Assembly (NCBI GenBank): GCA_015680905.1
Contig: CM027381.1
Span: forward strand, 52,208,501 to 52,272,500
Reading direction: 5' to 3'
DNA from: Coptis chinensis
Lineage: Eukaryota > Streptophyta > Magnoliopsida > Ranunculales > Ranunculaceae
Length of the DNA: 64,000 nt
The notes below the pieces were generated by a model that was given only the letters and a program-made list of their open reading frames with translations, had not been told where the DNA came from and did not search any database. Each line of letters starts with the position of its first letter. The first letter of the stretch is position 1. This document shows, piece after piece, positions 1-64,000 of the stretch. The translations under genes were made by a program, and so were the position numbers.

Positions 1-1020
1 GACCGGGAAATCAAATAGAATTATTCACTTTAGTACTCAGATTTACAGCTTTTACTCATTGGTAGGTTTGTATATAGATCTGTCATATGGTATACTTTTC
101 TCTAACAATAATGTTGTAGTTCTAGCTGAATAATTCATACACTTTATTGTTTCTGAAATAACCCACACGCACCTGAAACTGTCATCCGAGTTCTAGGTGA
201 ATGAAGTATATTGCCACTCAAGACAGTTATAACATTAGGTCGTCAGAAACTCAGAATTACTTTACTAGTTTAGCTGCTAATTAGTTACAGCAGCAAAGTA
301 ATCAACCAAAGTTTTCCTAGCTTATCTTGTTGCATGGTAGATTGCTAATTCTCTGTAAACGCCATCATTAACAATTGGCCGGATCATTTCTTTCCCATGA
401 ACTTTTATGTAGCAAGTCGTAACACAATCACACCATTGTCCACTTGTTGCTGTACATAAAAGATTTTTCTCATTTACCGTGCTCCAGCCGTATGTATTAA
501 TCACTTTACGACTTGCTGTTTCCAAAATTCTCATTTTGAGTAAAAATGATTCACAAACTATATATTTTTTTTCTTTGTTTTATTTTACATCTGGTAGAAC
601 TCAGCATCCTGAATATTTCCCCTCAGAGAACTCAAGTAATTGTCTTGGATGAGTCAAATATCAAAACTGAATATTTCCACTCTTTGATACAATATTCATT
701 ATCGATGTGTCTTTGGCAGGTCGATCGGCTATAAGTACAAGAAAGAATAGGTTGATGTGAGTAAAAATTCATTCCAAACTTTTATTTGTCTATGTACTTT
801 TCAATGTTAAATATAATTTTAGTGAGATTTGAGTATAAAGAAAAACAAATTTTGAACTCTTCATGTGCTTCAATTCATTAGATTGTGGATGTGCATTTTA
901 AATTGTTGGACTTATCTAGGATTATTACTAGATTTGTGGAACTTTGAGTTTGTAGATTTTTATACATTTTTGTAATATAAATGAGTTTTAAAATTGATGT
1001 AGTAAAAAGAAAAAAATATA
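1..1020. other. Intergenic, no supported gene
   Basis: AT-rich DNA. Short open frames on both strands (for example 322-534 on the minus strand) have no recognisable domain, no splice-site context and no neighbour that would support them. Nothing else is called here. Confidence 0.6.
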
Positions 1021-1196
1021 TAAGCCCGGCCCTAAAGAAGACTTAGGATAAGGTCAGGGCTTGAGATATAGACTTGTAACCCAGCCCGACCCGATTCTAT
1101 GCTGATTTTAGAGCCGGGTTGACCCGGCCTTAATATCTGAAAGACTTTAAATGTTTAGGGCCAGGCTAGCCCAACCCGGCCTATTGCCCACCCCTA
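1021..1196. mobile_element. hAT-like terminal fragment
   Basis: The block is rich in GGCCCG/CCCGGC words and ends with attgcccacccctac at about 1182-1196. Read on the minus strand this starts as an AGGGGTGGGCAA-type terminus followed by GGCCGGGTTGGG, which is typical of non-autonomous plant hAT ends. The opposite end and the 8 bp target duplication were not found, so it is probably a fragment. Superfamily assignment is inference. Confidence 0.4.
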
Positions 1197-1202
1197 CATG
1201 GT

Positions 1203-1453
1203 ACTACTGTAATTTAGTTTCCAAGCTACAAGAGGTCCTTTTCTCTCATGTTTATAGGGAAGTAAACCAGAGTGCATATTACTTAGCTAACTTATCCAAC
1301 TATGTAGATGACTTATATGCATGAAATGGTCCTCCTCTTGACTGTAGACTCTCTAAACTTGTATCTAATGATGTAGGGGAATGATATATTCAAAATCTTA
1401 ATACAGGGAAAGGTCCTAACCTATGAATCTTTTTCGAAAAAAAAAAAAAAAAG
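1203..1453 (+). mobile_element. LINE 3' end remnant (RNase H tail and poly-A)
   Basis: One frame reads as the C-terminal part of a LINE-encoded RNase H: an HVYREVNQSA-like segment followed by a YYLANLS-like segment. It is followed by a short tail with wording like the other LINE 3' ends in this window (aatacagggaaaggtcctaac) and about 14 A's ending near 1453. It is a 5'-truncated, stop-containing copy of an L1-type plant LINE. Confidence 0.55.
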
Positions 1454-1859
1454 TATATTTTTGGTGCATCTTCAGGTCTTTATCAACTCTTCTATACATT
1501 CAACAATATATGATACACATATCCCACTGATATTATGTTTCATTCATAAGAAAGTGTTGGGGCAAACTTAACATAACTGCAAACACATTTACCCATTATT
1601 TGACCAGCAAAGTTTTTCAGGCAGGTCACCATTTCCAAATGCCAGAATCTTTCACCATAAAGGCAAAATCAGGGTAGAACCTAATTTTTTAGAGTGAACG
1701 AATTAAACAAGAATCTTGATTCTTGACCATGATGCCTAAGTTGACATTCAGCGTGAAAACATATTTGAACCAAATCAATTTTCCCCATCACCACTTTATG
1801 CAGCAAATATATCCACGTCAAGCAATTTTTTTTTTCATAATTAGATGTCATAATAATTA

Positions 1860-2880
1860 CTTTTGGGTAACTTGGTCATGCCGAGACATTCCTTTGCAGG
1901 TTGGCAACTATTCTCAAATAGTATCCTAACACAGGACATATTAATTCAAAGAAAAGTTTTGAATGCTTCATCTTGTTGTTTCCCCAAAGTAGAGAGAACT
2001 CAGACCACTTGTTCTTTGAATGGAATTACTCTCAAGAGATATGGAAGAGTATTAAGCATGCTCTGGGTATCAACATACATAGTAACAATGAATGGCATTA
2101 GTTCTTGACGATATGATATGCAAGCAAAGAGGTCCCTACGCTGAGATCTATAAATCTTATGCACATGTGGCTGTTTACTATGTATGGACTAAAAGGAATG
2201 AGAGACAACTTAACAACACTATTCAGCCTGCTGGAATAGTGTTGATTACTCAAGGACATGAAGATGTATCTGCAAGCAAAAGTCAGAGCTGGACAACCTC
2301 AATTTAACAGCTGGGCTTTTGAGTAGATTGGGTCTGAACACTAACCTGAAGAACCACTTAGTTACTAAATGCATTTGGTAGAAACCACCACCTAATGGTT
2401 TCATTCTTATACTGATGGTTCGGTCTGCAAGGATAGCGGTGGTGGATTCGGTGGGCATCATACGAGATCATTGTGGGTTCGTGATCATGGTCTATACTGG
2501 TGACCAGAACATGTCAGTGCTTCACCAGGAGCTTAATGCTATTCTATATGGGATGAGTGATTGTCTGCAGATGCAAATCAGGAGGATAGCTACACACTCT
2601 GACTCCCTTATGGCTGTTAATCTCATTAACAGAAGAGTTGAAGCACCATGGAGTTCCTGGAACTTACTAGGACATATACAATCTTTATGTATTAGGTTGA
2701 ATCTATTGATTTTGTTCATGTATTCAGGGAGTGTAACTTTGCAGCAGACTACCTTGCTGGACTAAGTACCTCTCTTGAACACCATGTTGTTTACTCTGTC
2801 CCTCCTTTAGATAACAAACTTGCTACAGTAAGGGAGGATGTTACAGGGAAAGTGTACTTGAGATTCTCATTTTAATACAG
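1860..2880 (+). pseudogene. LINE ORF2 remnant: zinc-binding RT tail plus RNase H
   Basis: Translated pieces show, in order, the RT-associated zinc-binding region (an MPRHSFAGWQLFSNSILTQD-like segment, then paired cysteines and a FEWNYSQEIW-like stretch at 1875-2060) and an RNase H domain whose first strand reads YTDGSVCKDSGGGFGG near 2410-2450, with later DSL and REC-N-AADYLAG signatures. The order zinc-binding then RNase H is that of the 3' half of plant L1 LINEs. Stops and frame changes split it, so it is dead. A closely similar arrangement recurs at 57158-58891. No target duplication was identified. Confidence 0.75.
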
Positions 2881-2889
2881 AGAAAGTCT

Positions 2890-3727
2890 GCCTAACCCTA
2901 GTTCAAAATTCAAAAATAATAATAATTACTTATTACCAGCTATGCTATTACATCACTAGGAAACTCAGGTAGCAAAAATCCAACAATCAAAAAAGAAAGA
3001 AACCCAAAATACAACAAAAGAAAAGTCAAGAAATGGAAAACCCAATCTACAAAGAACTAACAAAGGGCACAAGGCCAATAAAACGAATTCATGTAAATAT
3101 GGTAATCAGATCAAATCTCATCCCAATCAAACTGATCTAAACATGATCCACCATCTCACCAAAGAACGAATTTAAATACAATTTTGGGCTTCAGAACACC
3201 CCAAACATTTACAGTCTAATCCAAGGTGTTAATAGCTACGAGAGTCAATAATTTTAACCGAGTACATGACAATGATCAAATAATATTTTCCATTATCTTG
3301 TCTCCCCAAAAAAATATTGCAGTAGGGAAAGGGGGCAAGTTAATGCGGCACAAGAATAGGAAAACAGGATGTCGGGTTTAAGATGACTTGTGTAGATTGA
3401 CGCCACACGTATATTTGGGACAGTCATATTATGCACGAAACTTATAGATTACGTCCTACTGCACATGTATACATCATTTAATTTTACCAAGTATAGGGTA
3501 AGCATGGAACTCGATATCATGGAGAAATAATGTGGAAAAAGTGAAATCTGAGCTCAGAACCAGTTTGCGTATACCTGATACTGACAAAAGGCACTGTAAC
3601 ACTTCACTTGCGAATATTCAGGCAGGTGTGTAAGTGCTGAAAGATCCACACGGACTTGACCATATGAATAAGACCTTTGTAGAAGTGTGCATCGCAGCAC
3701 TAACATCTCCGCCAAATCGATGTTTCC
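2890..3727. other. 3' flank of CFM2, no gene seen
   Basis: AT-rich non-coding sequence between the LINE remnant and the CFM2 stop codon. It must contain the CFM2 3' UTR and polyadenylation region (minus strand), but I cannot place the cleavage site. Nothing else is supported. Confidence 0.5.
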
Positions 3728-6700
3728 CTACAAGGTTTCCACTTCTTTGTTGCTCTGCAATCCACATTCGAGCCTAATGGCTTCCATAAGCTGAGGAGAA
3801 ACCACCTCCTGAGCGCTGCCCTCCCTACCTGTCATTGTTCTTTTCGTGTTTTTCTTTTCATTCATACCACATTGCTCCTGCTCCATTCCCCAACCCCTAT
3901 AAAGTATGACTTTGTTGGTCTCTTGAGAGACCAGTACAGCACCAGTTGCTTGCTGCAGAATAAGAAAGGATAGTTCATGGCTTCAGAGCTTTCTGCTAAG
4001 ATGAAAAGGCAAGTGAAGAGAGAGTGGAGTCCATACATACCTCCAGCATAAAAATCACCTCCTGTATTGAAGTTCCCTCTGCCCTTCCTTTGACATTCAC
4101 TATTGCGAGTGGATGCTTCTGGAAGTGTGTCTTAATTGTTTTGGCAACACCACTAACAATGTTGTTTCTCCCTGATTCCAGTACACACATTAAATGAGTT
4201 AGGCTATCAGAACATTGATGGGAATTTGTAAAGCTGAAGATCATCACTGGCGGATGACACATTAGAAGCCTCATGTAAGACTGTTCAATCATACAGATAA
4301 TTCAACAGTGAAAATACGGCGAATTCCGACAAGGATCAATGAAAATTCATATGTAGAATGAAGCAAAACTGCAATAATGCAACTTGAATATCTCAGCAAG
4401 ATTATCAACTTGTACATAGATAGTATACCCATTCACACCTAAGAAAACAAAACAATATCTCCCTTTATGAACTATTTTAAAAAATAACAATAAGATACTA
4501 TTAATGTTGTTCCGCATTGATTGACCATCTTTATAGTTGTGCACAGAGTGCGCAAACACATTCAGAACATAAATTAGTCAAATTTTGGAGATTAAGGTTG
4601 GTAGACCTCATATTAGTGACAACTCTTTTCAATAGTGTAATTGTAAATGTTAAAATACAATCAAGGGAACCAGTATGTGTATCATATGGGTGTTTGGACT
4701 GTTAGGAATATGGTCCACATAGTGTGGAATATGGTTAATTTGGTATGTAAGGGAAGGTAAGGAATCTTAGTGGGTTTGGACTTGGAATCTAGTGTTTAGG
4801 ATTTTCATTGTAGCCTATATAAAGGAAATTTAGTCCTAAGAATATGTGATAGCCACTATGGAGAGATTCAGCATCCTTTGTATTAGCCAGCAATGGAAGA
4901 ACCCTGTCTTAGTTCCATATCACATCTTTTTCTTCTGGATTAATTAAAGACATGGCTAATATATCGTATGGAATTGCACAAAGAGAAATCGATGTCTATA
5001 AAATAGACATCTAGAAGAGTGAGCACGCAAGTTAAACACATTACATAATATAGACACGTACACTAGATCAGACAAACTTATAGGTAAACAAATTAAATAG
5101 GAAAGAAGAATCTTAAGATCAACACTGAGGCCACAAATTCAGTATAGATAAAGTTATTCAAGTACAACTAGCAATTGTGTAAAGTGTGTTGTTTAAGCAC
5201 ACATGCGCAAACTTCCCACAACCTTGAGAGGTGTAGTTACTGTACATAAAATCAGGAGGAACGGTAATGCCTTACCAATAGCAAGTACAGGACGCTTTTT
5301 CATCTTTAGGGCTTGTTTTCTCAAGAGAAGCCTGTCTCTGTTGGAAAGAGCCGCAGCTTTGTAAGCAGCCACCACATTAGTTGCCTTTTCTGAATCTACC
5401 CGAACTGCTGGATCGAGTTTGTCTTTCTCAAATTCAAGTGGTGAATCAATCAACTCGTTGCCAGACACACAAGTCTCAGCATTGTCAACGACAGAACATG
5501 TCACCCTATCTTGGGTCTGAAACAGAACGAACATTTTAAGATCAACCAACAAGAAAAACACGGATGCAGGGAAATATATACAATTTTTTACTATTACCAG
5601 TGAATTCACTAGACTAGATGTAGCCTCACTGCCAGCTATATCACCTACTTCAGACTGCAGGATATTTGAGTGCTTACTTCTAAAATCAGGTTCTTGCAAA
5701 GACTTAGTAGATACCATCAACTTGGGCTGTTGAACAGTTTCTTCACTGCAATTTGAAGCATCCACGCAAGGATGTGACTGCAATGGAATCATATCAGGTG
5801 AATGCAATTTGTAGACTAAAGCGCCATGTCGAAAGGCAAAAAAAGGCTTAATCAGACATAAATAAGATACAAAATATACATATGGATGCAATGCATAATT
5901 AGACCCAGTAGTTTTGTTTGTAATTTTTATTTTCATAATGGTTGATTACTGAAAAGAATTGTGTGATTCTCAGAATTAAAGTGTGTTGTTTTTAGGGGTT
6001 CACCAAAACTCCCCTTTTTCTGTCAAACTAAGGTCTTAAGTTACCCTAGTTCATCTTCGGTGTTGGTTTGAAGTTGTTCCCGCTTTCAAAATTCCATCAC
6101 ATGTACAAAGAAACCAACATTTTTACTCGTGCAATTATTTAAGACACTATCTCAAAGTAAGAGGTTGTACAGAGTATATCGAGTTCTCCATATTTATATG
6201 GAGTTCTCTGTAAAATATACACACTATTTGCTTAGACAACGACCTTCGGTACTGAGAAAGGTAGCACCTAGAACCAGTATCCAAACATTTCGAGCTATTT
6301 ACTTCACTGATACACTGTATGCCCTAATTTACAGGACATTCCAATAAAATATCTTATTTTATTACGAATATAAAATCTGACAAAGAAAATGTACCCTGAA
6401 TCACACAAACCAAGGTGCAATTATTAATTGAATAGAGAATAATAAATAACACATCATAAACAGCAAATAAAGTACAATATAGATGATGAGTCTATAGATT
6501 AATAAAAGAGTGGAGTACAATAAATAGATTTTAAGAAAACACATACTCAAAATCAACTAGACTTTTGGGTAGAGAAATTTTTGCTGTGTCAAATGCACAT
6601 CACATACGATTCAATGAACATTACAAACTGAGAGGTACAACCATTACAGAAAGACATCAAGACCTAGAGACAGAAGCTTGTCTATGCTAGTATGTTCCAA

Positions 6701-9700
6701 GGACTCCCCAAATTTGTAGCGCAAACTCTAACACGTGTTGGATTCGGACAGCAACACAACTCTGGTGTGATACTTCTAATTTCCCTTTTCTAAACTACAA
6801 GATCTGAGTCTTATCATATGTTATGTATTTTTCCCCTTCTAAATGAGAAATTAGTTTGAATAAAAGACTAGTGTATCCTTTTATAAAGGAGCATTTGATA
6901 TATTGATATAATAACAGATATGTTCCCATTGAGATGTTTAGTCCCACATGGGATATGTTAAGCCACGCATAAAAATACTTAAGTCTTGGGGCCTCTCCAC
7001 TTATCAACAATTGGTTTTAAATTGGATGCCCATCTTAATTAGTTCCATTACATAATACATGAAATATTATAGAGTATTATTACTTTTCTAAATCATATAA
7101 AAACGCCTAATACCAAGTCCAGGTACCTTAATTTTTTGGGTTTGTCAAAATCCAACCCGAGTGAATTGCAAGTTTGCAACAGTACCAGTGTTTATGCAAT
7201 GCAGATTAGTTGTCATGGTTCAGAGTTCCTTATAAACAAGTGCAGAGGTACACAGTAGAGTTCAAACTAACGGCCGATTACCACTACCCCATAGGTCCAT
7301 ACGTTATAATAAAGCACAAACTGAAGCTCACTTAATTCATTAATCCAAACCCATCAAACCAAAAATATGGGACATATTTCCATTTTCAAAGTTCCTAGGA
7401 TCTGATCCTCACCTCTTGATCATAGTTGGATTCTACTGAACTAGCATCCTTTCCATTGCTAGAATTCTCTAAATCGCCATTATCACGGATCTCAGACTTG
7501 TAAGCTTCCTTGGTATCTTCATTCAGATGTGAACTGCTTGTTTCCATGTCATCTTTCACCTGGTAATTAGAAAATTTGAGGATTTCATCAATACAGTTGC
7601 AATACAAGAATAGAGAATAAATTATACCGTTGAAATCGGAGCAACTTACCAACTGAAGTTTCAACTGGTCTATATTATTGCTGAGCTTTAAGACGTGAAG
7701 CTTCAAAGACTACAGAGAACAAGCAGGAGATTGTTTAAGAAGCTGTTATCATTAATTAGAAGTGTTGTAAGAAGATTAATGTTTGAGTAAAATCAAAATT
7801 TATGGCAACCAGGCAGGAAATTGCTCAAAACAAATGACCAATATGTCTGAACTCTGCATGTGATGGTGCAAATCTAGTGTAGTCAATCCCCAGTATAAAT
7901 CAGCAAGACCATTCCCCCCCTTCCCCCATGAATTCAAAGGCCACCTTCATGCTCTCAACTGTTATAAGATTATCTCAGTACACAATGAATCCCCTGACAG
8001 TAATCTAACACAGACACCATATTTTTAAGTATTTTTTAGCTTAGGGTCAGAGCATTCACCTCACGACGCTGTGCCTCTATAGAGCGCTTCATTGCTTGCT
8101 TTTTATTTAATAGTGTCCGAGGTCTCAAATCAACAGGGCGTTGGTAATTCTTCCCTCGATAGACAATGATAGCATATTCCCTATTCACTCTCTCGACTGC
8201 AACCAATATTCCCCCACTTTCAGCCTCTAATGTCCGAGCTGCTTCATGAACATCTTCAATGCTTCTTCCACTTGCCAATATCTTCACAAGTTCGCGGTAC
8301 TTCCAGTGAAGATGCATATTTTCGACAGTTCCATCGAACACTCCACGTCTGCCTGAACATAGAAAAGATCCAGCCAAGTAGAACTGTTGAGCAGATTTGT
8401 AATGAAAAAAATTATGACTGAGAAGTTTGATAGGTACAAAAGATGGCCAAAACACGGTTAGTCAGAGAAACAGGTATACTTTGATCTGCTGAGATAGGTT
8501 GGAGCATTGGACTTTGCAAGATCACGATGGACAATAATCTAGTTTTACAAAGTTAATAAGTTCACTTAAAGCTAACCTCATGTTTTTTGTCTTCCATTTG
8601 CATCAAAGTGGGGATCCACATTTAAATATTTAAGCATCGTCTGGATAATTTTTACAGGTGATAGCAACTGCGTTCCAAGTCTCATACAAAAATACTCGTC
8701 CATTTGTTAAGCATCAAATTTAATTGCAAACGATAGTAAAATCATGTAACTCACCAAGAGGTAAGTATGCTTTCATTCTCAAGCCAACCTTCTTTAGCAT
8801 GTATCTTTCTTCTTCAGAGATACCCTCTTTATCAACTCCGGGTTGTTGGGGTTCTGATATTTTCTCCAAGTCTGCCAGAAGCTTTTCTGCATTCTCTTTT
8901 TTCTCTAAAGCCTGTATGTTAAAATGCAAGGAGAATGCATATAAGAGTTTGAACCAGGATGGAGTTTATACAAAAGCATCTCAAAATATACCATAGATAG
9001 TTTGGAACTGATTCTTTTGAGGCGAGAGTTAGCTGATTTGACTTTCCTTTGCTCAGCAGCATGTTCTATATTCCTTCTTATTGTTTCTTGAAGCCCATCC
9101 TCACTGGGAACCTGCTCGGAATTTGTCTCAACCTCGGGTCTTGTTTCAAAAGATAGAGTTTTCATTGTCAACTGTCTCTCTTTATGCACATACTTTCTAC
9201 GCTCCACTATGGCAGTAGATACTGCAGCAGGCAAAAAATCTTTTCCTCTGTAGAAGGTAATGAATTCCCTATCTCTAGATAGAAGTGTTCCTCCAGTAAG
9301 CCACTGCACAAGTGCACTCTTAATTACTTACACGGCTATCATTTGGACGGGAAAAAGAAAAAAGTTAACTGAGTAATCCTTACCTACCTTTAACTCTTCA
9401 GCCATCAAATCACTGTTGGTATTCTGGACACCACGCTTGATCGCGACCTTTGCGATCTCACATTTTTCCCAAAGCTTAACCATGGAAACTGCCAACCCCT
9501 GAAGTCTCCTATTTCTTCCTGAGGAAAAGGATAGATAAGTAGACAACAGCAAAAAGTAAAGCCAACACCGAAAAATTAAAGTAACTCACTAACCTAATGC
9601 AAAGTGGCATGGCAAGGGGCGGCTGAGTCTCCTTAAAGTGGTCATTTCATCATTGGTTAACTTAGGTTTTATACCATATGGTAGAAGACGGAAAGGTCTG

Positions 9701-12700
9701 CGGTAGCCAGGAACAATAGCAGGTAAAAGATCAGCATCAATAGGTAGAGGGTCATATCCCCACCAATCCGTAAAACGTGGACCTAGACCATCTAAAAGGC
9801 AGTCTGCTTCTTCTGCAAGTTGTGCCTCGCCAGGAAGTTGAAATCGTACTTTATTTGGAGAACCAACCCCATGAACCAATGAAGAGCGTACCGCTCTATT
9901 TAAATGATTTGGTGGAAAATATTTTACATCTGTGCCTGCTGAACTGCTAGGATTTTCACCATCAACTCCATGATCCATGCTAGATTCTGAGAATGACTTG
10001 TCATTGAACGTGTCATTTTTTTGATTGACACTGGTCAAGAAGTACGGATATTCATAACTGGCTCCCCTATATAAGATAATAGTACTTCCGGATCTCCAAA
10101 CAACCAGACCACCAGTTTTCCTCTGAGAATATTAGCGAATGGATATAGTTAAGGACATTTACACTAAGAAGCAATAGAGATCTTCCAAAAACATTAAAAA
10201 GGGAAAGATTTGTTATTAAATAAAGGGACAAAAAGAGTTTAAGTAAAGCAAGAGATCAAATTTCAAATATAAATCATTCAAGGATAAAGAAAAATACCTA
10301 AGTCTAATCCAACAATCCTAAAGATGCTTATCAAACTCGACCATGCTAATAGTAAAATTGTATTGTTGTTAATAGAGAAGAACTTGGAGAAAAAGAGGAT
10401 ACGGCCTTATTAGTTTTGGCCTTCTTTTTAATTGATTTTAATATAATATATATATATACACACACAAGCAGGTTCCGTTTACCATACTTTTTATACCATA
10501 GTTTATACCACCTCCTTACAAGATGAATTAAGTGTTAATAATTTGTGGATATGATATACTAACTATAGATAACATCTCCACAAAAATTTATCTCATTTGA
10601 AAATCTCAAACTTAATTGAAAGTTGTTGTAAACTTTGAATTTTTTTTAACGGTTCAGATTTTTCGATTTTGCAATCATTTTTTGACACAGTTAAACGTTA
10701 TCAAATTAGTGAAATTTTATAGAGGTGATCTTCATGATTAGTTGAACACATCCACAAAAAACTAGGTTATAATTCATGTTGTAGGTAAAGTTGTGGGGCA
10801 TGGTATAAACTATGGTATAAAAAGTGTGGTAAACGGAACCTACTCGATATATATATATATAACTCTAAATAAGACTTTGAGTTGGTAAATCAGTTTGAAC
10901 AAATGAGTCAATATTTGCTTGGATTCTAGAATACATATCGATTGGAATTCAGATATGATGGAATACTTTCATTCGAATATTCATAGACTAGTACACTGCA
11001 CACAGTGAGAGACGGGTTCCTAATAGCTAATGCTACCAAGAAATAAAAAAGGAAGGATGAAAGGAGTGCTGGAGAGGACAGTGAAAGAGAAAAACGAAGG
11101 AAGAATAAGATGGAGAGGGAAAGACATACTTGTTTCCTTCTATAGTCTTTCTGCTCATGTTCCACCCCTCTTTTCCAGTATGTCATTCTTGTATAAATGA
11201 ATATGGAGAGATGACAGAAGAGACAAAAACAGGGAGTGAGGAGGAAAAACAACAAAATTCCTTGATTGCAGTCAGAGGTCAGTTAGTCAATAAGCTATTA
11301 GGAATAGTGACAATGGATGAGAGTGAGTGACCTGACTCCCGTCTCACAAACAAAAAACAAAGTGTATCACAGTGCACAAGGCTCCAGTTAATGCTGGGAT
11401 TTCTGGCTTTCTGGAAAGTCAGATGTACGCGGCATTACCCCCACACACCATCTGTTTCCTCAGTTTGACCCCATGACAAACCAGGTGTATCTTTGATTCC
11501 TTTTAATTTGCTCTTTTTTTTTTTTATTGCTATTAAAAAAAAAAATCAATAAATAAAAGAAATAAAAGTATAGTCAGTTTATTTCACTTTCCGCAGATTA
11601 AGTTATTGAACGCTATAACCTAATATCTTTGGATAAACAAACTATCCTTGTGGTTATATATTTGAAAAAAAAAACAAAATCCAATAAATTGTTGACCTGT
11701 GTAAAAATATTACATTCACTACAAATCGTCAAGCACACCCTACTCCTGTAATACAAAAGCACATTTTGCTCCACAGATTCAATTGATCATCATAAACCAA
11801 TGACTTCAAAATACTTTTACATCAATACTGAAATCCACACGAAAGAAAGCCCCTTCTCTCTGTGTCTTCTCCAAAACTTGAAAATAGATACATCATTTGG
11901 GTCTCTTGATTGAACCATGTTTGGATCTAAATTATCATTCATCTTAGTAGCACGAATGCCCTCCTTAAACACTCTTAGCCCCAACCTGAAAGAACGGAGA
12001 GTTTTGAACAAAGCCTTAAATAGGTACTTCTAAAGGAAAGACTCAGAGATGGCCTCCGGATTGAAGATTAATTTAGCCAAGTTGGTTTGCAGGTGTGATT
12101 AATATTGTTGATACTATCTTAATCTACTTACGATTCACATAACTCATCTAAGAAATTAAATAAACAGTTCATTCAATAAAAAGATACAAAATCTAACCTC
12201 CAATATCTCATGAGTCCTCTTCATATCCATCTTACAAAGATCCTCACACTTAATCTTAACAACCTCAGACCTTCTCCATCTTTCATGAATCCCATTCACA
12301 ATCCCCTCCGTAATACCAGGTTTCCCAACATTCAACTTCTTCTTCAACCCAATACCAAGTGTAGTCAACCTCTTTAACTCCTCAACTGAAAGTTTCAACT
12401 CAGCTAAAGTTGGTACCTTTCTTTCTCTCCTCTTAACCATCCCTTTCTTCTCCATATAAACTTGTTTCTTCAACTCATGAAACCTCGATATCGTAAACCC
12501 AGAACCGGGTTCAGGTACTGGGTTCTCAGGTGTAGTCCAACTAGAATCATCAATAATAGTATAACCAACTCTATTACTAACCAACTGTTGAGGAAATGGC
12601 AAAAAAATCTCACCTTCAATTCCATTACCAACTTGGGCATGTTGTAAAGTGTTGTGTTGTTGAATGTGACCAAGAGTTTGAAGCTTTTCTGCTATTCTTT

Positions 12701-12854
12701 TGATGGCAGTTTTGGTTATGGTTTGAGGGCTGGTAGAGGGAGTTGTGGAGCAAGTATGGATATTGAACTTGATGTGTTTTGAGTTTTGAGGAGGGAGAAA
12801 ATGTGATGGGAAGAAGAATGGAGAGTGTGGTTTGGCGGAAAATGGAAGCAGCAT
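3728..12854 (-). CDS. CFM2: CFM2-like chloroplast group II intron splicing factor with four CRM domains
   Basis: Exons rebuilt from GT-AG sites and frame: 12198-12854, 9594-10122, 9388-9518, 8992-9303, 8755-8911, 8060-8352, 7650-7709, 7413-7559, 5598-5777, 5276-5516, 4041-4171 and 3728-3952. The total is 3063 nt, 1020 aa, with no internal stop. The start is the ATG at 12854; an upstream TTG at 12881 is only an open-frame edge. The N terminus (about 45 residues, rich in S, T, P and F) looks like a plastid transit peptide. CRM domains lie near residues 149-250, 366-465, 570-670 and 878-970. Each shows the GxxG-type loop followed by an IxLYRG or IxFYRG strand (IILYRG, ITFYRG, IIVYRG, VILYRG). 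Four CRM domains, the C-terminal motif [13 protein letters not shown] and the length fit CFM2 rather than CFM3 or CRS1. CFM2 is known to bind and help splice plastid group II introns and a group I intron. All splice junctions read are canonical, so the gene is probably functional. Confidence 0.93.
4700..4925 (+). mobile_element. Possible short solo LTR (TRIM or copia-like) in CFM2 intron 10
   Basis: A segment starting TGTTAGGAATATGG and ending near CCATATCACA carries a TATA-like cctatataaagg at about 4813. This resembles a short LTR with TG...CA ends. I found no matching 5 bp target duplication and no second copy in the window, so the boundaries are uncertain. It lies in the 4172-5275 intron and does not affect the CFM2 frame. 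Confidence 0.35.
6930..7020 (+). mobile_element. LTR-like fragment in CFM2 intron 8
   Basis: The words agtcccacatgggatatg, taaaaatactt and cacttatcaacaattggttt occur in this order, a pattern I associate with dispersed short LTR repeats of eudicots. Only a fragment is present and no ends can be placed. The call rests on pattern memory and is weak. Confidence 0.3.
10468..10843. mobile_element. MITE with 43 bp terminal inverted repeats in CFM2 intron 1
   Basis: Positions 10468-10510 and 10801-10843 are inverted copies of each other over 43 bp with about three mismatches. The outer ends read G(C/T)AGGTTCCGTTTACC. The interior is AT-rich with no coding capacity, total 376 bp. Both flanks are TA dinucleotide runs (10440s and 10845-10860), so the target duplication cannot be defined and the superfamily is open. 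The long inverted repeats could fold into a hairpin in the CFM2 pre-mRNA. Confidence 0.85.
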
Positions 12855-13097
12855 TTGTTTTGTTTTGGTTTTGTTTTTCAAGAGAGAGATGAGTTTTGAG
12901 GTGGGTACTCTGTAATCTATCTACGAAAATTCTTTTATGGGGATTTTGGATTTTGGATTTTATTTGGCGGGCGCCCAGGCCCAGTTTGATACCCGTCAAT
13001 GTAGTTCTTAACTAGATAACTGCGAAGCAGTGGGGGCGTGAGCGGAGGGTAGAGAAGAGAGAGGGAGAGTTGGGTTTGTGGGTGGGGAGAGAGAGAG

Positions 13098-13142
13098 TTA
13101 GGGTTTGGTTGAGAGGGAAGGAAAGAGAGAGAGAGAGAGAGA
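13098..13142 (-). promoter_or_regulatory. Telo-box and CT-rich tract upstream of CFM2
   Basis: On the minus strand, AAACCCTAA (plus 13098-13106) is a perfect telo-box, and 13121-13142 is a GA run on plus, so a CT-rich Y-patch in the sense of CFM2. They lie about 245-290 bp upstream of the start codon, so they are in the core promoter or 5' UTR. Both motifs are common in promoters of plant housekeeping, translation and organelle genes. No TATA box was recognised. The transcription start is not determined. Confidence 0.5.
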
Positions 13143-13787
13143 TAGGTGAGGACAGACAGACAGAAACCAACTAATTTGGTTTTTGTCCGCATACCCCCCT
13201 TCTGCCAAGATCGTTCGCTCCGCTCACTTGATTAGTAGTTTCAACTGGGCCTTGAAAAAGGTTAATTGGGGACAAAGGACAATCAAATAATACTTCACGG
13301 GTGATATCTTATCTAAGCCTATATCATTAACAAGCAGGGCTTTTCCTTTTGTAATATCACTAGTATCTTTGCTAAAAGTGGAGCGGGGGAGAGGAAGATG
13401 GAGGAGGGAGATGGAGAAGGAGGAGGAGATTTAGAAGGAAAGAGATCGAGCCCCTTTCTCCCAAAATGTTAAACTCCGGCTCACCTGGATTAACAAGCAG
13501 GGCATTTCCTTTTATTATTTTATTAGCTCGATCATACTTTGATTTCCACGGTCACTAAGTGTTCAGTTTTTTAATAAAAGACTTGTTTGAAACCAGAGAG
13601 TATGAAGAGGAGTTGACTATTTAAATCCCGTTTTAAATGTGTTTATTACAATATTTTTAAAATATCATGTTTTAAACTTTTATATTTCTATTTTAAAATT
13701 TCATTATATTATTTTCTAAATTTCCATTTTCTTATTTCCTATCTTTTTATGAAAAAATTGCAAACTCTAGAATTATTTTTATTGGTA
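13143..13787. other. Upstream flank of CFM2, no gene seen
   Basis: Mixed AT-rich DNA with one purine-rich stretch (13381-13450, GGAGG/GAAGG words). No coding frame or repeat with recognisable identity. The last 5 bases (13783-13787, TGGTA) are the left target duplication of the next solo LTR. Confidence 0.5.
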
Positions 13788-15200
13788 TGATAACCCGTAA
13801 AAACTCTACTAGATTTATCTAACTTATTCTTACGTTATCAATTATTTTATTTCCTACTCTCACATATGCAATATATAGAGTACAGAATCGTTCCACTCTG
13901 AATCTATCAAGACTAAATAGAATCCAATTAATCAAATACAAGAAAATAATGGTGAGAGCAATAATTATGGATGAGAATTTATACTACGAGATAATACTAT
14001 CAATTGATATTATACTAATATTAACTAAAGTAATTAAATATAGATGAATCAAATATGGAGAAAGCTAGAGAGAGATTGAAATCCACTTTTTAATTTCTTA
14101 ACATGCTAGCATAGATTTGTATAGAAAACCCTAGTCTAGATATTCTTACACAATGTTAAAATATAAATACTAGACCTTTAATGATCCCTAATTACTTTAT
14201 ACTATCTCTAGTCATAAACTAATTAGCATGAGAGAAAGTTTGTTCCCATTCTCATGACAAACTCATTATTCTTTAGTTTAGGTTAAACTCTTTTTATCCC
14301 TAAGTCAAGAAAAACCTAAACTTGAAACCCTAAACAACAAATCTATACTAACAAATCAAGTCCTCTCAAAACTTCATTCAAACTCTCTCTAATGGGAGTT
14401 TAGCTTTGATTCATGGGACTATCATGAACAAAATAATGAAAAGAAAACATAATAGAAAGAGAAGCAATTGAATTAAATAATAATAATAATTTGAAGGTAT
14501 TTTAATAGAGGTTTTATGGAGGCTACAATTATAAACCATAATTACTTAAACTATACTAACTAAAGAAAGGAAAGAGAGAGAGAGAACTAAATTATTCTAA
14601 CTAGTAGGAGGGAGAGAGCAATAGAGTTTTACCTTAATCCTCTTTATATAGGAGAGAGTTAGATTTACAATTTCGTGTATGGGATTTGGAGCTGTGTTTT
14701 GAGCTACTAAATCAAGCCGAAAACCTAAATACTTATGTCCAAAAAGGGTTTTATGGCTGGAATTTACTACAAGACTATTCTCGTCCACTTTTACTGCTCT
14801 GATTGGGTTGAGGTCTAAACCATTAAAAAACTCTTTCCGAGACGGTCGTTTTGACATATAATAGGCCCAATTCCAAGGTCTGAGTCCAAAGATACGGCCT
14901 ACGGAATTCTATTGACTTTTCTTCTCTTTTTCTACCCGCGTTGACTTTGACTTTTCAGCTTTAACTAGACTTTAAAAATGTTTTTTCTCCTTGAAACTTG
15001 GGCTTTAATCATATAATTTCTCTAGCAAGCAATTTGACTCCTTTCTCTAGCAAAAGTGGCGTATTTTTTCACATAATTGATTCCAAAACCTAAAATACAC
15101 AAAAACACGTAAACATTACTAACTCTTATTTATTATAAACATAATTAGCCTAGATGTAATATTATTAAGGGATTAAAACTACAGTTTTTAGCTCTTATCA
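13788..15200 (-). mobile_element. Solo LTR, Ty3/gypsy, same family as the 28743-38201 element
   Basis: A 1413 bp unit with ends tgataacccgtaaaa on the left and gctcttatca on the right (plus-strand reading). It is flanked by a perfect 5 bp direct repeat TGGTA (13783-13787 and 15201-15205). The right ~550 bp resembles the LTRs at 28743-29776 and 37257-38201: the blocks tgatttgg...gggttgag, gacggtcgttttgac and gtctgagtccaaagata occur in order. No internal region remains, so it is a recombination product. Orientation is taken from the inner element, whose polypurine tract lies next to the TGATAAGAGC end. Confidence 0.9.
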
Positions 15201-15205
15201 TGGTA

Positions 15206-15613
15206 CTTGTCAAATTGTCTTGTAGTGTTGAAGCAAATAAATAAATAAATATCACTTGTAGAATTATGGCTTTTTTAGCTTTTAGTTTAAGGTTTTGTTA
15301 CATTTTCATTTGTTTAACTCTTTTTCCGTTTCATACCCATGTCTTTTCCCAACGTTCTTTTACACATTTTTTTTCCCCTCTTTTTGCCGAGCTATTCCAT
15401 TTTAAACCCAAAATAAACTTTTTTGGAACTTCCGTTGTAAACTCATCACGTACTTGTGACAATGATTTGCACAAAACATGTTATATGCTTATATGTATTC
15501 AATCTTAGGGACCAAAGTTTTAATTATGGAAGAAATTATCAAGTATGTTGCATGATTGATGACGCAATACTCAAATTATCTCCGAAGTAGGAAAAATCTT
15601 TTATCCACTCCAA
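15206..15613. other. Spacer between solo LTR and Helitron end
   Basis: AT-rich; an 80-codon open frame at 15266-15508 is low-complexity and phenylalanine-rich and is not supported as a gene. It ends with an A immediately before the Helitron-like TC terminus, the expected host base of an A-T target. Confidence 0.4.
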
Positions 15614-18104
15614 TCTATATAATAAGCTAGGGATTTTTTTCCCCACTACAAAACAAAATTATAACAAAGAATGGTCTAGATCATTTCTACCGCGCATCCA
15701 ACGGCTATTAAATAGGTCTCGATCACTTGGTTATTACGAGCCTTTTCTTACATTAGGTCGCGGGTTCGAACCATAGATAATACATGAGTTTTGGATTTTT
15801 TTTTTGTTAAATTATATAAAAATTCATTGTCCTTTCTAGGTTTTATAGCCATCATCTTTTCACACACTCTCTCTCACACAACATCTTCACTCATACAACC
15901 TTCCACTTCGATTAATTATCTAATTTTTTTTTATCCACCTATTTATTATTACTAACCTTAAATATTGAAAAGAGGACTAACCTTAAAAGATTTCTTACAT
16001 TTTATTGATCAATGGATGGAGATTATATGTACTTGGGTTTTAAACTTCGTCGACATCTCAAGGCATCTACCAAATTCGATTATGTAACTTTGAGAATTCA
16101 AACTCCTTCTAAACCTGTTGATGTTGCTTGTTTTGATGATTTTGTGTGGTTAGTTGTGAGGGAGGGAAGGAGCAGCTTGCAAGAGATCTAAAGCCTCTTA
16201 ATTTATGGGTACCCTCTTAATTGTTTTGTCATTTTCGGATTAAGCAACGTGTATCATTTTTTTTAATAAAAAATTGAGCTTCATGAATAATTAGTGGCGT
16301 GAGACTTAAACTGAGGTGTGTTTGTCGAGATACCACACCCCAATTTTATAGACCGTGTAAGTTTATAGTAGCCAGACCAATTTAGACATTTATCTTATCC
16401 CATGATTAGTCTATTCAAAATTGTTAACTATATATATACAATGTAGTCACCTTTGGCAATGGATTACATAATTCATCTTATGTAATTGTATTTTGATGTT
16501 TTTCAATTAGGTGTTCTATTTCGAGTTTTCGTCATGCTCTTTTATTAGAGCTCCGTTCAAACCAAAAGAAATATTTTCAGGTATAACATTTGGTTCACTA
16601 AAGGTTCTTACAGCACCCTTAAAGAATTATTTCACCTGTGATATTCTTTAACTTTGCATGCTTCCAATTTTTTTGGAATTGACACTTCATCATGGTGAAA
16701 GAGCAAATGGAAGAGAGAGAGGAAATGAGTCGTTGGTTCATCGAGTGCCTCCCAATCTGGTATATGTGCCTCCCCATCGAAGAAATGATGCGCTTCCTAA
16801 TCAAAGATCTACTGTGACTCCAAATATTTTATGTGCTGTGCCTCCTAATCAAACAACTACCACAGCTCCCAATATTTTATCTGTTGTGCTTCCTAATCGA
16901 AGATCTCCCATGACTCCCAATGTGTTTTATGTTGTTTCTCATAATCGAAGATCTGTTGCACAACGTCTTCGAAGAGAAAAAGATCTCGATCAAAGGACTA
17001 TATTATTATAGCAAAATAAAAAAAATAGAGAGAAAAAAGATATTATGTTTGATTACATATCAGATTCTTTTCTGAAGACGAGGTCAACATATGAAGTTGG
17101 GTCCTTTTCATCTACTTCTCATAGAGAAAACCAGCCTCCACTCAAGGAAGACGTCACAATGCAAAGTTATGAGGACAATAATGTGTAAGTCAAATGCTTA
17201 AGTTCTTACTCGTATGTTAGGTTTCAACGTACCGTATAGCTTGATATATCACATGTATATTTTTGTAGTGATCATGATATGACCGGATCTGATAAAAGTG
17301 AAGAAGAATTTCATAATTCTTATGGAGGCTATGATGTACATACCGTTCCAATGCGCTGTCACTTTCTGGGAAAGATGGATATTCTTTGTCCATATCGTTC
17401 AGCTCTTCATTGGAAATATGAACAATTATCAAAATCAAGGCGCAACCGACCTTTATTTGGAACTTGTTGTTTACAAGGAAAAGTTAAGCTAACGTTGTTT
17501 TCTCCACTGCCTCCAACACTTAAATCTTTATTCGAACGATTTAATAAACTTGCAAGATTATTTCGTGAGAACATTCGGCAATACAATGTGTGTAATACCT
17601 TTACGAGTCTTGGTTGCAAATTTAACAATTATGTATTACATGGATGTGGTCCTACTTCATTCATTGTTCATGGGGGGTTGTGACACCAAATCGGTTTATT
17701 GTTGCCTGATCCGAGGATGGAACCTAAGTATTCACAACTTTATATTTATGATCCCCTAGTCGCATTAGACCACCGCCACAATCAAAACCCGAATTTGTTA
17801 AGGGAAGTGTTGAAAACTATACAAGAAACTCTTCTGCAAACTCATAAGTTCCACGGTTTCTATAAACAAGCATTTGAGGTTTTAACTGAAAACGCTTATG
17901 AGAATAACAATGTTACTGTCCATCTACACTATGATCTGCGTTCGGATAGACGAATGTACAATCTTCCGACAGCCGATGAGATCGCAATGACATTGTACTT
18001 CGCTTGAGAGGAGGACATGAGTTGGAATGGATAAGTGAATGTCATTCCGCTTATTTGCCTTTGCATTATGTTATTCTATTTCCTTACAGGGATTTGGGTT
18101 GGTC
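15614..18104 (+). mobile_element. Truncated Helitron (5' terminus to Rep fragment)
   Basis: The sequence TCTATATAATAAGCTAGGG at 15614, preceded by A, matches the usual 5' end of plant Helitrons (TC start, TATA-rich, TAAAGC/TAAGC). About 1.65 kb downstream on the same strand is a broken Helitron Rep/helicase ORF (17279-18104). Between them are an unrecognised open stretch at 16014-16190 and a repetitive PPN-x-RS stretch at 16658-17011 that may be degenerate N-terminal ORF sequence. A GGTTCGAACC word at 15770-15779 resembles a pol III B-box. Similarity stops near 18104 and no 3' CTRR end was found, so the element is cut off on the right. Confidence 0.65.
17279..18104 (+). pseudogene. Helitron Rep/helicase-like N-terminal fragment (broken)
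   Basis: Consecutive translated pieces match the conserved N-terminal block of plant Helitron proteins: CPYRSALHW, LSKSRRNRPLFGTCCLQGKV, FRENIRQYN, FTSLG, LLPDPRMEPKYSQLYIYDP, NPNLLREVLKTIQETLL and DRRMYNLPTADEIAM, then LPLHYVILFPYRDLGW. At least two frame changes (near 17680 and 18000) and stops break it. The HUH catalytic region and the helicase are missing because the sequence ends near 18104. It is a dead fragment of a rolling-circle transposon protein. Confidence 0.85.
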
Positions 18105-18754
18105 ACTATAACAACCCTATTTTTCAAATAAAACAAAGAATATTTATAGCATGTATTTTATTTTGTTTTATTAATTAGCTTTATTTGGACATAGACCTAT
18201 TATTTACAAAGTGGGCTAGTGGTCATTACAAAAATAAAAATGATAAGATAAAGATAGAAAGAGAAAAACGTGGGAAGAGAAAAAGATAGGGGGTTATAAC
18301 CACCGAACCTCTTTCCTTGTATTTGAGGGTTTTGGAAATAGAAAAGAAAAAAAGAGACGTGCAAAAGAAAAAGAGAGAGAAACAAAAAAAAAATCTACTG
18401 CTTGAGAGTGTTAGAGAGTAAAAAGGAAAAGGGCAGAGGAAGAAGACAATCACTTAAGGCACTGACAGTCAACTTTCGTTTTTTGGATTCTTTTGCTTTT
18501 GTAATCTATCGGTTCAGTTAACAAAAAGTGAGTAGTCTAAACCTTATTTTTATATAATTGATTTATTATTATGGTTTAGATTAGTTGTGTATTTAATTTT
18601 CTATAATGGAACTTTAAGATCAAAATTATTTGTTTAATCAGATACTTTCAGTATATTGAGTTACTGCCATCAAAAGTTTAGCTTTGATATATAGGTGTTG
18701 TCATGTTGAGGAGTATTTGTATACGGTAGTGAGTGAACCATGTGTTTTTGAATG
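18105..18754. other. Non-coding junction DNA, possibly an LTR fragment
   Basis: Begins tcactataacaaccc directly where Helitron similarity ends. A TATAACAACCC start is reminiscent of chromovirus LTRs that begin TGTAACAACCC, but there is no partner copy or target duplication. Long purine-rich stretches (18240-18430) and an AT-rich tail follow. No gene. It ends where gypsy coding sequence begins. Confidence 0.3.
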
Positions 18755-19955
18755 TATTTAGAATGCGTGTCTACCATATGCGTGATTCCGCCCAAAAGCT
18801 CCATTCCCTGCCCGTTTGGCAAAGAACAAACCTGATGAACATTTCGATGAGATCCGTGAATCCTTCAAAAATTTGACCATAAACCTACCTTTTCTAGATG
18901 CGCTTAAGCATTTGCCCAAACATGCCAAGTTTTTGAAGGACATGTGCACCACCAAACGACGTACGAATGTTCCTCAACAAGCGTTCCTTACTAAGCATTT
19001 TCCCTCGATTACTACTACCAATGGTGTGGTTAAATATAAAAACCTAGGTCGACCCACTGTACCATGCACGTTGGGCGACAAGTATACCGCTACTGCACTT
19101 TTAGACCTAGGCGCCAGTGTTAACCTACTTCCCTACTACTTATTTAAGTAGTTAGGTCTTCATGAATTAAAACCTACCAATATGACTCTACAACTCGCGG
19201 ATCGCTCCATCAAGTATCCAAAGGGCATAGTAGAAAACGTGATAGTCAAGGTCCAAGATTTTTACTATCCAGTTGATTTTGTCATTCTAGATAACGAAGT
19301 GGCCTGTGACTCCATTCCTATCATCTTGGGACTTTCATTTCTTGCAACTGCTAATGCTCTCATAAATTGTCGGGATGGTTCAATGACATTGTCTTTCGGG
19401 AACCTTTCTGTCGAACTCAACGTGTTCAAATTAATGAAACAATTTCCCGATCCTATAATGGAGGGTGAGATTAGCTTGGTTGATAGTCTAGCACATGATT
19501 ATTTCACAAACTTTTTTCTCGAAGATGAAGTACACCAGTTTCTTTCTTTTAATAATCCTCAGTTTGACGATGACTCGTACATTAAGGATGTCTACGCATT
19601 ATTAGAGTCAGTACCACTATTTGATCCTACTACTGCAATGCCAACTAATTTAGAAGAACCAGACTCGATCTTTTCCATTGAAGAGATGGTCGCTCATGAA
19701 TCCTTAATCCCCAATATTCCAAGTCCAGATTTAAAACCTCTACCCTCTGATTTGAAGTACATACATCTCGATCCCGATGGTAGTCACCCTATAATAATTT
19801 CTGCTCACTTGACTACCGACGAAGAAGCACGTTTGATTCGTGTCATTCGTGAACACCGCTTCGCTATCGGATTGTCCTTAGATGATATCAAGGGAATAGA
19901 CCCTAGCGTATGCACGCATCGCATACATCTCGATGATGGCACAAAGACATTGTGA
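18755..19955 (+). pseudogene. Gag C-terminus and aspartic protease of the outer element
   Basis: One frame runs from about 18800 to 19955 with one internal stop (TAG at 19149-19151). It shows the C-terminal gag stretch (SFKNLTINLPFLDALKHLP-like) and then the protease core LLDLGASVNLLP, where the usual catalytic triplet D-T/S-G is D-L-G. A flap and ILG-like strand ([17 protein letters not shown]) follow. Past the TGA at 19953 the same frame continues into RT. It would process the polyprotein if intact; here it is broken. Confidence 0.85.
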
Positions 19956-19982
19956 GAACCGCATCGCCGCCTTAACCCCAAC

Positions 19983-21515
19983 ATGAAAGAGGTGGTGAGA
20001 GAAGAAGTTTTACATTTACTGAATGCGAGTATCATATACCTTATCTCTGATAGTGACTGGATTAGTCCTGTCCACATTGTTCCCAAAAAGTCCAGCATTC
20101 AAGTTGTACAAAATGAAAACGGAGAATGCATCTCCACTCGCATTCCATTAAAATGGAGAATTTGCATTGACTATCGCAAACTTAATGCCAAAACACGTAA
20201 AGATCACTTCCCTCTCCCATTCATTGACCAGATGCTAGAACGTTTAGCCGATCATACTTACTACTGTTTTCTTGATGGCTATTCCGGCTACTTCCAAATT
20301 GTCATCGATCCCGCTGATCAAGAAAAGACAACTTTCACATGTCCCTTTGGAACCTTTGCATACAGACGAATGCCTTTCGGTCTTTGCAATGCCCAGGTAC
20401 CTTCCAACGCTGCATGCTTCATATTTTTAGTGATATGGTGGAACGTTATATGGAAGTCTTCATGGATGACTTTTCCATTTATGGAAATTCCTTTGACGAC
20501 TGCCTATCCAACCTTTCTAAAGTGTTAACGCGTTGTGAAGAGAAAAATCTGGTACTTAATTGGGAGAAGTGTCATTTCATGGTTACCAAAGGACTTGTTC
20601 TAGGTCATATTGTTTCGAAAGACGGGATATAGGTTGATAAAGCTAAAATTGTTAAAATTGCTTTGCTATCTTTCTCACGTACAGTTCATGATATCCGTGC
20701 CTTTTTAGGCCACGCTGGCGTTTTACAGGCGATTCATTCAGGATTTTTCTAAAGTTGCTCGACCCTTAACCAGTCTCCTGCTTAAGGATGCGGTATTTGA
20801 CTTCAATTACAATTGCAAACAAGCTTTTGAAACTCTAAAAACTGCCCTGACTACCGCTCCTATCATTCAACCCCTTGATTGGTCTCAACCATTCGAACTG
20901 ATGTGTGAGGTTAGCGACTTTGCTATTGGCGCCGTACTAGGCCAACGACGTGATGACAAACCCATTGTCATTTACTACTCTAGTAAAACTCTTAATGACG
21001 CTCAACGTAATTACACAACAACTGAGAAAGAGTTCCTAGCTGTTGTCTATGCTTTGGATAAGTTTTGCCCTTGCCTAGTTGGATCATCCACCATCGTATA
21101 TACTGACCATGCCACACTTCGATACTTACTCGCAAAAAAGGACGCGAAACAGCGATTGTTCTGCTGGATCCTTCTTTTGCAAGAATTCACCCTGAAAATC
21201 AAAGACAAGAAAGGAACCGAAAACATCGTGGCCGACCATTTATTAAGGCTGGTTGGTGACATTGATAGTGATTCTGAATCCATTTGTGATTCCTTCCCAG
21301 ATGAGTATTTGTACTCCATTTTCTCCTCTCCATGGTATGCGGATATCGTTAACTACCTAGTTACAGAGGAAGTTCCTTCCTCTTGGTCACACCCTAATCG
21401 TAAAAAATTCTTATCCACTATAAAATATTATTTCTGGGATGACCCCTACCTCTTTAAGTATTGTTCCGACCAACTCATTCGTCATGCATTCCCGACAGGG
21501 AGCACACCGATGTAG
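19983..21515 (+). pseudogene. Reverse transcriptase and RNase H of the outer element
   Basis: RT landmarks in order: ISPVHIVPKK, WRICIDYRKLNAKT, FLDGYSGYFQI, FGTFAYRRMPFGLCNA and the catalytic FMDDFSIYG near 20460 (usual YxDD replaced by FMDD). RNase H follows from about 20885 ([45 protein letters not shown]). Breaks seen: a frameshift near 20398, a TAG at 20630 where a glutamate codon is expected, a frameshift near 20720 and a stop at 21513. It belongs to the Ty3/gypsy pol order with RNase H before integrase. Confidence 0.9.
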
Positions 21516-22590
21516 TATCCTTTTGCCATGAACAATCTTGCGGAGGTCATTTCAGTGGAAAGAAAACTGCGGCCAAGGTGTTACAATGTGGTTTTTACTA
21601 GCCTACCCTTTTTCGTGATGCACATGAATATTGCATAGCATGCATTCGTTGTCAGCACCTAGGTCGAATTACAAAACGCAATATGATGCCCCTAAATCCT
21701 ATCTTGATTGTGGAATTTTTTTATGTTTGGGGCATTGATTTTATGGGACCCTTCCCTATTTCTCAAGGTTTTCTCTATATTCTAGTCGTTGTGGACTATG
21801 TGTCCAAATTGATTGAGGCACTTGCATGTCGCTCAAATGACCATAAGACTGTCGTGAAATTTGTAAAAGAAAACATTTTCTCTCATTTTGGTGTCTCCAA
21901 AGCTATCATCAGTGATAGGGGTACACATTTTTGTAAAGAAATTTTAGGTTTTTAATGAAGAAATATGGAGTTACTCACAAAGTTGCTACCCCATATCACC
22001 CACAAACGAGTGGCCAAGTGGAAGTCTCCAACAGAGAGATAAAGTCTATTCTGGAGAAAACTGTCAATCCATCAAGAAAAGACTGGTCTCTCCACTTATC
22101 GGATGCCTTGTGGGCATACCGAACAACATCTAAGACACCTATAGGGATGTCTCCTTACCGCATTGTTTTTGGAAAACCTTATCATCTGCCAGTTGAACTT
22201 GAGCATTGTGCCCTTCGGGCCATCAAAAGTCTCAATTACAATATCAACGAGGCAGGTGAGAAGCAAAAAATGCAATTAAATGAGCTTGAAGAGATTCAGA
22301 GTGATGATTATGATCTCTCAAAATCCTACAAAGCTAATATGAAAAGAGTGCACAACAAGCACATTTTGCGTAAGGATTTTAAAATTGGCCAAAAGGTTTT
22401 ACTTTACAACTCCAGATTACACATTTTTCCTGGTAAATTGAAAACACGATGGTTTGGTCCTTTCATTGTGTCAGCTGTGACACATTATGGGGAAATCTCT
22501 TTGCTTAATCCACAAGATAACAACGAATTTCAAGTCAATGGACAACGCCTAAAACATTACCACGAATTACGCTCCCCAGATGTTGAATAG
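21516..22590 (+). pseudogene. Integrase of the outer element
   Basis: The zinc-binding HHCC region (CHEQSCGGHFSGKKTAAKV ... CIACIRCQ) is read at about 21520-21650 with one stop. The catalytic core starts FYVWGIDFMGPFP and contains ISDRGTHFC and later the E-bearing [17 protein letters not shown] segment, so D, D and E are all present. A frame change at about 21953 separates the first part (to 21955) from the last 211 codons (21955-22590). The C-terminal segment has the [19 protein letters not shown] pattern typical of gypsy integrases. Confidence 0.9.
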
Positions 22591-23727
22591 ACTCTTCTTC
22601 AGGATCCGGTCTACATAGACTAGATGTTTCGTTTGGTATACTCAATCTTGTTTCTATAGAGGGTATGCCATTTTGGTAGCCGGGCCATCTTCTATTTTAT
22701 GATCTCAAAAGTTCTTTGAAGTGTGTGGTTGCAAGCGCTGGAACCTTAGTCCCCGAAAACTCTATTTCAAAACTGAGTATAAATGTTTTCTACAAAACGA
22801 GCAATCGTGCCTGTCGGTAAATGATGGGTACCTAAAATTTCGTCTTGAGGATCTGACGTTAAAAGACTCACCTTGTAGATATGTATATATTGTTGCCTTT
22901 TATAAACAAATTCCCTGTGCATTAAGTTGTGCACATAAAGATTTGTGTTCAACCTCGGATGTTGCATACTTGGAACATAAATGGGCAATGGATTCCACCA
23001 GACCAACCCCTAGAATTGGTTACTTTGAGTTCCCTTTGGGGCGGTTTGAGGATAGCCATATGTAATAAGGGCAATATTATTAGACCGTAGCGCGCACGGT
23101 CCAGGATGGTACCGTCCTGCCCCTAACCCCATAATACATAACAAGTCAAGCCACAGTCTGGCTGGATTGGGTTCACTTCAGAGTCGACATAACAGTTGCC
23201 TATGAATTTAGATGGTGACTCTTCTGGACATCCAGTGTTTTTTTATGTAATCTCCCTTGTATATAAATAAAACATTTGTTTATAAATAAACACCCCTCCT
23301 TTATTTTCAAAAACTCTTGTGACCTTTGAGAATGACTCATATAATTGGATGGCATTTTTCATGCCGATCATTTTTTATCCAATTCGGAGTCCGAACGAGT
23401 CATGGGTGAGCGTTTAGATTTTTTAGGCTTAAATTGGGCTTTAGGCTTGATTTGGGCTTGGGAATTTTTTTGGGCCAAACTAAATCTCGTATTCTCGGCC
23501 CATTTAAACTCGGGAAACCGAACCACATGCATCACACCCTCGTTTTTCTTCTTCCCCAAAATCCGGATCTAGTCCCCCTCCGCTTTAGTCTCGCAAGAGA
23601 CAGGCCCACGTTATATCCAGGTCTTGCGAACGAATATTATAGCTCCAAATCCAATTCCCTTCCATCATCAAGTCTCATTTCTCCCCCTCATCATAAATCA
23701 ATAGCCATCCTCTTCCTAAGAGCACTA
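22591..23727 (+). other. Spacer after integrase in the outer element
   Basis: No conserved coding region; a 114-codon open frame at 22721-23065 has no recognisable domain. AT-rich and T-rich leader-like sequence precedes the ATG at 23728. It belongs to the retroelement body. Confidence 0.5.
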
Positions 23728-24144
23728 ATGGCCAGAAACAGGCGAATTTGTGTGGAGAAATATTTTGGAACTCTATTCGAAAATGGAATGTTTGCTCCAT
23801 TCTTTGATAATGAAATTCACTCTAGAAGATGGGAGTACTTGTTATATGCTAATGGCGAGCTATATTCTAAGGATTTGGTGATGAACTTTTACGACAATGG
23901 GAGCTTTAATGGCGACCATTTTTGGGTTACCGTCGACGGTGTGTGCCACGAAGTTACACCCGTTTTGATCTCCGGGATCACTGGCATTCCTCTGGTCGAC
24001 CACGTGTTGACTCAGCAGCAGTTCATGTACCCACAGACTTACTACCTAATGCTCGACATGCTAATCAAGGGCGAGTACAACATAGATGGGAAATGCGCGT
24101 GTCGGTATTTCGGTCGCGACGGAACCACCGGGTGGCGGACGTAA
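23728..24144 (+). pseudogene. Extra ORF A after integrase (putative plant transposon protein)
   Basis: The frame starts MARNRRICVEKYFGTLFENG and runs 138 codons to a TAA at 24142. It contains a FYDNGSFNGDHFWVTVDG strand pattern and a VTPVLISGITGIPL pattern, like the poorly characterised domain often annotated as putative plant transposon protein in Athila-type retroelements. I chose the ATG at 23728 because the domain begins there. Sequence up to about 24490 looks like a frameshifted continuation (FKKCILAPWEPTTRM). Function unknown; an env-like position is noted, but no membrane segment or signal peptide is visible. Confidence 0.6.
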
Positions 24145-24500
24145 TGGTCGGAGACGAATGTCATTGGCACCTCGAAGCCCTCGGACATCAACAAGACTTT
24201 CCTCCACATTCTCTGGATCCTCTAGGAGCGAAAGGGTAACTTTTGCATAGTTACCTTTCTTTTTTATATTATTACGCATGCCACTCTCAGGTCAGCCCCT
24301 CTTGCCGTTCTTGTAATGCAAGTTATGGTTAATTTGGGTTTCCTGTCTGCCACCCCGTTACTCCCTATACCACTATATGAGAATATGCTTGTCTTCAAGA
24401 AATGCATACTGGCCCCTTGGGAACCCACAACACGAATGGTCGCCGAAAGCACGCTTAACGTAGGCCCATCTCACCCACCCTACTTTGATGAGATCAAGCT

Positions 24501-24767
24501 ATGAGTAAGATGAGCCACCCTATGGATGCCTTACGTGCTATGAACAGTGGCATGAGAGACATGTACACTCGCCAGGTATCGATGAAACATGCCTTGGGCG
24601 AGTTAAGGATGGATATGACCACTCGCCACGGGTCGCTGACAGACAGCATGGGCGAATTTCAGCAGGAAATGCGAGATTCAATGAATGCATTTCATGACCA
24701 AATGACTACTCGCCAGAACAAGTTCCAGCGAATGCTAATGGCGAACCAGCATCAGTTTCAGGCTTAG
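24501..24767 (+). pseudogene. Methionine- and glutamine-rich helical segment of extra ORF A
   Basis: 88 codons with a repeated pattern (MSKMSHPMDALRAMNSGMRD, then two TTR-containing units) rich in M, Q, D and R, likely helical or coiled. It is probably the C-terminal part of ORF A, separated by a frame break. No known function. Confidence 0.45.
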
Positions 24768-25838
24768 GTGTTGGATACTCTGGGTGATATCTAGGAGCAG
24801 TTAGCCTCCAGAGGAGCTCGTCCTGCACGACGTCGCAGGACTCTTGGTTCTTCTTCTGCAGCCCCTGAGGATTCTTCTGCAGTCCCTGAGGACCATCAGT
24901 AGCCAATTTATTTTCACTGTCTTGTATAATATTTATGTCAGATATTTTATTTATGTGTTTGCATTTCCAACTTAATAGTCTGTTATTTCCTAAAAATTTC
25001 TGCCTTGATATATTAGTTATCTCCAATATTATATTATATAGGTAGAAACATATATAATAATATTAGTAATAATAATTTATATACATATATATAAATATAT
25101 ATACATATATAATTTAGACGTCACACTTAATAGCAAATTTTACTGTAAACTAACGTTTTACAAAACGATCAGAAAGCGGTCATGAAAACACACCAAAAAC
25201 GGTCAGAAAAGGGTCATGAAATCGCATCTAAAAAACGGTCAGAAAACGGCTCAATTTTTTTCTATAAATAAGTTCAACACATTCTTCACATTTCACTCCT
25301 TTCATTTTCTCCCCTCTCCACTTCTTATTCTAAAAATTGTTTTTAGATCGCTCCAAGTTTTAAGATTCATAGATGCATTAGAAAAGTTTGAGCAGCAGCA
25401 GATTGAATATGCTACTCAAGTCTTCATGCTCGGTTGTTTTATTATAGTAATGTTGTTAACGTGGCATATAGTTCTATCTAATATTTAGGTTTGTATTTTA
25501 TTTCCCGTAACATTATGATGTGTTTCCACACATCTGTACGTTCTTACATCTTATTGTAATATTATATTTACATCTTCCTTTGCCTTCTACTTACACTATT
25601 TATTTACGCCAAAAAAAAAAAAAAAAAGGCACTCCTTGTAGTCACATGCCCCATTCTTCTCATCCACACTACATTTTTTGTGCCAAAATTTAAAAGATAC
25701 ACGTGGTCTAACTACCCTTTGACACCTCGATCCGTATTTTCTACATCTTCGGATTGGTGCCTATTTATAACAAGGATAGACACCTCTAATTACCAACTTC
25801 CCTTTTTCCACTAAATTTTCTTCACCACTCCATCTTTA
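24768..25838 (+). other. Spacer with short repeated motif and promoter-like TATA boxes
   Basis: 25165-25255 holds three to four copies of a (a/g)cggtcagaaaa(g/c)ggtcat-like motif. Just downstream is tctataaataag (25260-25271), then a T/C-rich leader-like stretch. A second TATA-like cctatttataac lies near 25760, about 75 bp before the start of ORF B. Poly-A of about 18 at 25611. No coding gene is supported here. Confidence 0.4.
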
Positions 25839-27931
25839 ATGGCCCTCACTCGAATTTTCGTGCCCGAGCAAAATTTTATGGTCTTTTTCATCCATTTTTT
25901 GACACTGAAATTTTACGTCGATGATGGTACCCTCTTTTACATCATAAGCAGACATTTTTTTCCAGAGAATTGGTCTTGTTGTTATATAAACATGGTTATT
26001 TCCAAAACGGGCAATTCCTTGTCCGTGCAAACGGATGCGAGCATGAATTGACTATGGAAATTATCTCCGAGGTACTTCAAATTACCATTACAAACCAAAG
26101 GGTACACCTTTAGGATTCACCATTCGACAATATCAGGCATCTGATGTTTGCAACTATCCTTCATGGCGAATACAACTAGAAAAACCGTGTTGTTTATCAG
26201 CGATCCTTGCAAAAAAATCAATTATCTGTGATCCAATGGCTAGCTCATAATGTGCTCAGCACATCTAAAACTTCCGAAATAACAAAACCCTCCTCCATCT
26301 ACTCGGGTCTTGCAGACTAACTGCAATGATTTTTGCATTATTAAATTTCTCTGGAACGCTATCACACGTGCCAGGAAAAAGGCAGCTCCTTTGCCAACCA
26401 TTGTGACACTTATCATGATGCGTTGTGGTTTTTCTAGCACTTCTCCTAATACACCTCTCAGAACAGCTAACATTCTTACCATTCACTCAGTTTGTAGGAA
26501 CAGTTTTTGGAATCCTGACGTTGCAAAGAACCATGTCAGTACAGAAACTGAAGAAACTTGTTCCGTTGACAACATCTTCACTGAAAATGCATTAATCAAT
26601 GTATTTAATCCTATGGAAGGCCTTCATTTAATTCAACAAGGACTGATGACATTATACAAATATCATAACATTATCATCACCAGTCTCCTTGAATTTCACG
26701 ACCTGCGAACAATACAAGAATTGTAACAAGCACAATTCTTGCACAACCACAACCTGTTCTCAGCAAATCACACTCTCATAATGGAGAACCACGTACCAGA
26801 CACAGAGTGAAATTATGCAACGAGCTGTTGCCCGGATTGACGACATCGAAGATCTTATAAATGTATTCCTCTCACAAAAGGATCCTCGCCGTTACTTGGG
26901 CCCATGACACAATTTAAATTTTGCAATTTTATGTTCTTTGTCATTTTCTTTTTAGTTTTTAAATATAGTGCAATTTCCCTTTGGTAATTAGTTTTTATTT
27001 AATCATCCTCATCATATTCTAATATTTGTTTATCTTTGTCTAACAGGTAGCATCTTTCTTCACACATCTTCCACAATGGCAGCTCAAAAATGATTCCAGA
27101 ACAATCTTTCCATTCATTGCTGAATTCTCCTGCATATGGACATCTTTTCAGAGACTTCATCACTTAATTCGGTTGGAACTCCTTTATTCTACACCCGGAG
27201 CAAACATACTCCCCAGGTTTGGCAACTTATTTTTACGATCATATGGAAGATCTACCTGCTGTACAGGGTTTCCCTTTGAATGGATTTACAATCCGTATTG
27301 GTAACACCTGACACCCTTTTTACGAGCCAACAGTTGCTATGGCTCTGGACCTTCCTCCTTTTCAGTCAAACATCCCCATTCAATACATGATAGAAAACAA
27401 CTTTAACGACTATTCTTGGGAAAAATTTGCCGCCCGTTATGGCGATGGCCTTGCCAGTGTCGATGAACGTCGTGAGAAGCCGATGGGCGACATCACTATT
27501 CCACTAGCCAGTATGACCATGAATGTTGGAACTGCCATGTTATTTATTCTTCTGAACATTATGGGGGATCGACATTTTTCCACTGCCTCCAAATCAGCTT
27601 GTAAGACGTTCCATGCACTGGCCCAGCACATACCGCCTTCGACATCACAGACCTAGTAATTGAGAACCTTAAGAGGGCTCGATCTTTTTGGCAGCACTAT
27701 ATCACCTTGCCAGTCACAACATGCAGGATAGTGAGAACGTACTTCCCACAGTTTGCGACCACTTTTCAGGACTGGGTAAAGATCGACTCTATGTGTCCAA
27801 CAAACAAGATAATTCGTTCTTTGCGATTTCGGACATGGCGGCGCCCTGCAAGGTATCTAAAGAAAGTTCGTTCCTTCCCTGATGACGATAAAATGATAGC
27901 TCATTTGGATACTACAAAGAAGAGGAAGTAG
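25839..27931 (+). pseudogene. Extra ORF B (diverged relative of ORF A), broken
   Basis: Starts MALTRIFVPEQNF, comparable with the MARNRRICVEKYF start of ORF A. Pieces continue in several frames to 27931: FYDHMEDLPAVQGFPLNGFT, FYEPTVAMALDLPPFQSNIP, an ITIPLASMTMNVGTAMLF segment and a basic end (WRRPARYLKKVR). The pattern FYD...F-V/I-...P-V-A-x-A/I matches ORF A around 23880-23990. Many stops and shifts. It may be a second copy of the same module within the element. Function unknown. Confidence 0.45.
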
Positions 27932-28256
27932 AGCGAAGTCTAGAAAGCTATGATAGATTGACGTGACACAAAGGAATGACATTTCTACAGAGACGAAGCA
28001 AGGATGGACCATCCCCCAGTTCGTAATTGGGGCAATGTGAGTTGATGCATGTACATATTTGTTTTACGTTTTGATGTGAGATAAATAAATAACCTAACAG
28101 TGTGCCAATCTAACAGTGTGCTTTCACTTTTATGATGTATAATATATAGTGTGTTACAATAAATTTTTGTGGAAGATGTCAGCTATATTTTTGCTTAAAG
28201 CCTCTAAGGTATATTCTTTCTTCCTCTTAACACTTAGAGGACACAGTGTCTAACTG

Positions 28257-28269
28257 TTTGGGGGTGGTG
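28257..28269 (+). other. Internal polypurine-tract-like motif
   Basis: The sequence tttgggggtggtg with an upstream ttagaggacacag matches the pattern of the true 3' polypurine tract of the same element (39244-39257, preceded by cttgaggacaagcaaag). No LTR follows it directly. It may be a second plus-strand priming site or a relic of an older 3' end. Confidence 0.4.
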
Positions 28270-28742
28270 AGAACCTTTCGCAAAAATTAAGCATGCGTAG
28301 TTGTATACAGTTTTACTTTATGTCTAAATAAACGTATTTAGTGACAAATTCTTGTTTCCTTTTTTGTGATGAAAAAATATTTAGAAATCTCACCCTAGCA
28401 TCAGAATTAGGACTTGTTCTTAGAAACTTAATTTAATACGTATGCAATAATTTTTACATTTTTTCATGAGCATTCATGTACTGACTATCATTAAATGTAC
28501 ACAGCAGTAAGTTTTTGGGACCCATGGTTAGACAACTTAGTTTCCATATCCTGTAAGAATCTAACCAAAAAGCCTCAAAATGTGTGATGTGTGAGTAATG
28601 ACACAGATGAGTAGTTTTTCCGAATAGAGAAGTTCACACGTCTACTTACTTGATCACTACCCAAATCCTAGGCGAGAATTTAGGCCTTCTTTGGATCGAT
28701 ATAGCCAAAAATTCACACCTGTAAAAAATATTTATCGCTAGT

Positions 28743-29776
28743 TGATAACCCGTAAAAACAATAGAATCCTAAATATTAATGCTACAAGAACACTAATACG
28801 TAATCCTACCGTTCTTACGTTTAAATCAATTCTTCTTACTCTCAAAACATATTCATGCAATATAATGAGTAAGGAATTCGTTCCACTCTTAAACCCTCAA
28901 GACTTAAATAAAATTCAATTATTCAAACACAAGGAACAGTGAGAGTGATGTGTTTGGTGTTTAAACTAAAACTAATTATAAATTTAAGACAACTAAATCT
29001 AAAGATTCTAACTTTATGAAATTTAACAAACAATAATTAAAATCTAACATCAATAACTAACTTAAAATGACTAACAACCAAGAAATGAAATTAGATCTAA
29101 GCAATAGATAAATGACAAAATCGAATTTGATCAATAATAAACTACTTGATTTATCTAATGAAGCAATAACAATATTTTAATACTTTAAATTAAAACAAGG
29201 GAAATGAAAACTAATAAAAATAGAGATTCAAAACTAGATCTAGATCTAAAAACTAATCTAGATCTATCTTTTTCTAACCCTAAACTCCATTAACATTAGC
29301 TTCCTAACCTAACTGCCATTAACAAAGAGTCAAGCTTTTGTTTTTATACTTCCAGATCCAAAAATCGTGCATGGGCTTGGAGCCATGTTTTGGGCCGGAA
29401 AATCGGGCCCAAAACCCAATTTCTTTAGTCCAAAATGGGCTCCTCAGCTGCAGTTGGCTTCGACAGATGTTTCGTCCACTTCTACTCCTCTGATTGGGTC
29501 AAGGCTTGGTCCATTGGAAAGCTCTTTCCGAGCCGGTCGTTTTGACATAAGGTAGGCCCAATTCCGAGGTCTGAGTCCAAAGATATGACATTCGGAAGTT
29601 CTGCTGACTTTTGCTCCTTTATCTCGCCAAAGTAGCACATTTCTGCACATAATGGACTTTGAAGCCTGAAATGCATAAAAACACGTAATCAGTATTAACT
29701 CTTATTTATTATTCACATAATTGGTCTAACAGTATGATTATTAAGGGGTTAAAACTACAGTTTTGGGCTCTTATCA
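28743..29776 (-). repeat. 3' LTR of the nested element
   Basis: 1034 bp with ends tgataacccg and gctcttatca in plus reading (TG...CA). The polypurine tract lies immediately to its right. The right half (about 29250-29776) is almost identical to the matching part of the other LTR, while the left half differs strongly. Confidence 0.9.
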
Positions 29777-30601
29777 AACCACCCCCAAAACAAACATTTT
29801 GCTTGTCCTCAAGCAAATATGAGAAATTAGAATAAGTGACCAAAAATGGAGTTCTAACTACTCGTTTAAGCTGAGTCGCGATTGCATTGACCATATGCAA
29901 CAAGGCCTTAAACCACTAGGAATTCCCTAGTGGACGAGTTATAGCCTCGTGAGAGTTTTCCAAAAGGTACTCACAAACTTCATCTATACTACAACGACTA
30001 AGAAACTAAAACTATTGTTTCCTTATTCATGCTCAACTATCTATACATCTCTCTAGCAATTACATAAGAATAACCCAAATAACCCTAAGCTAATATATGC
30101 ATAATAATCAATCATCTAAAATAAACATATAACAATGAGTAATACTATGAAATGTAATAGCAGGTCCGTTTAAAAACTTCGGAATAAGCGTCCTTAAGTA
30201 GGTCCTCACATAAATGTCAAGACAAAACCACTCTGATTTTTCCACTCAAGTTTATTTACTCCATTAATGCGGTGGGCACACTTTACCTTACAATCTCAAT
30301 GACAACAAGGAAGCCGGGTCAATCAAACACATCCGCCACTTTACTATCACACTAACCTATTCCTAATTGAGCTAGAGGTCTTTATTAGGTGTTCGGGGAT
30401 TAGGAGATGGTTTAAGAAGGAAGGAAATGGATATTTTAGAGGACAAGTCCGAGATAATAGAGTCTTCATATTATGTAACTAGAGAAAACCTTGTTATTTA
30501 CTTTTGCTTCTACACTTTTGTTTCCATCCTTAGCCATATTTTTTCTTTTCTTTGGCCTTTGACTCCCTTTTATTCTATTTTTTGGAGTTTTTATTTATTT
30601 C

Positions 30602-30633
<32 letters not shown>

Positions 30634-31400
30634 CTTTTCTTTTTTTTTTTTTCTTTTCTCTTTGGATGGAAACTTCTTTTCTTTATTTTCTGAAGCAACT
30701 AACTAATTTTTGTTTACACAGGTTTTTCTCTTCTTCTTTCTTCCTCATTCTATTCTCAGACTTATTCTAAATTGGGTAGGTTGATTTTTTATTTTGTTTT
30801 GTTTTTGTAACAGGGTAAAGGAATTGTGGTTTATGGAAGGCTAAAGAAAAGGCTCGAGGGGCTTACTAGCGGAAAATAATTTATAGGTTTGAATTTCTGG
30901 CTATATCGATCCAAAGAGGGCCTAAATTCTCGCTTAGGATATGGTTTAGTGATCAAGCAAGTGGGCGTGTGATTTCTCTATCCGGATTTTACTTCTCCCT
31001 TGTGTCATTTCTCAAATGTTTCGCTTCATATAAGGCTTTAGGCTATATTCTCACAGGATTTGTAGAATAAGTACTCTAGCCTAGATTTCAGAACTTTCAC
31101 TAAACAATCATAGATACTCATGTAATAAATTTATAGATAGATGCAAAGATTATTACCTACATATTAACCTAAGTTTCTAACAATTATTCTGATGCAACAG
31201 CTACGTGAGACTTCTAGATTGTTAAGAGCATGGAGAAAGAAAACAATACCAATATTCCTAAGTGTATAGCATACTTTTTATTTATATTTTTGAATTTTTG
31301 AAATTTTAACTAGAAAACAAGTGCACATTATACATATCTATATCCTAACAGATGCCTTAATTACACGTATTTCTATGCCCCCCAACAAGAAGCATGCTTT
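29777..31400 (-). other. 3' untranslated region of the nested element
   Basis: Inverted relative of the outer element's own 3' region (28600-28738 and 38207-39257): shared blocks include attgagctagaggtcttta, atatcgatccaaagagg and ctagtgg-acgagttataacctcg in opposite orientation. A T-homopolymer of about 50 bases (broken by a few C) lies at 30606-30656. A second PPT-like motif occurs in minus sense near 31378 (ttggggggcat after gaggacaaagcat). No protein is supported. Confidence 0.7.
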
Positions 31401-32781
31401 GTCCTCAAAGCATTTAAATAAAGAGGGTAGAAAAATACCATGGAAATGCGTGAAATTCTGGAACATCTGCAAAACAAGGTTAGAACATACTAATATAGGA
31501 AATAAAAAAAATGACGCTTACTCTATAAGAGTTCCACCCATTATGGGGTTAACAAATTAAATTGCTTGGGACATAAGCGCATAAAGAATGGCTTCAGAAA
31601 CTAAAAACTTACCTCCACTCCAAATAAGCATACTCGCATCCTCCTCTTCTATAAAGAAGTGAGGTTCCTTCGCATCCCGCCATGCCATTATAATTTGCCA
31701 AGCTTGCCGCCATTTATCATCTACGGATCCTAACTTTTAAAAGCCACTTGGTCGGATGGGGTGTAAGGTGCAACCTGATGAGGTTGTATCCTCCACCCTT
31801 GCCAAGTCATTGCAACGGAAAGATCGAATAATAGAATTGGTGGATCTCACAATGTCGACCCCAACCCAAATCCGGTGAAACGGGCACAAAAATAGGGAAG
31901 AAACATAGTATAATACGGCAAACTAATATAGGCATAAGAAGATACTTATGCCTCATGCTATGGGGTCGTGCTAAACTAGACATCAAAGTTCTAGGAAGGT
32001 CATGGCACATACGTCCGTGGCTAAAGCAAGGAAGGAAGACGCAAGTGGCATCATTCACGAAGAAAAATGTCATTCCCTAAAATGTTTAGCATGATCCAAA
32101 ACATAACAGTTCCTATGTTCATGGACGCTACCCAAAGGCGACGTTATATTCCCCTTGGTCCTCGATCTGAAAATGCCCCCCCATACGACTCATGCAAAAC
32201 TCATAAGTGTAGACATACATATTATCTACCTAATAGCACCATGGGTCTTGTATTTCAGCCGGGCATAGCAAGTCCAAGAACAAATGCTAGCAAGAACCAT
32301 AAGCGGTTCCCGGCCTACGTGTGTGATCACTTCACAAACCAAGCACCATAAGTAGTGCTTTGAAACAAATCTTTGAAAGACTGTTCCAAAGATATTATAG
32401 GAGATGTCATCTCGAACTACGCCTGGAACAGTTTGCGAATGAACCGGAACAACCCGCTGAAAACTGGAATTTTTCCGGTCGACGGAAGGTCATCGAAAAG
32501 ACGCCAACTAGGGCGCCGAAATGCCTGTGGTATTTAGAATTCCGGTGTTTGAGCGCCGTCGTCGCTTTGGTATGAGGGCTGGTCGTTTGGTCCGATGAGG
32601 TCGCGCTTGGTCGCTGTATGATGGCGGGTCGCTCTAGGTCCAAAGAGTCGCGGTGGTCGCTCGACAAAATTCTTCAAAAAAAAAAAAAGCCCAGCGCCGC
32701 TCGACAAAGCGCAGCGCTAAATCGTAATTAAGCAAAACGGAGTTTAGAGCAAAAAGAGGTAAAACTTGGAGTGGAAAACGC

Positions 32782-32814
<33 letters not shown>

Positions 32815-33879
32815 TTTTTTTATTTTTACAAGGGAGCGAGGTGGGGGTAAGAATAGGAATTTGAGTGATCAAGAATGGAAAAACCAAACACCCTCCCCAA
32901 ACAAATTTTTGAAAACAGGTTTGTAAAAATTTGTTTTAAAACGGGTCTTTTAAAGTCGATTCCCTAGACTTAAAGTGATATATATGTATTTACATGCGGT
33001 TTCCCATATATATCAATAATCTAAAAAGTTGTGGGTCTTTCCACAAATAATTAACATGGAATGCACCATCAAACGTAATTAAGCACCAAGATTTCCTATG
33101 ATGTAGCTTAGTGGAATGAGAGTAAAGCCTTATAGATCTAAAACCTAATCGAAAGCATACGAGTTTCTTCTTTGTCCTCCTAAGGGGGAATGCCAAGTAA
33201 ATGAACATGAGAAAATTGATGGTTGTGGAAGATACGTAGGATGTGGATAATTTTGAGAAGGGAAAAATGGAAAAAATGAAAAAGTGTCCGGTGGCTTGTC
33301 CTTGGGTGTTACTTCTTCACTAGTTGGTTTTAGATAGTTATGAAGCATAGGAGAAACACCAAGGTCAAGTACAAACTCAATGGTTCTTTGAAAAGGTAGA
33401 GGGCGAGGAACATTCGTGATGGAAGGTGAATGAGTGACATGAGGATGTGAGGTGGGTGAATGGTGTTCAACTAGTGTTCTTAGGTCTATATCATCGAGGG
33501 CCTTGAGATATGCAAGACATTCCTCAATAGGTGGGTAAGAAGAATCACCGGGATAAAGGGCAAAAATTCTTCTTCCGTCATGGCGCCAAGAGATGAATGG
33601 ATGTCAATAGGAGAGAACTTCGCGAAAGCAAAGAAGGGTTGCAAAAGAGTCGAAGGAAATCCTCCTTGATGTTATCTACGCCTAGGGAGTAGAAATTGTG
33701 ATCCTTGTCTTCTTCCATAAGAGGGGTATCTACTAGTGTGGGGACTAAAGTGTCACCGACTAATGTGAGGTACAAAACTCTCAATGGACTTCACTTCTCC
33801 TTCTATAGGCAAACCTAGTTGTCCCTGTTTTTGTCTAAACATGTTAACTTCTACGAAAGATTTCCAAAAGAAAGAGTCA

Positions 33880-34260
33880 TTGAGCCATCCCGACAATTGA
33901 TTTAGGCATTGGCGGTTGCCAAGAAAGGACGCCTAAGATGATGGGAATGGAATCATGAGCAACTTCGTGTCGAGAATAACAAAGTCGGCGGGATAGTAAA
34001 AATCCTGAACTTTAACAAGAATATTTTCAACTACACCCTTGGGATACTTAATAGAACGATCGGGCTAACCGCAAAGTCATTTTGGTTGGTTGAAGTATTG
34101 TTAGACCCAGTTGTTTATATAAATAAAAAGGGAGTAAGTTAACACTCGCCCCGTGTCTAATAAAGCAGGTTGTTATGAAGGTATCACCTAAGGTGCATTA
34201 TCTGATAGGGGCGACTAACCGTCCCTTGTACTTAACAATTCCGTTATGTTCGGATAAAGA
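33880..34260 (-). pseudogene. Aspartic protease fragment of the nested element
   Basis: Minus-strand reading gives LLDTGASVNLLPFYLYKQLG at about 34110-34172, with a standard D-T-G catalytic triplet, followed by a [15 protein letters not shown] strand near 34000. Frame changes break it. Protein-like sequence without a known domain continues to about 33000, where RT would be expected in an intact element. Confidence 0.7.
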
Positions 34261-34443
34261 GGGATATTGTTCGGTTAAGAATGCTTCGGGGGTATGTTGG
34301 TTTTCCTCTTCTTGGTGCACAACTCTTTTAGAAACTTAAGCGTGTCCAGTAGACTTTTTATAGCTTCTAGAAAAGGTAGGTTTATAGTCAAATTTTTAAA
34401 CACTTCCCTAATCTCATCAAAATTCTCGCCCTTTTTAACACAA

Positions 34444-36060
34444 CTAGTCTTTGGGGATATGGTGCTTTATCGCTATTTTTAGCGTAAGGGATAAAAGTTT
34501 TATTAGTCTTTGCTTTATCTCTAGCCGTTTTTCCAAACTAGGTGTCCATATTGGAACCTCTACGGGTGTAGGGTCTTCACTTTCTATTATTGGGTCTTGT
34601 AATGTTTTCCCTTTTGGTTGTGGTTTAACTGGTACTTCTACAGTTGTAGGGTCTTCAGTTTCTATTATAGTATTTGGTATGGTATCATTTTTAGTTTGCG
34701 GGTAATCTTTAGGCATAGTCACTTGGTTATCAACTACTGCATACAACGAGCGGTAGTGACTGCCTGTAGGTCCCCTTGGTTTATATTACCATTACAGTAA
34801 ATACTGTTAATTTCAAAGGCGGTGTTTGTTGACTTAGGATTAGGCACTGCTTGACTTGGAAACACGCCAGTTTGGTTATTATTTTGGTTAGAAGACATGT
34901 CAATAACCTTTTGGCACAAAGACTGCATCATTTGCATCGTTTGTTTCATCATATTAGAGTTTTGATCATGCTGATCTTTCATCAAGTTGGAGTTTTGTTG
35001 CATAATTTGATTTTGTTTCTCCAACAAGGTCACTACTACTTTGTCTGTAGATGGTTGTATTGGAATTAAAGCTTGTTGGCGCTCATGTCTTGATGTTGAT
35101 AGTTCCGTTATGGGTACTAAACCTCTATTCTGGTCCTCTAAGTTCCCTTGTCCTTGATGTTGAGTTAACCGGTTGAAGTGTGGTGGTTGTGGTGGTGTTT
35201 GTGCATAGACAAGAGGACAATAGAAGTCCGGAATGCTCAAGACTACAAATGACATTACAACGAAAGTAGAGTTAATGTTCATGACCGGAGTGGATTGTTG
35301 TTGAACGAGATGGCATCTACCTTTTTAGTGAGGGCATCGATAAGAGTTTTAAGCTTCGGGATCATGTTTAACCTCACGAGAAGAAGGAGAGGAGCGGGAG
35401 GAATCGTTACCTCCCCAATTGTTGTTCCTCTTAGATTGATCTTCTAAGAATGTATAAGCCTCCAAGGCTCCTTTACTAAGAAAACTACCCCCGCATTATG
35501 ATATCTAGAACCTCCTTATGATAATGTGAAAGCCCCTTGAAGAAAGCACGAACAAAGCGTGTCTTTTCGCAAGATTATGATGCGGCATTCAATGAGAAGA
35601 TCGCTGAAACGATTCCGTGCCTCCTCAAAAAGGATTCATGAGGATTATGGTGAAGAAATGAATTTTGTGAAGCATTTCATCCGTCTTCATGGTGGGTAAA
35701 ATTGTTCCATGAACAATTGAACAAGTTGAGCCCATGAGTCCACAGAGTTTGGCGCTTGGGCAGTTAACCAAGACGCCGCCTTGTCGGCTAGGGGTGAAAG
35801 GAAACACCCCTAAGTTTAACTTGATCCGACTTACGCTAGGATGATGGAATGTAGTGAGAACTTGGTCTATCCTACGCGATGTGCTGGTAAGGCTTCTCGG
35901 GTCTAAACCATGAAAACCGGTAACAAGTTAAATATATTAGGGGATTCAAAATCCCCACTAGGTTTGCAAGAACGATGCACCTTAGGGCCATCGTTTAGGG
36001 CTTTATAAAAATCGAGAGAGAGGAGTCTCTTGTTCTTTAGCCATTGATGCAAGTGTAGTG
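34444..36060 (-). pseudogene. Gag region of the nested element (broken)
   Basis: The retrotransposon gag signature is read on the minus strand near 35700-35790 (AAWLTAQAPNSVDSWAQLVQ, then LFMEQFYPP). Downstream, 34734-35282 encodes a glutamine- and asparagine-rich segment (QNQIMQQNSNLMKDQHDQN) with a helical QMMQSL stretch. 34444-34746 carries two E-(T/S)-E-D-P-T repeats with PVEVP. This is the usual low-complexity gag C-terminus before protease in Athila-type elements. Frames are split by several shifts. Confidence 0.7.
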
Positions 36061-37256
36061 TGTGAAATTCTAGATAGGCGTGTTGTATTTATTTCTATGA
36101 AAAACAAGCCTGATTATACTAGAATTAAAACTCCTCTGACAGAAGAGGCGAGGAGTGGAAGAAGGAGTACTGAATGCCTCCTTGCTACGCGTTTGAATAA
36201 GCGTCTTGTATACGCGATTTAAGTGTATTTAACAAGTTAGAAACACTTAATAACTTTAAGGAATAAAAATATGCATTTACCTATGAAAATTGGGCTGTTC
36301 GGATGAATTTTCCTTTTGTTGGGCGGGTAGGGCGCGGGTTGGGCGCGGCGCGCGCTCAAGGTAAGTTGAAATTACAGTGAATAAGGGCGGGTCGCGCTCA
36401 ACATGGGCGCGGGCGCGCTCCAGGGTTTTCAAGTTTTAGGCCTTTTATCGTACTCCAAAAAATCTGAAATTTTTACAGTAATTTGCTAAGACGTCTATCA
36501 AGTAGCCTGTAAAATTTCAGATCGATCGGAGCAGTGAAAGTCCCTCTACAGCCCTCCAAAGTTTGCGAAACCGTTTTCGGACACAATACAAACAACCGAA
36601 TGGTTAACCCATCAAAACAAATCCAAAAATTTCCAAATTTTTACTGGAGACTCCTGACAGATTCTAGTTGTTCCTGTAAAAAATTTAGAGCAATTGGATG
36701 TCTACAACCTCTCCTTATTGGATGGTGTTCCAGATATTAAGTGTTTGCAACACTGCAGAAACACACTGGAAATACTCTACTATTTAGGAGGTCAAAACAA
36801 ATCAAAAACTCATCAAATTTTACTACAAACTCCTGGATTAGGATAGATACTCCTGTAAAAATTAAAGAATTTTTAGAACTCCCTAAGTAACCTTATTTGT
36901 CTGTTTTTCAAGAACATACGGTGTGAAAATTGAAATGCAGCACTGTAAAGTTCGTATTTTTTTCACAAGGTAAACCAACTTTGAAAAATCTGAAAATATT
37001 CTAGTAAATCAACAACACATTAAATATTATGTATGAATATTTTCTGAATTTTCGAAAATTTAGAAATACCTTCACCGCAGTGTTTTTTTCTCTGTGAATC
37101 CAGAGCCTAAAAGCTGAAACAAAGGAACAGCCCGAAAATTCAAGAAATAAGAATGAAAAATTAAAAGGGTTGGGTGGGTAGAGAATGGGGGATTGCCCCT
37201 TGGATTCAAGCAATTGAATTCTTGTCTTGAACGAGATTAAGATGGCAGCGGCTACG

Positions 37257-38201
37257 TAATACGTAATCCTACCGTTCTTACGTTTAAATCAATTTTTCTT
37301 ACTCTCAAAACATATTCATGCAATACAACGAGTAAGGATTCGTTTCACTCTTAATTCTCAAGACTTAAACAAATTCAATTGATCCAACACAAGGAACAAT
37401 GGTGAGAGTGATGTGTTTGGTGTGAAATTTCTATACTACCATTCTCAACACAAGAACAATAATAACAATAAGACATAATTAAATTAAATTGAATTTAAAA
37501 CTAAGATTGTGAATAAAGATAATTAACTTTATTGATCTAATAAAAAATAACAATGATATTATTGAATGAATAACAACTATTTTATTTATCTAATGAATGA
37601 TATTCAATGATTTAAATAACTAATCTAAAACAAGGAATGAAACTAATTAATGGAATGAAAACTAAGTAATTAACTAATCTAGATCTAACTATCTTTTTCT
37701 AACCCTAAACTCCATTAACATTAGCTTCCTAACCTAACTGCCATTAACAAAGAGTCAAGCTTTTGTTTTTATACTTCCAGATCCAAAAATCGTGCATGGG
37801 CTTGGAGCCATGTTTTGGGCCGGAAAATCGGGCCCAAAACCCAATTTCTTTAGTCCAAAATGGGCTCCTCAGCTGCAGTTGGCTTCGACAGATGTTTCGT
37901 CCACTTCTACTCCTCTGATTGGGTCAAGGCTTGGTCCATTGGAAAGCTCTTTCCGAGTCGGTCGTTTTGACATAAGGTAGGCCCAATTCCGAGGTCTGAG
38001 TCCAAAGATATGACATTCGGAAGTTCTGGTGACTTTTGCTCCTTTATCTCGCCAAAGTAGCACATTTCTGCACATAATGGACTTTGAAGCCTGAAATGCA
38101 TAAAAACACGTAATCAGTATTAACTCTTACTTATTATTCACATAATTGGTCTAACAGTATGATTATTAAGGGGTTAAAACTACAGTTTTGGGCTCTTATC
38201 A
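37257..38201 (-). repeat. 5' LTR of the nested element, 3' edge missing
   Basis: 945 bp. In plus reading it ends gctcttatca at 38201, next to the CTAGT duplication. On the other side it begins at taatacgtaatcc (37257), so about the first 60 bases of the partner LTR, including tgataacccg, are absent, and no primer-binding site is recognisable next to it. The right ~525 bp is almost identical to 29250-29776. Confidence 0.85.
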
Positions 38202-39243
38202 CTAGTCGCCCCATTGAACCTTTCATTAACCTTTTCTATTTCACCAAAAATTCATTACCCATCTATTAACCACAAATAAATAAGTCTACCTAGATGGTGA
38301 GTATGAGAAATGGGATGAAGTGCAGAAAAATGAAGAGAAAAACTTGTCACAAATCAAAATCAGTTACCTGCTTCAGCAGAAAAGAAAAATAGAAATAGAA
38401 ATATGTTTCCAAAAATCAAAAGAAATATCAAAGGTAGAATTTCCCCCAAATCAAATCAAAAGGGAATACAAAAGCTTGAAAAAGCCGAGTATGGAAACCC
38501 ATGTTAGAAGCAGGAAAGAAAATAAGGATTTCTCTAGTATAAAAATCTCAAAGACCTTATTCTCTCATACTTATCATTTTTGAATTTTCCATTCCAGTTT
38601 CTTCTATACTACCTCCTAAGCCCCATAACACCTAATAAAGACCTCTAGCTCAATTAGGAGTAGGATAGTGTGATAATAAGTAGTAGTTGTGACTTCTCGA
38701 CCTCGGCTCCTCTAACTGTCATTGAGTATGTGAGGAAACGTGTGCCCACTGCACACTGGAGATAGCAAAACTTGAGTGGAAAAATAAGAGAGAAATTGTG
38801 TTTCGACACATACCTGTGAGAACCTACTTAAGGACGCTATCCAAAGGATCCAGAAACGGCCCTACTCATACATTTCATTATAAGATCACTGCATGCAAGC
38901 TCATATCTAGATGTTTGAATTATTGTATGTATATTAATTTAAATTTGAAAGAATTAATTCTTGTTTCCCCCGCTTGTGAGATGTATAGATATCTGAGATT
39001 AATTAAGGAAACAAACCTTTGTTACTGAGTCGTTGTAGTATAAATGAAGTTTGTGAGTATCTTCTCTAGAAAACTCTCACGAGGTTATAACTCGTCCACT
39101 AGAGAATTCCTAGTGGTTCAAGGCCTTGTTGCATACGATCAATGCAACCGCACTCTGGGAAATGAGACTTAGTTTAGGACAACACATTTTTGGCCACTTA
39201 TCATTTTAATGTCTCTTCTTTGCTTGAGGACAAGCAAAGTGCT

Positions 39244-40967
39244 ATTTGGGGGTGGTGTGATAAGCACCCAAAATTGTACTATTAAACCCCGAGAGACATA
39301 GTGTTTTGGTAAAATATGTGTTTAATAATCATGTAATAAATATATTTTCGTACTTTTGCAGGTTTTCACAGTTAACGTGAATATAATGATAAAACATGCA
39401 TTAAAGTATGGGAATACTAGAATATCTAAAGTCTTCCCACTCAGCCCAGTGAAGCCCAACAAAGCCTGACTAGAGCCGAAGTTTCCAAAAGAACAAAACC
39501 AGTGCAGAACGGGTCCACATATAAAGAAGCAGCAAACTTCCGAAGCTCACATCTGATAAATCTGGATGCCGACGTTGGCTAGTGAACTGCCAGAGCGACC
39601 AGGGCGACAAACTCTACGCAAATACAGAAAGTTGTAAAAATGCCAAAATCAGCACCGCCACTGGACACACCACGTGGACCCACTCTGCGGGCCCAAAGGC
39701 ATGACAAGTCAGCATAGGTAGGTGGCAAGTGATGATCACAATTTGGTGCCACCTTGCAATAGGAGAAGACATGTACCAATTCAAACCAGGTGGTTTGAAT
39801 TGAATTTGGCTGAAGACAAAACATTAATAAGGAAAAGACAAAAGACAAAGCATCAAATTAATTCACAAGCAGACAAAACTTTGTTATTCAAAGTTTTGAA
39901 TATCTTAATTAAGAAACGGACAAAACCCAATTAAATCCTTCACAAGGGTCTCCAGCCTATATATATGAGGGGGTGTCTTTGATATTCTTGCTTTAACTTC
40001 CGCTCAGTAGTTAGTTAGCTTTCATTCCAGCACTTTACATTCCGTCATTTTCTCTTCCAGCAATTTAAATACTATAAGTCATTTCTTCTTAATAAAATTT
40101 ATTTCTAGCTTTTCAAGTTTAATTCCTGTCCTGCATTTATTTATTTAATGTATACAACAAGTTTAATTATTCCTTCAATGACCATGAGCTAACCCCTTCA
40201 GGGGGAGGGTTATGCTGCTCGTGTGAGAATCTGGATTGACACTTTAATATTCTAGAATCACTGCTTAGGAATTAGGTGTAGATTAGACATCCGGTCCCAA
40301 AATGACTGAGACTGTACAAATTTGGAGTGTTGATGCTCCAGAACAGTATCGCTAGAGACCCAAAATGTCTCGCGCACGACTTTCTCGGTGTCGATGTGAC
40401 TCTCCAATTTGTCCAAATGTGATGTAGAATTGAACCAGACCTGAAATGATATTCCGAGATGAAATATTAGTTCAACTCCTTATGCTAGTCTGCGTGCGAT
40501 CGACTTCGTAGATGTCTTGGCGTTTAAGCTAGGGATCAATACTCGATGTCGTCTCGGGTTTGTCTATGAACTCGAGACGAATTAAAGATGTAGTGATGTG
40601 GTAATATAAACTGTTAAAAAATAATTCTTGCATGAGTATGATTAACTCTCTCCCTGTTTCTCTATCTTTGTTTATTTACATCGAAATCACCGTTAGTAAT
40701 TTACATTACCGTTTATTTAATTAAACCAACTAAAAAACCTAAAATCCTACTCACCAAAAGTTGTAATTCTAGTTGTACACCATGCCGAGCCCTAAGGTTT
40801 GGACGATCCCTTACTCGACCTATCCTTCCAAACCCACGTGAGTAAGGTAACTTGACTAAATGGACGACTATACGAACTTTGGACTTTGGACTTTGGTCTT
40901 TGGACTTCGGACTGTGGACCTCGGACTTAAGTATAAAACCAAAATTGTGAGAAATCAGCGTTTATCA
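39244..40967 (+). repeat. Polypurine tract and 3' LTR of the outer element
   Basis: Polypurine tract atttgggggtggtg (39244-39257), then an LTR that starts TGATAAGCACCC (39258) and ends GCGTTTATCA (40967), 1710 bp. A TATA-like ctatatatatgaggg lies at about 39957. Its first 40 bases are related to the U3 start of the nested family. The 3' border is confirmed because LINE coding sequence starts at the next base. The last 5 bp target duplication would be GATCC (40968-40972), but its left partner is lost. Confidence 0.85.
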
Positions 40968-42215
40968 GATCCATTCCATAAGAACTTGGCACAAATCTTT
41001 GCTACCATGATCAGGACACCTTGCGGTAGTATAAAAGTTTTTTCCCAATAAATGTTGAAAGATGCTAAAATTGAAATGATTAGTTATAACCTTCCTGCAT
41101 GGCTCAGAAACCTATTTTTCTAATTCTCAAACTTTATAGTAGTTTTCTCAATCAAAGGCAAGCAATCCTTGATACTAATTCTTGTTGAAACCAGAGGAAG
41201 GCCAAGATATTTGATTGGAGGGGAGATCAACTGCATACTCATAATGTGAGCAAGTTAAGTGCCTTCTACTTGAGATAGTCTACCAGTAAGTATGGTGAAT
41301 TTATGAAAATTTAGATGCAGTCCAATTGCCCTTGAGAAATCCTCCAAAATAAGTTTCAAAGCTCTTATATAACCCTCATGTCATTTGATAAAGATTAAGA
41401 CATCATCTACAAAATATAAGTGGGTGATTTTTCTTCTTTTGCAATATGGATGAGGCTTTACATCTCTTCTATGTTGTCCTGCTTGAAAGAGTGAGTTAAG
41501 AGTTTTCATGATCAACATGAAAAGGTAGGGTGACATTGGGTCACCCTGTCTTAAACCTTTCTTCCCTTGAAAGAACCTTAAAAGTTCTCCATTGAAGATA
41601 ATAGAGTAAAATGGAGTGGTAAAGCATATTTTGATCCATGCCTTTAGCTTATTAGGGACGTTCAACTTGTTGAGAATGAGAAGTATAAAATCCCAGTGAA
41701 CTGAATCAAAAACCTTTTGAAGATCCACCTTTAGAGTGCATCTTGGGGTGCCATGTTGCCTTGAGTAACTTCTAAGCACCTCATGAGCAAGAAAAAGATT
41801 GTCCTATATGCTCCTACCTGGAATGAATGCAGATTGGATAGGAACCACTAAGTCATGTATAACATGCTTAAGTTTGTTAGTAATGACTTTAGTAAAACAT
41901 TTATAAATGACATTAATACAAGATATAGGTCTATAGTCACCTACTTTCGAAGGATTTTTCACTTTAGGGATTAAGCTGATGAACGTAGAGTTAATGCATT
42001 TAGAAATTTGAGAGTGAGAGAACATGTACTTGACTGCTAAGATGAAGTCTGCTCCCATAATACTCCAACATTTTTTGTAAAAGAATGCATTGTAACTATC
42101 TGGACCAAAAGCATTGTTGTCTTCAGTATCAAAGAGTCCAGCTTCTGAGACATCTAGTTCAAGGTGACAACCAATAAGTTTTAGGAGTTCAACATTTTAT
42201 GATTGTGCCAAAGAC
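40968..42215 (-). pseudogene. LINE reverse transcriptase fragment
   Basis: Minus-strand pieces give the core of a plant L1 RT in order: STFISLIPKV, DYRPISCINVIYK, VDLQKVFDSVHWDF, GLRQGDPMSPYLF and YFVDDVLIF (F-V-D-D catalytic box near 41395). These are followed by IKYLGLPLV and ILPQGVLIMVAKICAKFLWN at 40970-41040. Stops and frame breaks occur (for example near 41385 and 41800). The endonuclease part and the zinc-binding/RNase H end are absent. The outer gypsy LTR abuts it inside the FLWNG segment, so the gypsy inserted into this LINE. Confidence 0.88.
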
Positions 42216-42237
42216 AATTTAAAGGATAAGTTCATGT

Positions 42238-42402
42238 AAAAGCAATGAGGAGCATGGGACTGACGATGGGAATGAATGGGATGAGTCGGAGGATGAGGAT
42301 GATGTTCATCTCATTTTCAGTAGTTTTGAAGAGGGTCCTCTTGAGGATGTTGATGAGCAGGAGCTCGATTTCAAAGGTGCTATTAATTGGGGACATGCAT
42401 AG
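42238..42402 (+). pseudogene. Acidic protein fragment, unrecognised
   Basis: About 54 codons rich in D and E (DESEDEDDVHLIF, EEGPLEDVDEQELDFKG) ending at TAG 42400. It has no start of its own and lies between a LINE fragment and Helitron-like sequence. It may be a gene piece carried by a mobile element. I do not recognise the family. Confidence 0.3.
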
Positions 42403-42433
42403 GCAGGAGATTTATGCTCTTATAACTTAGTTA

Positions 42434-42459
42434 CTAGCATATATGCACGCACGTTGTGC
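42434..42459 (-). mobile_element. Candidate Helitron 3' terminus
   Basis: Minus-strand reading: a GCAC-AAC-GTGC hairpin (42459-42449), 11 nt, then CTAG (42437-42434) followed by T. This is the canonical Helitron 3' layout. A possible partner 5' end (A then TCTATACTATCGG, minus strand) is at 54417, across two younger insertions. Short motifs like these arise by chance, so confidence is low. Confidence 0.35.
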
Positions 42460-42540
42460 ATAATTATAAACACAATTGCTATGAAAACACGAACCAAAAA
42501 AGAAAAGAAAAGTGTTTGATGCTTGGCAAGTAATGGTGGT

Positions 42541-43972
42541 TGATAAAAGGTAAAATGATAGTTTTACCTACACATAAGCTACGAGACTCAAACGTAAGTA
42601 AAACTAAAACTATTTTACGCTTAATGTTTATCAAAGTTTTCTACTCTCGATGCTATTGCAATAGAGTTGGAATAGAAGATTCGTCCCACTCCTAGTTCTT
42701 TAGAAATCTAAGTTAACTACAATTATCAGTCTATCAAAGTTAATGAGAGTGATGATGAAAATTATACTATGATGGCAATTCAAATACTAAGGTTCGAATC
42801 TAGATAAAGAATTAGGGGAATTTAATTCCATCTTGAATTCAACTTAATAAACTAGCATAGATTGTTGTAATCCAATTCTTTCGTTCTTACGCTAAGAATT
42901 GGTCGTTCTAATCCCTAATCATTCATGGCAATCTCTACCAAATAATGACTAGCATGTGAGGAAGTTCAACCCATTCTCATGGAAAATCAACTACCTTCTA
43001 GAGTGGAATAGAATCTTACAACTATTTCTACACTACACAATCAAGTTTTCATCAAGGCTTCATCAAACCCCTCTAATGGAGGTTTAGCCTTGATTCATAA
43101 AACTATCATTTCTATATGAATTTAAGCAAGACCTGATATAAAGATTATAATTTTACTAATTTGATCTAATCAAGGATTCACAACTGAATTAACAATTAAG
43201 AAATGATTAATAACTAATAACTGAATTTAAATCTAAGTAATTTAATAAACCAAAACTAAATTTATGAATAACTAACTACTTTTATTAATCTAATAAAGAA
43301 TTATCAATGATTCAATAACTGAATTTAAAACAAGGTAATTAAAAAACTAATTAATGGAGTCTAAGGTAATTTATTTTCTAATCTAGGTCTAGCTAATTGG
43401 TCTACCTCTTTCCTCCCTTCAAGAAGAGAAAGAGATCCCCAATTTCGTGCATGGGCCTGGAGCCATATTTTGGGCTGGAAAATCGAGCCCAAAACCCAAT
43501 TTCTTTAGTCCACAGAGGTCTTTTCAGTTAGATTTGACTTCAACAAACTTTTCGTCCACTTTTGCTCTTCTGATTGGGTCAAGGTTTGGACCATTGGGAA
43601 GCTCTTTCCAAGACGGTCGTTTTGACATAAGGTAGGCCCAATTCCGAGGTCTGAGTCCAAAGATACGGTCATCGGAAGTTTTGCTAACTTTTGTGCATTA
43701 TTTCTACTCGCGTTGACTTTGACTTTTCATCTTTGACTGGGCTTTAAAAAGGTTTTTTCTCCTTGAATCTTGGCCTTTAATCACAGAACTTCTTAGCAAC
43801 CAACCCTTGCTCTTTTATCTCGCAAAAGTGATACATTTCTATACATAATTGACTCCAATGCCTGAAATACATAAAAGCACGTAATCAGCATTAATTCTTA
43901 TTTATTACTCGCATAATTGGTCTAAAAGTATTATTGTTAAGGGGTTAAAATTACAGTTTTGGGCTCTTATCA
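42541..43972 (-). mobile_element. Second solo LTR of the nested-element family
   Basis: 1432 bp, starting tgataaaagg and ending gctcttatca in plus reading. It is flanked by GTGGT (42536-42540) and GCGGT (43973-43977), a 5 bp target duplication with one mismatch. The right half shares long blocks with the LTRs at 28743 and 37257 (gtgcatgggc-tggagccat, gggcccaaaacccaattt-like, cggtcgttttgacataagg). It is older than the nested element, as judged by more differences. Confidence 0.85.
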
Positions 43973-44194
43973 GCGGTTGACAATAGAGTGATAGTACAAC
44001 ATTTTGAAAGATAAAAAAGTGATAGTACAACATAGGAGTGCAACTTCTCTGAAATAGCATCATTACCATAGTAATATGATGGATGCTTGTTGGGAAGAGT
44101 TGTCCATGTTTGATATCCAGTTTGAGCAGTAGTTTTGTCGAAGCAGATTAATGTAGCAAAAATTTGTAAATATAAATAACACTAAAATTATAAT

Positions 44195-44646
44195 TGTAGA
44201 TGTTATATTTACTAGACAACGACCTGATGATTCGTGTGGTAAGGAATGGTTGCACTCTTCTTGGGATAAGAGTTGTCTATGTATCAAGTTTCTTGGGGTA
44301 AACTTGAATCAAGCCTTACGTAGTTCATCTCTATTTACTTATAGATGTTTGAGCTGATTTTCCTTATTTGCTCTAGGCCGTTATGAATTGTATATCCACC
44401 TTGTATGCTATCTCGATGATTTGTCATTACTCTGCTGTTACAAAGTTAATATCTCCATGATTGTGGCATTAATTGAGCTCCAAGATTACGCTAGTTGGTT
44501 TGCTTCCATAAATGGCTGTAACTGATGCTGTTGGACGACTTGGGTGTTGGGTCATGGGGTACGATTTGATAGTGTGGGACGAGTTGAAGGTGGACGACCT
44601 GGTATGTGGACGCATGCACTGTAGTGTGGAATGAAAGGTACTTACA
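44195..44646 (-). repeat. 3' LTR of the Tat element
   Basis: 452 bp, TGTAGATG...TACTTACA in plus reading. On its right, plus cacaacccactttatttt gives a purine-rich aaaataaagtgggttg in minus sense, the likely polypurine tract. Confidence 0.9.
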
Positions 44647-45059
44647 CAACCCACTTTATTTTTTATTCGTTCTTTGGACAGCTGTTCCATGGAAAAAGAA
44701 GTGTTAAAAAGTAAAGTTTGAAAGCACATGTCCGACAGTTGTTTGTTTTGAATTTAGGTTTTGGAAAATGTGCGGGAACTGTTGGGCTGGATTCGTGGGC
44801 CCGAAATTACAGCGATTTGTGGGCGAGTAATGATTTAGGTGTTTGGGAACACGAAACGTTTTTGTAGTCTCTCGAGGTTTTGGCAGTTGAAGGGTTTTGA
44901 CTGGTTAAGGGATTCTCTTTCTTATTTCTCTATCTAGTAAAAGAAGAAAAAAACCAGAGAAAAAGAAAAAAGGGAGAAAAAAAACTTTTCTCATCTTCGG
45001 TATCAGGTGCGTGTTTTGATCTTGTAAACTTTGATCTTTTGTTTATTCTAGAACTCGTA

Positions 45060-47460
45060 ATGTCTGGTACCAGTGATAACTTGAGTGGTGAAGTTGAAAT
45101 TGATGAATAGAGAGAGAGAATAGTAAGTGGTGAAGAGGTTGATGATAGGGTTTGTAGTGGTGCTGAGGCTTCGTCGTCTTCATCGTTGTAGACGGGGGCT
45201 GAGGATGCGAGGAGGCCTAAGTCGGAAGATTGTTATGCTTCTCTGAGGGAGGATTTTGGTTGGGTGGAGGCCGATCTAGCGATGTACGACCTGAGGGGGG
45301 AGAGGAATTTGTTTAATAGTGACTATGTTCCTTGGGGTGGAGGAGTAGTTGTTTGCTATGGATAGTTGAAAGCTGGGATGAGGTTGCCTCTATCCCGTCT
45401 TACTGTGGAGGTGCTGAATTATTTGGGAAAAGCCCCTTGTCAGTTCATAGGGAACAGTTGGAGGATCTTCCCTGTGTTGGATCTGTTGAATAATAGGGGT
45501 TATAACATTTGTTTAACAGATGTGTTGGAGCACTTTGTTATGAGGAGGTCGGGTGCTATGAATTTTAGTTTTTAGGTCGGTAAGGGAAAATCTCCTATTA
45601 TCGTGGGGGTGAGTAAGGAGGAATGGAGTCGTAGACCATTTTTGGTTATGGGTAGATATTGCCCTCCTCATTTGGAGTTGGCAAGTCGTGTTGTACAGTT
45701 TGCTGGTAGGTCATTGGTTTTAGGTCGTAATGTGTGTATGGTATATTATGATTTGAACGTTCTGACTTATCTATTTTGTTTTTGCAGAGGTTTCTATTCG
45801 TGATCGAACCCAGAACGATGCTATAGAAATGTTTGCTTGTTTAAGCTTGGAGGAGAAATGAGCTTTGCTTGGGGCGGTTGCACATTACTTTAAGAGGCGC
45901 GGAGGAGAGAAGATGAACCGTAAGAAGTTGGAGCAAAAGAAGAGGGCTCGCAAGGCTGTCGTTGTTCTCTCTGATTCTAGCTTGGATTCTACAATGGAGA
46001 GGGAGATCCAAAAGAAAGCACTTGTCTATGGAGTGAAAAGGGCTGGAGGGGTTGGTGATAGCCGCTCAGGGGCAGTTAGGATGGCTAGAGGAGCTGCTGA
46101 AAGCCGTTCTGCGTCCAGACGCTCTGAGGTGGGTGATGTGGATCGTTTGGCATCCCAACGTTCTGAGTTGGTGGATGGAAGATGCTTTGCATCCAACCGC
46201 TTCTCCTCTGGTGATGCAGATCATTCTGCATCCACCTGTTCTGAATTGGGTGCTAGAAGTGCTGGTGGTCTTACTGTTGATAATACTGGAGGAAGTGCTG
46301 GTGGAGATGGTAATGCTCTCACTTCGTTCTGGAGGCCTAATCTGAAGAGGCACTCTGAAGTGGTTGAGACAGAGGGGGCTAAGAGGTCCCGAACTGAGTC
46401 TGAGGAACAACCTAGTACTATGGAAGGTCGTACTTCTTCAGGTCCGGTACCTTTAAAGAAGATGAATCTGATTGATTTGGTTGTTGACGTTGGGGTAGTT
46501 GAGGCCCGTGGTAAGAAGAATGTTGGTGATGGTGAGCCTGCTGCTCAGCAGTGCAAGGGGTCAGGGAGTGTGGCCCCAAGCGACAAGAGTGGAGATGACG
46601 TTCTGGACAGGCTCATCATGTATGAGGACCCTATTAGTTGTCTGAGGAAGGTTGTGAAGAATGGGAACTGCAGTTTCAAGTCCACATTGGTTGCTGGAGG
46701 GTTACTTGAGAGCATTGTTCTTGATGGAGATAGGAGTAAGCTAGATGGTAAGAGTCTGGAGGTGAACCTAAAGGAGATGGATCGATCGCTGTGCTATGTG
46801 AGCGTTATTCTGTTCTGAGCTTGTTTTCTTTGGGTTTTGTCAATATAGATCTAATCTAATCTTAATTTGTTATTTGTCAGGTTCTTGCCATGTACATGAA
46901 GTTGAGGGAGATGGCATCTATCTCCGATCTGTACAAGAAGGAGTTTGATGCCAGCAAGAAGGCTTATGGCAAGTTGGTGGCCGAGCAACAGGTGGAGAGG
47001 GCTGAGGTCGCAGGTGCAAGAGCTGGGTGGGAAAGTGGCTCTGTTGTAACCCTCTCTTGACTCTACAAAGTTGGAGGTTCAATAGTGGGTTGCCTAGTGC
47101 AAGAAGGTGCGGGCCGTTGTTGATCAAGCTAAAATTGAATATAACAACCTGGTTGATTTGGTGGAGAGTGGTGATACTTACGTTCTGGTAGATGATTATT
47201 TGGAGCTAGATCGTAAGTATGAGCTCCTGAAGATGTCAGTTGAACGTGGGGCTGCAACAGTGTTTGCTGAAGATACTGGTGCAGATGCTAGTAGACGATC
47301 TGACCTTCCATTTGACCTAGGTGTTGCTCCAGCTACAGCTCCTTGTGATATTGTCGAAGATTTGTTGATTGTTGGTGATGATCCAGTTAGCAATTCTGGT
47401 GCTGTACAGGGCAGCGAGCTGGATCCTTTGAACGTTGAGCAAGTTTCTCATGTTGTTTGA
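45060..47460 (+). pseudogene. Antisense intron-containing gene within the Tat element
   Basis: Plus strand, opposite to gag-pol. ATG at 45060. Introns inferred: 45007-45051 (in the leader), 45727-45787 (61 bp) and 46798-46880 (83 bp), all GT-AG. Removing the second and third keeps the reading frame (GQVSIRDRTQ and LCYVLAMYMKLREM across the joins). Parts: an acidic serine-rich start, a LPLSRLTVEVLNYLGKAPCQ block, a basic linker (RKKLEQKKRARKA) followed by AxxRxSEVGD-type serine/arginine repeats (46080-46250), and a likely coiled-coil end. In-frame stops (for example TAG near 45108, TGA at 45859) and a shift near 47040 inactivate it. Antisense extra ORFs are known in Tat-lineage elements; their function is not established. 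Confidence 0.7.
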
Positions 47461-47860
47461 GCTCCTCTAGTTTGATTTTTGTTGGTTGTTCCTTTGAACA
47501 ATGTTAACACTGCTCTGGTTTTTATTCTGATACAATATATTCTTGCTGATGGCGATATTTGAGGTCGTTTTCCCAGGATAACCTGGGGGCCTCAAGTACC
47601 TAAACAAATTTGTTATTTAAGTAGAAATATATAAATTACTTACTTGTTGAGATTGTGATCGAGGTTTGCATGCATGTGATTGCTTTTCTTGTCTTTGTTT
47701 GTTGCTTGACGACCTGTGTTGTATAGTGGTAGCGTTGATGAACTACTGAACTTGGGTAGGTCATCTGATTGTAATAGGTCGTAGAGCTTTTGTGTACGAC
47801 CTGGTAGATTTGCATAGTTGATACCTAGGCTTTGTCTTATTTAGGTGTGTGTAAGTCGTT

Positions 47861-48260
47861 CCTTTTGGGGGAACCTGCTATAATTAGTCTTTGAATGGCC
47901 CTTATAGTTGAGTCTAACTTAAACCATTTCTAGGTCGTAAGCTGACTTGGGGTCCTTTTGGGGGTCCCCTGGATTGTATTTATCTAATAATTGCGTGGAA
48001 TTTACAGTTGAATCATGCTTAATCCTGGCTATGTGTTGGTGTTAAATTGATTTAGGGTCCTTTTGGGGGACCTTGGTTTGTAGTTGTCTGATAATTAGCC
48101 TTTGAGCGGTAATTATAGTTGAATCATACTTAACCTTGGTGTTAAGTCGATTTAGGGCCCTTTTGGGGGACCTTTGTTTGATTTGATTGATATTCAACCA
48201 CTGCGTGGTTCTTGTATTTGAGTCATTCTTGGCTCCTTCTTTGATGTACGACCTAACAGT
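47861..48260. repeat. Degenerate ~100 bp tandem repeat, four units
   Basis: The motif ccttttgggggacc recurs at 47861, 47954, 48059 and 48159 (spacing 93, 105 and 100 bp). Each is followed at a similar distance by (c/t)taataatt(a/g)-type and agttgaatcat(a/g)ctta-type blocks. It lies between the integrase stop and the 3' end of the antisense gene. Tandem repeats in this position are known for Tat-lineage elements. Confidence 0.75.
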
Positions 48261-48404
48261 GTGATGTCCTAGGTCGGGTTACGTAGTGTAATGTGCATAA
48301 TACTCATGTAATGCAAAAAAAAAAAAAAAACATCTGTGCTCGAACTGTTGATGAAACTTTATTCATGTCGATCTATATATCTGGAGAAAAACTTATTGAT
48401 AAAA

Positions 48405-49510
48405 TCATTTTAGGAGAGCTGTATTCCAAGGTCGGAGAAGCATGTCACCGAGCTGAGTTTTGATCCAGTATGCTCCATTTCCAACAACTCTGTCAACTAT
48501 GTATGGTCCCTCCCAAGTTGGGTCAAGTTTGGCTGGTGCTAAAGTCTTTTTGAGGACTAGGTCGCTAGCTTGGAAGGATCTTGGGACGACCTTCTTGTTG
48601 TATGATCGTTGGATTGCTTGGTGGTACCGAGCTAGGGATATTGCAACTGTTTCTTTTCGCTCTTCTAGGAGATTGACTTCTTTGGCTAAGATGTTGTCAT
48701 TATCTCCTGATTCGACGATGTCTAAGCGTGTGGTTGTGATTGTGAGCTTTGATGGTATTACTACTTCAGTTCCAAAGCAAAGTGTGAAAGGAGACTCGTT
48801 GGTACTAACCCGGGGTGTTGTTTTGTATGCCCATAGGATGTTCCCGAGCTGTTCTGGCCATTGGCTTTTCCTGCTTTCCAATTTCTTTAGGAGATTTTCT
48901 TTGATGGCTTTGTTTGTGGCCTCTACTTGGTCATTGCTTTGTGCATATCTAGGTGTGGAAAATGTTTGAGTGATGCGCCATTTTTGTAGAAAAGCCTTGA
49001 CTTGTGTGCCAGCGAATTGGGTTCCGTTGTCCATGACAAGGGTGTTGGGTAGACCAAATTTCGTGATGATGTTGGTCCATATGAAGTTGATGACGTTGAC
49101 TTCCTTGACTTCGACTAGTGCTACTTGGTGAAGTAATCTGTGGCTTCTAGAACGTATTTGAGACCTGTTTTCTTTTGTGGGATGAATGGTCTCATGATGT
49201 CTAGCCCCCACATGTGGAAAGGTCATGGGCTTGCAATATTGATCAACTCCCTTACTGGACTTAGGTGGTTGTGGCCGAATGTTTGACATTGGAGGCATTT
49301 AAGAACGTACCTTTTTGCCTCTATATGCATGTCTGGCTAATAATACCCTTGGGCTATTGCTTTCTGTGCCAAGGATCTTGCTCATGCATGGTTGCCACAT
49401 TCACCTTTGTGGATTTCGTCGAAAATAAGTTGGCCTTCGGGTGGAATTATACACCTTAGGTGGGGCCCTCCTGGGGATTTGTGGAATAATCGTCCGTTGA
49501 TTACTGTGTA
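48405..49510 (-). pseudogene. Integrase of the Tat element
   Basis: The last 297 codons are open (48405-49298). They contain LPNTLVMDNGTQFAGTQVKA (second catalytic D) and a YAQSNDQVEATNKAIKENLL segment with the catalytic E, then a C-terminal region ending WEGPYIVDRVVGNGAYWI. The zinc-binding and first-D regions (CLQCQTFGHNH, WGLDIMRPF) are read upstream to about 49510 with stops and shifts. If intact it would join element cDNA to the host chromosome. Confidence 0.9.
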
Positions 49511-49519
49511 TCTTGGGCC

Positions 49520-50010
49520 TCATAATTGTATTGCACGAGCATTCTTTGCCTCAGCCGGCAGCTCACCCTGCAAAATGTATTTCAGGAATAGGCCTATCCA
49601 AGATTGAGTGATTTCTTCTTCGGATGAGGGCTGAAAGTCGGTGAGGCTATTGACACTTTCTTTCTGGTATGCGGGCCTTTCCAGGATATCAATGTAGACT
49701 GTGCTGGGGCAAACCTCTTGTGTCTTCGAGCCTAAGAAAGCTAGACTGTCTGCATGTCTGTTATCTTCCCTGGGAATGTGCTCTAATGAGAACGTTTTGA
49801 ACAATCTGATGAGGTCATTGACGACCTGAGCGTATTTTGCCAGGTTTACTCCATTCGTGACATATTCTTTGGTGATCTGCTTGACAATTAGCTGGGAGTC
49901 GCTGTAAGCTTTAAGCTTTGGGACTTGTAGCTGCTGTGCCATGCGGAGGCCTGTGATCAATGCTTCGTATTCCGCTTCGTTGTTGGATGTTGCGAAATCG
50001 ATCTTGATTG
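49520..50010 (-). pseudogene. Second RNase H (archaeal-type) of the Tat element
   Basis: 146+ codons with NNEAEYEALITGLRMAQQL, AYSDSQLIVKQI and EHIPREDNRHADSLA motifs, the E, D and D residues of RNase H. This domain sits between the usual RNase H and integrase. The presence of two RNase H domains is a hallmark of the Tat lineage. The N-terminal strand with the first D is broken by a stop near 50020. Confidence 0.9.
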
Positions 50011-50149
50011 ATTTTTATAGCTAGGTGCCTTTTGGTGATGTTAACACAGCCCCCAGTCTACTGCCGCTGTTGTTGCACGCTCCATCTATGTAGAGGTGCC
50101 ATGTGTCTGGGGTGGTTGGCTGATGGAGTAAAGTGATGGGCTCAGGTTC

Positions 50150-51476
50150 CTAGTTGGTATCCTCGACGGGGAAGTCCGCAAGGAAATCAGCAATGACCTG
50201 TCTTTTGCGAGACGTTTTGGGAACAAACTCTATGTGGTGCTCTCCGAGCTCTTCAGCCCACTTTGCCATTCGAGCGGTTTTGTTGCTGGAACTCAGTACT
50301 TGCTTGAAGGGTACATCGGTGGTTACCTTAATGCTGTGAGATTGGAAGTAAGGTCGGAACTTTCGAGCTGAGTAGAGTAAAGAGAGCATTGCTTTTTCCA
50401 TCGAAGAATAGTGCTTTTCTGAATTTGCCAACGTCTTGTTGGTGAAGTAGACTAGCTTTTCGACTCTTTCGTGTTTGCGAAAAAGAATTGAGCTGATTGC
50501 AAAGTCGGTTGTAGCAAGGTAAAGCCCCAGTGTTTCTCCTTCCTCTAGTTTGGACAAGACGGGCGGCGTTGATAAGTAAGCTTTTAGGTCGGTGAAGGCT
50601 TTGTGGCACTCGTCTGTCCATGTGAATGTTGCTCCTTTTTTTAGTATTTGCAAGAATGGTTTCCATTTGTCAGATGCTCGTGAGATGAATCTGTTGAGTG
50701 CTGAAACCATGCCTGATAATTTGTAAATTTGTTGCTTTGTGGTTAGTGTTGGCATCTCAAGGAGAGCTCGTATTTGTTCTGGATTTGCTTCGATGCTCCT
50801 TTGTGACACGAGGAAACCTAAGAATTTTCCCGAGGCTACTTCGAATACGTATTTTGCTGGGTTGAGCTTCATCTTGTTTTGGCGAAGTCGTTTAAAGGCT
50901 TCTTGCAGGTGTGAGATATGATCGCCCGCCTTTTCGCTTTTAACCACCATGTCGTCTATGTAGACCTCCATAATATCTCATAGCAAGTCTTTGAACATTT
51001 TGGTGACCAGTCTTTGGTAGGTCGCACCGGCGTTCTTCAAGCCGAATGGTAGGACGTTCTAACAGAACGTTCCTTGCTCGGTTACGAAAGAAGTCTTTTC
51101 CTGGTCTTCTTCTGCAAGCGGTATTTGGTTGTATCCACTGTATGCGTCCATGAATGATAACAACTCATGGCCGCATGTTTGATCTACCAGTATGTCGATC
51201 CTTGGTAGGGGGAAGCTGTCCTTTGGGTAGTGCTACGTTGGTGAAATCTATGTAAAGTCGTACCTGACCATTCTTCTTTGGAACAGCCACAATGTTGCCT
51301 AGCCAGGTCGAGTACTCGACTTCTCTGATGAATCCAACATTCTTGATCTTTTCTATCTCTTCATTGATGGTTTTTTGAAATTTGAGTGCTAGTTTCCTAG
51401 GTCGTTGTTTGACAGGCTTGACTGTTGGATCTACATTTAACTTGTGGCAAGCGACCTGAGGGTCGATTCCTGGCAT
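50150..51476 (-). pseudogene. Reverse transcriptase and first RNase H of the Tat element
   Basis: RT begins within 51165-51476 (MPGIDPQVACHKLNVDP, STWLGNIVAVPKKNGQVR). A frame break follows near 51200, then FMDAYSGYNQI and a stop-interrupted LPFGLKNAGATYQR segment (51000-51150). The catalytic YIDDMVVKS is at 50963-50937, within an open 273-codon stretch (50150-50971) that also holds the connection region and RNase H (LATTDFAISSILF, KTLANSEKHYSSMEKAMLSL). Only a few lesions separate the pieces. Confidence 0.92.
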
Positions 51477-51543
51477 ATCGATATACGACTAAGCAAAAAC
51501 ATCTTTATTGAGAGATAGAAATTTGACAAGTTGCTCCTTGAGC

Positions 51544-52176
51544 TTATAAATTCGCCCCTACATAAATGAACTTTGGGTCTTCATCTGAGCCCAGATTGAC
51601 TTTTTCTCCTGGTTCTATTTGAGCTTGTTTCCTTTTGAGCTTGTCTAGTACAGTTGCTGTAGGGTTGGACGTTTGAGGATCTTGCTTCTTTGGGACGTCT
51701 TTGTGTTCGACGACTTGAGACTTGGGTGAGGTCGTTATGCTGACGTGATTGCACCGGTGGGCTTCTAGTTGGTTGCTTCTGAACTCCATGATGCCGCGGG
51801 GGCCGAGAAATCGCAGGACCTGGTGTAGGGTTAATGGAATTGCTTGGATCTTATGAATCCATCGGCGTCCTAGAATGGTAGTATAGGATGACTTGACATC
51901 GATCACGCTAAATTGTGTTGAGGTTTTGACCATGTCTTCCTTTTCTCCAATGGAGACTGGCAGGATGACATCTCCAATGACATCTGTGCGATCTTTGTTG
52001 AACTCATAGAGCGGTGCATTTGATTCTATCATCACCGAGTCTGGCAGGTGCATGTTCTTGTAAGTTTGATAGAAAAGTATGTCGCACGAGCTGTCTGGAT
52101 CGATGAGGACTCTTTTGACTGTCCACCCGTTGATTTTGACGTGCACTACCAGGGCATCATTGTGGGGTAGGCACAC
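51544..52176 (-). pseudogene. Protease region of the Tat element, altered active site
   Basis: 210 open codons. The segment VKRVLIDPDSSCDILFYQTY aligns with the usual VLVDTGSSADIL of this lineage, but the catalytic triplet D-T/S-G reads D-P-D. A second strand YTTILGRRWIHKIQAIP is conserved. The C-terminal tail is lysine-rich and leads toward RT. The change should abolish aspartic protease activity. Whether the parent element had it is unknown. Confidence 0.85.
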
Positions 52177-52302
52177 CTTGTCTAGATCCTCTTCGGTGAA
52201 TGAAATTATTGTTGTTGTTTGTGGGTTGGTAGGATTAATTACCTCGGCTTTGTGTGAATGGTAGTAGATTTCTTGAAGCGCTCCTACTCTTCTGCGCTTC
52301 TC

Positions 52303-53682
52303 TCAACCTGAGGTTTCATCGTTTGATGTGTCTATAATTATGTTGATTACTTTCTCCTCATCGTGGTCAGAGGAGTGTTGTCTCCTGTTGTGCCTCGACC
52401 GACCTGGAGATTTCGATCGTCGGGCTGTTCTGCTCCTGCTTCTGTTGTTGGCAGGTCGTTCGTTGCTGCAGCTCCTACTTTTGTGGCATTTGGCATCCAA
52501 CTTGTGCCTTAGGTCGCTTTCTGGTAGGAACTCTTTCAATTTGCCTTCCTCCACTAAGTCTTGGAGGTAGTGTTTGAAGCTCCAACAATCATTGGTGTCA
52601 TGGTGGTGGAGTTTGTGGAAATGACAGTATGGACGTTCTGGTATGGCGATCACCTTGTTGATGTTGGGCTTGAAGTATGGTGTTGTATATATCTTTTTCA
52701 AGATCTAACTCAACATCTTGGAGAAGTTGGAGAATTCCCTTTTTGTGTACGAAGGCTTGCTAGAGCTGGATCTCTTGTTGTTGTTGTTGTTGTTGTTGCC
52801 TGAATATTGATTGCTTTCTTTGGATCCTCGCCTGTCTCTTACTAAGAGGACTTCTTTCCCTTTGCGCTGGGACATCCATTCTTCGTATTTTATGTTCTTG
52901 TCGACTCTGTGATACAGGTCGTCTTCTGGCTTGTTGCGCATGAGGGACCCTGCTAGGTCGGAATCGTTTAAGAGGGCGTTTGTGAACGCAGAAGTTGCAA
53001 AGCTGTCCTTGAGTCTTGCTTCCAGCGAGAGGAGGTCCTTCTTAAAACGTCCTAGGAATGCACGGATTGTCTCGCCATGCGCTTGTCTTAGCTGGAACAG
53101 CGAGTCTAGGTCGGCCTGCTTCTTCCTGTTGTGGACTAATTCTGCTGCAAATGTTTCGGCCAGCTTGTCGAAGTTGCTGATGGAATTAGGAGGGAGTGTG
53201 TAGAACCAATCTATGGCTTCATCTTTCAGGCTGGCTGGAAAGAGTTTGCACTTAAGGTAGTCATATTCTGGCACGCTGTAGAGTGCGAAAGTCTGGCTGA
53301 AACGAGCTACGTGCTGACCTGGACACGAGCTACCGTCGTACAGTGGGAATGTTGGTTGGATGAACTTTGAAGGTGGCAGCTGCTTGTGACTGATTTCTGT
53401 TGTGAATGGTGACGCCTTGTACGTCTGGAGTATTTTCTGGGCGATCTAGAGTGCGCTATCCTTGTCGTTCGGCTTCTCCAATCTTTGCACGAAGTCTTCC
53501 AGCTTTTGATTGGTGGTGTTGGTGATGGCTGTGACGGCGTTGTTCTCCATTGTGTTTGGAGGGTTGTTGTTGGCGTTGGAGGTGGTGTTTTCGCGCATCG
53601 TCTGGTTTTCTTGTTGAAGTGCTACGAACGACTCTTGCAGCGTCTTCATCTGATCTGCTAATGCTTGTAATTGTGCTTCCAT
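52303..53682 (-). pseudogene. Gag of the Tat element
   Basis: N-terminal part from the ATG at 53682 (MEAQLQALADQMKTLQESFV, coiled-coil-like) to a stop at 53446; the capsid-like gag domain at 52705-53274 (LKDEAIDWFYTLPPNSISNF, ETIRAFLGRFKKDLLSLE). Then 52303-52701 has a zinc-knuckle-like CHFHKLHHHDTNDCWSFK followed by an arginine/serine-rich tail (RSKSPGRSR). A run of asparagines comes from a GTT/AAC repeat at 52779-52797. Stops at about 53446 and 52703 interrupt an otherwise full-length gag. Confidence 0.9.
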
Positions 53683-53747
53683 GGTGGCTTGTTTGTGACC
53701 AGCTTCGTGGGCTTAAGAAAATGGTGTGTGTATTTTCTCAAGAGAAC

Positions 53748-53767
53748 GAACCGGCAGACAACGCCAA
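53748..53767 (-). other. Primer-binding site of the Tat element
   Basis: Directly inside the 5' LTR the minus strand reads TTGGCGTTGTCTGCCGG, a mutated form of the TGGCGCCGTCTGTGG-type site usual in Tat elements. Its position supports the assignment of 53768-54219 as the 5' LTR. Confidence 0.7.
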
Positions 53768-54219
53768 TGTAGATGTTGTATTTACTGGACAATGACCTGA
53801 TGATTCGTGTGGTAGGGAATGGTTGCACTCTTCTTGGGATAAGAGTTGCCTACGTATCAAGTTTCTTGGGGTAAACTTGAATCAAGCCTTACGTAGTTCA
53901 TCTCTCTCTACTTATAGATGTTTGAGCTGACGTTCCTTATTTGTTCCAGGCCATTATGAAATGTAGATCTATCTTGTGTGCTATCTTGATGATTCACCAT
54001 TACTTTGCTGTTACAAAGTTAATGTCTCCATGATTGTGGCGTTGATTAAGCTCCAAAATTGCGTTAGTTGGTTTGCTTCCATAAATGGTTGTAACTGATG
54101 CTATTGGACGACATGGGTGTTGGGTCGTAGGGTACGATCTTATAGTGTGGGACGAGTTGAAGGTGGACGACCTGGTATGTGGACACGTGCACTGTAGTGT
54201 AGAACGGAGGGTACTTACA
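53768..54219 (-). repeat. 5' LTR of the Tat element
   Basis: 452 bp, TGTAGATG...TACTTACA in plus reading, equal in length to the 3' LTR. Open frames inside it (for example 54000-54227) are duplicated in the other LTR and are not genes. Confidence 0.92.
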
Positions 54220-54224
54220 ATAAT

Positions 54225-55176
54225 CAAACAAATAAGAAATTAATTAAATGAATAAAAACAAAATAAACCAATATAGTTTTTATGAAGTTTCAATAATTCC
54301 ATTAGCATGACTCACCAGTAACGAAAATGAAGATAGCTCATAGTCAACTATTGTTTTCTTTTAAATAATTGCATTCGATGATTTTTTAGAATAATTCAAT
54401 GATACCGATAGTATAGATTACAGGAAACAAACTTCAATTCATTTGATACAACAAAAAATCCGCAATATCAATGACCTCGAAAAGTGATACTTTATGCACA
54501 TGTTTCTTCTTTTAAGAGGTGTACTATTTCATTCATATCATCATATGTAAGGCTTATATATACATAACACGCCCGATTCATCCTTACTGCTTTCTTGCTT
54601 ATTTTCCAAACTCTCCAGAACATACTACACCAATTATAGTGTCAAGTCTAGTGCGGCATACATCTACATCTACCTGAAGCTTGTTGTTTGTGTCAAACAC
54701 AGATTAGGACTTGGTCACTTTTATCTTGGTTAGAGAATCTTGAACTAAAACTTTCCCCTCTACAACTTATATATTTTCAATGAGGGTGGTTTGTCCAACT
54801 CAATATCGTGTTAAAGAACTAATGGTCTTTAACACACTCGAGTAATTAAGGTCGTTGATCGTATTATAACAATCGTAGGAGAATGTCCTTTTATTTTTAA
54901 TATACTATCAATTCGTATGTACCAAATCGACCAAAAGACGACACAGGGAAGAATACTTCACATATACCTTCTCTAGTTTAAATGTTTAAGTCAAACAACC
55001 GCGAAGTGGTGGTCAGTTTGAGAAGAATTCATTAATTAATTGGTAACTAACTTCAATCACCAAACTAATTTTTGCACTCAACATAAGAATAAGGCGTGTT
55101 GAACATAAGTTGATTGGATTTGAAACTTTGAATGCATCCAGACCATGGCATATTATTCATTTGAAACTCAATATTG
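54225..55176. other. Intergenic, no gene seen
   Basis: AT-rich DNA. The only signal is a possible Helitron 5' start on the minus strand at 54417 (see the 42434 entry). No coding frame is supported. Confidence 0.5.
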
Positions 55177-55217
<41 letters not shown>

Positions 55218-55300
55218 ACATACCCCACAAAGAATGGACCACTTCCTCCTGAACAGATCCTTAAAGTTGTCGAACTCGCTGCAAAGAATGGCGCCGAGGT
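55177..55300 (+). pseudogene. Poly-A tract followed by an exon-like fragment
   Basis: A run of 39 A's (55177-55215), then about 27 codons with protein-like composition (YPTKNGPLPPEQILKVVELA and AKNGAE) ending at GAG followed by gtttga, which could be a splice donor. No other exon was found nearby. It may be a stray exon of a host gene. I do not recognise the family with certainty. Confidence 0.35.
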
Positions 55301-55712
55301 TTGACTCTTGCTCATCTAATGAAAATTTTCGACATTAATCAAAGAAGATTGAACAGAGAGAGAAAGTGGGAGACAAAGAGAGATATAGAGCAGATAGAGA
55401 AATAATATTCTAGAGAGAGATGGGGAGGAGAGTTCCAAGTTTCACTGGAGAGACGGTAGACGAAGAGAGAGACCAAACGGAGAGAAGATAAATTGAGAAG
55501 CGTATATAATTTTCCGTCAAAAAAGTATATTTTAAATAGCAAAATTACCATTTTACCCCTCCAAAAATATTTAAAAAAACTATGAAATGACGATTCTACC
55601 CCTATGACGTACGTGAAAATACTATTCATCATACCACATATTTTTCTATATAGTAAGATTATGTGCTTGCACTCTTTTTAGGAGGCTCTTTTGGAGTTTG
55701 TAGTAGGTTTAG

Positions 55713-55713
<1 letters not shown>

Positions 55714-55760
<47 letters not shown>
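55714..55760. repeat. (TTA)n microsatellite
   Basis: 47 bp of uninterrupted TTA/ATT units, about 16 copies. It generates artificial poly-leucine, poly-asparagine and other frames on both strands. Confidence 0.95.
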
Positions 55761-55761
<1 letters not shown>

Positions 55762-55899
55762 GTATGGGCTAATGTGCTGGGTAGTAGGGGTGCCAACGGG
55801 TCGGTTTTGGGTTGGGTTTTAGCGGTTTTGGTTTGGGTTTTACTATTTGTGGTTCTATCAGTTTTGGTTCTCACTGGTTTTAGTATGAGAGTGAGTCCT

Positions 55900-56938
55900 G
55901 TTACTGCCGGACCCCATATTGTGTTGGGCAGACCCCAAAAACAAAAACAATTATTACAAATGTGCCATTGGCCCCAAAAGTTGTTTTGTGTTGGGCACCT
56001 CCCAAACCAACGTGAATTTCACTTGTTGCAACCTTTTCAGCCCTTCTCTTCTATTCTCTTCTCTTCTTTTCCACCATCCTAAACCTTAAACCATAAAGAA
56101 AACTATATCCTAACACTAACACTAAACACTAGGGCTGAATATGCATGTGTACAGGGTTGAATATATGGCTGAATGAGAAAATTCGAACACCCTAGGCTTA
56201 AACGACCCGGCTAGGTTGTTCGTTGTGCACACCAAACGGTCTTGTCACACCGTATGGACTGAGTCCAAAACGATGTGTCCATGTCGTTTGGGATTTGGAC
56301 TTAGAAAAAAACTTACGTTTGTGGTCACACCGTTTGGACTAAGTCCCAAACGATATGGTGGACTGAGTCCAAAACGATGTGTCCATGTCGTTTGGGATTT
56401 GGACTTAGAAAAGAACTTATGTTTGTGGTCACACCGTTTGGGACTTACTCCCAATGGTGTGGCCATATCGTTGGGACTAAGTTCCAAACGGTGTGACCAC
56501 AAACGTAAGTTTTTTTCTAAGTCCAAATCCCAAACGACATGGACACATCTTTTTGGACTCAGTCTAGATGGTGTGACCAGATCGTTTGGTGTGCACAACA
56601 AACGACCTAGCCGGGTCGTTTAAGCCTAGAGTGTTCGAATTTTCTCATTCAGCTATATATTCAGCCCTGTACACATGCATATTCAGCTCTAGTGTTTAGT
56701 GTTAGTGTTAGTGTTATGATATAGTTTTCTTTATGGTTTAAGGTTTATGATGGTGGAAGAGAAGAGAATAGAAGAGAAGAGAAGAGAAGAGAAGGGTCGA
56801 AAAGGTTGTAACAAGTGAAATTCACGTTGGTTTGGGAGGTGCCCAACACAAAACATCTTTTGGGGCCAATGGCAACATTTGTAATAATTGTTTTTGTTTT
56901 TGGGGTCTGCCCAACACAATATGGGGTCCGGCAGTAAC
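55900..56938. repeat. Large foldback: near-perfect inverted repeat with arms of about 460-475 bp
   Basis: Both outer ends read gttactgccggacccc inward. The left arm (55900 to about 56360) and the right arm (about 56462 to 56938) are inverted copies with only scattered differences, at a guess over 95% identical. The ~100 bp centre contains another copy of the arm-internal block (gatgtgtccatgtcgtttgg ... gtggtcacaccgtttgg) that also lies at 56270-56341. Open frames here on both strands (for example 56216-56623) are by-products of the symmetry. RNA from it would form a very long hairpin. Confidence 0.92.
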
Positions 56939-57157
56939 GAATACCTATGAGAATTATAGAACCCAACCCAAAACCATAAAAACCCATGGTTTTTATCGGT
57001 TTCGGTTCTAATTCGGGTCTTTACTATTTATTATGATTATTAAACAATTTCAATCATTTAAACACTAAAACTTGTTTTTATTTTTATTTATTTTTTCTTT
57101 TCCTACATGATATTATTTTATGTATAATTAGTGATGTATCGACAATCATATATTTAC

Positions 57158-58891
57158 CTCTCATCGTCCTGGAGCAAGTTACTAAGATTTGCAATAAATT
57201 CATATGGAGTGGAGCTGAAATGGGAAGTAAAATGCATCATGCCAGTAAAAGCTGCACAACACTCCAAAAACAAGAAGGCGGCTTAGGGATAATAGACTTG
57301 AAGATGTGGAATAAAGTGGCATACTGTAGGTTACTATTCAAGGTGGTATCACGATAAGAAAACTTATGGGTGAAATGGGTCTGGAACCAATACATCAAGG
57401 ACAAGCACTTTTGGTCAATGAAAATCCCAAAAGATTGTTCATGGGTATGGAGAAACATTCTGATAGCAAGCGTTAATGCAAGGAAATTCACTAAATATGT
57501 TATAGCCAATGGTGAAGACACTTCCCTATGGTATGATTTGTGGTGTAGTGAGTTTCCACTTATTGAGAATGCATTTGCACGAGATCATATTCAGCTCCCA
57601 CTTACAACAAAAGTTAGCGAACTGATCATGGATAGGCAATGGAACAGGTTAGTAAGAGAATTGCCTCTATTACCTCTTAAAAGTAATATCCTTCACACCG
57701 AAATCAATGGATATGTAAATAGAGATACCATTGTCTTGACTCCATCTCCAAATGGTCTCTTCAGCTCCAAAGCCACATATGCAGCCATGAGAATTCCTTG
57801 GGAGAAAGTGAGGTGGTGCAGTTTAGTTTGGGGGAAGTATGTGGTACCTAGGCACTCCTTTACCACATGGCAACTGCTCTCAAATAACCTCCCTACCCAA
57901 GACAGATTGGTTAAGAAGAAGGTGATACAACAATCTCTTTGTTGTTTTTGTAACCAGAGTAGGGAGAATTCATTGCACCTGTTCTTTGAGTGTCAGTATA
58001 GCAAAGATATTTGGAATGGTGTTAAGCAAGAATTGGAATTCTTCATGAATTCGACTGATGGCAATGGAGTATGGCTGGAACTTACTCAGAGGTGTAACAC
58101 GAAGTCCTTGAAAGCAGAGGTTATAAAGGTTTTCATATGTGCCACTGTCAGTTACATTTGGCAAGAAAGAAATTTCAAGAGATTTAGAAATTGCACACAA
58201 CCAAGGGAGTGGTGAGGAATAGAATAATCTCATAAACAAAGACTTATCTTCAGGGTCAGTTATCTACAGTTCAAGCAGATAAGAGGGAAAGGGCTTTGTT
58301 AGAGAGACTTGGACTTATAGTGGAATATAACATAAGTACACCAATCTCGTGCGTGTGGACAAAACCAATTGATGGGGTTGTAAAATTGAATACTGATGGA
58401 GCAGTATCAGATACAAGATGTGGCACAGAGAGAGCAACCAGAGATTCCAATGGTGAGGTTTTATTTGCTTATGTAGGAGGAGGAGGTACTAATTTAGTGA
58501 TATTTTAAGAGTTAAAAGCTATTATGCAAGGATTGAAGGGCTGCGTGGATTGTCAGTATATGAAGGTGTTAGTGGCCTTAGACTCACTGTGCGCAATTAA
58601 CATTCTTAAGAGAAAAGAGCAAGCTCCTTGGTTATATCAGAATATAGTAGGGGTTATAGAGTTGTTTTGCTCTAACTTTCTAGTGTTGATTTTATTCATG
58701 TGTATCGAGAGACTAATAGGGTAGTTGATCATTTGGCATCCTTAAAACAATGTAATGGTGTAGAATACTTTATACCTCCTCTGAGCAAGCAACTCATTTA
58801 TTTTGTGGAGGAGGATGAAAGCAATGTATATTTGAGGATCTAGTGCAGGTAAGGGTCTGCCGAACCCTAAACTTTGTTTAAAAAAAAAAAG
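57158..58891 (+). mobile_element. 5'-truncated L1-type LINE with 15 bp target duplication
   Basis: Target duplication caatcatatatttac at 57143-57157 and 58892-58906. The 3' end is a poly-A of 11 at 58880-58890. The open frame 57370-58215 (281 codons) has the RT-distal domain (NKFIWSG, GGLGIIDLKMWNKV upstream) and the zinc-binding region with PRHSFTTWQLLSNNLPTQD, CCFCNQSRENSLHLFFEC and YSKDIW. RNase H follows (LNTDGAVSD near 58390, LDSLCAINIL near 58580) with stops at 58508 and 58724. The RT core and endonuclease are missing, as is usual for 5'-truncated insertions. Confidence 0.95.
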
Positions 58892-59734
58892 CAATCATAT
58901 ATTTACATCAATCTATGAACATATATCAATAATACACGTTAAAACATTTACCATTCATGTGATAACTTCAAGTTTTGGTATAGAAATTAATATAATAAAA
59001 TATCTAACCCTAAAAATTTGATTTTTATTTTACGTGCATACACATATATTTGTTTACTTGTATTAACTCGATCGTGTATATGTGCAATCACATATATTTG
59101 TTACCTTTATATATTTTACGTGCATACACATATATTTGTACACGTGTATTAACTCGCATTTTAAATCGAACGTGCGAGTACATGTGTCTTACAATTACAT
59201 CTCATTACTAATTTTTAATATAAACACTATATATTGGTTTATAATAAGTGCGTGTACCACAATATATCAAGCATGTGCAGTGTATCCTATTTAAATATAC
59301 ACGTGCATAAGTTAATAAATATAAAATGTATTAGTTAATTCATAATATACACGTTGACATTATTATTAACATCTATGATACACTTGTTTAATGTATAGTT
59401 ATAAAATATATATTTAACAATACACATTCACTATTATGTTATATATATTTAATAGACTTTTACACGTAAAAAATATATTTTATATTATAATGTATGAGTT
59501 TGATTATCTTAAATGTAATATAATACTAAATTTTATATATCGAAATCATAATAATCGATTCCGGTTTCGGTTTTAGTATCCACGGGTTTTTTACTATTCA
59601 GTTTTACGGTTTCGGTTATTTATCAGTTCGGTTCTTAATGACCCATTTTAAATGGGTCTAATTTTTTAAGACCCAGAATCAGAACATTTGGTTTCAGTTT
59701 GGGGTAATCGGTAATTCCGTACCCATTGGCACCC

Positions 59735-61950
59735 GGTAGAGAGATATCTTAGACACGCTGAAGACTTGTTATGTGGAGATGAGAACTGAGGTTCCATACT
59801 TCTGTCAGCCTCACATATGCATGTTCTATATATCTTTCCCTTAAGGGAGAGGTGGTCTCGGGCCCATTGAACAACGATGGTACACATTCAAGTTGTGATT
59901 TTATCTTCAGAAGTATGTATATGGTGTCGGTGTGGAAAATGCTCATTTTCATTGTTTATGAAGGACCAATTTTGTGATGAGTTGGAACTAGTAGTCTAAT
60001 TTTAACAATATTTTCGACTTTTCGTGGTAAAAGGAGTTTAACATTGGGTATCAAAGATCTTCAAATTCAAAACATTGCATTGCTCGGGGAAAAAAAGCAT
60101 AGGAGCAAGTTGAGCAGCAATAAGTATGGGTACAGGTAGTGAAACATGTGTATTTCTATCGAGATGATTTCATGAAGTCAAAGTGTCTGAGATGAGCTTC
60201 AAAAGTTTGTAAAATAATGCACTATTTAAAAAACTACTAACACTAAGACTAGTATGGAAGGACGGAGATGATCTGGACATTAGAGGTTGCGAGACACCTG
60301 GGTCCTGGATACACTCATACACGGTGGAACTTGCAAGCTCTGAACCCCAGTTTTTGCCTCAGGAGTATGCAACGAGAATTCTTTTTATTCATCTGAGATG
60401 GCAAGCTGGTAAAGATAAAAGGTACTGGGCACCAGAAAATGATAACAGGATTAATTGTATATTTGTATGTCATAAACAATTATAGTACTCGGGTTATTAT
60501 TAGTCTTTTATTTCACTGAGAGGTGGACAGGTGGTGCCAGGGAAGCTGGGATATGTTTGTAAAAGAAAACAAAAGAATGGGAATACCTCGCTCACAGCCA
60601 CTCGTGTTGGGGGTTTTCCGAGTCCCAACTCCCAACATTCTTATAGTGACTGACCTGAACAGACTTGTTTTGGCAGAATTTTAGCATCTGACAGTACTCT
60701 TTGTTGAATGGGGTCAATTACGTTTGGAATAGATTCCAGGGTTCCTGGCAACACTGCCCTCTATATATGGATATGGATGTCATGAACCTAACAAAGACTT
60801 GAAGGACAATGATAACTCGATGGAACCAAGGTTTCTGGCTTCCTGCACGCTTATTTGAACACTTGATATAACCAAGGTTTCTACGCGCTCACACATTCAC
60901 ACTCAATTTACCAAAAAAAATAAAAAAATCTACCATACTCCAAAATGCAACATTCTAGTTTTAAACCGTGTAGCACTCATAGCAGATCATATACTGCGCG
61001 CAAGTTTGATTCGGTGCAGATTGAATCCATTTTAACTTGATTCTATTGTGTTTCCCATAATTGGATCCTAGTCGCTGTATCAAATAAGTGTACATATATC
61101 GTTAGGAATGCAGATCAATAAGAATGTAGAAATTCTTTGACCATTATCTTTTCATCTCAGCTCAGTCCCAACTCCCAACATTCTTATATTTAGTGTGCTT
61201 CATTTTCCATAGCTCCCTGCAAAGTAGATTTCATTTTGATGTGGAGGGAGAAAGCACAGGATATAGAGATTTTGATCTTGGTGCAAAAGCTTAGATCCGT
61301 AGACTTGATACGTAGTCTCACTTTATCAATCAACCATGCCCTTAGAATATAGAAATAAAAGTTATTTATTACAACCAGGGCTGAGAAAGTGGAGCAAAAA
61401 GAAAGCTGTTTCAAGTGGGAAACTTTCCCGGGGTCAAATATAAAGTCATCGAGTGTGGTTATTCGGAACAATAGAATGGAAGTGGTTTTCCAGACATAAA
61501 GTTGAGAAAAAAAAAGGTAGTAAGGAACCAAGGATACAAGTGCAGTTTGTCTCGTACGTTTTTCTCTATAGAAAACAAATTCTAATTCTAAAGGTCCTTG
61601 TTATTGCTTAAAATCTTACACTTTTGTGCATCCAAATTAAAATCATACCAGCCTACCAAGAACTTCTATACTACCCTGCAAGGGCTTAAAAAAGCTTCAA
61701 GTATGATTTTATACACATAAACAAAAGCATCATAAATTCGTAACCGTTGGATATAGCTAGCTAATGGCTATTGAGAAAGGTTGTAGGTGGCATTCTATGT
61801 TGAAAATTCTCAATAGATGTGCATGCCCACCATGTGTACAAGAGTGTCTTTATCTATGCAGTCGAAAACTAAAATAGACATGTAAGTGGTAAGAGCAACA
61901 GCCAATTTTGTCTTGTTTTTATAATTAACAAATGGTCGTTGCATCAAGAC
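59735..61950. other. Intergenic, no gene seen
   Basis: Non-repetitive AT-rich DNA. Short open frames (59666-59952, 61190-61531 on minus) lack recognisable domains. A 25 bp exact direct repeat starting agtcccaactcccaacat occurs at 60621-60645 and 61164-61188. Nothing else is supported. Confidence 0.5.
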
Positions 61951-62273
61951 CAATATATACCCATAAAGCTCTTTCCCAAACCCTACTCATTTGTTTCTAT
62001 AGTTCGGAAGGAACAGTATCCCAGTCTTTAACTATACCCAAGAAATGCTTTTTCTTCACTACCACAGATTCACACACAAAAACAGCCTTTTTCTAATAAG
62101 ATATCAGTTTTATTTGGTGGCAGAAAGCATGAAAAAGAAAGTCATGGGTTTCATGATAATTCTCTACACCACATGGAGAGAGAAAAAACTCATCATCATC
62201 ATAAGTCATGAGAGATGGCACGCAATATTTTGGATTTTCTCCCTTGTTTCAACGCCACAACACAACCGTAATC

Positions 62274-62444
62274 ATGGCTTCTCACACCATCTCATCATCA
62301 TCTTCCTCACCATCATTACTCCCTCACCACCCCCACTACCTTTTATCATCAAGGCCAACCACAAGAACAACAACATCGACAACATCAAAAACAGTACTGG
62401 GAAGAAAGAGAAAGAGAAGAAAAGAAAGAGAGAAGGAAATATGA
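62274..62444 (+). CDS. Possible small ORF in the lncRNA candidate
   Basis: ATG at 62274 opens 56 codons: MASHTISSSSSSPSLLPHHP, then a threonine-rich part and a strongly basic end (GRKRKRRKEREKEI). It lies 94 bp upstream of the miRNA mimic site. The low complexity makes it a weak coding candidate. It could be a regulatory upstream ORF or chance. Confidence 0.15.
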   Translation: MASHTISSSSSSPSLLPHHPHYLLSSRPTTRTTTSTTSKTVLGRKRKRRKEREKEI

Positions 62445-62537
62445 TGATTATGGTTTCACTTAAAGGAGTTCTACCTCTCAACTATGATCTCTTTTGAGTG
62501 AAGGTGAAGGTGTAGGGGTTTTCTTCTTTTCTTACTT

Positions 62538-62561
62538 GGGGAATCAAGCATCCTGGTCCGA
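62538..62561 (+). promoter_or_regulatory. Endogenous target-mimic site for miR165/166
   Basis: Positions 62552-62561 (cctggtccga) pair perfectly with miR166 nucleotides 10 to 1. Positions 62549-62551 (cat) are unpaired. Positions 62538-62548 (ggggaatcaag) pair with nucleotides 21 to 11 except a C:C mismatch at nucleotide 14. A 3-nt bulge between miRNA positions 10 and 11 is the hallmark of target mimicry: it blocks slicing while keeping binding, as in IPS1 with miR399. miR165/166 represses HD-ZIP III genes, so such an RNA could sequester it. Mature miRNA sequence recalled, not looked up. Confidence 0.75.
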
Positions 62562-63060
62562 TCTTTAGCTAGATCAAGTAAATTGCTCTAGCTTGGGAAC
62601 CTTACTTGTGAGGGTTCTCTTTGTTTTCAGTTATAAAGCATAAGATCATGTGTTTTGTATGAGTTCATAATACTTTGGTTTAATTAGGTTAGTTAAGCAT
62701 ATGGTGCTAGCTAGAAGGACATAAGTACATGTTTGAGGTATGATGTGTGTAAGTTTAATTTGAAGAAGACACGAGTACTTTGTTTTGTGTTAACTACCAC
62801 ATGAATTGTGTGTTGCTATCCATGTTTTGTTTTTGAGAACCTGAAGAATCATGTGTGTGGAAAAGATTCTATGAGAATATCTTTAGAAGGTTTAATTTCC
62901 TAGATTCACCTTATATAGCTGAGCTTATTTCTACTTTCCATTAGGGTTAGCTAGGTTTTCTTCTTCTTAGATAGTTTTCCTTCATTGTTTCTTAGACGCC
63001 TTACTAGCTTTCTTTGTGAATTAAACAGCCATGGGATTGTTGTTGACATTATTAGTTTTA

Positions 63061-64000
63061 CTTTCACACATGATGCTTCACGATCTATTAGATCTTCTGT
63101 TAGCAAATGATATATGATCACAGTATGTGTGTATTATATATTAGGGGGTAGGATTAATCCAGTTTACATCTAAAGCCAACTTTTCTTAAAATGTAAACGT
63201 GTATATATCTAGCTTACTTATATATATAGTAACTCTTCATGATTACAATAGAAAGTTTCTAATAAAACATGCAAGTGAAGATAAATGATTTCACGCATGA
63301 GCTGGCTAGCTAGCTAGCTGCCTCTAATTTTTTTCTTTTGGGTTTACTGCGAGCTGTTTATTAGCACAGTTCTCCCAGACATGTAAACAGTGTACATGAA
63401 ACACACCCAAAATATGTCCAAGTTCCCCGCTTCCCCAGCTGTGTTCTAATTTTGTTTCCCAGTATATGTACATGTACTTAACAACCAAAGTGGTGCTCTT
63501 GACTCGTGAGTTTAGGCATCATCATTATAATCTAAAATACCTTATCCTACTTTTAGGGTCTAAATCATGAATTCTTGGTCGAGCGTCGTCATTATATTCC
63601 TTAGGAATAGAAGTTAAATCACCATCCCATCAAGTCATCAACAATGCTTACTCTTCAGCATTATATCATTTTTCATTAAGAAAAACAGAAACCAGATGTA
63701 CATACTTGGACTACAAGTGTCTAAATTTTCTTGTATATGGTTTGCCTTTCAATAGATTATGTTTTTTTTTTTTTTTTACTGCTTATTTTCGATTTCAAAT
63801 TGCCTTCAATATGTAACTGCGTATGTATTTGGTGGTAAACAGCTGGTTATCGATAATGATTGATACTTGTCCGCATCTAAGCTAAGGTTATTAGTCGTAT
63901 TACATTTGTGAATTTCTTGCAACGTGAATACCCACTCTCTATAATAATAATAATAAAAAAACAACCCTTCTTCTCTAGTGCCGCACTACTCGTGCAGCAT
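63061..64000. other. Non-coding flank, no gene seen
   Basis: AT-rich DNA with a short GCTA tandem (63301-63320), a T-run near 63763-63778 and an ATA tandem near 63943-63955. No coding frame, RNA gene or mobile element recognised. A gene may begin beyond the window. Confidence 0.5.

Follow-up and report, generated by a model that had tools for sequence, protein, structure and literature searches.

miR165/166 sets the dose of the HD-ZIP III factors, which pattern leaves, vasculature and meristems. Natural decoys of miR166, or endogenous target mimics (eTMs), have been published, and those that we met were assayed by overexpression, transient expression or silencing (passages of PMC4683531, PMC6162444, PMC8861278 and PMC8215657). 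Overexpression of ath-eTM166-1 altered the rosette leaves and raised the miR166 targets (Wu et al. 2013, as told in a passage of PMC4683531), and a passage of PMC6162444 deals further with miR166 decoys, ath-eTM166-1 included. For overexpressed decoys, a changed leaf shape in Arabidopsis and a rise of targets in Nicotiana benthamiana were reported (passage of PMC4683531). When the tomato transcript slylnc0195 was transiently expressed, the miR166 target mRNAs rose, and when it was silenced in tomato, the HD-ZIP III mRNAs fell (passages of PMC4683531). csi-eTM166 of sweet orange (Ke et al. 2019) is named as an miR166 eTM in passages of PMC8861278 and PMC8215657.

The locus studied here is located in C5:52208501-52272500 of the 935-Mb Coptis chinensis genome. 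This whole stretch of 64,000 nucleotides is called the window, and positions given without a chromosome are counted along it. The candidate miR166 decoy (target-mimic) site is located at 62538..62561 (+), with 20 of 21 nt paired and a 3-nt bulge. Like ath-eTM166-1, it pairs with miR166 around a central bulge, and it resembles csi-eTM166 in being an eTM candidate of miR166, a comparison by name and not by sequence. In the passages cited, ath-eTM166-1 has transgenic support and slylnc0195 is an lncRNA both predicted and assayed as an miR166 decoy acting on HD-ZIP III, whereas the window locus is known here from its sequence alone. The window site is a probable further member of the group already described with ath-eTM166-1, slylnc0195 and csi-eTM166.

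The miR399 decoy of the IPS1/At4 type has the geometry seen in the window site, namely pairing that is complete except for a 3-nt bulge close to the point of cleavage. One such miR399 site was found at C7:34441016-34441037 (+), GGGCAACTTGGATCCTTTGGCA, again with a 3-nt bulge. It belongs to another miRNA and pairs more strongly, reaching 85% of the perfect duplex with a general miR399 sequence against 71% for the window site. This indicates that the genome holds such a design for another miRNA and that the method detects it.

The letters at 62538-62561 (+) are GGGGAATCAAGCATCCTGGTCCGA, and they were read against the miR166 complement, which is GGGGAATGAAG followed by CCTGGTCCGA. Compared with this complement, the site splits into 11 nt with one mismatch, the letters CAT and 10 nt. 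The first arm (62538..62548, +) faces miR166 nt 21-11, and its sole mismatch is the C at 62545, opposite miR166 nt 14. The bulge CAT is located at the cleavage point (62549..62551, +), and the seed-side arm (62552..62561, +) pairs perfectly with miR166 nt 10-1. An earlier note on this DNA had claimed pairing with 20 of the 21 nt of miR166 and a 3-nt bulge between nt 10 and 11, and the letters confirm it. Because a C stands on both sides of the bulge, two drawings are equivalent: CAT between nt 10 and 11, and ATC (62550-62552) between nt 9 and 10; RNAduplex drew the latter. The duplex energy with the species' own miR166, a check which that note had proposed, was -31.2 kcal/mol for the exact miR166 (71% of the perfect duplex) and -28.2 kcal/mol for the variant ending TCCTC (67%), both by RNAduplex.

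Published eTM rules ask for a single bulge of 3 nt (2-4 nt in some) within miRNA nt 9-12 (passages of PMC6890743 and PMC6355781). The passage of PMC6355781 adds a duplex energy below -25 kcal/mol together with RNAhybrid P < 0.05, and further passages on prediction rules or results are found in PMC4608266. The grapevine study PMC6488645 states, in the passage concerned, that its data held no 3-nt-bulge mimics. The window site has one 3-nt bulge within miRNA nt 9-12. All of miR166 nt 1-10 can pair, and this includes nt 2-8, for which perfect pairing is the rule. Outside the bulge, mismatches plus G:U pairs should number fewer than three; the site has one mismatch and no G:U with the exact miR166, and the TCCTC variant adds one G:U. 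Contiguous pairing through nt 10/11, the trait of an ordinary miR166 target, is absent from the window site.

An eTM needs its cognate miRNA in the same species. The genome holds miR166 with at most one mismatch at six places, of which three are exact and three are one-letter variants ending TCCTC, and MIR166 hairpins above the Rfam gathering score were found at five of the six. The match to miR166 claimed before thus holds with the genome's own copies. Two MIR166 hairpins stand in tandem at C6:3522701 and 3522854 (-), 153 nt apart, and perhaps belong to one transcript. The exact miR166 at C2:87126512 (-) has no hairpin above the Rfam gathering score; the opposite strand carries a MIR166 hairpin 18.6 kb away.

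A second miR166 decoy-like site was found at C6:68927011-68927035 (-), GGGGAATTGAAGCAACCTGGTCCGA, with all 21 nt paired. It carries a 3-nt bulge, CAA, at the same place as the CAT of the window site, and one extra bulged T in its 3' half. Owing to these two bulges, the strict one-bulge rule (passage of PMC6890743) would reject it, which tells somewhat against the C6 site. A TATA box, TATATATAAG, is located about 220 nt upstream of it, and a 51-aa ORF ends shortly before it. The site lies within about 390 bases that match nothing else in the genome; a short repeat borders this stretch on one side and a many-copy repeat on the other. The flanks of the C6 and window sites do not align, and the only notable match between the loci is the 27-nt site itself (E 0.002). 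In this one genome, therefore, the two loci have only the site in common, including the CA(T/A) bulge and the letters TC directly after the site. The shared letters fit selection for miR166 binding, and the two sites may have arisen from one ancestral site, the original flanks having been lost long ago. As judged from its letters, this second locus, decoy-like and located in the same genome, adds weight to the reading of the window site as a putative decoy. The letters of neither decoy site were printed in the main texts searched with DNA and RNA fragments, some of them reversed.

With MEKHLA, which we take to mark HD-ZIP III proteins, 17 matches were obtained; they lie at 11 places, all of which were examined. 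An miR166 site was seen at four of them (L044, L045, L046 and L047), and the other seven showed none within the about 9.8 kb examined. At each of the four loci, a GT...AG intron splits the site between ATGAAG and CCTGGTCCGG; these introns were read from the genomic letters, without cDNA. The bases directly before and after the intron are those that pair with miR166 nt 11 and nt 10, and the intron position coincides with the bulge of the decoys. Once it is removed, no bulge is present in any of the four, so the bulge-free HD-ZIP III target sites of the earlier claim hold after splicing. At the first, second and last letter, none of the four HD-ZIP III sites agrees with the miR166 complement, and both decoys carry the complement letter at these three places. 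At the fifth letter, the complement letter is present in both decoys and also in two of the four HD-ZIP III loci. Since the decoys have the miR166-complement letters where the HD-ZIP III sites differ, they seem to be adapted to the miRNA and not to stem from its targets.

Two HD-ZIP III loci on C9, about 143 kb apart, are alike around the site and are perhaps recent duplicates. Two more one-mismatch half-site matches, in L044 and L045, were dropped because no ATGAAG was nearby. The C4 place TGGGATGAAGCCTGGTCCAG was dropped because it did not resemble any of the four HD-ZIP III loci.

The surroundings of the window site form a single-copy intergenic stretch (61900..63150, +), a putative non-coding transcript unit whose only match in the genome at E <= 0.001 was itself; no kin was found elsewhere in the genome at this threshold. 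Neither of the two TATA patterns tried was found upstream of the site in 61801-63300. One TATAAA is located downstream, at 62632, and a weaker TATATAC was seen by eye at 61955. The Rfam search of the window gave no match at the gathering score, and the six weak matches in 61900-63200 were below the family thresholds, none of them being a plant miRNA. The mean unpaired probability was 0.54 for the site and 0.38 for its 425-nt surroundings. In the minimum-energy fold of 62480-62640 (161 nt), 17 of the 24 site bases were paired with upstream sequence by hand count, and 18 of the 24 were paired in an 80-nt fold. According to these predicted folds, such pairing could hinder the binding of miR166. 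The local RNA structure around the site was not unusual (z -1.16).

How often such a site arises by chance was estimated in the window and in the genome. The window scan used 27 miRNAs and bulges of 1-6 nt, with G:U counted half. The miR166 site was the best, with a penalty of 1.0 (2.0 if read as miR165), and the other sites at a penalty of 3 or less were one for miR390 and one for miR172, both at 3.0. In the genome, the true pattern at up to two mismatches matched two places, the window and C6 sites, and a repeat of the count also gave two. Three scrambled patterns gave no genome hits at this threshold; they were one pattern and its reversal, each one letter longer than the true one, and the true pattern reversed. 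At up to three mismatches, the true pattern matched 11 places against five for the reversed control, so only sites with two mismatches or fewer are informative. The nine of these 11 places with three mismatches were set aside; eight of the nine are one repeated sequence. A separate gapped search gave six places, three of which are the antisense of exact miR166 places. The gapped match C8:14440618 was judged to be chance owing to its poor pairing (61% of perfect).

The site might be untranscribed or inert intergenic sequence that resembles a decoy by chance. Across 40 Markov-1 random windows, any of the 27 miRNAs gave one site at a penalty of 1 or less and three, that one included, at 2 or less. 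The frequency of such a site for some miRNA in one window is thus roughly 1 in 40, a poorly estimated figure. For miR166, the number of sites expected in the 935-Mb genome was about 0.007 when at most one mismatch and a 3-nt bulge at 10/11 were required; it was about 0.06 with bulges of 2-4 nt at three positions, and about 0.0009 for sites like the C6 design. These expectations were Markov-1, with the composition taken from the window and 55 loci, some of them overlapping. When the miR166 expectation was applied to each of the 27 families, roughly 0.5 to 1.5 chance sites of such quality could occur per genome, so the window site alone is no proof and the second site matters. The low expectation for miR166 itself, the second site of similar design in the same genome and the empty scrambled controls argue against chance, and we consider it rather unlikely. 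A different doubt grants the binding: the RNA would be transcribed, yet be too rare to alter the miR166 pools measurably, and would be no regulator. Single-site decoys have this limit in general. Decoys elsewhere changed leaf shape or target levels, though at other loci (passage of PMC4683531), and we give such a rare, ineffective transcript a low probability, slightly below that of chance resemblance.

The site could also be part of a small-peptide gene, in its leader or its tail, and the decoy effect would then be secondary or absent. The longest ORF on the upstream side (150 aa, 62045..62497, +) ends 40 nt before the site, a 28-aa ORF is located downstream at 63031, and the C6 site likewise follows an ORF closely. 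The 150-aa ORF was judged to be a chance ORF in low-complexity sequence. It had 0 of 28 candidates at E <= 1 among 5.8 billion proteins, and its best Pfam match was 13.2 bits against a cut-off of 25.6. As a positive control, an exon from another part of the window was compared with the same protein database and had 204 relatives. The 28-aa ORF matched no Pfam family above the cut-off, and the 51-aa ORF of the C6 locus, a short query, gave neither a homologue nor a candidate. The ORFs of the two loci had no evident resemblance by eye, and their flanks are unaligned. No conserved protein thus appears around the site among the ORFs compared, as had been claimed; the host reads as non-coding and intergenic by homology only, and a small-peptide gene is very improbable. 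Even less credible is a relic, whether of an MIR166 gene or of a fragment from an HD-ZIP III gene. The antisense of mature miR166 would yield most of the site letters, but the window locus has no Rfam MIR166 match and no miR166/miR166* hairpin, by which an MIR166 precursor is recognised. Its flanks share with the miR166 loci (L003-L007) only short matches, 12-20 nt long and with E values no better than 0.2. In folds of the minus strand, the site did not form one arm (at best 11 of 24 nt in the window folds tried, and 16 of 25 nt at the C6 locus), and none of the 11 inverted-repeat pairs in 61900-63200 has the site in an arm. Against a fragment of an HD-ZIP III gene, the HD-ZIP III letters are missing at the three places where all four loci differ from the miR166 complement.

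We consider it moderately probable that the window site is an endogenous target mimic of miR165/166 in a non-coding RNA of the + strand. Under this target-mimic reading, the + strand RNA would carry the site to miR166-loaded ARGONAUTE (AGO1 or AGO10), which would pair with it through nt 1-10 and through nt 11-21. With a 3-nt bulge at the cleavage point, slicing would not take place, and therefore the uncut RNA would hold the miR166 complex and relieve the HD-ZIP III mRNAs. The C6 locus would act likewise as a second miR166 decoy. For the window locus, we infer transcription, stable binding, cleavage resistance and a developmental effect. The earlier note had described a decoy that controls leaf polarity and meristem regulators; the geometry, the match to the genome's own miR166, the unbulged HD-ZIP III sites and the lack of a conserved protein support the decoy reading, and a transcribed RNA with control of those regulators is the part that we only infer.

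We speculate, tentatively and with more doubt than belief, that the genome has two or more miR166 decoy genes, independent of one another and located on different chromosomes, which share the site alone, with a CA(T/A) bulge at the point of the HD-ZIP III intron. The dosage from two separately regulated genes might then tune leaf and vascular patterning. For specialists, the main interest lies in the two loci, whose flanks are unrelated. Two candidate sites of similar design in unrelated flanks offer a clean deletion test of whether decoys are important at native level, and the pair would also test whether natural decoys arise repeatedly.

Two other ORFs of the window were annotated. The ORF at 57370-58215 (+) has a zf-RVT domain and is a retroelement fragment upstream of the decoy locus. 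The ORF at 9589-10038 (-) itself had no Pfam match, and its homologues include proteins with PF01985, which we take to be the CRM domain, as well as named proteins from the plants Ensete and Salix.
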